The notes beneath the pieces were generated by a model that saw only the letters and a list, made by a program, of their open reading frames with translations, did not search any database and had not been told where the DNA came from. Positions 1 through 51,353 of a stretch of 51,353 nt of DNA are shown one piece after another. The stretch's first letter is position 1. Every line of letters starts with the position of its first letter. Origin of the DNA: Mycoplasmoidaceae bacterium (GTDB lineage Bacteria; Bacillota_I; Bacilli_A; Mycoplasmatales; Mycoplasmoidaceae); assembly GCA_024427105.1 (NCBI GenBank), contig JAKSVR010000002.1, positions 1-51,353 of the forward strand, written 5' to 3'. A program made the position numbers and the translations under genes.

Positions 1-51
1 TAGTAGTGCTATTCCACCAAACACAAACATTACTATTGCAATGGGAGTCAT
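1..51 (-). CDS. Partial membrane protein, N-terminus only
   Basis: The reverse strand opens a reading frame that runs off the left edge of the window. The likely start is the ATG at 51, because AAAAGGA lies about 7 nt upstream; an in-frame ATG at 87 would add 12 residues. The visible residues begin MTPIAIVMFVFGGIALL, a hydrophobic stretch typical of a first membrane segment or a signal anchor. It lies downstream of recO on the same strand, beyond the recO terminator. Function cannot be assigned from 17 residues. Confidence 0.5.
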   Translation of the reverse strand, partial: MTPIAIVMFVFGGIALL

Positions 52-95
52 TATTAATCCTTTTCTAAATGTATATATATTATACATATTAATTT

Positions 96-120
96 AAAAA
101 AGAGCACTAAGCTCTTTTTT
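96..120 (-). terminator. Rho-independent terminator of the rsmI-ybeY-era-recO operon
   Basis: Ten-base-pair inverted repeat (AAAAAAGAGC / GCTCTTTTTT) with a 5-nt loop. The recO stop codon lies in the loop. The T-tract on the reverse strand makes it a terminator for the leftward operon. Confidence 0.85.
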
Positions 121-811
121 TCTTTTTTGCAAAATATGTTCCATTGTTGTCAGTAATATATGTTTTTAAATGTGTAATTAGTGGAATGTAATGATCCTCA
201 TACCTATCCATTTTGTCATATTCATCTTTAAAGAGATGATATACAAGTTTAGAAAACTCTAAACTAAATTCATGACTGCCCACTTGTTCAAAACACTGTC
301 CACATAATAAACCGTGCTTTTCGAATGAAATAGTTTTAATGTGGTGATTATGACATAAAACGCAATCTTCAACATGCAAATCAATTCCTGTTAATGCACA
401 ATAGTTTCTTAAAACTATTAATTCAGCCTTTGCATCACTAAAATTTTTATCGATAGCATATTTTCGCATCTTCTCATAAAATTGATAATTCTTAATATTA
501 GGATAAATCAATTGATCAGCTAGTGAATTTAATGTAATTAAACTCTGCCTAAAATTAGGCCACTCAATTTTATCTAGTGCATTGATTTTCATCAATCGTG
601 ATACTTTATCTTCATTACGTGCTAAAAAAAACTGAAACTCACAATAGTTACCTAACTGCATATGTCTTGCATTGTGACTATCTATCTTTTTTGTTCCTTG
701 AGCTAGACAAACAAATTTGTTACCAAATTCATTAATAAAAGTAATGATTTCATCAAATGTTTGATAATCATTTCTACCTATTAAGTATCCTTTGGTAATT
801 ATTTCTGACAT
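107..811 (-). CDS. recO: RecO, DNA recombination and repair mediator
   Basis: A 234-residue protein of RecO type. RecO works with RecR to load RecA onto SSB-coated single-stranded DNA during gap repair. The N-terminal part (about residues 1-80) fits the OB fold, and a C4 zinc-binding cluster is visible near residues 150-175 (CVLCHNHH, then LLCGQC). It is the last gene of the operon rsmI-ybeY-era-recO; its ATG lies 2 nt after the true TAA stop of era, so translation is probably coupled. Its partner recR is close by at 3353-3952 in a different operon. RecO sequences diverge quickly, but the length, cysteines and position after era agree. Confidence 0.85.
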   Translation of the reverse strand: MSEIITKGYLIGRNDYQTFDEIITFINEFGNKFVCLAQGTKKIDSHNARHMQLGNYCEFQFFLARNEDKVSRLMKINALDKIEWPNFRQSLITLNSLADQLIYPNIKNYQFYEKMRKYAIDKNFSDAKAELIVLRNYCALTGIDLHVEDCVLCHNHHIKTISFEKHGLLCGQCFEQVGSHEFSLEFSKLVYHLFKDEYDKMDRYEDHYIPLITHLKTYITDNNGTYFAKKKKRA

Positions 812-813
812 AT

Positions 814-1692
814 TTATTTTTTAAAATAACCCATTGATCAAAGAAATTGTTCATCATTTCTTCAATCATCTTTTACTTTGACAAATAACTTTAACATAAT
901 ACGACAGTCAAAGAACTTTAAAAGTTCTTGTCGTGCTTTGCTACCAATTTCCTTTATCATTTTACCACCCGCGCCAATAACGATTGGTTTTTGACTTTCT
1001 TTTTCAACAACTATTGAACAATTGATTGTAAATAAGTTTTGGTTCTTATCAAAATTCTTATTATCAATCATGACTGCTAATGAATGCGGTACTTCTTGTT
1101 TTAAAATATGTAATGCTTGTTCACGAATTATTTCTTGTATCAAGAAATCATCAGTCATATCTGTTGGTTCAAAAGTACCGTCTTGTGGAGCAATATCATA
1201 GATGTAGGAAATCACATTATTAACATCTTGGGTTGAATTGTTATCAATAGCAATTTTATGTTTAATACCATTTAAACCATATTGGTTTAGTTTACTTATT
1301 ACATCCAAATCACGTACTAAATCTTTGTGGGTAAACACAACCATAAGGTCTTTGACCTTATAACTATTAACAACATCAATTAATATTTTGTTTCCTTCAA
1401 TATCATCTCTAGATGCATCAATTAATAACAAAACAATATCTGATTGCTTAAAACTTTGTTTTACTTGGGAATTTAAAAAACTGTCTAATTTGTTTTTTGG
1501 TTCATGAAATCCTGGTGTGTCAATAAAACAAATTTTAATTCTGTTGTCTTCGTATACAGATTTAATTTGATTACGTGTTGTTTGTGGTTTGTAACTAACA
1601 ATAGCTACTTTTTGTTTGATAACCTTATTTAAAAAGGTTGACTTTCCGGCGTTGGGTAAACCAACAATACTAACAGTGCATTGCTTTTTCAT
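814..1692 (-). CDS. era: Era, 30S ribosome assembly GTPase
   Basis: A 292-residue GTPase that binds the 3' end of 16S rRNA during small-subunit maturation. The G1 loop GLPNAGKS is near residue 11, the G3 motif DTPGF near 58, the G4 motif THKD near 122, and a C-terminal KH domain has the signature IVIGAGGKMIKEIG. Under the standard code it would end at 862, but that codon is TGA (Trp). The frame continues 16 residues, including a second TGA, to TAA at 814-816, just 2 nt before recO. The start lies 2 nt after the ybeY stop. This is a conserved block with ybeY and recO. Confidence 0.95.
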
Positions 1693-1694
1693 GA

Positions 1695-2147
1695 TTACTT
1701 AATTATATATTTCGCTTCAATGTCAGCATTACTAATAATTTTATTAGTTAAACCCATCATAATCTTCTCATCTTTTGGCTTTATGTGATCATATCCCAAT
1801 AAATGTAATAGCCCGTGCGTAAATAAAAATATTAACTCTCTTTGTAGACAGTGTTTATATTCTTTAGCTTGTGATTTAGCCTTGTCTAAACAAATAAAAA
1901 TTTCTCCAAGTAGTGGAACGATAACTTTGGAATTATCACGATTAGCAAAACTAATAACATCAGTTACTTTATCGGTATTTCGATATTGTTTATTTATTTT
2001 TCGGATGGTAGTAGATGAAACAATGTTTACATCAAATACAAGATTTTCACAAACATTTAAAATTTTATATGTTGAGCAACATATCGCATCAAAACATTGT
2101 TTGATATCTTTTATGTGTAGTTTTCCATATATTCTGTACTTAATCAT
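1695..2147 (-). CDS. ybeY: YbeY, rRNA-maturation endoribonuclease
   Basis: A 150-residue member of the UPF0054 family, a zinc-dependent RNase involved in 16S rRNA 3'-end processing and ribosome quality control. The metal-binding motif HGLLHLLGYDH (H-x3-H-x5-H) is present near residues 110-120, preceded by the usual VISFA and LGEIFI segments. Its ATG overlaps the rsmI stop codon (TAATG), and it lies directly before era, which also acts on 16S rRNA. A 90-aa frame on the opposite strand is a shadow of this gene. Confidence 0.94.
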   Translation of the reverse strand: MIKYRIYGKLHIKDIKQCFDAICCSTYKILNVCENLVFDVNIVSSTTIRKINKQYRNTDKVTDVISFANRDNSKVIVPLLGEIFICLDKAKSQAKEYKHCLQRELIFLFTHGLLHLLGYDHIKPKDEKIMMGLTNKIISNADIEAKYIIK

Positions 2148-2998
2148 TATTTAACTCTTTTGCTTTCGACAAATGTGTTATATACAAGTGATGATTGTAA
2201 ATCATTTTCAAGAGCGACTTGTTTGGAAGCTTGCTTTAAACTTAAACCTGCATTCATCATTTTGTTAACTGATTTGATAATGTCTTCTTTAGAAAAGAAA
2301 GATGGCTTTTCAATTTTTGATTTTTGAACGATAACAACAAATTCACCCTTTTCAACAACATCATTAATGATTTCATCATAATGTCCACGGTAAATAGTTT
2401 CATTAATCTTGGTAAGTTCACGACAAACAACAAAATATGGGTTCTTAAAGATTTCTTTAATATCTAATAATGATTGTTTAATTCTATGAACTGATTCAAA
2501 GAAAACAATTGGAACATTAATAGAACAAAGTTCTTTTAATTTTTCAATCCGTTGGTTTTTACTTGCTGGTAAAAATCCGTTGAAATAAAAATTATTTAAA
2601 TTTAAACCAGAAGCAATAATCGCATGCATCATTGAGCTTGGTCCATTTATAATTTCAACTGCTATATTATTTTCATAACACTTGTTTACAAGTGCATATC
2701 CTGGGTCAGATAAACAAGGGTATCCAGCATCTGAACATAGTATTGTTTTATATTTTTTTATTTTATTTAATGCCAAATCAACTTTATCGTTTTCATTAAA
2801 CTTTTGGTAACTAATTAATTCTTTACCATGTATATTTAGTTTTGCTAATAATTTGGAAGTAACCCGAGTATCTTCACATAGAATACATTCACAATCATTT
2901 AAAGCTTTAATTGCTCTAGATGAAATTTCATCTAAATTGCCTATTGGGGTTGCCAATATTTGTAACTTAATTTTCGCTTCGGGTACTTTCACAATCAT
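2147..2998 (-). CDS. rsmI: RsmI, 16S rRNA 2'-O-ribose methyltransferase
   Basis: A 283-residue tetrapyrrole-methylase-fold protein that methylates C1402 of 16S rRNA using SAM. Family motifs are visible: LATPIGNL near residue 15, CEDTR near 40, and the glycine-rich SDAGYPCLSDPG near 95. It is the first gene of the leftward operon. The start ATG at 2998 has no clear Shine-Dalgarno sequence and lies close to AT-rich hexamers that also serve the divergent ybaB promoter. The three downstream genes (ybeY, era, recO) follow with spacing of 2 nt or less. Confidence 0.93.
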   Translation of the reverse strand: MIVKVPEAKIKLQILATPIGNLDEISSRAIKALNDCECILCEDTRVTSKLLAKLNIHGKELISYQKFNENDKVDLALNKIKKYKTILCSDAGYPCLSDPGYALVNKCYENNIAVEIINGPSSMMHAIIASGLNLNNFYFNGFLPASKNQRIEKLKELCSINVPIVFFESVHRIKQSLLDIKEIFKNPYFVVCRELTKINETIYRGHYDEIINDVVEKGEFVVIVQKSKIEKPSFFSKEDIIKSVNKMMNAGLSLKQASKQVALENDLQSSLVYNTFVESKRVK

Positions 2999-3015
2999 AA
3001 GTGTTAATATTATTT

Positions 3016-3021
3016 TATAAT
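3016..3021 (+). promoter_or_regulatory. -10 box for ybaB-recR
   Basis: Perfect TATAAT, 26 nt before the ybaB ATG, followed by the ribosome-binding site AGAGGT. The 49-nt gap between rsmI and ybaB must hold divergent promoters; the reverse-strand -10 is less clear. Confidence 0.6.
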
Positions 3022-3047
3022 ATTAAAAGCATTTAGAGGTAATAACT

Positions 3048-3353
3048 ATGAACATGAATCAGATAATGGCTCAAGCACAAAAATTGCAAAGAGAAATGCA
3101 AAAGAAACTTGAGGAACTTTATAAACAAGATTTTACTTACGACTACCAAAATGGCTCTGTTATGGTTACCATCTATGGTAATGGTGTAATCAAATCTCTT
3201 GAAATCAATAAGACACTTATTGATCCAGAGGATCCAATTACATTACAAGAAATGGTAGTAGAAGCTATTAATTCTGCCTCTGAACAAGTGAAGGCTAAGG
3301 CTGATGACATTCAAAGTTCTATGATGCCTCAAGGAATGGGTGGACTATTTTAA
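3048..3353 (+). CDS. ybaB: YbaB/EbfC family nucleoid-associated protein
   Basis: A 101-residue small DNA-binding protein. The family forms pincer-shaped dimers on DNA and is often encoded between dnaX and recR. The N-terminus (MNMNQIMAQAQKLQREMQKK) is the typical amphipathic helix, and a central beta sheet has the motif VMVTIYGNGVIKSLEI. AGAGGT lies about 9 nt before the start. The stop overlaps the recR start (TAATG), so the two genes are coupled. dnaX is not next to it here. Confidence 0.93.
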   Translation: MNMNQIMAQAQKLQREMQKKLEELYKQDFTYDYQNGSVMVTIYGNGVIKSLEINKTLIDPEDPITLQEMVVEAINSASEQVKAKADDIQSSMMPQGMGGLF

Positions 3354-3952
3354 TGAGACCAAAAGAATTTGAATTCTTGGTTGATGCAATTAAGTCTTTA
3401 CCTTCGGTGGGGACTAAGGCTGCTGAAAGAATCGCATATCATTTAATTCATCAAGATCAACAATATGTTGATGAATTTATCAAGCGTATTGTAAATGCAA
3501 AAAATAATATTAAGTTTTGTAAACAATGTGGCAACTTCGCTCTAGATGATTTATGCACCATCTGTTCAAATCCTGAGCGAGACAATACAAGGCTTTGCAT
3601 CGTAAACACAATTGATGAATTAAATAAAATAGAATCAACGGGTTGTTTTAATGGGATTTATTTTGTCCTTAATGATGAAATAAATGTCAAAGCTAAAAAG
3701 AAAATTGATCCAGAGATTATTAAGAAATTAATGAATTATTGTGCAACTAAACATTTTACTGAAGTAATCATTGCTACTAACCTAACAATTAACGGTGAAG
3801 CAACAAATATCTACTTAAATAAATTATTAAAAGATATTTTGCCTACATGCACTACATATAAGTTGGCTATCGGCTTGCCTGTTAACTCAGCTCTAGATTA
3901 CGCTGATGAAAATACATTGAAGTATGCAATAAAAAATAAAACCAAGATTTAA
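3353..3952 (+). CDS. recR: RecR, recombination mediator
   Basis: A 199-residue protein of normal RecR length. It carries a helix-hairpin-helix (LPSVGTKAAERIAYHLI, residues about 15-31), a C4 zinc finger (CKQCG, then CTIC) near residues 57-75, and a Toprim domain from about residue 80. RecR forms a clamp that works with RecO in RecA loading. Toprim motifs are a little divergent: the usual ATNPTVEGE is ATNLTINGE here. It is the second gene of ybaB-recR and ends in a terminator. Confidence 0.94.
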   Translation: MRPKEFEFLVDAIKSLPSVGTKAAERIAYHLIHQDQQYVDEFIKRIVNAKNNIKFCKQCGNFALDDLCTICSNPERDNTRLCIVNTIDELNKIESTGCFNGIYFVLNDEINVKAKKKIDPEIIKKLMNYCATKHFTEVIIATNLTINGEATNIYLNKLLKDILPTCTTYKLAIGLPVNSALDYADENTLKYAIKNKTKI

Positions 3953-3964
3953 TCTTGGTTTTTT
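3938..3964 (+). terminator. Terminator of ybaB-recR
   Basis: Inverted repeat AACCAAGAT / ATCTTGGTT with a 3-nt loop followed by a run of T. It includes the recR stop codon. Confidence 0.85.
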
Positions 3965-3967
3965 AAA

Positions 3968-4052
3968 TAAAAAAGCACCACACACGTGTATTAACTTAGT
4001 GCTGCTGTATTTCTACCCTGACACGGTTCGTACCACACGTTGTGATGCTTTG
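3968..4052 (-). ncRNA. ffs: Signal recognition particle RNA (4.5S/scRNA)
   Basis: The reverse strand folds into one long hairpin of about 85 nt. The ends pair perfectly (AAAGCAUCAC with GUGGUGCUUU), and the apex has the SRP core: GUCAGG on the 5' side, a GUA-GAAA-UAC stem with a GNRA tetraloop, and AGCAGC on the 3' side. These are the Ffh-binding symmetric and asymmetric loops. There is no Alu domain, so it is the short form. A TATAAT lies just upstream at 4055-4060, inside the dnaG 3' end, and a T-run follows the closing stem. Confidence 0.92.
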
Positions 4053-4054
4053 TA

Positions 4055-4060
4055 ATTATA
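4055..4060 (-). promoter_or_regulatory. -10 box for the SRP RNA
   Basis: Perfect TATAAT on the reverse strand a few nt upstream of the SRP RNA 5' stem. It lies between the RNA and the stop codon of dnaG. Confidence 0.6.
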
Positions 4061-4062
4061 CA

Positions 4063-5961
4063 TTATGCAATGTGGTATTTTGTTTTTTTGTTGCGCTTGT
4101 ATTGATTAATCTTGTTATTAAGTCTTGTAACTTCAGCTTGTGCTTGAGTGAGTTGTTGTCCACTATATTTATTATTAGCGATATCGTATTTTAATTGATT
4201 CAATAAAACTTCTGCAAAACAAGTATTGATATGCTCAACAATAGAAACACATTTGTGTTTGGTATTTGATGTGCTGATTGATGCTTGGCGATTAGCTTGA
4301 ATTTCAGCAATAGCATCTTTCATAAATGAATATGCCTCTTGTCCAATCCTTCTATTTTTATAAATAGTATCAACAAGACCATTTTCTTGTTTGATTAAAT
4401 CATCTGGAGCAAAAGTTGTAGTGGCTAATGTCTTTACTATATATATGTAGTCTTGCAATTCTTGAATTTTAATTTTTTCAGGATCTTTACATTCAAACTC
4501 ACTATAACTGTCTTCTGCTTGCGCGGGATCAATTAATAAAAGCGTTAGTAACTTTCTAAAGGAATTGATCATGTTGTTCACTGATGGTGGATAGATAACT
4601 TTGGCTGATTTTGTTGTTTGAGTTGAAGTATATTCAGGTCTAATTGCACCAAAAACGCGGTTTAAATCAGCGATAGACAGTTTGGTTAGAGAAGATATCA
4701 GACGAAAGTAAGAATCAAGGTGAGCAGCGTTATTTTCTATTCTAATCACTTTTAATACATCATTCACTTTACTATCTAAGTTTAGAGTAGTAATATCTTT
4801 TAATGTGTGTTGTATATAATATTCTACAAAGCGCGGGTTGTCACGTGCTTGCAAAATATTTAACACGGCGCTTTTACCTTCCTTAACTAAAATTTCGTTC
4901 ACATCTTTATATTGGGTTGTGTTGTTCACAACAATCATATTTTTATGCAAACCTAAAAGTTGTAAACCATTTTTAATAGTTGATGTTTTACCAGCTTGAT
5001 CATTATCAAATCATAATATGATGTTGTCGATGCATTTGGTATTAAGAATCATGTTTTTATGATTTTGTGTGAATGCTGTTCCCATCAATGCGACAGCTCC
5101 GTATTGATTCTCATCCATACCAGCTTCATATAATGACATCAAATCGACATTGCCTTCTAATACAATTAGAGTTTTAGGTTTATCTAGCATCACTCGATCA
5201 AAGTTATATAGAGTGTTTGACTTACTAAACAAATTTGTTTCGCGTGATGTGAGATATTTGAGTTCAGTATCTTTATTAATATCGCGAGCGATGAAAGCTA
5301 CAATAAAACCATTTCTATCTTTGATAGGAAAAGTGATTCGGTTATGAAAATAATCAGAAATCTCAGATGTCTTTTCATTAATTGTAATTAATGATGTCTT
5401 TAATAAGTCATCTTCATTTCAGATTTGTTTATGTGGCAATGATTGATCAGTTAGTAAATCATAAATAATTCTTTTTGCATCGCCTTTGCCAGCAAATCCA
5501 ATCTCAAACTTTCTGATGGTTTCATCAGATAGTTTACGGTCATATAAATATTGAAGATATTGCTTATTATCATCGTTATATAGTAAAGTCTTAAATAAAT
5601 CATTCGCATCCGCGTTGAGATCAAATAATTTCATATTAGCGGGCGAATAGTTTTTGTTTTGTTTAGATAAATATTTATTGATGTCAGCTTCACTATAACC
5701 TGCCATCTTAGCCACTTCTCTAATTGCTTCCCCATATGATATCTTTTTAAACTTCTGAATGAAGTTTATGACATTACCACTGGCACCACAAGAAAAACAA
5801 CGAAAGATCTTTTTCTTTGGTGAGACAGACATACTTGGATTTTGATCAGGATGAAAAGGACATAGTCCAAAAAAATTGGCTCCTGATTTGTGTAGTGACA
5901 CAAATCTACCAATAATATCAACTATATCTGCCCTTTCTAATAATTCATCTACAAAAGCCAT
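4063..5961 (-). CDS. dnaG: DnaG, replicative primase
   Basis: A 632-residue primase that makes RNA primers for replication. The zinc ribbon has the CPFH...CFSCG pattern at about residues 34-62. The Toprim catalytic domain shows LEGNVDLMSLYEAG and, after a TGA-encoded Trp, the metal-binding motif FDNDQAG. The C-terminal DnaB-interacting region is basic and poorly conserved. The frame crosses in-frame TGA codons at 5419 and 5011, both read as Trp, and ends at TAA 4063-4065. It follows glyS with an 18-nt gap that holds an AGGGA ribosome-binding site. The SRP RNA promoter overlaps its last codons. Confidence 0.95.
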
Positions 5962-5979
5962 AGTATGTCCCTATATATA

Positions 5980-7353
5980 CTATTTACCCAAATATTTTGA
6001 AATTTCGGAAATTTTTATTCGATCTTGCTTCATTGTGTCACGATTTCTAATTGTTACACAATTATCTTTTAGAGAGTTAAAGTCATAAGTTATGCAATAG
6101 AAAGTACCAATTGCATCTTGACGACGATATCTCTTACCAATCGAACCAGTTACATCAAATACCGATGGAATGTTTTGTGCAATTAAACTATCAAAAACTT
6201 TCTTTGCTTCTTCATTAAGTTTGTTACTTAATGGCAGCACAGCTACTTTATATGGACAAAGGTTATATGGTAATCCTAGCACTTCACGTGTTTCACCATC
6301 TTTAATGTTTTCAATACGGTATGCATCACAAATGATAGCATAGAACAAACGTTCTACACCAACTGATGGTTCAATAACATATGGAATAAATCTTTGGTTG
6401 GTTTCAGGATCTAAATATCCTAGAGTTGCACCAGAAACTTTTTCATGATTTGATAAATCAAAATCTGTTCGATTTGCAAGTCCTCATAGTTCAGCTCAAC
6501 CATGTGGGAAATTGTATTGAATATCAACCGTTCTAGCTGAATAGTGGCTTAAGTCAGCTTTATCATGTTCAGATAATTTGATATTTTCTTTTTTTAGTTG
6601 TAAGACATTAAATATAAAATTTTGAATATTTTTCAAATATTCTTCAAACTTAGCTGGGGCAAGTTTAGGATATGTAAAATATTCTATTTCCATTTGTTCA
6701 AATTCTCTAGTTCTAAAGATAAAATTTCCTGGAGTAATTTCATTTCTAAAAGCTTTACCAATTTGTCCAACACCAAAAGGAACTTTTAATCTTAAAGCTC
6801 TTTGAATATTAGCAAAATTGATAAATATACCTTGTGCGGTCTCTGGACGTAAATAAAGCTCACTAGCTTTATCTTCTATTACAGATTGACTAGTTTTGAA
6901 CATTAAATTAAAACTTCTAATATCAGTTCAATTGGATTTTCCACAATTAGGACAAACAATTTTTTTGTCCTTAATTATTTTTAATAATTGTTCTTTATCA
7001 GTATTTTCATTTATCTTTAAATCAGGATACTTTTCTTCAATTAATTTGTCAGCTCTAAATCTTTGATGGCATTCTTTGCAATCAATTAAAGGATCGGCAA
7101 AATTAGCTAAATGACCTGATGCTTTCCAAACTGTTGGATTTAAAATGATTGATGAATCTAATCCAACCATAGATGGTTGAGATGTTATAAAATAATTCCA
7201 TCATAGGTTTTTAATGTTGTTTTTTAAAGCAACACCTAAAGGTCCATAATCTCAAGCGTTTGCTAGTCCACCATAAATCTCACTACTAGCAAAAACAAAA
7301 CCGTAGTTTTTAAGATAATTAACTATTGTTGTTTGATCAAATTTATTGCTCAT
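5980..7353 (-). CDS. glyS: Glycyl-tRNA synthetase, homodimeric class II
   Basis: A 457-residue alpha2-type glycyl-tRNA synthetase, which charges tRNA-Gly. The N-terminus [20 protein letters not shown] leads into motif 1 sequence. A zinc-like pair CKEC / CPNC is near residues 92 and 138, motif 2 is [21 protein letters not shown], and [10 protein letters not shown] precedes it. The C-terminal anticodon-binding domain begins near residue 340. Several Trp are TGA. A perfect TATAAT 9 nt before the ATG and no Shine-Dalgarno suggest a leaderless message. dnaG follows it in the same direction. Confidence 0.95.
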
Positions 7354-7362
7354 ATAGTTTTT

Positions 7363-7368
7363 ATTATA
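7363..7368 (-). promoter_or_regulatory. -10 box for glyS-dnaG, leaderless type
   Basis: Perfect TATAAT on the reverse strand, separated from the glyS ATG by only 9 nt. A transcript starting 6-7 nt downstream would begin at or next to the start codon. Confidence 0.65.
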
Positions 7369-7398
7369 AAAAATATATTAATTATTGATACTAATTAA

Positions 7399-7425
7399 TA
7401 AAAAAGAGGGTGTTCCCTCTTTCTT
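7399..7425 (-). terminator. Terminator of the four-TM membrane protein gene
   Basis: Inverted repeat AAAGAGGG / CCCTCTTT with a 4-nt loop and a T-run on the reverse strand, directly after the TAG stop at 7426. Confidence 0.8.
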
Positions 7426-7965
7426 CTATAAACTAACAATTCCTGTCTTTTCATCCCTAGCTGGTTTTTGTGGTTCAGTAGGTGCAGTGTCACTTGGTGT
7501 TGTTGGATCTGCTTCAATTTTGCCACCAAAAGCCTTAGCAGCGTCTTCACGTGCCAAGTTTTTGAAAACAAATTTTCCACGTGAATAATAATATATACCT
7601 AGAGCTGTAATTGCTAATAAGATTGCTGTATGCACAGCAGGTAAAGCATATAATGCTTGATCATTTATTTCTTCTTTTGTTCCAAGAATAATAATTAGAA
7701 TAAAGAATACAACATGAACTATGTCTCCGGCTAAACAAATCCATGCTTTTGTTCTAAAGTCTGGACGGTCAGATACAAATAGTAATCCTGTTAATAATCC
7801 TAACGATAACGTTAGGAAAATATCAACAATGACAGCAAATGTTAGACTTGCCGGGTTACCAATTTGAAAAGCAAGTCATGTACCTAAGATACATAATGCT
7901 GCAAAAGCTCATGATCCAACTAAGGCACAACGATAATATTTATAAGGAACATCTATTTTTTTCAT
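7426..7965 (-). CDS. Four-TM integral membrane protein of unknown function
   Basis: I do not recognise this 179-residue protein. It has four predicted membrane helices (about residues 11-33, 39-62, 73-95 and 108-127) and a hydrophilic C-terminal tail of about 50 residues rich in Pro, Thr, Ala and Asp. The chosen ATG at 7965 has AAAAGAG 5 nt upstream; an in-frame ATG at 7980 would lie only 4 nt from the TATAAT at 7985-7990. It lies downstream of ftsH with a terminator and promoter between, so it is its own unit. Both TGA and TGG encode Trp. Confidence 0.75.
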
Positions 7966-7995
7966 AAGAACTCTTTTCATATAAATTATAAAGAA

Positions 7996-8019
7996 AAAAG
8001 AGATATTAATATCTCTTTT
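7996..8019 (-). terminator. Terminator of hpt-ftsH
   Basis: Perfect 24-nt palindrome AAAAGAGATATT / AATATCTCTTTT overlapping the ftsH stop codon, with flanking A and T tracts. Confidence 0.8.
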
Positions 8020-10138
8020 ATTTCTTAGATTTGGCTGACTTTTCAGCATCCAAAGCTTTCTTCTTTTCAATTGCTTCTGGAGGAAGTTTTAATTCCTTGT
8101 GAATATAGTCAATTTGGTTCTTAACAATAGTTTCAAGAATTAATAAAGTTTCAACTATTAAGTCAAGTTCTTTGCCGTTATGTTTGATAACATCCTTGGC
8201 TTTAACATATTCACTTTGAATAATATCTTCAATTTCTTTGTCAATCTTTTGGTTTGTTTGTTCACTGAAACTCTTTGGTGCATAAGCAGGAATATTGCCT
8301 TCAGTTGGAATGAATTGTGTCATACCAACACTAGACATACCAAGTTGAGTAACCATTGATTTAACTATATTAGTTACTTTATATAGGTCGTTGCTTGCAC
8401 CAGTAGAAATAGCGTCTTTACCATAAATAACTTCTTCAGCTGCTCGACCACCAAGTGTTGTTCGAACAATTGCAAGTAAATCAGATTTTTTATGAATTGC
8501 TAATTCTTGTTTTTCAGGAGTTGATAATGTGTAGCCTGCGGCTATACCACGTGGAATAATTGTAATTTTTTCAACAACATCTCCACCTTTAGTATGAAGA
8601 CCAACTAATGCGTGTCCAGCTTCGTGGTAAGCAATTTGTTTCTTTTCTTCTTCAGTAATTACACGTGAGTGTTTTGCTGGACCAGCAATTACACGGTCAA
8701 TTGCTTCATCAATTTCTGACATACCAATTGCAGTTTTACCTAATCTTACTGCAAGTAATGTTGCTTCATTCAATACGTTTTCTAGTTGAGCACCAGAGAA
8801 ACCTGGAGTTCGTCTTGCAACATCAGATAAGTTAACCTTACTTGATAGGTTCTTATTTCGTGAGTGAATCTTTAAGATTGCTTCACGTTCTTTAATATCA
8901 GGTAAGTTAACTTGAATGTGTCGGTCAAATCTTCCTGGTCTTAAAATAGCTTCATCAAGAGAATCTAAACGGTTAGTTGCTGCCATAATAACAACACCAG
9001 TTCTAGTGTTAAATCCGTCCATTTCAGCAAGCAATTGGTTAATTGTTTGATCAGCAATTCCACCACCACCGCCAGCAATGTCGTTTCTACCACGTTTACC
9101 AGCTACAGAGTCAATTTCATCAATAAAGATTATTGATGGGGCAGCTTTCTTAGCTCGTGTAAATAAGTCACGAACTCTCTTAGCTCCAACACCAACTAAC
9201 ATATCATCAAAACTAGATCCTGATGCTTGGAAGAATGGAACTGATGCTTCACCAGCAACAGCTTTAGCTAATAAAGTCTTACCAGTACCTGGAGGACCAT
9301 ATAAGATAACACCACGAGGTGTTCTTGCACCCATAGCTGCATATTTTTCTGGATTTTTTAAATAATCAACTATTTCAATTAATTCGTTCTTTTCTTCTTC
9401 AATACCAGCAACATCACTAAACTTAACATTGCTCTTTGCAATTTTAGCAGAAGATTTACCCATACCGAAGATTGAATCTTCCCCTTGTCCCATCATTCCG
9501 CTCATCTTTGTCAACTTAGTAAAGTACCAAATGATAATAACTAAGAAGATAATTGTTGGTAACATATTTAATAAAATTAAACCAACATCACTATTATTAT
9601 TTTGTACTAATGGGTTTGCAACCAGTCCTTGGAATCATGTAAATGCTGTTGCAGTCTCATCAAAAGTTGTTGAACCGATTGTATATTGAAGTTTACCTTC
9701 AACATATCTTTCAGTTAATTTAAATTCAATAGTTCTACCATGAATTGGGTTGGCATGAATAGAATATGTCTCACCACCGCTACCTAAATTTTGGTAATAG
9801 TATGCTTGAACATTACTATAGTCAGCACGCATATCTATTTCATAGTCTGCTTCTTCGTCTCCATTTTCATAAAGTTGTAATGTGTTATTATTTATAGCTG
9901 CTTTACTTGGTTGAATTGAGTTGTATCTTGGAACACAACTTCAAACAATCAAGAAAATAATTAAACCAATAACTGTTAATGCAATTACTCATTTAATAAT
10001 TTTCTTTGTTCGGCGAGCTTTAGCTTCTGGATCCGTAGCTTGTTTTTGATAAACAACTTTATCATCTGGACTTGTTCCAGCATCTTTTGGTTGTTCGCCT
10101 TCGGCCATAGCATTTATATGTAATTTTTCTTTTTGCAT
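8018..10138 (-). CDS. ftsH: FtsH, membrane-anchored ATP-dependent zinc metalloprotease
   Basis: A 706-residue AAA+ protease that extracts and degrades membrane and short-lived proteins. A first membrane segment lies near residues 50-68, an extracytoplasmic domain follows, and a second segment is near residues 193-208. The AAA domain shows Walker A GPPGTGKT (about 281-288), Walker B FIDEID (about 338-343) and the second region of homology [20 protein letters not shown]. The zinc site HEAGH is at about 505-509. The start at 10138 has AAGGAG 8 nt upstream. One TGA (9635-9637) is read as Trp. It follows hpt on the same strand, the usual bacterial order. The C-terminus is lysine-rich. Confidence 0.97.
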
Positions 10139-10165
10139 ATGGATAACTCCTTTGTGTGTATATTA

Positions 10166-10729
10166 TTATAGTTTATCAAGATATTCTTTTTTAAATGAAG
10201 CAATGTATGGAAGATTACGAGCAATCTCTCTAACATCTAATCCGTAGCCAATAACAAATGGGTTGCCTTTTATTTTAAAACAAGCATAATCTACTTTGTA
10301 GGGCACAATTCTTTGTTCAGACTTATCAATTAATGCAACAGTAGTTAATGATTTTGGTTTCTGACGTCTTAGATATTTATATAACTTTGAAATTGTTCTA
10401 GCTGTATCAATAATATCTTCAATAATCACTACATCACGTCCTTGAATACTATTCAAAAGTTTTGTTGCTATACGTGGCGTTCCAATTGCTTCTAATTCTC
10501 CACGGAATGAACTTAATGTAATGAATTCAAATTGACATTCGATTCTTAAATTCATTATTAACTTTCCATAGAATGGAATAGCACCTTTTAAAATACCGAT
10601 CATAATAGGTTTGTCTGGTTTGTTTCGATATCTTTTATCAATTCATCTTGTAGCTTTTTTAATGTGTTGTTCAATCTGCTTTTCAGTGAAAAGAATCTTC
10701 TCAACATATGGTGGTTTTCAAACTGGCAT
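10166..10729 (-). CDS. hpt: Hypoxanthine(-guanine) phosphoribosyltransferase
   Basis: A 187-residue type I phosphoribosyltransferase that salvages hypoxanthine or guanine to the nucleotide using PRPP. The PRPP-binding motif is VVIIEDIIDTARTIS, preceded by the flexible loop with SSFRGE; the PPi loop ILKGA is near residue 50. Two TGA codons in the first 40 residues encode Trp, so the start is at 10729 (MPVWKPPYVEKI), not at the internal Met often chosen under the standard code. It lies between ispF (1-nt gap) and ftsH (27-nt gap). Salvage is essential in Mollicutes, which lack de novo purine synthesis. Confidence 0.93.
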
Positions 10730-10730
10730 A

Positions 10731-11189
10731 TTATTTGCTCCTTAATAACACTATTGAATCACATTCAATCAAATTTAAATTTTGTTCAAAACGTGTAGCT
10801 TTAACATTAACTTTTTTAGTATTCAATAGTTTTGACAAACTACTAACTATACACTTACGGATTTTATTAATCATTATTTTGTCACAAATTATTGTTACAT
10901 CAACATTGGCAATAGTTAATTTTTTAGACTTAGCCATTGTTAATGCGTAATTCAAAATTAATTTTGAATCCATGTTGTTACATTTAATGTCTGTATCTGG
11001 AAAAGCAATACCAATGTCCCCGCCTTGACAAGCACCAAGAATTGCATCAGCAATTGAATGCAACACTAGATCACCATCAGACATGGCAACAATTTTATAG
11101 CTGCTAGAACATTCGTAGCCTCCTAAAACTAATTTAGTTTTAGCTTTAGTTACCTTATGAATATCTTTTCCAAATCCAATAAAATCCAT
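10731..11189 (-). CDS. ispF: IspF, MEcPP synthase of the MEP isoprenoid pathway
   Basis: A 152-residue protein that makes 2-C-methyl-D-erythritol 2,4-cyclodiphosphate from CDP-ME 2-phosphate. The zinc ligands are visible as DIH (residues 9-11) and the His in SDGDLVLHSIADAILGA, followed by GDIGIAFPDTD. The C-terminal KAT motif is kept, but the following Thr-Glu-x-Leu-Gly is altered to RFEQNLNL. It leads the group ispF-hpt-ftsH. A TATAAT lies 17 nt before its ATG. ispD and ispE are also in this window but in other operons. Confidence 0.92.
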   Translation of the reverse strand: MDFIGFGKDIHKVTKAKTKLVLGGYECSSSYKIVAMSDGDLVLHSIADAILGACQGGDIGIAFPDTDIKCNNMDSKLILNYALTMAKSKKLTIANVDVTIICDKIMINKIRKCIVSSLSKLLNTKKVNVKATRFEQNLNLIECDSIVLLRSK

Positions 11190-11206
11190 AATAAATATAG
11201 ATATTT

Positions 11207-11212
11207 ATTATA
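11207..11212 (-). promoter_or_regulatory. -10 box for ispF-hpt-ftsH
   Basis: Perfect TATAAT on the reverse strand 17 nt before the ispF ATG. No Shine-Dalgarno is seen in the short predicted leader. Confidence 0.5.
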
Positions 11213-11247
11213 CAAATATTATCTTTTTTACATAAATTAATATAAAT

Positions 11248-11273
11248 AAAAAATAGGGACGCCCCTATTTTTT
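11248..11273 (-). terminator. Terminator of secDF-apt
   Basis: Inverted repeat AAATAGGG / CCCTATTT with a 4-nt loop and T-run on the reverse strand, directly after the apt stop at 11275. Confidence 0.85.
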
Positions 11274-11274
11274 A

Positions 11275-11808
11275 CTAAAGTTTAAATAATGAATGAACTT
11301 TGATTCCGGCTTGTTCAATTTTATCTGGACCTTGTGGTAATTCATCTAAACTAGCTAATACACATAGATGTTCAGCTTTGATTCTTAATTTACCTAATAG
11401 TTCCTTTGCTGCTAATATTGTTCCACCAGTAGCAACAATATCATCAACAATTAAAACATTTGAGCCAGATTTAATGTCATCTTTATGAATTTGAATGAAG
11501 TCTCGACCATATTCTAATTCATATGCACTTTCTACTGTAGCTCTTGGTAGTTTTCCTCTTTTCCTAATCGGTACAAAAGGGATATTTAAACGTTGTGCAA
11601 TCGGAATACCAAATCAAAATCCTCGTGCTTCAAGTGCAACTACTGCATCAAACTTAATTCCTTTAAGTTCTTTTACCATTTCATCAATAGTGATTTTAAA
11701 GACTTTAGCATTTGCTAAGATTGGTGTAATATCTTTGAAACTAATACCTGGTTTAGGGAAATCAGGAATTGCTTTCATAGTTGCTCTTATCAACTCTCTA
11801 TTTGTCAT
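11275..11808 (-). CDS. apt: Adenine phosphoribosyltransferase
   Basis: A 177-residue salvage enzyme that converts adenine and PRPP to AMP. The N-terminus has the family pattern IRATMKAIPDFPKPGISFKD, then ALEARGF followed by a TGA-encoded Trp, and the PRPP motif VLIVDDIVATGGTI. The start overlaps the 3' end of secDF by 11 nt, and its ribosome-binding site AGAGGT lies inside secDF. The pair secDF-apt corresponds to MG277-MG276 in M. genitalium, which supports both calls. Confidence 0.95.
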
Positions 11809-14800
11809 TTGTGACCTCTTTCTTTGTTTCGTGAGCTATAGGAATATGTTTAGTAAATTTGTTGATGCCTTCAAGTTCTTGTTCATCAATTTCATCATAG
11901 TTAGTAACGATTTTGTTTTTGTTTCTTTCAGCAATTTTTCTTAAAGTGAAGTTTCTTACTTTTGTAAATTGATATAACAAGAAACCAGCAACAAATGGTG
12001 CAAAGAATAATGAAATGTGCCATCCAACAATTAACATTGCGATTAACAATATTACACCAAATGGTGCAGTTAATCCAAAGCTAAGAATGAATAATCCATA
12101 GCCTAGAGCAAATACTCAAATATGTTGTCAGCAATTCTTAATTGCGGTATTAATAATGAATGCAAATTCTTCGTGGTTATATGCGTCTTTTCGACTTCAA
12201 GATTCGTTAATTGCTCCAATTATAGAAGCAGAATAAATTGCATTAACAATAACAATTAAAATGAATCCCATTATTACAAATTGATCAAATTTAATTTGTA
12301 CAGCAGCAGCAAATCCTAGAATTAAGAATGGAATTGCAAATACAGTTGCTACCATTGGAACAAAAGCAATTCAGTTATATCTAATTGCTCCATAAACACA
12401 AGTTACTGACATACCAACTGCTAAAGCAATTAAAGCTTTGTTTAAAATGTCTTGACTTGTTGAACCAAAGATGCTTTGAACTAAAACAGTTGAGCCAAGA
12501 GTTAATTCCACCCCAGCTGAAGCAGCTTTATCAATAATGGCTTGTGCAGCACCATAAGCATTATTCATATTAGTGTAGAAATATCATCAACTAGTACTTG
12601 CGTCGTGACGATATGATAAGTAACTAATACCACTAAATCAACTTTGATCTAATAAGTTACCATCATAGTAGATTGCAATACAGTGTGAAGTATGGAACAT
12701 TGTTGAGCTTGTGTATCCAATTACACTAAATAGAATAATACCTACTAACAATAAACCACCAGCAACACAAACAGCAATAAGTGCTCTCTTACCAGTATCA
12801 TCAATTCGTTTGCTTGACATTGAACTATAGAATGGTAATTCTAGTTTAGTAGCATCCATTCCCATTGGGACAATATTGTGTCCTTGAGTCAATGCCTCGT
12901 TGGCAATGTTGCTTGGTTTGCCAAAGAATGCAAAGCGATTAATCATGATTGTGTTATTGAAGAAAAGAATGTGTAACAAACCATTTAATAGATATTCGCT
13001 GAGGAATATCATAAATGATCCGGTAATAATGACTAATCCGAGAGCATTTAATGAAATAGGTGCAATGTATGTTAGACATACACCAAAGATTAAAGTAATG
13101 ATTGAAACGTCAATAACTGGTAACAATGATTTTTTAAATGTTTTCTTAATCATTAGTTGTGTATCTTCATGAGATTGTAAACGTCGTTTCATACGACCAC
13201 AAACTGCTAATGCAGCCATAAAGCCCGCAATCGCCATCGTGAATAAACCAATCAGTAATGACATACTAATTACTGTTCCACCAACAGTGGCAATTAAACC
13301 AGCAATCGATAGTGCAAAAATCATACAGATTCAACTAATGACACCTGTTGTACGATATAGTGCAGCAAGAATGACTAGTAATGCAATTAAAAAGATTAAG
13401 AATCCTAAACTTAACATTCCAACTAAATGACTTCCACCAAATATTGTTTCAGTAAATGTTGGATCAATATATTCTTTTTGGTCGTTATTAATGAAACGAT
13501 CAAATGTTTCCTTTGCTAAAGCTTCTGCTGAACCCTTCTTATCAGAGAAATCAACTCCATAAATTGAACCTTTGTTGAATCCATAGTTAATTTGATTATT
13601 CAAATAAGATTCAGCAGATGTTTTTAATGGTTGTTGATATCAGAAATAATTAATTTTAGGGTTTTCGATATCTTCAATTTCATTTTTGTAATCATCAGTA
13701 ATCTTGGCTGGGAAAAATTTGTCAATTTTATCCATTGTGATGATTTCATTAATGTATTTATTAGTAAATGATGCATTAGCATCTACTGTTCCGGCAGTTG
13801 CTTGATCTATATAGTTGAAAACATCTAAGTTTGGTACTTCTACTTTAGAACCATCGGTTGTATATGCTAATCCGTTTTGCAAGTGATAAGATAATTTTTT
13901 ATCTTCATCACCCTTAGTTCCGCCAGTTCATGATTTATCTTTATAATCTTTAGCAAAACCTTGGTATTGAGTACCATCATAAATATTTAAATATTCGTCA
14001 TAATCATCTTCATTGACTCAACGGTTAGATATATGATAGTTAACTTCGTTATATAATCCTTCGATATTATTAACGATGTAAAATCTTGGTTTTCCTCATT
14101 CGTGTTTTAATGCTTCAGGTTTTTTATCATCTTCTAATTCACTATCTTTTTTTGCTTTAGCAAAATTTTTGTAAATATCATTAATTTTAATTTGTGAATC
14201 AGTATCATCAACAGCATACATTACACCATTGTTACCGTCACCATCAACCATGATTTTACTCTTGTTGTCTTTTTTACCTGTTTCTTTTGGAATGTTAAAA
14301 ATTGTTCTAAAAGGCACAACAACGTATTGTGGTTTTGCTTTATCATCTAAATCAGATAAATATCAACGATAAACTAAAGTTTTTTCGTTTGAATTAAAAC
14401 CACTAGTATTAAAGAAAGATAAGTATGGGTCGTTATCAATTTTTTCATCTTCCTCTTCTTCAGTTATTGGGTGTTTTCTCTCAATTTTTTCTAATTCAAA
14501 TTGAGCATTTAAATAACCTCAATATTGTTCTTCTCCACCGGCTTCAGGAGCAGATTTTTCGTTATAGAATTCGTAAGATACGTCGTAATTAGCTTGACCT
14601 CTATCTTTTAGTCAACGCGATAACTTTTGAGCACATTGTTTTAGAATATCCTCAGCTTCTTCTGGTGTTTGAAGTTTTTTATGGTCCTTAGATAAAGCTG
14701 CTGCTGGATCCACTTTAATTCTTCCAGTTACAGATTTAGTAAATTCTGGAGATTCAGTGTAATCTTTAGCTATTTGTCAAATGCTTACACCTGAACCAGC

Positions 14801-14902
14801 TAATGCTCCAGCTGCTAGGACTGATGAAAAAACAATTGGTAATACACCAAGTTTTGCTTTCTTTAAACCAAACTTGTTTGGTTTTTTGTTAGTACCTGTC
14901 AT
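11798..14902 (-). CDS. secDF: SecDF fusion, protein-export membrane protein
   Basis: A 1034-residue membrane protein of the RND superfamily. SecDF uses the ion gradient to help complete protein export through SecYEG. One membrane segment lies at about residues 16-42, then a large (about 430 residues) extracytoplasmic domain, then a block of about five helices, a second short domain, and a further block of helices to about residue 985. This is the doubled SecD plus SecF layout. The C-terminal tail is cytoplasmic and charged. Many Trp are TGA, so the gene looks broken under the standard code. The RND motifs are weak; identification rests on topology, length and the conserved place before apt. 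Confidence 0.82.
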
Positions 14903-14962
14903 AGTTTTTTAATTATATACATAATTAAGTTTTATTGTAAATATTTAATATATTTTTTAATT

Positions 14963-14968
14963 TATAAT
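14963..14968 (+). promoter_or_regulatory. -10 box for hisS-aspS
   Basis: Perfect TATAAT 24 nt before the hisS ATG; AGGAGA follows about 7 nt before the start. The 90-nt gap to the divergent secDF gene must also hold the secDF promoter. Confidence 0.6.
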
Positions 14969-14992
14969 GTTTCCAAATCATAGGAGAGCATT

Positions 14993-16282
14993 ATGAATTT
15001 AACCAAACCTCGTGGTACCCAAGACTATATTTTTGAGTTGGAGCCTGGTTTTGATATTGTATGTCAAACATGTCGACAAATTGCAAAATTAAATGGTTTT
15101 TATCAAATAAAAACACCTACCTTCGAATATAAAGAATTATTTATTAGAACTGTTGGTGACACATCAGATATTGTTAATAAAGAATTCTACGAATTCAAAG
15201 ATAAGGGTGATCGTGATATGGTATTACGACCCGAATTAACTGCTAGTGTTTGTCGTGCTGTTGTTGAAAACAAATTATTAAACCGAATGCCTCATCCTAT
15301 TAAATTCTTCTACATTGAACCAATGTATCGATACGAAAGACCACAAAGCGGTCGTCTAAGATTGTTTCACCAATTTGGTGTTGAGTGTGTCGCAAGCAAC
15401 TCATTCTATGATGATGTTGATATGATTTTATTGGCAACATCAATCCTTGATACTTTTAATTTAAAAAATTACGTTATTAAAATTAATAACATTTGTTCAA
15501 CAGCAACAAGAGCAAAATGAATTGCAGCATTGAAAGAATACTTCATTCCATTTAAAGACCAACTTACTGAAGATAGTCAAGCTCGTTTAGAAAGAAATCC
15601 TTTACGTATTTTAGATGATAAAATTGATGGACAAAAACCTTTTGTCAAAGCTGCCCCACAAGTTACAAGCTTCGCTAGTAACGATGAAATTAATCACTTT
15701 AAACAAATTACTAAAGCACTAGATGAAATGCATGTGCAATATGTGATTGATCCAACACTTGTTCGTGGGTTAGATTATTACTGTAATTTTATTTTTGAAA
15801 TAGAATCAACATCTGAATTGTTAAAGGGACAACCAACATTAGTTGGTGGTGGCCGATATAATTCAATGATTAAGGAACTTGGTGGTGAAGATGCTAACTG
15901 TGTAGGTTTTGCACTTGGGATTGAAAGATTATTAGTTGCTCTAACTGGAAATAGTACATTAAAAAAAGCTGCTGATGATTACAAAAACATTGATGTTGTT
16001 GTGGCAAACTTGTCAGAAGAAACTAATTTAATTAGTTCTATGATTTGTAAAATGTTAAGAATTGCTGGAGTAAGTTGTACAACAAACCGAAATACAACAA
16101 AGCTTGACAAACATTTTAAATATGCTGAATCACAAAATGCTAAATATGTAATCATTGTTGGTCCAAAAGATATTAAGAACCAAGTTGTTTTGGTTAAAAA
16201 CCAATTAACTATGAAACAAGATGAAGTGAAGGTGTCAAAACTTGTTGATTATTTTATGAAAAGAAAAGGCAAAGAAGAATAA
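14993..16282 (+). CDS. hisS: Histidyl-tRNA synthetase
   Basis: A 429-residue class II synthetase that charges tRNA-His. The N-terminus LTKPRGTQDY is the usual HisRS start; motif 1 ends with TPTFEY, motif 2 is MYRYERPQSGRLRLFHQFGVE, and the histidine-binding signature VRGLDYYCNFIFEI and motif 3 (VGFALGIERLL) follow. The C-terminal anticodon domain begins near residue 330. One TGA (15518-15520) is Trp. The start has AGGAGA upstream. aspS begins 1 nt after its stop, the common bacterial pair. Confidence 0.97.
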
Positions 16283-16283
16283 T

Positions 16284-18011
16284 ATGCAAAAATTATTTTG
16301 TGGTCATGTAACAGAAAAATATATTAACAAAGATGTTAACATTAAAGGTTGAATCAAAAAAATTAGAAAGATGGGTTCAATCACATTTCTTGATGTATCT
16401 GACCGTTATGGATTAGTACAAGTTATCGCCGATGAATCAATTAAAATAGATGGATTGACTCGTGAGTCAGTTGTTGAAGTTATTGGAACTGTTGTTGCAA
16501 GAAGAACACCAAACGAAAAATTAAAAACAGGCAAGATTGAAATTAAATGTAAAACATTAAATGTTTTGTCTTTTGCAAAAACAACACCGATGATTGTTGA
16601 AGATGTAACTGATGCTCTTGAAGATATTAGATTGCAACACCGTTATCTAGACTTAAGAAGAGACACAATTCGTAATAAAATTATTTTCCGTTCTAAATTT
16701 ATAAATGAATTGAGAAATTATCTTGCAAAGCAAGATTTTATTGAGGTAGAAACTCCATGTCTAGCAAAGCCAACACCTGAAGGTGCACGTGATTATATAG
16801 TTCCAACTAGAAATGCTCCTAATCACTTCTGAGCTTTACCACAAAGTCCACAAATTTTTAAACAATTATTAATGGTTGCTGGTTTCTTAAAATATTTCCA
16901 AATTGCTAAATGTTTTAGAGATGAAGATTTGCGAGCAGATCGTCAACCAGAATTTACACAATTAGATGTTGAGATGTCTTTCATTAAAGAAAAAGACATA
17001 ATGAAAATTACTGAACAAATGTTCAAAAAAGCAATTAAAAAAACTCTTAATATTGATGTAAAAACTCCGTTTAGAGTAATGAAATACGATGATTGCATGA
17101 ACTATTATGGTTGTGATAAACCAGATTTACGTTATGATTTGAAATTAGCCGATTTATCATCATATTTTGTTGGAACAAATTTTAAAATTTTTAACGAAAT
17201 TTTAAAAAATAAAGGTGTCGTAAAAGGTTTTGCAATAGACAAAATTTTAGTAGAGAAAAAAGACTTCGAAATCATTCAAAAATTTGCTACTGACAAAGGT
17301 TTGCAAATTGCATATTTAACTTTTAAAGATGGTAATAAAATTGGTGGATCAATTACAAATGTAATTGAAACTGAAAAAGCAAATGCTGCTTGTAAACATT
17401 TTAACATCTCAACCGGCACTTTAATTTTATGTGCAGGAAAAATAAATCAAGTGAACGACACATTAGGTGCAGCAAGAATTGCATGCAACAACGTTTATAA
17501 ATTCGCTAATCCAAACGAATTAGCTTTCACTTGAGTTGTTGATTGACCATTGTTTGAATTTGATGAAGAAACTGGTAAATATGCTGCTGCTCACCACCCA
17601 TTTACTTCACCAGCAATAAAAAGTTTAAAAGACTTTGATACTAAAAAAGCTAAAGCAAGAGCTAGAGCTTATGATATTGTATTAAATGGTTACGAGGTTG
17701 GTGGTGGATCTATTCGTATCACCAACACTGAAGTTCAAAAACGAATGTTCCAAGCTATTGGTTTAACTGATGAACAGGCAAAAAATAAGTTTGGTTACTT
17801 ATTAAATGCATTTGATTATGGTGTTCCACCACATGGTGGAATTGCAATTGGTTTAGATCGATTATTAATGATTTTAACTAAAGCAGAAACAATTCGTGAT
17901 GTAATTGCCTTCCCAAAAAATTCACATGGTGTTGATTTAATGTTAGATGCACCAAGTGCAGCAAGTGCTGAAGGACTAGATGAATTGTTCTTACAAGTAA
18001 AAGAAAAGTAA
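16284..18011 (+). CDS. aspS: Aspartyl-tRNA synthetase, bacterial type
   Basis: A 575-residue class IIb synthetase. An N-terminal OB-fold anticodon domain (KGWIKKIRKMGSITFLDVSD) leads into motif 1 (FIEVETPCLAKPTPEGARDY), motif 2 (FRDEDLRADRQPEFTQLDVE), a GAD-type insertion, and motif 3 (GGIAIGLDRLLMIL). Several in-frame TGA codons (16350, 16830, 17532, 17544) encode Trp at conserved places, good evidence for the alternative code. It is co-transcribed with hisS. Confidence 0.97.
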
Positions 18012-18023
18012 GCATCGCTTACT
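18007..18023. terminator. Bidirectional terminator between aspS and the PAP2-like gene
   Basis: Seven-base-pair hairpin AGTAAGC / GCTTACT with a 3-nt loop. T-rich sequence follows on the forward strand and weaker T-rich sequence on the reverse. It overlaps both stop codons of the convergent genes. Confidence 0.65.
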
Positions 18024-18852
18024 TATTTTTTATTTGTTCCTCTCTCTCACTTTTTGTTGATTCATTAGCGTCTTCTGCTTTAACAACATCAGTTTTAGTT
18101 AAATGTTTAGTTTTTAAGAATAGTGGGTTGTTAACCATAATTCTTTCACCAACTTTAGTAAACTTAATAATCAAGAATGCAATTACAGCTACTCCTAAAC
18201 CACCAATAACATCCGCAAAGTAGTGTTGTTTAACTAATACTGTTGAACAAACAATTAAGAATGACATTACATATACGCTAATGCGTGTTGCAATATGATG
18301 TTGTTTTTGTTGAAGTAACCCAAACACACATAGTGCGGAGCTTAAACAGTGGTATGAGGGACAAAGGTTTCAAGCTCTGTCAGCATTTCCATCCATTTGT
18401 AAAATTAATTCTGCCAACCACTTGGTAAATGGTGTTTTTATCTGAGCTATTTTGTTTGGTAAATCTTCATCTGTTGTTCGATCCATATAGGCCGGCATTA
18501 ATATCAATCATATAAAACCAACAATATATGCTGAGGTTGAATAAATCATGAAATTAATAAAGTTTTCTTTTTTACCTGTTGAAATGATTAATGGAACAAT
18601 AAACCAAAATATATAAGATAGGAAATATATTTGTACAAAGAAATATGGTGTATATGGAATACCATCATCAATGGGTCCAATCTTTGGGCAAACAGATCAT
18701 CCATATTTAGCAACAATATTTTCAGAAATATAACATCCTAATTTATATAAACCTAGGTGTAAACCTAGAAATATAATTGCACCAACTCAACCATACCATG
18801 GAATTCTTAAAAAGTTGTGGTGTTTATGTTTTTTAACTTTTTCTTCAATCAT
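18019..18852 (-). CDS. PAP2-like membrane phosphatase or phosphotransferase
   Basis: A 277-residue membrane protein with about six helices. Near residue 172 it has PSYHCLSSALC, the PSxH motif of the PAP2 superfamily. About 40 residues later it has STVLVKQHYFADV, resembling SRxxxxxHxxxD with the arginine changed to Thr but the catalytic His and Asp kept. This form is nearest to the PAP2_C, inositolphosphotransferase-like group. The substrate is probably a lipid phosphate but is not known. The C-terminus is charged and cytoplasmic. TATAAT lies only 6 nt before the ATG, so the message is probably leaderless. Confidence 0.7.
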
Positions 18853-18858
18853 GTTTAA

Positions 18859-18864
18859 ATTATA
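18859..18864 (-). promoter_or_regulatory. -10 box for the PAP2-like gene, leaderless type
   Basis: Perfect TATAAT on the reverse strand with a 6-nt gap to ATG, which puts the expected transcription start on the start codon itself. Confidence 0.65.
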
Positions 18865-18920
18865 AAGGTAAACCACCAAATATATATAAATGGTAAATTT
18901 TTTATTTTATATTTAAATAA

Positions 18921-18926
18921 TATAAA
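18921..18926 (+). promoter_or_regulatory. -10 box for the ABC transporter operon
   Basis: TATAAA with a 10-nt gap to the permease ATG and no Shine-Dalgarno sequence between. Confidence 0.45.
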
Positions 18927-18936
18927 ATAGTAATAT

Positions 18937-21900
18937 ATGAAAAATCTAATTAAAAACGTTGTTAGATCTTTTAAACGCAACAAAATATCTATTGTCGGTC
19001 TGATATTTTTGTTATTCTTTGGACTTGGTGTGTTTTGTGTTATGAGTAACACAACAAACAACATCACTAATGAATATACTTCATTAGCTAATCAAGGAAG
19101 ATTACATGATTTTACAGCTGCAGAATTATATGAAGTTGGTTCTGCTAGTTATGTTGCTAAAACAAAAGGCATCACCTATACTGTTGATTCAAGACAATCC
19201 ATCTATGAATGAGCAGTAGCTGATTTTTCACAACAACCTGTTGTAACAACAAATTTATACACTTCAATTGATGTGCCTGTAAATGATGGTGTATATTACT
19301 ATACTGTTCCTGAACAACAGATCATTACACCACAAAGTGATGAAGGTTACACAGTCATTCGAACTTATAGTGTTTCTCTTGATGCAAACACATCAACAGG
19401 TTTATATAAATCTTTCGCTGAAAGCGAATCAACTAATCCCCGTTACATAAATTTTGAAATAAGAATTACTAAACATTATGCAACTGCTGAAGATATTCCA
19501 GAATATGTTGCAATATTAAATTATGCTTTAGAGAATTGGCCTTCTTTATCAAGTGCTCAACTTCAAGAACTTGCAACAAGTGGTATCTTTGCTAGTGATT
19601 TTGATTTGTTTACAAAACAAATCAATGACCAAACACAAACTATCTATAACATTATGACTACATCTAATACAAAATTATCTTTGTTTTTAGATGATACATA
19701 TCCAAATGAAGTAGAACACCGTTTCTTTAAATCAATTAACGTTACTGGAACTAAAGACAATATTTTCTACAAAATAATTGATTCTAACCCAAACGACACT
19801 ATTGATAAAATGGTTTTGTTTGCTGATAAAGCTGGTCGATTTGGTAACCATTTATTCAACACTAATGATTGGGCACCCTATGGTTCAACAATTGAATTCT
19901 TTGATGTGGATGGCAAACGTTTAACACCTGGCGATCCAGTTGATACTGGAACAAGTGATATTTTGTATGTGCCAACTGATTTTAATGATGTTGCGGAAAC
20001 AACAATGTTATACCAATCGAGATTGGAAAGATGAAATCGCAATGCTAGATATGTATATTCACAAATTATGCAAATTCGTTTTAAACGAATGCTATCTGGC
20101 AATATAAGTGATATTGATGCTAAATCGTGTATTCAAATATTAGCAGGATTAGATTTAACAAGAGATCAATATAATGCTGCTTTCTATGATGATACTTCTG
20201 ATATTTATTCTCAATATCAAAATAACTACATGTACTACTGACATGATTCGTGTGCTGAATCAATCACCTTAAGTGCTAATGGAAATGTTGTATTTAATTG
20301 AATTGTTTTAGGTGCGCCACAAACATGTACTATTTCTAATTGAACATCTAGAATGTCAATAGTTAATCCACAACACTTAGCAAAAAATAATAAATATGTT
20401 TTGAATCCTTCACAACTAAATAACTTTACTCCATATAAGGAATGACATAAAGCAATTTATGGTTCTTACCCAAGTGGTGAAATCAACCAATCTCGAACAA
20501 TTGGTTGATTTAATAGTTTAAATTCTGATCAATTCACTTTTTGAATTAATCCAAATGTTACAAGTGAATGAACACAAATGGAATATACAATTCCTGGTTG
20601 AGATGAACCATTAATCATTGGCCGTGGAAGACGAACAGGCCAATGAAATGGTATCCGTAATCAATACCTTTCTAGTTGCGGTGGCTTTGATGAAATAATT
20701 TGAGGTTGCGGTTTAACTCCAGATTTTATGTACCCGGTTGTTGATATCTCACGGCCAACACCAAACACTAAGACAGAATGTCTTGTGTATTGCAATGATG
20801 CAGGATTCAATTCTATTAAATTAGCCTTTCTTACTTCAACCGTTGAAGAATATTTATTAGCAAAATTTAAAGCAAACGTTAATACTGCACGTCGGCATGA
20901 AATTGTTAATGCAGTAAATAATTGGGCAAAAGAAGAAATGATTTTTCCTGAAGGAACAAGATGTGCATATTTTGCTAATGATACTAGCAATGTTTTGAAT
21001 TGTTCAGGTTTTAGAGTTGCTTACATCCCTAACCTAGTTAATGTTATTACTATTGTTTCAAACATCCTATGTTCGTTCATAGGCATTTTGTGTTTGGTTA
21101 TTTGTTTTGTTATTATTAAAAGATATGTTGAGAGCAATAGAGTTAATATCGGTATTATGCGGGCTAACGGTATTAAAAAATGAAGGATTGCTGTTTCATT
21201 ATTACCATTCGCATTATTACCAGCAATTGTTGGTGGTATTGGTGCATATATTACCGGACTATTATTACAGGTACCTGCTCTAGGACTATTTAGTAATTAT
21301 TGAATGCTGCCAACTCCTCTGATTAAATTCGATTGAGTGTCGTTCTTGGCTTGTATCTTTGTTCCCTTCATTATATTTAGTGCTATTTGTGTAATAACAA
21401 CAATGATTGTTTTACGTGTTAGAACTGTTGAATTAATGAAGTCCGGTTCTGAATTTAAAACTAATGCCTTTTCACGTGTTGTTAAAAAGCCTTTTAAATA
21501 CTTCGGTATTATGACTCGCTTTAGAGTTTCTCTAGCATTTAATTCTATAACTCGGTTATTAATGTTGGCAGCTATGAGTTGTTTAACAATGTCGTCGCTG
21601 GTATTTGCTTTCACAACGTTTGATAAATTAAATCGTTCAAGAGCAACTAACTCATCACAATTTAGATATAGTTTTAATCTAGAATTAACTACTCCAACCG
21701 CAAATGGTTCTGTTTATTCAACTTATGATTATTATAAAAATGGTGAAGTAAATGGTTTTGGATTCTCAGACACAGATAACTATTTATTTAACACATCATG
21801 AGATACAACTACATATACTGGTGACAAACCCGAATGAACTACACAAGACAAAATAAATTACTTCCATCAATTAACTAAGTGATATTCAGATGATGTGCTG

Positions 21901-23985
21901 TCTAGTGTATTATTTGGTAGAGAATATCAAGATGCGGTGGGTCTTAATGGCAACATGGTCTTACCAAGTGTTGGGGACTTAACTGGACAAGACACAGATT
22001 TATTTTATATACAAAATAAAATGTGTTCAAAATTAACTCTAGACCATGTTATTGGTTTGGGTTCTATTGCATCTAATCCATGAGAAATTGCATTATCTTT
22101 GATGCCAGCAAATTCTCGAAACATTGCTGCTGATGATTTTAATAACATTATCAATATTGTCGGTCACACAATAGAACAAGCAACTGATGATTGATTAAAA
22201 GCGTGTGTTGCTCATGGTGTCCCAGATTGAATAATTGATCCTGAAAGCAAATCAATTTTTGATATTGGTGGAATATATGAGTCAGAAATTTATGCTGCAG
22301 CTAAAGAATGCGGCAAATGAATTAATGTTGGATATGATTTAGGTTATTGAGTAAATAATTACAGATCGTTCTTGCTATATGATAAGACATCTGATACATA
22401 TTCTTTAAATAACGATATTAGAGTTATTGGACAACTATTTATGGGATTCAATCCTGCATTTGTTCATTTTGTTCGAACAATATATAACGACCTTCATTTA
22501 ATGCAAATGGAATATCCAATATCTTATGGTGCTATACCATTGAATTGGGGTATTTCAAATGATGAGGCTAAGTTAGATGAAACTTACACATACTTAAAAG
22601 GTTTGATGCGACGTAAGAATATAACTCAAGATATTAAAGTGGAAGGTATTAAACAAGATTCTCAATATATTCATTTAACCGACAAAAAGGGTCGCGATAT
22701 AAATGACCTGTTGTTTGATACAAATTATTTACACTACTTAAATGCAAATGAAAATGAATACCCAATTATTGTTAATGCATATGCAGCTCATAAATATGGA
22801 TTTAAAGTTGGTGAAACAATTGAATTATACGTATCTAACACTGTAGATAGATATGAAAGAAAGATTCATCCTGAATCTTATAAAGAAGATGATAATATAG
22901 CTAAGTTTAAAGTTGTTGGTATCTCAAGAGGTACAAACAATGAAGCTTATTATACGTCTCAAGAAGCTGCTAACAAGATTTTAGGTTTACCTGATGGTCA
23001 AACATGGAACAAAACACATAAATTTATGCCTTGATCTGAATATAGTGACACAATTCCAAGACTTGTTGACTTGGCTGGTCTAGAATCATCAGACCAACAT
23101 AATGTTTCTATATATTCGTTTGACAATACTACACCTACACGAGTTGATGGCTTAACTAAACTATCATTGCCAATACCAGTAGGGTTCAATGGCATCTATA
23201 CTCAAAATAAAGAAGGTAAACCTTTAACTGCTGGTTTAAGTTTATACTCATATACAGGTATGTATCCTGGAGCATCAGTATATAACTCTGTGGGTAATAA
23301 CAAGTTTGAAAACATATTAACATTTGGTCCAAATTTAGCTATTGCTAACTTTATGTGTGGTGGATTTGGCACAGTCAAAGACGATCGAACATATTATCAA
23401 GCTTGCTCTGAATGATTGACTCCTGGTTCATGAATGAGTCAGCATGAAGATTATTATCGACAGACATATATTCAATCACTTATTGATGATATATCTGAAA
23501 TATATGGGGATACAACTATGATTACTGCAATTACTGGAGCAATGGATGTTGCGGCTAGTGACTTAGTTTATTCAAACTTAATTTCAACATTTGATTTAGC
23601 TGAAACAAGTATTATGGCTATTGTCATCCCAATTACTGTTATTATTGTTGCAGTTATATCTAACTTAATTATTAATGACTCTAAGAAAATGGCCGCCATG
23701 CTAAAAGCACTTGGATATTCAGATGCTAAGAATTTAATGTCAATATTAGCACTATTTGTTCCAACAATTGTTGTTGGTTTGGCTTTAGCTGTACCATTAT
23801 CATTGGGTTTAACATTAGCATATCAATCAATTATCTTTAATAGTGCAAATATATTAGTTGATGTCACACAGAAATGATGGTACTATGTTGCCGCTGTTGG
23901 TGGTATTGGTGTTATCTTAGTAGGTACTTATGCTATCGGCTTTGTATCATTAAAGAAAGATAGATTGGTAGATCAAATTAAATAG
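18937..23985 (+). CDS. Giant FtsX/MacB-type ABC transporter permease
   Basis: A 1682-residue membrane protein. One membrane helix lies at about residues 17-37, then a very large extracytoplasmic domain (about 650 residues). Next come three helices with a MacB/FtsX-like core (about residues 700-850), a further helix and a second extracytoplasmic domain (about 600 residues). A last FtsX core with three helices ends at the C-terminus (ISNLIINDSKKMAAMLKALGY is the typical loop after the first helix). It is interrupted by more than twenty in-frame TGA codons, all read as Trp. The ATPase gene follows 9 nt later. The pair resembles MG468-MG467 of M. genitalium in size and order. Such systems act in lipoprotein or peptide export or sensing; the substrate is unknown. 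Confidence 0.85.
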
Positions 23986-23994
23986 GAGCATATT

Positions 23995-25443
23995 ATGATT
24001 GATAAACAACAAACAAAAATATTCAATTCAATAAATGACTTAAAAGACTTAAGTCTTATTCCTGAAGGCGAGAAAAAGAAAGTAATGAGAAAAAACATTA
24101 CTCTTTTAGATGAATATATGCTTTTATACAAACATGCTTGAGCTAATCTAACACAAACCAAAACCGCTCTTGAATCTGCTGCTCCAGTCACAAGTCTTGC
24201 AACCTATCGTATTAAAAAATCATTAAATAAGCAATATGCTAACGCTCAAAACCAAATTACTATCACCAAATCTAAATTATCTAAATGTATTAATGCACTT
24301 TTATATGACCACAACTGTGCAAGTGGTAAACACGATAAGATGACAGTAGATGAATTGTATCGAATTGTTAATGCATATGAAAATAAAGAATTTAAAGATA
24401 ATTATTTCCCAAAACTAAGATTAAGAACACTAAATCAAAACAATTTTGAATTAAGAACTGCTGAATTCCAACTAGAAGTTGTTAATCAAATTCTTAGCGA
24501 GAAATTTAAACCGTATGAAGAAAGCTCACGATGAAACCGTTCAAAGTCTTTTTGAATAAGACAAAGAACATTATTAGAAAAGAAAATTGTATCATGTAAT
24601 GACCGACGAGGTAGCTTAGATGAAACTTTCCGTTCAATGCAATATGCTAAATTGATAAAACGATTCAATAAATTATCTCACCATTCAAATAAATATGATC
24701 GAACAACCAATCTGCCAAGTAATTATGTAATTGATTTTGAAAATATCACCAAGTATTACTTTAACAAATGAATGGCTTTTAAGGTATTAAAAGGATTTGA
24801 TTTAAAAATCAAAAAAGGTGAATTTGTTGTTATTCTAGGTCCATCAGGTTCGGGTAAAACGACATTACTAAACATTATGTCTGGTATGGATAAAGCTACT
24901 TATGGACAAACTATTGTTAATGGTAATAATTTGATTAAGATGAATGATAACCAATTAACTCAATTTAGAAAAGACAATATTGGTTATATTTTCCAACAAT
25001 ATGGTTTATTGCCAAACTTAAATGTTCGTGAAAACGTTGAAATTGGTTGAAATCTTCAATCTGATAAGTCTAAAAGACTTGATATTGATGAATTACTAAA
25101 AACAGTTGGTATGTCAGAATATGCCGACAAATTCCCACACGAATTATCAGGTGGGCAACAACAACGTGTTTCTGTTGCACGATCAATGGCTAAAAATCCC
25201 GCAATCGTGTTTGGTGATGAACCAACGGGTGCTGTTGATGAAGAAATGTCAAAACAAATTCTTCAATTATTTGTAGATATTAATGAAAAATTCAAAACAA
25301 CCGTTATTATTGTTACACACAACCCAATCTTTGCTGATCTAGCGACAAGAGTAATTAAAGTAAACTCTGGTTATATCGCTCAAAACTATGAAAATAAAAA
25401 TCGTAAAACTGTTGCTGAACTAGATTGATCTTCAAACCATTAA
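23995..25443 (+). CDS. ABC transporter ATPase with a long N-terminal extension
   Basis: A 482-residue protein. The last 240 residues are a LolD/MacB-class ATPase: Walker A GPSGSGKTT (about 282-290), Q-loop FQQYG, signature LSGGQQQR (about 384-391), Walker B IVFGDEPTGA, H-loop IVTHN. The first 240 residues are hydrophilic and lysine-rich, with helical, possibly coiled-coil character, and match no domain I know. AGGAG overlaps the stop codon of the permease, so the genes are coupled. TGA codons encode Trp at several places, including four residues before the end. The extension may contact the huge permease or a cytoplasmic partner. Confidence 0.9.
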
Positions 25444-25462
25444 AAAGAGCTATGCTCTTTTT
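25442..25462. terminator. Bidirectional terminator between the ABC operon and fpg
   Basis: Nine-base-pair hairpin AAAAAGAGC / GCTCTTTTT with a 3-nt loop; A-tract on the left and T-tract on the right serve both convergent units. Confidence 0.8.
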
Positions 25463-26285
25463 ATTTTGCTTGACATTGTGGGCAAAAGCATGTACCACGA
25501 CCATTAAGCATAATTTTCTTGATGGTAGAACCACAGACTTTGCATTTTTGTCCTTGACGTTCATAAACCATTAAATGATTCTGAAAACTTCCAGAATGAT
25601 TTTTGGCAAATTTAAATGTAAAAACAGTAGTTCCTTGGTTTTTTATTGATTTGTCCATAATTTTGCGACATGCTTTAATTATGTTTTGACAATCTGTTTT
25701 AGTCAATTGTTTTGCAGGTCTTTTAGGGTGTATTTTGCAAGCGAAACAAATTTCAGCTGCATAAATATTTCCGATTCCTGCAATAATGGTTTGATCTAAT
25801 AAGATACTTTTTGTTGCTAGTGATTTATTTTTAAATTTGTTTAATAAATAATCAGCTGTTAATTTTTTATCTCAAGGTTCTAAACCTTGACTTGATACTT
25901 CACGACTTTTTATAAAGGCTTCTTTATTCTTGTAAATATTAAGTTGCCCAAATTTACGAGAATCAGTGTAAACCAATTTCTTATTACCTAAAATTATTTC
26001 GACACATTGAAATGGTTCCATTGGGTCTTTCTTGTTTAAATAATATACTTTACCTTCCATTCTTAAATGAATGGTTAAAAATTTATCGTGAGATAACTCT
26101 ACATATATTAATTTGCCTAAAGTTTTAATATCTTTAATTGTTTCATTCAATAAAAACTCTTTAAAAACTTTACTACTACAATTACGGATTACTCTTGCAT
26201 CATTAAATAAAACATCAGTAACCTTATGATTAATAGCGGGATGTAGTGTATGAACTATTGTTCTAACTTCTGGTAATTCGGGCAT
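25461..26285 (-). CDS. fpg: Formamidopyrimidine-DNA glycosylase (MutM)
   Basis: A 274-residue base-excision-repair enzyme that removes 8-oxoguanine and formamidopyrimidines. The N-terminus is exactly MPELPEVRTI with the catalytic Pro and Glu. The H2TH segment reads LLDQTIIAGIGNIYAAEICF, and the C4 zinc finger has CKVCG and CPQC. One TGA (25869-25871 region) is Trp. The ATG overlaps the coaD stop by one base, so fpg is the second gene of coaD-fpg. Confidence 0.96.
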
Positions 26286-26725
26286 TATTTACATTTCCTT
26301 GCGTCTTTTAATTGTCTAATTGCGGTTGAAGACATATTTACAAGTTCTTCCTTAGGCAACATTAAAAGAGTTTCAATTTTATTATCTAATGAATGGTTAA
26401 CCTTAGCCATATCCATTTCATAAATAGCATCGCTAGAATCTCTAATGCTTCGAATAATAACAGAAATTTTATGTTTTTTGGCGAATCCGACAGTTAAACC
26501 TTTATTGGTTGTAACAATAACATTTTTTAAATGTAATTTATCTATTTCTTTTTTAGTTTTAATAAATCTTACTTCTAAAGAAGGAATCGATTTTTTATAT
26601 AGATTTTTTGATACTACTACATACAATTTATCAAATAATTTAGAACATCTTTTAATTATGTTAAGATGCCCAGAGTGAATAGGATTAAAACTACCAGGAA
26701 ACATCGCTTTTGTTTGCTTAGTCAT
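26285..26725 (-). CDS. coaD: Phosphopantetheine adenylyltransferase
   Basis: A 146-residue nucleotidyltransferase of coenzyme A synthesis: it adds AMP to 4'-phosphopantetheine. The motif MFPGSFNPIHSGHLNIIKR has the HxGH catalytic signature, and the later IRSIRDSSD and SSTAIRQL segments are typical. The frame is open upstream to 26860, but that part would encode an odd hydrophobic tail. The start at 26725 (MTKQTKAMFPG) gives normal length and leaves room for the promoter palindrome shared with pta. Confidence 0.93.
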   Translation of the reverse strand: MTKQTKAMFPGSFNPIHSGHLNIIKRCSKLFDKLYVVVSKNLYKKSIPSLEVRFIKTKKEIDKLHLKNVIVTTNKGLTVGFAKKHKISVIIRSIRDSSDAIYEMDMAKVNHSLDNKIETLLMLPKEELVNMSSTAIRQLKDARKCK

Positions 26726-26734
26726 AGTAAAACA

Positions 26735-26762
26735 ATATATAATCTCAAATAAGATTATATAT
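26735..26762. promoter_or_regulatory. Palindromic divergent promoter of coaD and pta
   Basis: Perfect 11-bp inverted repeat ATATATAATCT / AGATTATATAT with a 6-nt spacer. Each arm contains TATAAT pointing toward its own gene: coaD on the reverse strand (28 nt to ATG) and pta on the forward strand (34 nt to ATG). It may be two face-to-face -10 boxes, an operator, or both. Confidence 0.55.
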
Positions 26763-26777
26763 TTTTTGGAGATTACA

Positions 26778-27758
26778 ATGAGTAAAATAATTGAAAATAT
26801 GAAGCAAGTTATTGCCACGGCACCTAGAAAACCAAGAATAGTTTTTGCCGAAGGCAACAATGCTTTTATTCAACAAGCTATTAAAACTATTGCAAACGAA
26901 ATAGATCCTATTCTTATTTTTAAAAGTAAGAGTGAAATCCCAGCTAATTTCCCATATCAAACAATTGCAATTGATGCAATTGATATTAGTCCATATTCTA
27001 ACTTACTATATGAATTAAGAAAAGCTAAAGGTATGACTGCTGAGCAAGCTATTATTACAGCCAAACAACCAAACTATTTAGCTTCATTAATTGTTAAATT
27101 AGGTCAAGCAGATGGTGAAATTTGTGGTATTGACTACACAACAGCCGATACATTAAGACCTGCCTTACAAATTATTAGAACTGAACCGGGTGCTAAACTT
27201 GTTTCATCTGTATTTATGTTAGAAAAAGACAATGATTTATCTATCTTCTCTGACTGTGCTATCAATATAAATCCAAATGCTGATGAATTAGCTAGCATGA
27301 CTGAAATGGCTTGTGCTTTTGCTAAAAATGTATTAAAAATTGAAAAGCCAAAAGCTGCTTTATTAAGTTACTCAACTTGTGGTAGTGGTAAAGGCGAAGA
27401 TGTTCAAAAGGTTCAAACAGCTTTTGAATTAATTAAAATGAATCCAAACTGCAAGGCTTACGATGTCTTTGGCGAAATGCAATTTGATGCTGCTTACGAT
27501 GACCGTGTAAGGGCTAAAAAAGCTAAAGCATGTAATTGAACAACTAAACCAGACATCTTTATGTTCCCAAACATTAATGCTGGTAATATTGGATGCAAAA
27601 TAGCTCAACGAATGGGTGGATATGATGCATTTGGTCCAATCTTAGTTGGTTTGGCTGCACCAGTTAATGACTTAAGTCGTGGTGCTACTGTTCAAGATAT
27701 TATTGGTGTAAGCTACATCACTGCTGCTCAAGCTGTGGTTAAGATGACTAAAAGATAA
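26778..27758 (+). CDS. pta: Phosphate acetyltransferase
   Basis: A 326-residue enzyme that converts acetyl-CoA and phosphate to acetyl phosphate, feeding acetate kinase for ATP. Characteristic segments are VFAEGNN near residue 20, DGEICGIDYTTADTLRPALQ near 115, LLSYSTCGSGKG near 200 and GEMQFDAAYD near 235. The start at 26778 has GGAG 8 nt upstream; an earlier TTG is in frame but would sit on the Shine-Dalgarno. One TGA (27537-27539) is Trp. It is convergent with the DUF1846 gene. Confidence 0.95.
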
Positions 27759-27775
27759 TCTTCAAACAACAAAAT

Positions 27776-27801
27776 AAAAGAGGAACTATTGTTCCTCTTT
27801 T
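27776..27801. terminator. Bidirectional terminator between pta and the DUF1846 gene
   Basis: Eleven-base-pair hairpin AAAAGAGGAAC / GTTCCTCTTTT with a 4-nt loop. The last codons of the DUF1846 gene lie inside it. Confidence 0.85.
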
Positions 27802-29285
27802 TCTTGATTAATTTTGAGTGATGAAATATATGATGCGGCTTGTTCTGTTATATTAATACCTAGTTTTTTGAAAACCTGTTGTTCAGCTTGCATTAGGATA
27901 CAGCTAGCATGAGCTTGTGTGTCTCTTAATAATGGTAGTTGTTTTAATGCAATAGCAGCCAATGGGTTTGTTAAAGATTGAATTGCTAATGCAATTAAGG
28001 CTTCAGATAAATTTAATCTACCACGATATCCAAATGAATCGTGTTTCATTTTTTTAATTGGATCCAAAACATATGGAGACATTAGGTAAATATCATCTTT
28101 AATCTTACCTAATGTTTTTAGTGCATTAATAATGGCGGCAGCAGAGGCAGTTAAATCTTTAGATTTTCTACCAGTTACAATAACACCTTTTTTTATTTCA
28201 ATAGCAACAGCATGTGTTTTACTTTGTGCTTGTTTATCTAAACACGCTTTAACTGAAACACGGTCTTCAGCCTTAACTCCAGCATCATGCATTAAGTATT
28301 CTGCTTTAGTTATGATTGAGTCATCATACTTACCGAAGAATACATCTTTTAATGCTCCATAGTAACGACGAACAATTTCTTTTTGAGCAGCAATGCGACA
28401 AATTTTATCATTAGTAATTGCAAACCCAATCATATTAACTCCCATGTCGGTTGGTGAGTGATATGGACTTCGTCCATATAATTGTTCAAAAATTGTTTTT
28501 AATAATGGGAAACTAGCTATATCACGGTTATAATTTGTTGCAGTTTCTTTATAGTGTTCAAGATGGAAAGGATCGATCATGTTTCCATCATTTAATTCTA
28601 ATGTTGCTGCTTCGTAAGCAATATTAACGGGATGCTTTAATGGTAGATTTCAAATAGGGAATGTTTCATATTTTGCATATCCTGCTTTTTTGCCTTTTAA
28701 ATGAGCATGATATAGTTGACTTAAACATGTTGCCATCTTACCAGATCCAGGCCCTGGAGCTGTAACGATAACTAATTTTCGATGAGTTTCAACATATTCG
28801 TTTCGTCCCAAACCATCTTTAGATAATATTTTAGGTAAGTCTTTAGGATAACCTTCAATCTTATAGTGTTTGTACACTTTAACACCAAGGTTCTTTAATA
28901 GTCTTATGAATTCTTTAATTGTTGGTGATTCTTCATACATTGAAATAACTACACCAGTAATAGGAATACCAATTGTTGAATATACTCCAACTAACCTTTC
29001 AACTTCTGCTTGGTATGATAAGTTAGAGTCTACTCTAACCTTATTGTTAATAACATCTTGTGCATTAACAACAATAATAACTTCTGCGTCCTTTTTAAAT
29101 TGAAGTAAAGATTGAAGTTTGGCATCATGGTCAAAACCCGGTAGAACTCTTGCAGCATGCCAATCATCAATTAGCTTGCCACCAAATTCAAGATATAGTT
29201 TAGAATCGAATTTATTTACTCTATCTAAAATTGCTTTTCTTTGAAGTTTTAAATATTTCTTTGTATCGAATCCTGTTTTCTTCAT
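27786..29285 (-). CDS. DUF1846 family protein
   Basis: A 499-residue protein matching the DUF1846 family in length and in its start (TGFDTKKYLKLQ). A loop with APGPGSGKMATCLSQLYH near residue 190 looks like a nucleotide- or phosphate-binding site. The C-terminal half contains SPTDMGVNMIGFAI. The family has known structures but no firm role that I can name. The start at 29285 was chosen because TATAAT at 29297-29302 lies 11 nt upstream; the ATG at 29294 is too close to it. One TGA (28650-28652) is Trp. Its mRNA is probably leaderless. Confidence 0.8.
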
Positions 29286-29296
29286 AAACAACATTA

Positions 29297-29302
29297 TTAT
29301 AA
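29297..29302 (-). promoter_or_regulatory. -10 box for the DUF1846 gene
   Basis: Perfect TATAAT on the reverse strand, 11 nt before the chosen ATG, no Shine-Dalgarno. The divergent YigZ gene starts 45 nt away. Confidence 0.55.
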
Positions 29303-29330
29303 TAATTTTATATAAATATAAAGTCATAAA

Positions 29331-29912
29331 ATGAAAGTTTTAAAAAAGTCAATTAAAACATCATTTACAATTAAAAAATCTAAGTTTATTTGCTTAGGGT
29401 ATTTAGTGCATAATAAATTAGAAGTTAAAACCATTTTAGACCAAATAAAAAAAGAATATTCTGATGCTAGTCATATATGCTATGGTTATATTTTAGATGA
29501 CAATAATTATTACTATTCTGATGACGGTGAGCCATCAGGATGCGCGGGTAAACCTATCTATAATGCTATTCAATCTAGAAAGCTAAACTATTGCTTATTA
29601 ATTATAGTTCGCTACTTTGGTGGAGTTAAGTTTGGAACTAGTCTTCTTCGTTCCACCTTTAAAGATTTATCTTTAGAAGTATTAAGTGAAGATGTATTAA
29701 GAGAAAGTGTTGTAACAGATTTGGTAGATATTCAAATTAACTATTCACAATTAAAATTGATAAATAAAGTATTTAATAAATCTATTTATTATTCAAAATA
29801 TAAAACTGATGTAGTAGATATGACATTAATGGGTGACTCCAAAAATATTAAAGCAAAATTAAAATTACTTAATGTCCAACCTAAACATATAAAAGAAAAA
29901 CAGGTTATCTAA
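29331..29912 (+). CDS. YigZ/IMPACT family protein
   Basis: A 193-residue protein with the IMPACT (UPF0029) N-terminal domain. Visible motifs are SKFICLGY near residue 17, SHICYGY near 50, SDDGEPSGCAGKPI near 65 and VRYFGGVKFGTSLL near 95. A variable C-terminal domain follows. The bacterial family is linked to translation regulation or ribosome-associated functions only by homology to eukaryotic IMPACT. Spacing to TATAAA is 8-14 nt, with no Shine-Dalgarno. Confidence 0.85.
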   Translation: MKVLKKSIKTSFTIKKSKFICLGYLVHNKLEVKTILDQIKKEYSDASHICYGYILDDNNYYYSDDGEPSGCAGKPIYNAIQSRKLNYCLLIIVRYFGGVKFGTSLLRSTFKDLSLEVLSEDVLRESVVTDLVDIQINYSQLKLINKVFNKSIYYSKYKTDVVDMTLMGDSKNIKAKLKLLNVQPKHIKEKQVI

Positions 29913-29924
29913 CACCTGTTTTTT
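29896..29924. terminator. Terminator of the YigZ gene
   Basis: Ten-base-pair stem AAAAACAGGT / ACCTGTTTTT with an 8-nt loop and T-run; the stop codon lies in the loop. It may also serve the convergent lipoprotein gene. Confidence 0.8.
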
Positions 29925-29938
29925 GTCAGTCTTATTAA

Positions 29939-31558
29939 TTAAATACAGAAGAATGGGGATACGCCTTGTACTTCACTTGTAGTAGCCCAATTGTTATGAG
30001 TAAGACAACCGTCTGTGCATCTTCAAAAAGAACCAGGAGCTTGTTCGCAAGCACCATGAATATTAGATGATCTTAAGAAATAGTCTTGTGTCCTTCAACT
30101 TCTAATTGGGGTACGTACAAAACAATCTACATAATCATCGTATTCAAATGGGTCGTTTTTATTATCAAGATTAGCATAATATTCATATTGGTGATCTTCA
30201 GCCATAAATAAATTCTTTTCTTTAGGAGCAGCTAAATCTTCAGGAGAATTAATAAATCCTTGATAAGAAAGGAAAGATCCAAGTGCGGGTTCAAATAGTT
30301 TACATTCTCTTGTTGTAAGTTGTCAACACTTTTGTTCACTATCATATTTTAAAGCTTGTTTCTTTACAGTTTTGATACCATTTGAAACATCGCTGTCCAT
30401 CATTTTATAAACACTTGATCGATTAGATTGTTCTCACTCAAAAGTTTGGCCAGAGTTTAATGCTTCATCTATACGAGAGTCTCAATAGTCAGTCTTTTTG
30501 TCTCTTAATGACAATGTAAGAGCTTCTCCATTAACATCACAAATTAAAGTATCAAATTGGAATGTTAAAGCTATTTTCTTACCATCTTTATCAATATCAG
30601 CATTTTGTCCAATAACTGTAACTTTATGTTTTATACCATTAAGTGGAACAGTTCTAGATAGACCAACAAAATTGTCTATACCGTAATGTTTTTGCAATGC
30701 AGATAAACCTTTATCAGCAAATGACCTTACATTTGTTCATGTATCGACTTCGAATGATGCATTAACATCAAATGTTGTTGTTTGAAGTAGGTAGCTACCT
30801 TCTTTTTTGTTCTTTATAGTGACTTTAACTTTATGATTTCCAGGTTTTGGATTTAATGCCTTACTAAAGAATTGAATTGCATAAGTGTGAGTGTTGTCAT
30901 CAGTGCAAATAATTTGAGCTTCCATTTCTCCCAATCCGCCTTCGTCTTCAGGAAGTTCTTCTTCTACAGTGACTGAAGCGTGATTTGTGTTTGTTGGGTT
31001 AAAATCATTAGGTTTATTAACGAGTTGGAAACCGTTAATTGTTCCACCAACAGTATCATCGCCTCTGTCCATACCAGCATCAACAGAGAATAAATTACAT
31101 TCAGCTTCATCGGCTTGAGGTGGTTGTAATATCATAGAACTTGTGTTACGAATTGTTATAGTGTCAGTAGCACGAACTTCTTGTTCTTTAGTTTCAGTAT
31201 CAGTAATGGTTGCAATAACTTTTAGAGTGTATATTTTGTCTCCAACAGATAGGTGGTGTCAATGAACAATACCGAATTGATCAACATCAATTGTTTCATC
31301 ACCGCTTAAATCAGTGAATACATTAACTTTAAATGAAACAGCTTTTTCTGTTTCCTTACCGTTTTCTTCTACTACCTTTCAAGCTCTTCTTGCAATACCT
31401 TCTCCTAATTTATCACCTAGTAGGTTGTAATCTCCACCGGTAATTTGGTATTTTGAGTATTTATCCTCTTTAGAACAACTAGTTGTAAAAATAGTCGTTC
31501 CAGCAATTAACATTGCACCCGAACCAAGTAAAGGCATTAATAATTTTACTTTTTTCAT
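29939..31558 (-). CDS. Surface lipoprotein of unknown function
   Basis: A 539-residue predicted lipoprotein. The signal peptide (MKKVKLLMPLLGSGAMLIAG) ends in a lipobox-like TTSC with Cys28 as the lipidation site. The rest is hydrophilic and beta-rich, with no repeats or enzyme motif that I recognise; segments around residues 80-140 and 210-280 look like Ig-type sandwich domains. At least ten Trp are TGA, so it would appear fragmented under the standard code. AAAGG about 10 nt upstream and TATAAT at 31584-31589 support the start. It is a candidate adhesin or surface antigen. Confidence 0.8.
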
Positions 31559-31583
31559 ATATAAAATAACCTTTCGTGTATTA

Positions 31584-31589
31584 ATTATA
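31584..31589 (-). promoter_or_regulatory. -10 box for the 539-aa lipoprotein gene
   Basis: Perfect TATAAT on the reverse strand 25 nt before the ATG, followed by AAAGG as the ribosome-binding site. Confidence 0.55.
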
Positions 31590-31628
31590 TAGAAAAATAT
31601 ATTTTTTAAATATTAAATAAAGTTAAGT

Positions 31629-32351
31629 TTACTTAATAATACCACGTTCTCTAAGTTCTTTGTCGATGATTGCCATTTCTTCATCCACTGTTTTATCACC
31701 AACATCAATTACGATGTATGGAACACGATATGTAGCACATACTGAAGTTAAATATTCAATGTATCCTTTGTTCAATAATTTGAAATAAGTTTCGTTCTTT
31801 TTGAAATTTTTAATTTCAACAGATCGATTTCTTTTGTATAGTCTTTCAAGAAATCTTTTTCAATCTAATTTCAAGATAATATAGAGTTTTGGAGTACCAA
31901 TTTCATAAACCAGTTGGTTAACTTGATCGCGCCATAATTTTTCATAATATTCATAAACTGTTGGTTGATCTAACATATTATGAAATGCAAACATTCTATC
32001 TTCAAATATTGTTCGATCAAATACTTTAACAGCTGGGTTTTTAGAATTTTGAATGCAATTTTTATAACGAGTAAAACGATTAAGCAAAAATTGTAATTGA
32101 CAAACCGATTCTGCTATTTGTTCTCTTTGATACATCTTGTCTAGCAAGATGTTCATAAGATCATTGGGGTCATTACTTAATTCATACACTGGTTCAAATC
32201 CATAGTCTTTTACTATTCTTTCAACAATAGTGGATTTACCGGCAGAAATCATTCCACCAACCGCAATACAGTTGGCTTCTTTTTGCTTTTTAAACTCATG
32301 CAAAACGCATCTTGTTTTGAAGCGTTTTTCGTAATTTTTGGGTACTTTCAT
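31629..32351 (-). CDS. Deoxynucleoside kinase
   Basis: A 240-residue kinase of the dNK/dGK/dAK family, which phosphorylates salvaged deoxynucleosides. The P-loop is GGMISAGKST near residue 33, the DRS-like catalytic motif is FDRTIFEDR near residue 110, and the lid region (RFLERLYKRNRS) follows a TGA-encoded Trp. Substrate preference (dA, dG or dC) cannot be read from sequence alone. TATAAT lies 10 nt before the ATG with no Shine-Dalgarno, so the message is probably leaderless. It complements tdk at 40688-41314. Confidence 0.88.
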
Positions 32352-32361
32352 ACTTACTAAA

Positions 32362-32367
32362 ATTATA
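32362..32367 (-). promoter_or_regulatory. -10 box for the deoxynucleoside kinase, leaderless type
   Basis: Perfect TATAAT on the reverse strand, exactly 10 nt before ATG. It lies in the short gap after ispD. Confidence 0.65.
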
Positions 32368-32385
32368 CTAATTTTAAATGAGAAA

Positions 32386-33000
32386 TTAAAGTGTTTTTGT
32401 TTTGGCTAAATCAGCAGCAACTGTAATCTTAAAATTTTGCTTTTTGTTAGTTGAAATAATAAAGTTTTCTTTTGTTGGTTTTAAGTTTAAATAACTAAAT
32501 AAATCTTTGCCCAATTTATTCGGTTTGAGTGTTTGCTTGTAAATAGAATATTTACAAAATTGTGGTGTTTGAATGTTATATTTGTTAATTCTAAAATCAG
32601 CATCATTTTTTGGGCCACTAAAACAAAGAGTTCCAAAATGGGCTCTAGATTTTATTAATCTCACAATATCTTTTTTTAACACATTAATTCGTGCTGCATC
32701 ATGAATTAAAATCTTATCATTATCAGATAGTGTAGAAAGTGCTTTCATAGCGTTTTCAAATGACTTATTTCTTGTTGAACCACCAGTGATTATTTCTACT
32801 TTTTGACAATTGTTTTTAACCTTATTTTTATATTGTTTTGGTACAACCAAAATTATTTTTTTAATATCAGAAATTTGGCAAAATGTGTCTAACGAAAATT
32901 GGTATATGGGTGTTTTATTAATTTTAATAAAACACTTAGGGATTGTTGATCCTAATCGTTTACCATCTCCAGCTGCTAAAATTATTGCATAATTTGCCAT
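32386..33000 (-). CDS. ispD: IspD, CDP-ME synthase of the MEP isoprenoid pathway
   Basis: A 204-residue cytidylyltransferase that joins MEP and CTP to form CDP-methylerythritol. Motifs are AIILAAGDGKRLGSTIPK (residues 5-22, CTP loop), GGSTRNKSFENA near 75, IHDAAR near 100, a TPQF segment near 146, and the C-terminal KITVAADL. The usual PKQ and HDAARP are PKC and HDAARI here. It is slightly shorter than average. It is transcribed away from rplK, with the deoxynucleoside kinase downstream. CTP-dependent sugar-nucleotidyl relatives (TarI/IspD-like) are an alternative, but ispE and ispF in the same window favour IspD. Confidence 0.85.
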   Translation of the reverse strand: MANYAIILAAGDGKRLGSTIPKCFIKINKTPIYQFSLDTFCQISDIKKIILVVPKQYKNKVKNNCQKVEIITGGSTRNKSFENAMKALSTLSDNDKILIHDAARINVLKKDIVRLIKSRAHFGTLCFSGPKNDADFRINKYNIQTPQFCKYSIYKQTLKPNKLGKDLFSYLNLKPTKENFIISTNKKQNFKITVAADLAKTKTL

Positions 33001-33021
33001 ATATAAATATTTTACATTTTT

Positions 33022-33138
33022 TATACTTTTTCATATAGAATTAAATAGCATAAATTCTTTTTATGCAAAATTAGCATGTGGGAGAGTTCTATTTTTAGAT
33101 CGCACCACGTAGAGAACAACTTATAGGAGGTGTTGCTT
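33022..33138 (+). promoter_or_regulatory. Promoter and structured leader of the rplK-rplA operon
   Basis: A candidate -10 TATACT (33022-33027) is followed by a perfect 7-bp hairpin GCATAAA / TTTATGC (33048-33066). Then comes GTGGGAG (33078-33084) with pairing options GUGG-CCAC (33105-33108) and GUUCU-AGAAC (33113-33117). GGUGGGAG is part of the L1-binding stalk of 23S rRNA, and L1 represses the L11-L1 operon by binding its leader in other bacteria. A strong AGGAGG (33125-33130) precedes the GTG start. The L1 target is an inference. Confidence 0.55.
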
Positions 33139-33600
33139 GTGGCTAAGGAAAAAACTATAACGAGAGTAGCAATTGTCCACTTAATTGGAGGTCAAGCTAA
33201 ACCAGGAACTACATTAGCTTCCTACGGTATTAACATGGCTGAATTTACTAGACAATTCAACGATAAGACTAAAGACAGAATGGGTGAAGTTGTACCAGTA
33301 CAAATTACTGCATACAGTGATAAATCATTCAAATTTATTATTAAAACTACACCAGCTTCTGTTCTATTAAAGAAAGCAGCAAAGGTTGAAAAAGCTGGTC
33401 ATAACCAACTTACAGACAATGTTGCAACTATTTCTAAGGAAGAAGCAATGAAGATTGCTAAATACAAAATGCCAGATTTAGCTGTCTATGATGAAGAAGC
33501 TGCATTAAGATGTGTTGCAGGTACTGCAAAACAAATGGGCATTAAGATTAAAGGTGTTGATTTATCACCTAAGAAAACTGCTAAGGAAGGTAAGAAATAA
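33139..33600 (+). CDS. rplK: Ribosomal protein L11
   Basis: A 153-residue large-subunit protein at the GTPase-associated centre. The GTG start at 33139 has AGGAGG 8 nt upstream and gives the standard MAK start. The C-terminal RNA-binding domain reads [12 protein letters not shown] near the end. The N-terminal proline-rich loop (PAPPVGPALGQ in most bacteria) is replaced by [17 protein letters not shown], a Mollicutes-like divergence. rplA starts 2 nt after the stop. Confidence 0.95.
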
Positions 33601-33602
33601 TT

Positions 33603-34280
33603 ATGGCTTTCCATGGTAAAAAATATACTGCTAGCGCTAAGTTAGTAGATCGAACTAAATTCTATTCAGTTCATGATGCAGTTGAATTGGCAAAGAAAAC
33701 ATCAACAACTAAATTTGATGGTGCAATTGATATTGCTATCAAATTAAATCTTGATACAACAAAAGCAGAACAACAACTAAGAGGTACTATTGCTCTTCCT
33801 CATTACTTTGGTAAGAAAATTAGAATTGTAGCTATTACTGATACAATTACTGATGCTCAAGCCAAAGAACTAGGAATTAAAGTTGGAACAACTGATTTAA
33901 TTAATGAAATTAAAAATGGTTGAATGGACTTTGACTTAATCATTACAAGTCCAAAGTACATGATTCCATTATCTAAGTTAGGTAAAGTGTTAGGTCCTAA
34001 GGGATTAATGCCAAACCCTAAGTTAGGAACAGTTACTCCAAATGTATTAGCAGCAGTTAAAGAATTCCAAAAAGGAAAATATAACTATCGTACAGATACA
34101 TATGGAAACATCCATATGAAAATCGGTGTTACTTCAGCTAAAACTGAAGATGTCGTTGAAAATATAAATGCTCTCCTAGACTTTATTAAGTCTAAACGTC
34201 CAACCACAGTTAAAGGTGAATATATTCAAAATATATGCATCTCTTCAACTATGGGACCAAGCATTAAAATCATAAAATAA
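33603..34280 (+). CDS. rplA: Ribosomal protein L1
   Basis: A 225-residue protein of the L1 stalk, which moves deacylated tRNA out of the E site and in many bacteria represses its own operon. Characteristic segments are FDGAIDIAIKLNLDT near residue 38, LGPKGLMPNPKLGTVT near 130, and YRTDTYGNIHMKIG near 160. One TGA (33921-33923) is Trp. It is co-transcribed with rplK and followed by a terminator. Confidence 0.97.
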
Positions 34281-34306
34281 AAAGTAGGGAATACCTGCTT
34301 TTTTTT
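34281..34306 (+). terminator. Terminator of rplK-rplA
   Basis: Stem AAAGTAGG / CCTGCTTT (one G-U pair) with a 5-nt loop and a run of eight or more T. Confidence 0.85.
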
Positions 34307-34340
34307 ATTATTTATATATTTGCTAAACAATGAATGTATA

Positions 34341-34378
34341 AATATATAATTTTTATGTATCAACTAGATACAGAAAGA
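34341..34378 (+). repeat. Promoter-leader repeat, copy 1 (lipoprotein A)
   Basis: A 38-nt sequence identical to 35233-35270. It contains TATAAT and the hairpin TGTATC-AACTA-GATACA, then AGAAAGA just before the lipoprotein start. The copy shows that the regulatory region was duplicated with the gene. Confidence 0.85.
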
Positions 34379-34385
34379 TATAACA

Positions 34386-35147
34386 ATGAAATTATTACAT
34401 AAATTAGCTCCTGTTGCAATATTTGCAAGTACTGCAGCAGTTGTTGTCCCTTTTGCAACATCTTGTGGCAAGGGATGAACATCTTTTAGCGCTTTAACCT
34501 TTAATGAACAAAAATATCAAAACAACATTCATGAAGCGGTTAGCGAAGGATGAGATAACAAAACAATATGAAAAGATTTTGGCAATAGCAAAGTTGCTTT
34601 TGATACTGATGTTAGATTTTATTCTACTAATGTATTAAAGGAAATGATAGAAGCAGAGTTGGATCCCGATGACTTTCCAACTTTTGATGTTAAATATAGA
34701 AATTTTAAGACTGAATTAGATGATAATGATACACCATATGTTTCTTATGATTTAGAATGTTCACTAGTTTTGGATTACATACTATATACTTCACAATCTA
34801 ATGCTGCTGATGTATATAGAGATCGTGCATATTTGTCTCTTTCTATGCGTCATATTCCTGTACTCATCGGATGTATGCCATGACCACTAACAAATGAAGC
34901 AAAGCATCTTTGATATTTTGGATTAGATACCACTGAAAGCCAATGAACAAATGAATCTAATTTAAATTATTCTTTAGATTACAAAGAGTACCTACGTATA
35001 GATGGCAAAGAGTATTACAAAGAGGGAAACAAAATTGCATATGAAATGAACACAAACGTTGGAATTAATCTACCTCCAGATCCATTCTTTAACCTTGTAA
35101 CTTCTTTGGGATCTTATTGCTACCAAAAAGTTGCACAAAAATATTAA
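34386..35147 (+). CDS. Tandem-family lipoprotein A
   Basis: A 253-residue predicted lipoprotein. The signal peptide ends PFATSC with Cys27 as lipidation site. It is a close paralogue of the next gene: the first 33 residues are nearly identical, and the segments FPTFDVKYRNFKTELD and YVSYDLE also match, while the C-terminal third differs. This fits a surface protein under diversifying selection. Many Trp are TGA. AGAAAGA lies upstream of the start. I do not recognise the family; it contains no enzyme motif. Confidence 0.8.
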
Positions 35148-35152
35148 AGAAG

Positions 35153-35180
35153 AAAAAACGGGCTTGACGCCTGTTTTTTT
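35153..35180 (+). terminator. Terminator of lipoprotein A
   Basis: Stem AAAAAACGGGC / GCCTGTTTTTT with a 5-nt loop. It is nearly the same as the terminator after lipoprotein B, so the terminator was duplicated with the gene. Confidence 0.85.
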
Positions 35181-35232
35181 ATATATGGGGTGCGGGCCCT
35201 AGTTATTTATATTTTCAATAATAATTGTTATG

Positions 35233-35270
35233 AATATATAATTTTTATGTATCAACTAGATACAGAAAGA
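35233..35270 (+). repeat. Promoter-leader repeat, copy 2 (lipoprotein B)
   Basis: Exact 38-nt copy of 34341-34378, with TATAAT and a GTATC / GATAC hairpin, immediately upstream of the second lipoprotein gene. Confidence 0.85.
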
Positions 35271-35280
35271 ATTAAACAAA

Positions 35281-36048
35281 ATGAAATTATTACAAAAATT
35301 AGCTCCTGTTGCAATACTTGCAAGTACTGCAGCAGTTGTTGTCCCTTTTGCAACTTCTTGTAGCAAAGGATGAACATCTTTTAGTGGTAGAACTTTTGAT
35401 GAAGAACAATATAAAAATAATGTACACTCTGAAGTTACTAATGGATGAGATCGAAAAACAATGTGAGATGATTTTGGCAAAAACAAATCTGCTTTTGACA
35501 TGAGCATAAGATACTATACAAATGTGATGTATGAAGAAATTAGTGAATCAATAGACGATTATTTTGGTCTTATTGATTTTCCATCTTTTGATGTTAAATA
35601 TAAAAATTTTAAAGCTGAACTAGATGCAAGCAACAATCCATTTGTTTCTTATGATTTAGAAATTTTTGCAGTATTTGACACCGAAACACTTGATTCATCC
35701 CAATCAAACGGAACCGAACAATATAGATGACGACAATCATTCTCTATCTCTATCCACCATGTCCCTGTAACAATTAATTGTGTTCCTGTACCGACTAATA
35801 CTGGAACATATGCCTGAAGTTATGAATATGTTGGTAATGTGGATAAATGGACAGATGAATCTAATTTAAAGTACACAGAAAGCACTAGATACTTTTTGTA
35901 CAAAGATGGTGATGAATCATTTATTAACGAAGAATCTGAATCATGTGAATGCAACAAAACAGTCGGCACTGAATTGACTGGAGATGCATATTCTATGGTT
36001 TCCATGTACTATATATATTATTACCAAAAAGTTCAAAGAAATTGATAA
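35281..36048 (+). CDS. Tandem-family lipoprotein B
   Basis: A 255-residue paralogue of lipoprotein A. The signal peptide and lipobox (PFATSC, Cys27) are almost identical. The middle region shares FPSFDVKYKNFKAELD and FVSYDLE, and the C-terminal part is different and rich in Glu, Ser and Tyr. The frame passes a TGA (Trp) at 36043-36045 and ends at the adjacent TAA. Upstream 38-nt and downstream terminator sequences repeat those of copy A, so this is a tandem duplication of a complete transcription unit. Confidence 0.8.
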
Positions 36049-36053
36049 AGCAG

Positions 36054-36087
36054 AAAACGGGCTACATGCCTGTTTTTTTTTTTTTTT
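36054..36087 (+). terminator. Terminator of lipoprotein B with a 15-T tract
   Basis: Stem AAAACGGGC / GCCTGTTTT with a 5-nt loop, followed by an uninterrupted run of 15 T (36073-36087). Such a long homopolymer may vary in length between cells. Confidence 0.85.
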
Positions 36088-36117
36088 ACATTTCAATTTC
36101 CTGTCAGAAGATTAATT

Positions 36118-36180
36118 CGCGCATTTTTTATGTATCAAAAAAATAAACAAAAAAAATGAAAGAAATATAAAAATTAAGAA
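36118..36180 (+). pseudogene. Relic of a third lipoprotein leader and start
   Basis: The sequence keeps TTTTTATGTATCAA from the 38-nt repeat and then an A-rich stretch with AAACAAAAAAAATGAAA and AAAAATTA, similar to the leader and first codons of lipoproteins A and B. The hairpin right arm is lost, and a TAA follows within a few codons. It looks like a decayed third unit; chance in such A-rich DNA cannot be excluded. Confidence 0.4.
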
Positions 36181-36218
36181 AATAAATTATATTTATTTTT
36201 TATTTTTTTATATTTAAG

Positions 36219-36224
36219 TATAAT
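36219..36224 (+). promoter_or_regulatory. -10 box for pth-nrdD-nrdG, leaderless type
   Basis: Perfect TATAAT exactly 10 nt before the pth ATG, with no Shine-Dalgarno sequence. Confidence 0.65.
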
Positions 36225-36234
36225 AATTTTACAA

Positions 36235-36798
36235 ATGAAACTCATCGTAGGGCTTGGTAACGTGGGCAAGCCATATTCAAATTCCCGTCACAATATTGGT
36301 TTCATAGCTATTGATGCAGTCTTGAAAGATTTAGGTCTTCAGATTGAAAACAATAGTTTTGATGGAGATTTCGTTGTTGCTACAATCAATAACGAAAAAG
36401 TAATGTTTATAAAGCCAACTACTTTAATGAACTTATCTGGTAATTGTGTTGGTTCGGTTGCTAAGTTCTATAAAGTTAAACCGCAAGATATTATTGTCAT
36501 TCATGATGATTTAGACTTACCACCGGGTAAATTTAGAATCCGGACATCTGGATCGGCGGGTGGCCACAACGGTATCAAGGATATCATCGCTAAACTGGGG
36601 TCAGATCAATTTGTTAGATTTAAGATTGGGATTGGAAGACCACAACAAGCCACGGTAATCGATTATGTTTTAGGTAAAATAACACCCAATGAAATGAATA
36701 CGATTAAACCTGTTATAGATAAATGTGTAGAATTTGTTAAATTGAGTTTATGTGCACCAATTAATATTGCCATAAGTAAAGTAAATCGAGGAAATTAG
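36235..36798 (+). CDS. pth: Peptidyl-tRNA hydrolase
   Basis: A 187-residue enzyme that frees tRNA from dropped-off peptidyl-tRNA. The N-terminus is MKLIVGLGNVGKPYSNSRHN, with the catalytic His at residue 20; then comes FIKPTTLMNLSG, and VIHDDLDLPPGKFRIRTSG with the conserved Asp, followed by GGHNGIKDI. It heads the run pth-nrdD-nrdG, with nrdD beginning 1 nt after its stop. There is no functional link to nrdD that I know. Confidence 0.96.
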   Translation: MKLIVGLGNVGKPYSNSRHNIGFIAIDAVLKDLGLQIENNSFDGDFVVATINNEKVMFIKPTTLMNLSGNCVGSVAKFYKVKPQDIIVIHDDLDLPPGKFRIRTSGSAGGHNGIKDIIAKLGSDQFVRFKIGIGRPQQATVIDYVLGKITPNEMNTIKPVIDKCVEFVKLSLCAPINIAISKVNRGN

Positions 36799-36799
36799 T

Positions 36800-38743
36800 A
36801 TGAAAGTAATTAAAAGAGATGGACGAGAAGTAAAATTTAATGCTAGCAAGATTCATGATGCAATCATTGCTGCAGCTGTAGCAAACAACATTGCTTTAGC
36901 AGAAGATGATTTACATAAAATCACTGATGAAGTAATTAATTTAATAGAAAAATCTAAAAAAGAAGCTGTTGAAGTAGAAGAAATTCAAGACCTTGTTATT
37001 GATACATTAAAAAAACAAGGTCACACTCAACTAGCCAGAAAGTATTCAGCTTACCGTATTGAACGTAATAAAATACGTGAGCGTGGTAGTCGTTTGATGG
37101 ATACTATCTATAAAATCGGTATTGAAACAGATCGTGATAACGCAAACGTAGGTAATAACTTTTCAGCCAAATTATTACGTATTGCTTCAGAGTCAAACAA
37201 ATGACATATGCTTTTGAAGCATTTGCCAAGAGATATGGCTGCTCACCACGAAGCTGGTGATTACTATATCCATGACTTGGATAGTTACAACCTAACAACT
37301 AACTGTTTACACTTACCAACTAGAAGATTACTACAAACCGGTTTCAATACTGGATATGGAACTATTAATGCTCCAACAACTATCGAAACTGCAGGTGCAA
37401 TCTTATGTATTGCTTTGCAAGCAAGTCAAAACGATATGTTTGGTGGTCAATCTCACCCAAACTTTGATAATGATATTGCTCTTACTATCCCAAACACTAG
37501 AAGAAAAATCATTGCTGATATCAAAGCAACTGGTGGGGATTGAAAGAATGATGAATATGTTGACAAAATATTAAAACGTCGTGTATCCCAAGCAATGCAA
37601 GGAGTTGTCTACAACCTTAACACCCTACACTCTCGTGCAGGTAGTCAAGTTCCATTTAGTTCAATTAACATTGGGATTCCTGAAAATGAAAATGCGGCAT
37701 TGGTTTGCCAATGTTTCCTAGAAGAATATGAAAAAGGGTTGGGTTGTGGTGAACAACCAATCTTCCCCAACATCATCTTTAGAGTTAAAGAAGGTGTTAA
37801 CCGTAATCCTAAAGACCCATATTTCTATTTATTTAAACTAGCTTGTAAAGTTGCAAGTAAAAGAATGAATCCAACGTTCATGAACATTGATGCAACATTC
37901 AATAAAGAATATTATGACAAAGGTATTATTCCAGCAACAATGGGTTGCCGTACATATCTATTACCAGATATTAATGGTAAACCACAAGTAGAAGGACGAG
38001 GTAACATTGCTCCTTGTACTATGAATCTACCAAGATTAGCTATTAAAGCTAATAAGAACATTGAAGTCTTCTTTAAATCATTAGATGAATTATGCGAAGA
38101 AGTTAGATTACAACTAATGCATCGATATGACACTTTGAAGAAACTAAAAGTAAAAGATATGCCATTTGTTTGTGGTGAAGGTTTAATTGTTGGTTCTGAA
38201 GGTTTGGGAAAGAACGATTCAATTGAACCGGTGCTAAAGCATGGTACATGAGGTATTGGTTTTATTGGATTAGCTGAAACATTAAAACTATTAATTGGTA
38301 AGCACCACGGTGAAAGCAAAGATGCACAAGAATTAGGCTACCAAATCGTTAAACGTATCAGAGAAAATTGTGATAAGTTCAAACAAAAATATAAACTAAA
38401 CTTTGCATGTTATGCAACACCAGCTGAAGGATTAAGTGGAAAATTCTTCCCGCTTGATGAAAGAGAATTTGGCCAAATTCCTTGAGTAACTACTAAAGGA
38501 TATTACACAAACTCATTCCATGTTCCGGTAGACTATCCAATCACTGTGGCAGAAAAGCTTGAAATTGAAGCTCCATATCATGAACTATGTAATGGTGGAC
38601 ACATCTCATATGTAGAATTTGATAGCTACCCAACACCAGATGATATCATGCGAGTAGTAATGTATGCTTATTCAAGAACAAACATTAACTACATCGGTAT
38701 TAACTTCCACATTCGATACTGTCTAGATTGTAAATCTAAATAA
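36800..38743 (+). CDS. nrdD: Anaerobic (class III) ribonucleotide reductase, large fragment lacking the glycyl-radical end
   Basis: A 647-residue NrdD that reduces NTPs to dNTPs without oxygen. It has an N-terminal ATP-cone (MKVIKRDGREVKFNASKIHD), the active-site Cys169 (DSYNLTTNC) and thiyl-radical Cys383 (PATMGCRTYLLPD), plus GRGNIAPCTMNLPRLAI and TPAEGLSGKF. The protein ends ...RYCLDCKSK, so only the first CxxC (Cys641, Cys644) of the zinc ribbon is present. The second CxxC and the glycyl-radical loop are missing; they are on the separate 62-aa gene at 39285. Four TGA codons are Trp. Normal full-length NrdD is about 710 aa. Confidence 0.93.
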
Positions 38744-38744
38744 T

Positions 38745-39251
38745 ATGAAAATTAGATTAGCAAGTATTCTAGAATCTAATGCCAATGGTCCGGGACTAAG
38801 AAAAGTATTCTTTTCACAAGGTTGTAGCCACGGATGTCCAGATTGCTTCAACAAGCACACTTGAGACTTTAATGGTGGAGCATGAATTGACATTGATGAA
38901 GAGGTAAAAAAGACAGTTGATGCCTTCTACCTAGCGGGGGTAACATTTAGTGGAGGAGACCCCTTTGATCAGCCAGAAGCATTTGCCTATTTGGCAAAAG
39001 AACTAAAGAAACACAATATTAATATTTGGTCTTATACCGGCTACACCTGGGAACAATTAATCGAATTATCTAAGACCAACGTTCATATCAAAGACATGTT
39101 AAATAATATTGATGTTCTGGTTGATGGACCATTCATTAAAGAACTTAAGGATGATAACATCGAATGAAGAGGATCTAGGAATCAAAGAATCATTCTTGTA
39201 CCCGATTCTCTAAAAGAGAATAAGGTAATAATCAATAAAGAATTTAAATAA
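38745..39251 (+). CDS. nrdG: NrdG, radical-SAM activase of anaerobic ribonucleotide reductase
   Basis: A 168-residue radical-SAM enzyme that uses a 4Fe-4S cluster and S-adenosylmethionine to put the radical on the glycine of NrdD. The cluster motif C-x3-C-x2-C is CSHGCPDC (Cys27, Cys31, Cys34), followed by the SAM-binding FSGGDPF near residue 70. It begins 1 nt after the nrdD stop and lies between the two NrdD fragments. TGA codons encode Trp at several positions. Confidence 0.94.
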
Positions 39252-39254
39252 ACA

Positions 39255-39260
39255 TATAAT
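39255..39260 (+). promoter_or_regulatory. -10 box for the detached NrdD C-terminal gene
   Basis: Perfect TATAAT 24 nt before the ATG at 39285, starting 4 nt after the nrdG stop. GGAG (39270-39273) follows, 11 nt from the start. It suggests the small gene can be transcribed on its own. Confidence 0.55.
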
Positions 39261-39284
39261 AAAACTAACGGAGACTTATATATT

Positions 39285-39473
39285 ATGGGAAAAGTAACTT
39301 ATTTACGTCCAGGCGAAACAAAATGTCCAGTATGTGGTTCAACACATATCTGTGAAATATCTAGAATTACAGGATACTTATCATTTGATGAAAGGTTCTG
39401 TCAATCTAAAGTTGACGAACGAAGTCAACGTGTGGATCACAACGGCGACCACGAAGCCAACTATGTAAAATAA
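39285..39473 (+). CDS. Stand-alone glycyl-radical domain of the anaerobic ribonucleotide reductase
   Basis: A 62-residue protein matching the C-terminal end of class III NrdD. It has the second zinc knuckle CPVCG (Cys14, Cys17) and then the glycyl-radical signature ISRITGYL with Gly30 as the predicted radical site. A tail rich in Asp, Arg and Glu follows (DERSQRVDHNG). NrdD (647 aa) plus this piece gives 709 aa; Gly30 falls 32 residues from the end, as in full-length NrdD. It has its own TATAAT and GGAG and ends in a terminator. It is analogous to GrcA/YfiD, the spare glycyl-radical domain of pyruvate formate-lyase, but here the main enzyme lacks its own copy. Confidence 0.9.
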   Translation: MGKVTYLRPGETKCPVCGSTHICEISRITGYLSFDERFCQSKVDERSQRVDHNGDHEANYVK

Positions 39474-39497
39474 AAAGAGGTTGGACCTCTTTTTTTA
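39472..39497. terminator. Bidirectional terminator after the NrdD fragment gene
   Basis: Ten-base-pair stem AAAAAGAGGT / ACCTCTTTTT with a 3-nt loop and A/T tracts on both sides, shared with the convergent membrane-protein gene. Confidence 0.85.
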
Positions 39498-40658
39498 TTT
39501 AACTTCAAATAGAAGTTGGACTAATTGTCCCATTCGTTCATCTAACTTTTCTATTTCTTCAGTTGTTAATGCATGTTCACCTTCGGTTTGTGGTTGATAA
39601 TATTGTGCTATAACGCCCTTAATATTTTCCATACCCTCTTCAGAAACGGTTAGAGTTTTAATTTCGTATCCATCTTCAGCAAACGCTTCCATAACATCAT
39701 CAAATCCTTCAGTGAAGATCTTATCAAATGTTGTTTTGTCTATTTTTTGAGGATCTCCAGATAATCCAAACATATCTTGAACGAGTTGTGTTGCGTTTTC
39801 TGAAGCAAATAGTGGAGCCATGATGTCTTCAGCTTGATCAACCAATGAATTTCATGATTCACCTAGCTTTTTAATTTCTGTTACAACTTCTTCTGGTTCC
39901 TCTGCTTCGCTTGCTGTATTGTATATTTGTTGAAACCCTTCCGTAAAAGTTTCGCTAATTGCATCAGTTAAACTTCCTTCAAAGGCTTCTCCGTTTGGTA
40001 ATGTAATTTGAACTTTAGTTTCATTTAAAGATAGACCTGCAAATAAGGCATCAAAATCTCTAGCTGTGCTTTTATAGTAGGAAAACCAATTGAATACTTC
40101 ATTTACTTTATCCAATCCTTCATATAAATTCTTAGACAAAGTATTTTGCTCTCTTGTTGCTTTAGATGTTGTTGTATAAAAAAGAAGTTGAGTAAATGCA
40201 AATGTTGTTGGTAATAACAATGCTGGTAGAGCAACACCGCCGATAGCACCATTTATTATTTTATATTTCATAGTTGGTGCACTACTAGTTGCCTTATCAT
40301 TTTGTTTTTTAATAACTACTTTTTTAAACCATGTGTAGTAGTTAATAATAAGAATAATGTTACCAATAAACATCATAATAAAGAAAAATACTGGTGCAAT
40401 TATTGATTGAGCAATATTGGTTAAGTCTGCATTTTTTAGTGCTGGAATTGCATTCTGTAATACTGGTGCTATAGCACCCCCAATAGCTCTACCTGCTAAT
40501 AATCAAACAATCAAACCGATGATGTAGGTGACAAGGTTTCCTCCACCTCAGTATAGTGCTCTTTTTCATCCTGCAAATACGCCAATTACAGGGAAAGCAA
40601 TCATCATGATGATAAAAATCACGGGTGCGATAACTGCTAAAGATTGCATTGGATACAT
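39495..40658 (-). CDS. Membrane protein of unknown function with acidic C-terminal domain
   Basis: I do not recognise this 387-residue protein. It has four likely membrane helices (about residues 7-29, 40-60, 82-108 and 136-162). The rest is a hydrophilic, acidic domain of about 220 residues with two similar ILxDxF-like helical blocks around residues 230-260 and 315-340 (AISETFTEGFQQ and KIFTEGFDDVMEAF). The start has AAGGAGA 9 nt upstream. Several Trp are TGA. It follows tdk on the same strand with a 29-nt gap. The N-terminal half vaguely resembles CvpA-type proteins, a weak comparison. Confidence 0.65.
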
Positions 40659-40687
40659 ATATATGTCTCTCCTTCCGTATAAATATA

Positions 40688-41314
40688 CTATATTTTAGCC
40701 CGTTTTACCTTAGGAAAATTATTGGGGTTCATTCTGCTTTGTTGATGGCAATGACGACATTGGGCGGTATATTCGTTGCGATCACCCACCATTATTTGTG
40801 AATTTATTGGGCGTGGTTTTGTGTGTGCGGAGAATGAAGCACTTGCACCACAATTGGTGCAAACAGCTTTTAATTTAGTAACTTGTTCAGCATACACTAA
40901 TAACTTCATTACTGGCACAAATGGTCTTCCTCACGAGTCCATGTCAAGACCAGCAGCAATAACAATATAGTCATTATTAGCTAAATAATTACATACTTCT
41001 GGTAATTCATCATCAAAAAATTGGGCTTCATCAATTGCTATTACTTGAACATCATCGCTTGCATTATTAACATGATCAATAATTTCTCTAGAGTTTTGCA
41101 CGGCAATTGATTCAATTACTCTGCCATCTCTACTTTTAGCTTTCTTTGGTCCTGATCTGGTATCAGTAATTGGGGTAAATAGTAAATATTTTACTTCGGC
41201 AAATTGCAAAAGATTTACTCTTCTTAACAATTCCTCAGATTTACCTGAGAACATTGGTCCACAGATAACTTCAATTCATCCTTTTTGTGTTCTAAATGCA
41301 TTAATCTTTGCCAT
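40688..41314 (-). CDS. tdk: Thymidine kinase, TK1 type
   Basis: A 208-residue type II thymidine kinase for salvage of thymidine to dTMP. The P-loop is GPMFSGKSEELLRR near residue 20, Walker B is IAIDEAQFFDD near 90, and the zinc-binding cysteines are CTNCG and CRHC near residues 150-185. The start at 41314 has AAAGGAGA upstream. TGA encodes Trp at two places. It is downstream of ychF (11-nt gap). Confidence 0.95.
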
Positions 41315-41325
41315 ACAATCTCCTT

Positions 41326-42423
41326 TTACACATTAAACCTAAAATAAATAACGTCTCCATCTTTTACAATATAGTCCTTCCCTTCAACACGAAGTAATCC
41401 TTTTGCTTTGACTTCGTTTTCTGATCCCAAACTAATTAAATCTGAACTATTCATTACTTCAGCACGAATAAAACCTTTTTTAATATCGGTATGTATAATA
41501 CCAGCACATTCTGGTGCAGACATACCATTGACAAATGTTCAAGCCTTAACCTCATCTTTGCCAAAGGTAAAGAAGCTGGATAAATTAAGCAATTTATATG
41601 CTTGAACAATAACTGATGATAAACCCGTTTCTTTTAAGCCCAAGTCTTGCATAAATGGAATTTTATCTTCATCAGATAGTTTAGATATTTCATATTCTAT
41701 TTGTGCAGAAATAGGAACAATAATATCATTTGTCTTTAGACAACTCTTTAATTGCTTTAAATATTCATTGTTTTCAGGATGAGCAATGCTTGCTTCATCT
41801 ACATTAGCAATAAATAATGTTGGTTTAAAAGTTAAGAAATTGTCTATCTTGATTTGTTTATATTCTTCTTCACTAAAAGTTAGATCCTTAACTAACTTGT
41901 TGTCCATTAATTGCTTTTGCACTCTAGCATATAGATTATCGAGAAACTTTGCTTCTTTATCACCAGATAAAGCTTTACGATGAACTTTTTCAATCTTTTT
42001 ATTAACTACATCTAGGTCAGCCACAATTAATTCTAAATTGATAATTTCAACATCACGTTTAGGGTCAACCGAATTATAAACATGAGTGATATCTTTACTT
42101 GCAAAGCATCTGACAACATGACAGATTGCATCAGCTTCACGAATGTTGGCTAAAAATTGGTTACCTAATCCTTCTCCTTTGCTTGCACCTTTAACTAATC
42201 CGGCAATATCAACAAAACGACAAATTGCGGGGGTTGTTTTTTCGGGTTGAATTAAAGAAGCAAGAGATGTTAATCTCTTGTCAGGAACAGCTACAATGCC
42301 CACATTTGGTTCAATTGTTGCAAATGGGTAATTAGCTGCTTCAACTTGTGAATTTGTTATTGCATTAAACAATGTTGACTTCCCAACATTGGGCAATCCA
42401 ACAATACCAACGAATAAATTCAT
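41326..42423 (-). CDS. ychF: YchF, universally conserved P-loop ATPase
   Basis: A 365-residue OBG-family protein. It has G1 [15 protein letters not shown] near residue 10, [10 protein letters not shown] near 35, [17 protein letters not shown] near 70, NVDE in the place of the usual NKxD, and a C-terminal TGS domain with MSAPECAG and [12 protein letters not shown]. The family binds ATP better than GTP and is linked to ribosome function and stress. One TGA (41539-41541) is Trp. It lies 3 nt after fba. Confidence 0.95.
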
Positions 42424-42426
42424 GTT

Positions 42427-43362
42427 CTAAGCTTTGTGTTCAGATCCAAACATTTGGATTTTTTCCTTAACGATAGCTTTGATTGCTTCGGTTCCTGGTT
42501 TTAATAACTTACGAGGATCAAAACCTTTAGTTTTTTTATCTAAATCTGTTTTAGCTTCAATGTATTGTCTTGTTGCTCGAGCAAAAGCTAATTGACATTC
42601 AGTATTAACGTTGATCTTGCAAATACCAAGAGATATTGCTTTAGATATTTGGTCTGCAGGAATGCCTGTTCCACCATGTAAAACGAGAGGTTTGTTGTTC
42701 ACAGCTGAAAAAATTTGTTGTAATTTAGCAAAATCTAAACCTTTTCAACCAGCAGGATAAATTCCATGGATGTTTCCAATACCTGCCGCCAAACAACATA
42801 TTTCGGTTTGTGCTACCATTGCTGCACATTCTTCAACATTGGCAAGTTCACCAGAAGATGTAACACCGTCTTCACTTCCGCCGATACCACCAACTTCTGC
42901 TTCAACAGTTGCATTTGTTTTTTTAGCTAAGTCTATGATTTCTTTAGTCTTTGCTATGTTTTCAGCAAATGGTAATTTAGAACCATCAAACATAACAGAA
43001 CTAAATCCGGCTTCTAATGCAGCAACACAAGCTTCGTAGGTTCCATGGTCAACATGTAGCGCTACTGGAACTGTTATATTCTTTGTCTCCATAGTGTTTT
43101 CTACCATATCAACTACATTCTTTCAACCAAACATGTATTTGGCTGCTCCAGATGATACACCAAGAATTATTGGTGAATTTGCTGCTTGAGCGGCATCTAA
43201 TACAGCACCAATTCATTCAAGGTTGTTAATATTAATAGCTGGAATAGCATAACGCCCAGCTACTGCTTTGGTTAACATATCTTGCATATTAACAAGATGT
43301 GATTTGTGTGATTTTCTAATTATCTTAGAAAATTTACTTTTAATCTTTTCAAAATAGTTCAT
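42427..43362 (-). CDS. fba: Fructose-bisphosphate aldolase, class II
   Basis: A 311-residue zinc-dependent aldolase of glycolysis. Zinc ligands and motifs are visible in VALHVDHGTYEA, ATVEAEVGGIGG, GIGNIHGIYP and LVLHGGTGIP. The usual start is near MLVNMKDML; here about 20 basic residues (MNYFEKIKSKFSK...) precede it. GGGAGA 7 nt before the ATG at 43362 supports this start. Several TGA codons are Trp. It heads the run fba-ychF-tdk. Confidence 0.95.
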
Positions 43363-43390
43363 ATTGTTCTCCCATATATATTTTAATATT

Positions 43391-43419
43391 ATTTTTGTTA
43401 TTTAAAAAATAACAAAAAT
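43391..43419. repeat. Perfect 13-bp palindrome between fba and rpoE
   Basis: Arms ATTTTTGTTATTT and AAATAACAAAAAT with a 3-nt spacer. It lies directly after the rpoE terminator and 29 nt before the fba start. It may be a second terminator, or an operator upstream of fba. Confidence 0.55.
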
Positions 43420-43444
43420 AAAAAAGATGCTTACTCAGCATCTT
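43420..43444 (-). terminator. Terminator of the rpmH-to-rpoE operon
   Basis: Eight-base-pair stem AAGATGCT / AGCATCTT with a 5-nt loop and T-run on the reverse strand. It contains the rpoE stop codon. Confidence 0.8.
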
Positions 43445-43907
43445 CTTCTATTTCTTCATCAGATGACTCACTCTCCTGATCTTCTGTTTCATCATCTTCT
43501 TCATCCACATCATGCATAAGCTTTTCTTTATATTCTTTATGCATTGCTTCAAGATCTTCTTCATCGTAGAAAGCTTCTTGTTCGAGCATTGCTTTATCAT
43601 TTAAATCAGCAAGACGTTTTGCTTCAGCTTCTTCTTCTTGTTTAAAGTCATATAGAGCATGACTTAAAGATGCTTGTTCTTCTTCGGTTAAAAATTCTCT
43701 TACTTTCCATTCGTGATTACCAGTAAAGATAAAACGATGATCTTGTAATAAACATGTGTATACATGTCCAACAATCTTTTGTTCTTCGGAATCTAATTTA
43801 GCTTTTTTAACAAGATCAGCTCATAATTGTTCAAATGTAAAAGCTTTGTTTCTATATTTAGTTTTAGCTAATTCATAAGCTAATGTAATAATTTGTTTGT
43901 TTTCCAT
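43431..43907 (-). CDS. rpoE: RNA polymerase delta subunit
   Basis: A 158-residue protein with an N-terminal HARE-HTH domain (residues 1-75, with FTFEQLWADLVKKA) and a highly acidic C-terminal tail (Asp/Glu-rich from about 120 to the end). This is the architecture of the Gram-positive delta subunit, which speeds RNA polymerase recycling and sharpens promoter selectivity. A TGA-encoded Trp at residue 29 hides the gene under the standard code. It lies 27 nt downstream of gltX on the same strand. Confidence 0.88.
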
Positions 43908-43934
43908 AGTTCGTTCCTATCTATATAAGTATAT

Positions 43935-46144
<2,210 letters not shown>

Positions 46145-46145
46145 G

Positions 46146-46949
46146 TTATTTCTTAAATATGTTATATAGTTTCTTTCATTGGTTGTAATCTAATTGTTCA
46201 GAACGAACATTAGAATCAAAGCCCAACTTGATTAGTTCAGTGGTTAATTTTGATTTATTAATTGTGGGTGGAATATTGTTTATTAATTTTTTTCTTTTGG
46301 CCAAAAAGAATGGACGAATAAATTTATAAAATGCTGGATCATAGGTTTCTTGGTTTTTTTTATTTAATAAAACCATTGCTGAATCAACTTTGGGAACCGG
46401 TACAAAGTTTGTATTTTTAATTGTCATCACTTTGTGCATATCAAAATAATAATTAATAATGTTTGTGGAAGCATTACGATTAGACGGTTTGCTAAACACC
46501 CACTTATCAGCTACTTCTTTTTGAACCATGATATAAAGTGTTTTAATTTTCTTGTTGGCTAAACACTTTAAGATAATGGGTGTAGTAATTGAATATGGAA
46601 TATTGGCAATAACGATAATGCGTTTGTATTGCGAAGCTACCTTATCTAAATCTAATTCTAGAAAGTCATCATTAATCAATTTAATGTTTGTGTTTTTAAA
46701 TGTGTGCGATAAACTTGCGCACAAACGCTTGTCTAATTCTACACAAATGACTGGTTTATGGGTGGTAACTAAATAATTAGTAATAGCACCCAAACCCGGA
46801 CCTATTTCCAAAATACAATCATATGGTTCTAAATTAGGAATGTGTGAACAAATTTCATTCACAATATTTTGATTAGACAAAAAGTTTTGCCCCATCTTTT
46901 TAGAAGGCAAAAACTTTTTATTTTTTAATGTTTGTCTAATGTTCTCCAT
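46146..46949 (-). CDS. rsmA: RsmA (KsgA), 16S rRNA dimethyladenosine transferase
   Basis: A 267-residue SAM-dependent enzyme that dimethylates two adjacent adenosines in the 16S rRNA 3' hairpin. It has SKKMGQNFLSNQNIV, the SAM loop LEIGPGLGAIT, and the NIPYSITTPI catalytic motif. It continues past TGA 46176-46178 (Trp) for nine further residues to TAA 46146. The start overlaps the yidC stop by one base. Mutants of this gene give kasugamycin resistance in other bacteria. Confidence 0.95.
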
Positions 46950-48112
46950 TACAAATCAAAATTAACTAAATGTGCACCAGATGCTTTTTCTTTGCTCTTG
47001 CGTTTTTGAATTAATATATGGATAATGTATGCTTGTAAAACACTAAATAATGAGTTAAGGAACCAATATACCCCTACACCGACAGCAGAGAACGCAACGA
47101 TCACAACCATTACAATCATAAATATATTTTGAGTTCGTTGTGTCTTCTTGTACTGCTTTTTGCCAGCATCAGATGCTGTCGCGGCAGTTCTACTTCTCTT
47201 TCGTGCGAAGATTTGTGGCATCTTCATACTAAATACTTGGCTACCAGCTACAAGCAATAGGAAGAAAATGTATGTTCAACCCATATGTGTGAAGTTACCA
47301 AACACTTCAGTTAATGGCGTTGCAGCAAAGTTTCAAATATTAAATAATACTGTTACCTTAATTGGCCGAACAATCGTTACCACACGATAAATAATTAAGA
47401 AAATAGGTAAAGTTAAGAACATTTGTTCAAAAGCAGCAAACGGTTTCACATTATTCTTTGAATACAAAGCCATGATTTCTTGTTGCTTCATTTGCTTAGA
47501 TTGTGCGTCTTGAGCATCTTTATACTTGGCATTAATTTCAGCAACCTGACCTTGGATTTCAGTCATTTTTTCGTTTTGGAAAGTTGACTTTAATGAAATT
47601 GCCATTGTTAAAATACGAATGAATAATAACAATAAGAAAATAACCAATAAGGCGTTCATTCCACCCCATCAATCACGCATTTGTCACATCATTAATGTTG
47701 ATAAAGCAGCAGCGGGTCATACGAATAGTGCATAGAATGGACTGTGAGCACCTTTACCAGAAATACTTCAGTCAAAACTTAAAGTGTTATACTGGGTGGC
47801 TCCTGCAGCCATTTGTAAATCATAACGATAATCACCGGTTTGTGCAAAAGGAAAACCAAATTCTAGTCCTTGACCGATTGCGGAGTTTTGAGCAACGGTT
47901 TTTTCAATCATTGATTGAAAACAGCCTCACAAACCCATAAGCATCATAAATAAGAAAATGGCAATCTTAGTCCATTTCCAAATTTGTTGAAAAACTTTTT
48001 TGACAGTTGCTTGCTTAGTGGATTTTTTATCAGCTCAAAATGGGCTTCCGGCTGAAGCGGCAGGATCATTTCCACTAATACTTGAATATTTTAATGCTGT
48101 ATTACTTCCCAT
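46949..48112 (-). CDS. yidC: YidC, membrane protein insertase
   Basis: A 387-residue insertase that places proteins in the membrane alone or with SecYEG. A first membrane segment lies near residues 47-65, then an extracytoplasmic domain of about 65 residues, then a block of about five helices between residues 128 and 365. The cytoplasmic loop with [18 protein letters not shown] and the C-terminal basic tail are typical of YidC/Oxa1. It is larger than the Bacillus SpoIIIJ type. TGA codons are Trp in many places. It overlaps rnpA by 11 nt and is the MG464 position. Confidence 0.93.
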
Positions 48113-48452
48113 TTTGGTATTGTTTTATTATTTTAATTAAAGATTCTTTGATTTGTAAATAAGTTTTTTTTAAATAAATTGAGTTTGGCTTAATTAAAAC
48201 CTTAATTCCACCTTTTAAATCACTATTGATTAAGATGCTTCTTAATTGACGTTTAATCTTATTTCTTGTCACAGCGTGCTTAAATTGTGTTTTGTTAACT
48301 AATAAAGCATAATCGATTTGTGATTTATTAGACTGCTGTGACAACCAAAGAGTGAGGCAAGGTAAATTCCATTTCTTACTTCTTTTTAACAACTGAACAA
48401 TTTCTTGGTTGGTTTTAATAGAAGTCAAAACTGTAGAAGCTTTATCTTTCAT
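48102..48452 (-). CDS. rnpA: RNase P protein component
   Basis: A 116-residue basic protein that supports the catalytic RNA of RNase P in tRNA 5'-end processing. The RNR motif reads [14 protein letters not shown], near residue 61, and a hydrophobic N-terminal fold is followed by the basic helix. Its start overlaps the rpmH end by 11 nt, and its end overlaps the yidC start by 11 nt. The rpmH-rnpA-yidC order is one of the most conserved in bacteria. Confidence 0.95.
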
Positions 48453-48588
48453 CTGAAACGGTTAATCTTTTTCTTCCTTTGCTTCTTCTAGCTTTTAAAA
48501 CTTTACGGCCTTTTGATGTTTTAGATCTCACTAAAAAACCGTGTGTTTTAGCTCGTTTTGCTTTGTTTGGTTGATATGTTCTTTGCAT
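48442..48588 (-). CDS. rpmH: Ribosomal protein L34
   Basis: A 48-residue very basic protein of the large subunit. The sequence starts [18 protein letters not shown] and continues with the [22 protein letters not shown] pattern of L34. The ribosome-binding site AGAGGG lies 5 nt before the ATG. It is first in the leftward operon and faces dnaA across a 73-nt gap. No frame of at least 60 aa exists here, so it is easy to miss. Confidence 0.97.
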
Positions 48589-48622
48589 ATTTTCCCTCTC
48601 TAATAAAAACTATTTTTTATTA

Positions 48623-48628
48623 ATTATA
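48623..48628 (-). promoter_or_regulatory. -10 box for the rpmH operon
   Basis: Perfect TATAAT on the reverse strand 34 nt before the rpmH ATG. It is one of several AT-rich hexamers in the rpmH-dnaA gap. Confidence 0.5.
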
Positions 48629-48641
48629 ATATATATTAATT

Positions 48642-48647
48642 TATAAT
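48642..48647 (+). promoter_or_regulatory. -10 box for dnaA
   Basis: Perfect TATAAT 14 nt before the dnaA ATG; no Shine-Dalgarno lies between. The 73-nt gap has no recognisable DnaA box. Confidence 0.55.
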
Positions 48648-48661
48648 ACAAAAAACTCGTT

Positions 48662-49984
48662 ATGCCTGCTGATATTTCAGAGAAAATTAAAGAAAATCTT
48701 GATAAAACATTAGCATCTTTGAGGGAAAAAAGTTCTAACAAAGAATTTTTTGATAAATTTGTGGCATCATTGCAATTAAAAAATTGCACAAATAACGTAT
48801 TAACTATTGTTGCAAAAAACAACTTCGCTAAACAAGTTATTTTAAATGATTTTATTAACGATATTACAAATCACTTCAACTCATACGAAAACACTAATTA
48901 CGAATTCAAGGTTGTTTCGGAAAACGAAAATAAAGTAATGGCTACTAAGGTTGAATATCAACCGATTGGTAAAGTAATAGGACTAAATAAAGATTACACT
49001 TTTAACAACTTGGTTGTGGGTCCTTTTAATAATTCTGCATGTCTGGCGGGAAGGCAAATAACAACAGATCATTTTATTAGTCCATTATTTATTAGTGCTA
49101 ATGTGGGTTTGGGCAAAACCCATCTTTTGAACGCTATTGGAAATGAATTTGTAAAGGTATATCCAGATAAATCTGTTAAATATATTTCATCAGATGATTT
49201 CAGTCGACAAATATATGGTGCTTTGATGTCAGATGATAAATTGGCTATTGAAAAAATAAAAGATGAATATTTTGCATATGATCTTTTATTAATTGATGAT
49301 ATCCAAATCTTATCTGGTAGAACAAAGATTAATGAATTGTTGTTTGTAATTTTTAACAATGCTATAAAAAATATAGATTTGTTAGTTGGTTTTGAAGATA
49401 GAATGAAATCAAGATTTCATTCTGGTATTACACTAACAATTCAAAAACCAGATATTGAAAATGTAGTAGAAATCATCAATAGAAAAGTAGAAGAAACAAA
49501 CAAAGTTTATACTTTTTCACCAGATGCTGTGTCCTTTATTGCTAGAAGAAACACAACCGATATCAGAAGGTTAATTGGTGATATTAATCAAATTTTGTTT
49601 TTTGCAGCTAATAATCTACCAAAATATTCTGTGATTGACTTAAACACTGTAAGAAGTATTTTGGCGCCATCCAATCAAGAAGAAATTAATTTATTTGGAT
49701 ATGATATGGATCCAAACATAATTATTGAACAGGTTTGTAATAGTTATGGTGTTAAAGTTGATATGGTTAAATCAAAATCTAAATTAAAATATTTAATTAC
49801 ACCAAGAAATGTTTGTATGTATGTTTTAAGAAATAAATTTAATATGACATATTCACAAATTGGACAATTATTTTCTGGAAGAGATCATTCAACTGTTATG
49901 TCAGCTATTGAAAAAATAGAAAAAATAATTAAATCTGATCCGGATTTAAACACAACAATTGAAAACATTTATAAGAAAATGTAA
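48662..49984 (+). CDS. dnaA: DnaA, replication initiator with atypical AAA+ core
   Basis: A 440-residue DnaA that binds oriC and melts it. Domain I is at residues 1-80, the AAA+ domain at about 105-330, and the DNA-binding domain IV has the signature GRDHSTV near residue 410. The Walker A region is ANVGLGKT (146-153), where the first residue is normally Gly. Walker B LLIDD is present. The sensor I loop (usually TSDRxPxxI) is absent: the protein goes from FNNAIKNIDLLV straight to GFEDRMKSRF (residues 231-252). The box VII arginine and sensor II arginine region (DIRRLI) are kept. The frame is continuous without TGA. Confidence 0.95.
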   Translation: MPADISEKIKENLDKTLASLREKSSNKEFFDKFVASLQLKNCTNNVLTIVAKNNFAKQVILNDFINDITNHFNSYENTNYEFKVVSENENKVMATKVEYQPIGKVIGLNKDYTFNNLVVGPFNNSACLAGRQITTDHFISPLFISANVGLGKTHLLNAIGNEFVKVYPDKSVKYISSDDFSRQIYGALMSDDKLAIEKIKDEYFAYDLLLIDDIQILSGRTKINELLFVIFNNAIKNIDLLVGFEDRMKSRFHSGITLTIQKPDIENVVEIINRKVEETNKVYTFSPDAVSFIARRNTTDIRRLIGDINQILFFAANNLPKYSVIDLNTVRSILAPSNQEEINLFGYDMDPNIIIEQVCNSYGVKVDMVKSKSKLKYLITPRNVCMYVLRNKFNMTYSQIGQLFSGRDHSTVMSAIEKIEKIIKSDPDLNTTIENIYKKM

Positions 49985-50086
49985 AGTGGAGAAAATGTGG
50001 AAATGTTATATTTATATAAAGAAAGAAAAATTGACTTTTCCACAACCTATAATAATATAAATAAAATAAATTAAAATTAAGAAAAT
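49985..50086 (+). other. oriC: Probable replication origin (oriC), dnaA-dnaN intergenic region
   Basis: The gap holds two DnaA-box-like sites in opposite orientation: TGTGGAAAT (49996-50004, reverse of ATTTCCACA) and TTTTCCACA (50036-50044, one change from TTATCCACA). A very AT-rich stretch (50048-50086) follows and could be the unwinding element. The position between dnaA and dnaN, where gene orientation diverges, is the usual origin place. Only two boxes are seen, so the core is minimal. Confidence 0.7.
50031..50058 (+). promoter_or_regulatory. Promoter of dnaN, overlapping a DnaA box
   Basis: TTGACT (50031-50036) and TAATAT (50053-50058) are 16 bp apart. The DnaA-like box TTTTCCACA lies between them, so DnaA bound there could block the promoter. 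Another TATAAT starts at 50048, but at a poor distance from TTGACT. Confidence 0.45.
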
Positions 50087-51199
50087 ATGAAATTCACAAT
50101 TAAGAAAAACATAATTTTAGATTGTTTAAAAAACATAAATACGTTAATTGATACAACTAACGTTAATCCGACACTGTCAGCTGTACATATTAAAGCTGAC
50201 CAAAACAAACTTATTTTTATAGCAACAAATGGTTCAGCTAAATATCAACAAACAATAAAAGAAGTGAAAATAACTGATGGTGGAGACATATTGGTTGAAG
50301 CTAAATTACTTTATTCATATATTTCAAAAATCAATCAAGAAGATATTACTATTAATCAAATTGATGAAAAAATATTACAAATCCACACACAGAAATTTTC
50401 GTGTGAGATTAATTTAATTGATGATTCTTCTTTCCCTATTCTAACTTTTGAATATGAAAATTGAAAGAAAGTAACGATAAATTACGATACTTTGTTAAGT
50501 ATCTCTCAAAGAATTAAACCATTCATTTCTTCATCTTTTTCAAATTCTAACCCAGCAACAAATGGTGTTCTATTTAACCCTATAGATGAAAAACAAATGG
50601 AATGTGTAGCATCTGACACTTTTAGAATGGCGTATTATAAATTTGATTACATTGGTGATTCAGTTAGATTTATTATTGAACCAAAAGCTATAGATATGGC
50701 GATTGAAATTCTCTCTTCATCAAAATCTAAATCTATCGATTTTTATTTAAGTGAAAAAGAAATGATTTTAAATTTAAATAATACATTAATTGGATTTGCT
50801 TTGTATAAAGATGTTTATCCTAACATTATCAAAGCTATTTTATCTCCACAAAAACATTCTTTTACTGTTAAACTAAATGATTTAATTAATGCCATCCAGA
50901 GAGGATCTGTTTTTGTTGAAAAAGAACAAAGACCAATCATTAATTTAAAAATAGAAAATAATAAATTAATTCTTAAAGCTATTTCAACCGAACGTGGTAA
51001 TGCTTTTGAAGAACTTGATTTATTAAAATCAAATATAGACACTTTTGAAGTCAAATTGAACCAAAGATTATTTTTAAATTTGATTAATACAATTAAAACT
51101 GAAACTATCACATTTAACTTTAATTCAACAAACGCACCAATAGTGATTTCATCTGACAATCCATACTTTTTAAATTTGATTCTTCCACTAAGAAGTTAA
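50087..51199 (+). CDS. dnaN: DNA polymerase III beta sliding clamp
   Basis: A 370-residue ring-forming clamp. Three repeated domains of about 120 residues are visible, and the C-terminus ends in NPYFLNLILPLRS, equivalent to the usual end with the conserved P(M/L)R that forms part of the protein-binding pocket. The start MKFTIKKNIILDCL is normal. One TGA (50462-50464) is Trp. It follows dnaA and the probable origin, as in most bacteria. Confidence 0.96.
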
Positions 51200-51353
51200 T
51201 TACAAATAATATTTTTTAACCATTTTTTGAATTATTTTTAACAAATTATCAATATGATGTCTTGTTAACCTTAATTTTTTGCATATTTCACAGTTTTTAT
51301 ATCCTAAAGATTTTAAATACATTACTTTTCTGATTGTTGGTTGAGAATAATGT
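51200..51353 (-). CDS. Partial gene for a helix-turn-helix protein
   Basis: The C-terminal 50 residues of a reverse-strand gene enter the window. They include TIRKVMYLKSLGYKNCEIC, then a second helix pair (RLTRHHIDNLLK), a pattern like a sigma-70 region 4 or a small HTH repressor. The stop codon TAA is directly next to the dnaN stop, so the genes converge with no terminator between them. The rest lies outside the window, so the family is uncertain. Confidence 0.5.
   Translation of the reverse strand, partial: HYSQPTIRKVMYLKSLGYKNCEICKKLRLTRHHIDNLLKIIQKMVKKYYL

What the first reader, a model, noticed from the sequence alone, without database searches (positions are those of the whole stretch)
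36800..39473. Split anaerobic ribonucleotide reductase: the glycyl-radical domain is a separate 62-aa gene
NrdD ends at CLDC, the first zinc knuckle, and lacks the second CxxC and the RITGYL glycyl-radical loop. After nrdG, a small gene encodes exactly the missing part (CPVCG, then ISRITGYL with Gly30). The sum, 647+62=709, is close to the 712 aa of E. coli NrdD, and Cys641/Cys644 and Cys14/Cys17 fall where the four zinc cysteines of E. coli NrdD lie. So the zinc ribbon would be built from two chains and the radical would sit on an exchangeable subunit. Glycyl radicals are cut by oxygen; a cheap replaceable domain, as with GrcA for pyruvate formate-lyase, would allow repair. I know of no described NrdD that depends on a free C-terminal subunit.
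Basis: partly seen in the sequence, partly recalled or inferred. Interest (0 to 1): 0.93.

Follow-up and report, generated by a model that had tools for sequence, protein, structure and literature searches.

The report
DNA-building enzyme with detachable radical subunit
In a group of mycoplasma-like bacteria, the anaerobic enzyme that makes DNA building blocks is encoded in two pieces: a main body, and a separate 62-amino-acid protein with the predicted radical-carrying glycine, which likely must dock onto the body and would be cheap to replace after oxygen damage.

Summary
Confirmed and widened. Under code 4 the window encodes NrdD (647 aa, ending just after the first zinc-type CxxC), NrdG, and a 62-aa protein with the second CxxC and the glycyl-radical loop. 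It is no artefact: of 320 genomes of the order of its closest named relative, 41 have an NrdD truncated here, and 41 of 41 also encode the small protein, next door, displaced or on another contig. Of the 42 genomes with the small gene, 40 show no class I/II RNR. All 42 distinct truncated bodies keep one cysteine pair at the end; all 39 distinct small proteins examined have exactly one pair before the glycine. So the zinc site is probably built from two chains. A second split, cut before the whole zinc ribbon and unlinked, occurs in the archaeal order of Methanocalculus (100 of 120 genomes). In the mollicutes pyruvate formate-lyase is split too in at least 14 of the 42 genomes (fused in at least 9). 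At least four genomes of the wider phylum carry a stand-alone NrdD-type radical domain, three beside an intact NrdD. Ten searches of an open-access library found no described split class III RNR. Complex formation, zinc, radical and repair by exchange are untested.

The parts
36800..38743 (+). nrdD catalytic body (647 aa, code 4): ATP-cone, NrdD barrel, predicted thiyl Cys383, first zinc-type pair Cys641/Cys644; no glycyl-radical loop
38745..39251 (+). nrdG, radical-SAM activase (168 aa, code 4)
   Evidence: TIGR02491 over its cut-off
39285..39473 (+). separate glycyl-radical subunit (62 aa): second zinc-type pair Cys14/Cys17, predicted radical Gly30
39472..39494 (+). terminator-like hairpin with T-run directly after the small gene (also scored on the other strand)
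   Evidence: 6 terminator-like sites found in the region, 1.8 expected

Best explanation
The locus encodes a class III (anaerobic) ribonucleotide reductase in two separate genes, a 647-residue catalytic body and a 62-residue protein with the second zinc-type cysteine pair and the glycine predicted to carry the radical, which likely assemble into one enzyme that NrdG is predicted to activate. Shown: the two genes together cover the NrdD family without overlap; the body has no radical loop; each of the 41 related genomes with a truncated body also has the small gene. Inferred: Cys641/Cys644 and Cys14/Cys17 bind one zinc and hold the chains together; the Gly30 loop enters the barrel next to Cys383; NrdG forms the radical on Gly30; the body alone is inactive. 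Predicted from P. copri NrdD, whose radical domain is disordered with dATP: effectors on the ATP-cone would control docking of the small chain. Speculative: a chain cut by oxygen at Gly30 could be exchanged for a new 62-residue one, sparing the 647-residue body.
For: Complementary coverage of NRDD and TIGR02487. 41 of 41 genomes with a truncated body have the stand-alone gene; 24 NrdD-bearing genomes without a truncated body do not (G005 apart). 42 of 42 distinct bodies keep [YF]CxxC 2-29 residues before the end; 39 of 39 distinct small proteins (picked by their loop motif) have exactly one CxxC 15-16 residues before the glycine. Window versus Ca. Hennigella: 30 nt but 2 aa differences in the small gene. 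40 of 42 genomes have no PF02867 match. Gene order varies: downstream, upstream, adjacent, other contigs. Body folds confidently and matches NrdD structures; the small protein alone gives no confident fold. Independent split in archaea. NrdD reported as the most expressed gene of Ca. M. girerdii (PMC10557491, passages), whose NrdD is one of the truncated bodies (P0066).
Against: No direct evidence of binding, zinc, radical or activity. AF2 could not be run on the complex. Three truncated-body genomes also have a full-length NrdD (G009, G244, G282) and G005 has the small gene with only a full-length NrdD of another type. Two also have a class I/II RNR. The genomes are drafts without stated completeness, so absences are not proof. 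The expression statement rests on a citing paper; the main text of the cited paper has no such wording in my searches. Mollicutes may also salvage deoxynucleosides: a thymidine kinase gene lies at 40688-41314.
Confidence: 0.86

Rival explanations
1. The small protein is a GrcA-like spare part that repairs an oxygen-cleaved, originally full-length NrdD encoded elsewhere.
For: GrcA/YfiD does this for PFL (PMC8683613, abstract and passages). Four genomes of the wider phylum have stand-alone NrdD-type radical domains, three beside an intact NrdD. G005, G009, G244 and G282 have a full-length NrdD as well as the small gene.
Against: In 38 of 41 genomes with the truncated body no full-length NrdD was found, nor in the closest relative G001. 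The body itself lacks the radical domain.
Confidence: 0.06
2. The split is an assembly error or a decaying gene.
For: Draft metagenome sequence; broken genes are common in reduced genomes.
Against: Same break in 41 genomes; purifying selection on the small gene; own ribosome-binding-like site in front of it in G243 and G244; unlinked positions in some genomes.
Confidence: 0.02
3. The two products are joined into one chain by readthrough, frameshift or protein splicing.
For: In G243 the small gene follows nrdD in the same frame after one TAA; inteins occur in archaeal NrdD, to judge by the interrupted matches with long open frames.
Against: In the window nrdG lies between the genes; in G244 the frames differ; in 17 of 41 genomes the genes lie on different contigs. 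There is no room for an intein: three residues follow the CxxC of the body and 13 precede that of the small protein.
Confidence: 0.02
4. The small protein is a regulator or NrdG partner and the radical sits elsewhere.
For: None direct.
Against: Gly30 aligns with the radical glycine and R27, T29, G30 and Y31 are invariant in 20 of 20 aligned small proteins. None of the 59 motif-less proteins (one of them a cut fragment) has the loop motif after residue 580, the only part screened.
Confidence: 0.04

Closest known systems
Fused class III RNR NrdD (Prevotella copri 8p23; Clostridium NrdD of 702-705 aa)
   Same: ATP-cone, barrel, radical cysteine, four zinc-type cysteines, radical loop, NrdG; Clostridium bodies about 62-63% identical
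   Different: There one chain; here the chain is cut in the loop between the two CxxC pairs and the tail is its own gene
GrcA/YfiD (E. coli) and Y06I (phage T4), spare parts of pyruvate formate-lyase (PMC8683613, abstract and passages)
   Same: A small stand-alone protein carrying the radical glycine
   Different: Those repair an enzyme that has its own radical domain and belong to the PFL side (family PF01228 recalled for GrcA); the small protein here matches NRDD, not PF01228, and the body never has the domain
Split class II RNR NrdJa/NrdJb (PMC4520616, passages)
   Same: An RNR cut into two required chains; [quoted passage not shown]
   Different: B12-dependent class II; the second chain is for reduction of the active site, not for the radical
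Archaeal stand-alone NrdD tail of the Methanocalculus order
   Same: NrdD body without radical domain plus a stand-alone NRDD-tail protein; the two profiles match over 44 columns, 98.3% probability
   Different: Break before the whole zinc ribbon; about 120 aa with extra CxxC pairs; not beside nrdD in the genomes looked at; 21 of 22 genomes checked also have a class I/II-type RNR (PF02867)

Membership tests
Class III RNR (NrdD/NrdG) | NRDD catalytic domain with ATP-cone | tested here: met
   PF13597 533 bits and PF03477 79 bits on the body
Class III RNR (NrdD/NrdG) | radical (thiyl) cysteine in the barrel | tested here: met
   Cys383 aligns with chain residue 420 of 8p23 and is invariant in 41 of 41 aligned rows
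Class III RNR (NrdD/NrdG) | glycyl-radical loop on the catalytic chain | tested here: not met
   The body ends after the first CxxC; the loop is in the separate gene. Filed as a split variant
Class III RNR (NrdD/NrdG) | radical-SAM activase NrdG | tested here: met
   TIGR02491 146.7 bits, cut-off 126.1
Class III RNR (NrdD/NrdG) | ribonucleotide reduction with a glycyl radical | not testable with these tools
   Needs protein chemistry and EPR
GrcA/YfiD spare part | Gly_radical domain PF01228 | tested here: not met
   No PF01228 among the Pfam hits of the small protein up to E 1
GrcA/YfiD spare part | partner enzyme has its own radical domain | tested here: not met
   Body lacks it; no full-length NrdD in G001; window genome not held
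GrcA/YfiD spare part | restores an oxygen-cleaved enzyme | not testable with these tools
   Bench test proposed
Split class II RNR NrdJa/NrdJb | class I/II catalytic domain PF02867 | tested here: not met
   The body matches PF13597; PF02867 is not among its Pfam hits up to E 1

The most novel reading that the evidence does not exclude
Turning the oxygen-sensitive radical domain into an exchangeable subunit is a general strategy of anaerobes. It arose independently in mollicutes (for NrdD, and for PFL in many of the same genomes) and in an order of methanogenic archaea (NrdD), while relatives in the wider phylum keep a stand-alone NrdD-type radical domain as a spare part beside the intact enzyme. 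Class III RNR is then a two-subunit enzyme in these lineages, with docking of the radical subunit as the point of both allosteric control and oxygen repair.
Probability: 0.42. Interest if true: 0.92.

Novelty: new variant of a known kind. Interest (0 to 1): 0.83.

Why it matters
RNR is the only de novo route to DNA precursors, and in the papers read class III enzymes carry catalytic site and radical glycine on one chain. A natural two-chain version would let the radical subunit be made, labelled, activated and exchanged on its own, so that radical installation, transfer to the cysteine and dATP inhibition can be studied stepwise. PMC8683613 (passages) says that only PFL spare parts have been validated and speculates that other glycyl radical enzymes have them; the NrdD cases here make that directly testable. 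Database names such as 'oxidoreductase', 'Spt4' or 'hypothetical protein' for the archaeal subunit could be corrected.

Tried and rejected
The window's own genome is not held, so relatives were used. One origin or several for the mollicute split is unresolved: the quick tree of 80 bodies needs two changes of the split/fused label, and AU tests on a reduced set of 53 rows (27 dropped: long-branch rows, outgroup copies and near-copies) do not reject one clade of all split rows (p 0.575). Intein joining, readthrough and assembly error were considered and rejected (see rivals). AF2 of the small protein alone gave no usable fold, so no fold search was run on it. Phage records hold no match to the small protein at E 1e-5; a plasmid search with the body gave 132 records, all under 60% identity. 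The promoter scan was uninformative: 17 sites, 17.8 expected. The PF13597 tables are cut by the tool, so archaeal body counts are not given as totals. YN00 dN/dS failed; only NG86 values are used.

Full report
WHAT IS THERE. Read with code 4, the window encodes on the + strand pth (36235-36798; PF01195), nrdD (36800-38743), nrdG (38745-39251) and a 62-codon gene (39285-39473), followed by a terminator-like hairpin at 39472-39494. nrdD has the ATP-cone and the barrel but stops three residues after Cys641-x-x-Cys644. The small protein has 13 residues before Cys14-x-x-Cys17 and carries the radical loop with Gly30. Pfam NRDD is covered at 1-516 by one and 519-562 by the other. Aligned to Prevotella copri NrdD, Cys383 and Gly30 fall on the radical cysteine and glycine (PMC11226230, passages).

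HOW REAL. The closest named relative is Ca. Hennigella equi (MAG, L003): body 92%, NrdG 84%, small protein 97% identical. Between the two loci the small gene has 30 nucleotide and 2 amino-acid differences; NG86 dN/dS is about 0.05 (nrdD), 0.07 (nrdG) and 0.07 (small gene), with synonymous sites near saturation. Of 320 genomes of that order, 66 have an NRDD match, and the same 66 have a match to the small-protein profile. In 42 the latter is strong (E<1e-20) in a short open frame. 41 genomes have an NrdD body truncated at this point, and 41 of 41 have the stand-alone gene (in G243 the family match runs on across a stop into the small gene, counted as truncated after reading the frames). G005 has the small gene but only a full-length NrdD of another type. 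The other 24 have only weak matches, in tails of fused NrdDs or, in G187, in an NrdD reading broken by many stops. Three truncated-body genomes (G009, G244, G282) also have a full-length NrdD. Of the 42, 40 have no class I/II RNR large subunit (PF02867). These are drafts of unstated completeness, so absences are not proof.

GENE ORDER. In 24 of 41 genomes both genes share contig and strand. In 17 the small gene starts within 1.6 kb downstream, usually with nrdG between; one of these, G244, has it directly behind nrdD, as G243 does, before nrdG and behind an AAGGAG motif. In G244 the frames differ, so it is a separately started gene. In five it lies 1.7-5.6 kb downstream, in G011 upstream. In 17 genomes the pieces are on different contigs; for G010 both contigs are long (322 and 176 kb) and the genes lie at least 30 kb from the ends, so they are truly apart. 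This speaks for an autonomous subunit and against readthrough.

CHEMISTRY CONSERVED. All 42 distinct truncated bodies examined have [YF]CxxC 2-29 residues before the end. All 39 distinct small proteins examined, which were picked by their loop motif, have exactly one CxxC, 15-16 residues before the glycine. The closest fused relatives (Clostridium, mostly 702-705 aa) join the same segments by a short loop between the two CxxC pairs; of 121 proteins compared, 59 lack the loop motif after residue 580 (637-670 aa, one of them a cut fragment) and 62 have it (696-712 aa). The break thus lies in the loop of the zinc ribbon, and a zinc site shared by two chains is the natural inference. AF2 gives the body a confident fold (mean pLDDT 85.8); the stretches under 50 are 106-124 and 278-285. 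PMC11226230 names a flap (111-122) and loop 2 (304-311) as contacts of the radical domain (passages); that the weak stretches correspond to these is my approximate placement. The best PDB matches are P. copri NrdD chains. The small protein alone gives no confident model (pLDDT 53.4).

A SECOND SPLIT IN ARCHAEA. The search also brought in five Methanocalculus and Methanocorpusculaceae loci with a stand-alone protein of about 120 aa ending in the NrdD radical loop. In all five genomes the NrdD body ends at NRDD position 500-511 and the two genes lie on different contigs. In 120 genomes of that order, 100 have a full-length stand-alone match (E 1.1e-54 or better), four more only weak or partial ones. 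The listed bodies with a C-terminal part end at about 500-516; the one listed match reaching 560 is a second, 569-aa NrdD in G326, and a few are contig-cut (table cut by the tool). In G408 the genes lie about 1.0 Mb apart on one contig, in G358 about 2.0 Mb along the contig (about 0.4 Mb if circular). The 17 body tails read and two end without a CxxC, so here the whole zinc ribbon went with the radical domain: a different breakpoint, hence by inference an independent event. Most other listed NrdDs of the phylum are fused. 21 of 22 genomes of the order checked also have PF02867. Named hits include Methanoregula, Methanofollis, Methanolacinia and Methanospirillum, called oxidoreductase, Spt4-like, hypothetical or anaerobic ribonucleoside-triphosphate reductase. 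The order name Methanomicrobiales is recalled.

THE SAME THING IN PFL. In the 42 mollicute genomes 33 have a PF01228 match, often in two pieces. Of 16 genomes whose body and tail regions I fetched, mostly picked because one search showed two pieces, 14 have a PFL body without the radical loop plus a separate short gene with it, and two (G001, closest to the window, and G003) are fused (four proteins checked). With the eight single full-length matches (G001 among them), at least nine genomes have fused PFL. For G275 only the radical-domain gene was fetched. PMC5476646 and PMC9239101 (passages) mention an autonomous glycyl radical cofactor beside PFL in Ca. M. girerdii; the first calls it a replacement part. 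Whether that PFL is truncated was not checked here.

CANDIDATE SPARE PARTS. In a phylum sample (245 genomes, 112 with a match) G001 is the only listed body ending at 516 after a full N-terminal match; several others end at 538-546 or are partial. G688, G756, G675 and G760 encode a 90-95 aa protein whose last 33-39 residues match an NrdD radical loop, without the zinc pairs. In G688, G675 and G760 this is 30 of 36, 31 of 39 and 28 of 33 residues identical to the tail of the genome's intact NrdD; G756 showed no NrdD. They look like NrdD counterparts of GrcA. The table is cut, so four is a minimum.

HOW IT LIKELY WORKS. The body binds nucleotides; the small chain docks by the shared zinc and places its glycine loop into the barrel; NrdG makes the radical on Gly30. 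In P. copri NrdD, dATP disorders the radical domain (PMC11226230, passages); in a split enzyme the same change would loosen or release the subunit. Oxygen cleaves at the glycine, so replacing 62 residues would restore the enzyme. None of these steps has been tested.

LITERATURE. Ten searches (three of them on named organisms) of open-access PMC brought no description of a split class III RNR in the listings and passages seen; most subscription papers and all preprints are missing. PMC4520616 (passages) calls split NrdJ the only split RNR found in a non-viral organism. PMC8683613 (abstract and passages) says only PFL spare parts are validated. PMC10557491 (passages) reports, citing Margarita et al. 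2022, that NrdD is the most expressed gene of Ca. M. girerdii; in that paper's main text I found no such wording (PMC9239101).

VERDICT. A real, conserved, two-gene class III RNR: a new variant of a known enzyme, with an archaeal counterpart. Function as a two-chain enzyme is likely; repair by exchange is a testable idea.

Noticed in passing
L216-L235 (genomes G272, G276, G255, G257, G260, G010, G278, G009, G280, G277, G256, G258, G263, G268): Pyruvate formate-lyase is split as well: body without the radical loop plus a separate short PF01228 gene, sometimes on another contig or about 25 kb away (G255).
   Followed up: partly
L020-L024, L048-L051 and genomes of the order of G017: Order-wide archaeal split of NrdD with an unlinked ~120-aa radical-domain protein; similar stand-alone ORFs on IMG/VR contigs L048-L051.
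   Followed up: partly
L236-L239 (G688, G756, G675, G760): Stand-alone 90-95 aa proteins ending in an NrdD-type radical loop, three in genomes with an intact NrdD: candidate NrdD spare parts.
   Followed up: partly
Genomes G014, G015, G018 and many of the order of G017: Archaeal NrdD bodies interrupted by long in-frame inserts (matches 1-60 | 53-511 or 1-263 | 259-510 in open frames of about 1,200-2,000 aa), intein-like.
   Followed up: no
L240 (G656 C1) and L254 (G660 C1): A 578-aa NrdD-like ORF without radical loop, and an NrdD copy whose frame ends just before the radical loop, each in a genome that also has a full-length NrdD.
   Followed up: no
L025 (IMG/VR contig): Stand-alone mollicute-type radical-domain gene, 84% identical, on a contig labelled viral, with no NrdD in the 12 kb held.
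   Followed up: no
L027, L028 (IMG/VR contigs): Phage-type nrdD interrupted by about 0.8-0.9 kb between matched parts, as by an intein or intron.
   Followed up: no
34386-35147 and 35281-36048 (+): Two ORFs of 253 and 255 aa without Pfam match in a tandem duplication (73-94% identical blocks at about 0.9-kb spacing), each with a similar hairpin-like end.
   Followed up: no
40688-41314 (-): Thymidine kinase gene (PF00265) close to nrdD: a salvage route to dTMP.
   Followed up: no
39495-40658 (-): 387-aa ORF without Pfam match, convergent with the small gene and next to the hairpin at 39472-39494.
   Followed up: no
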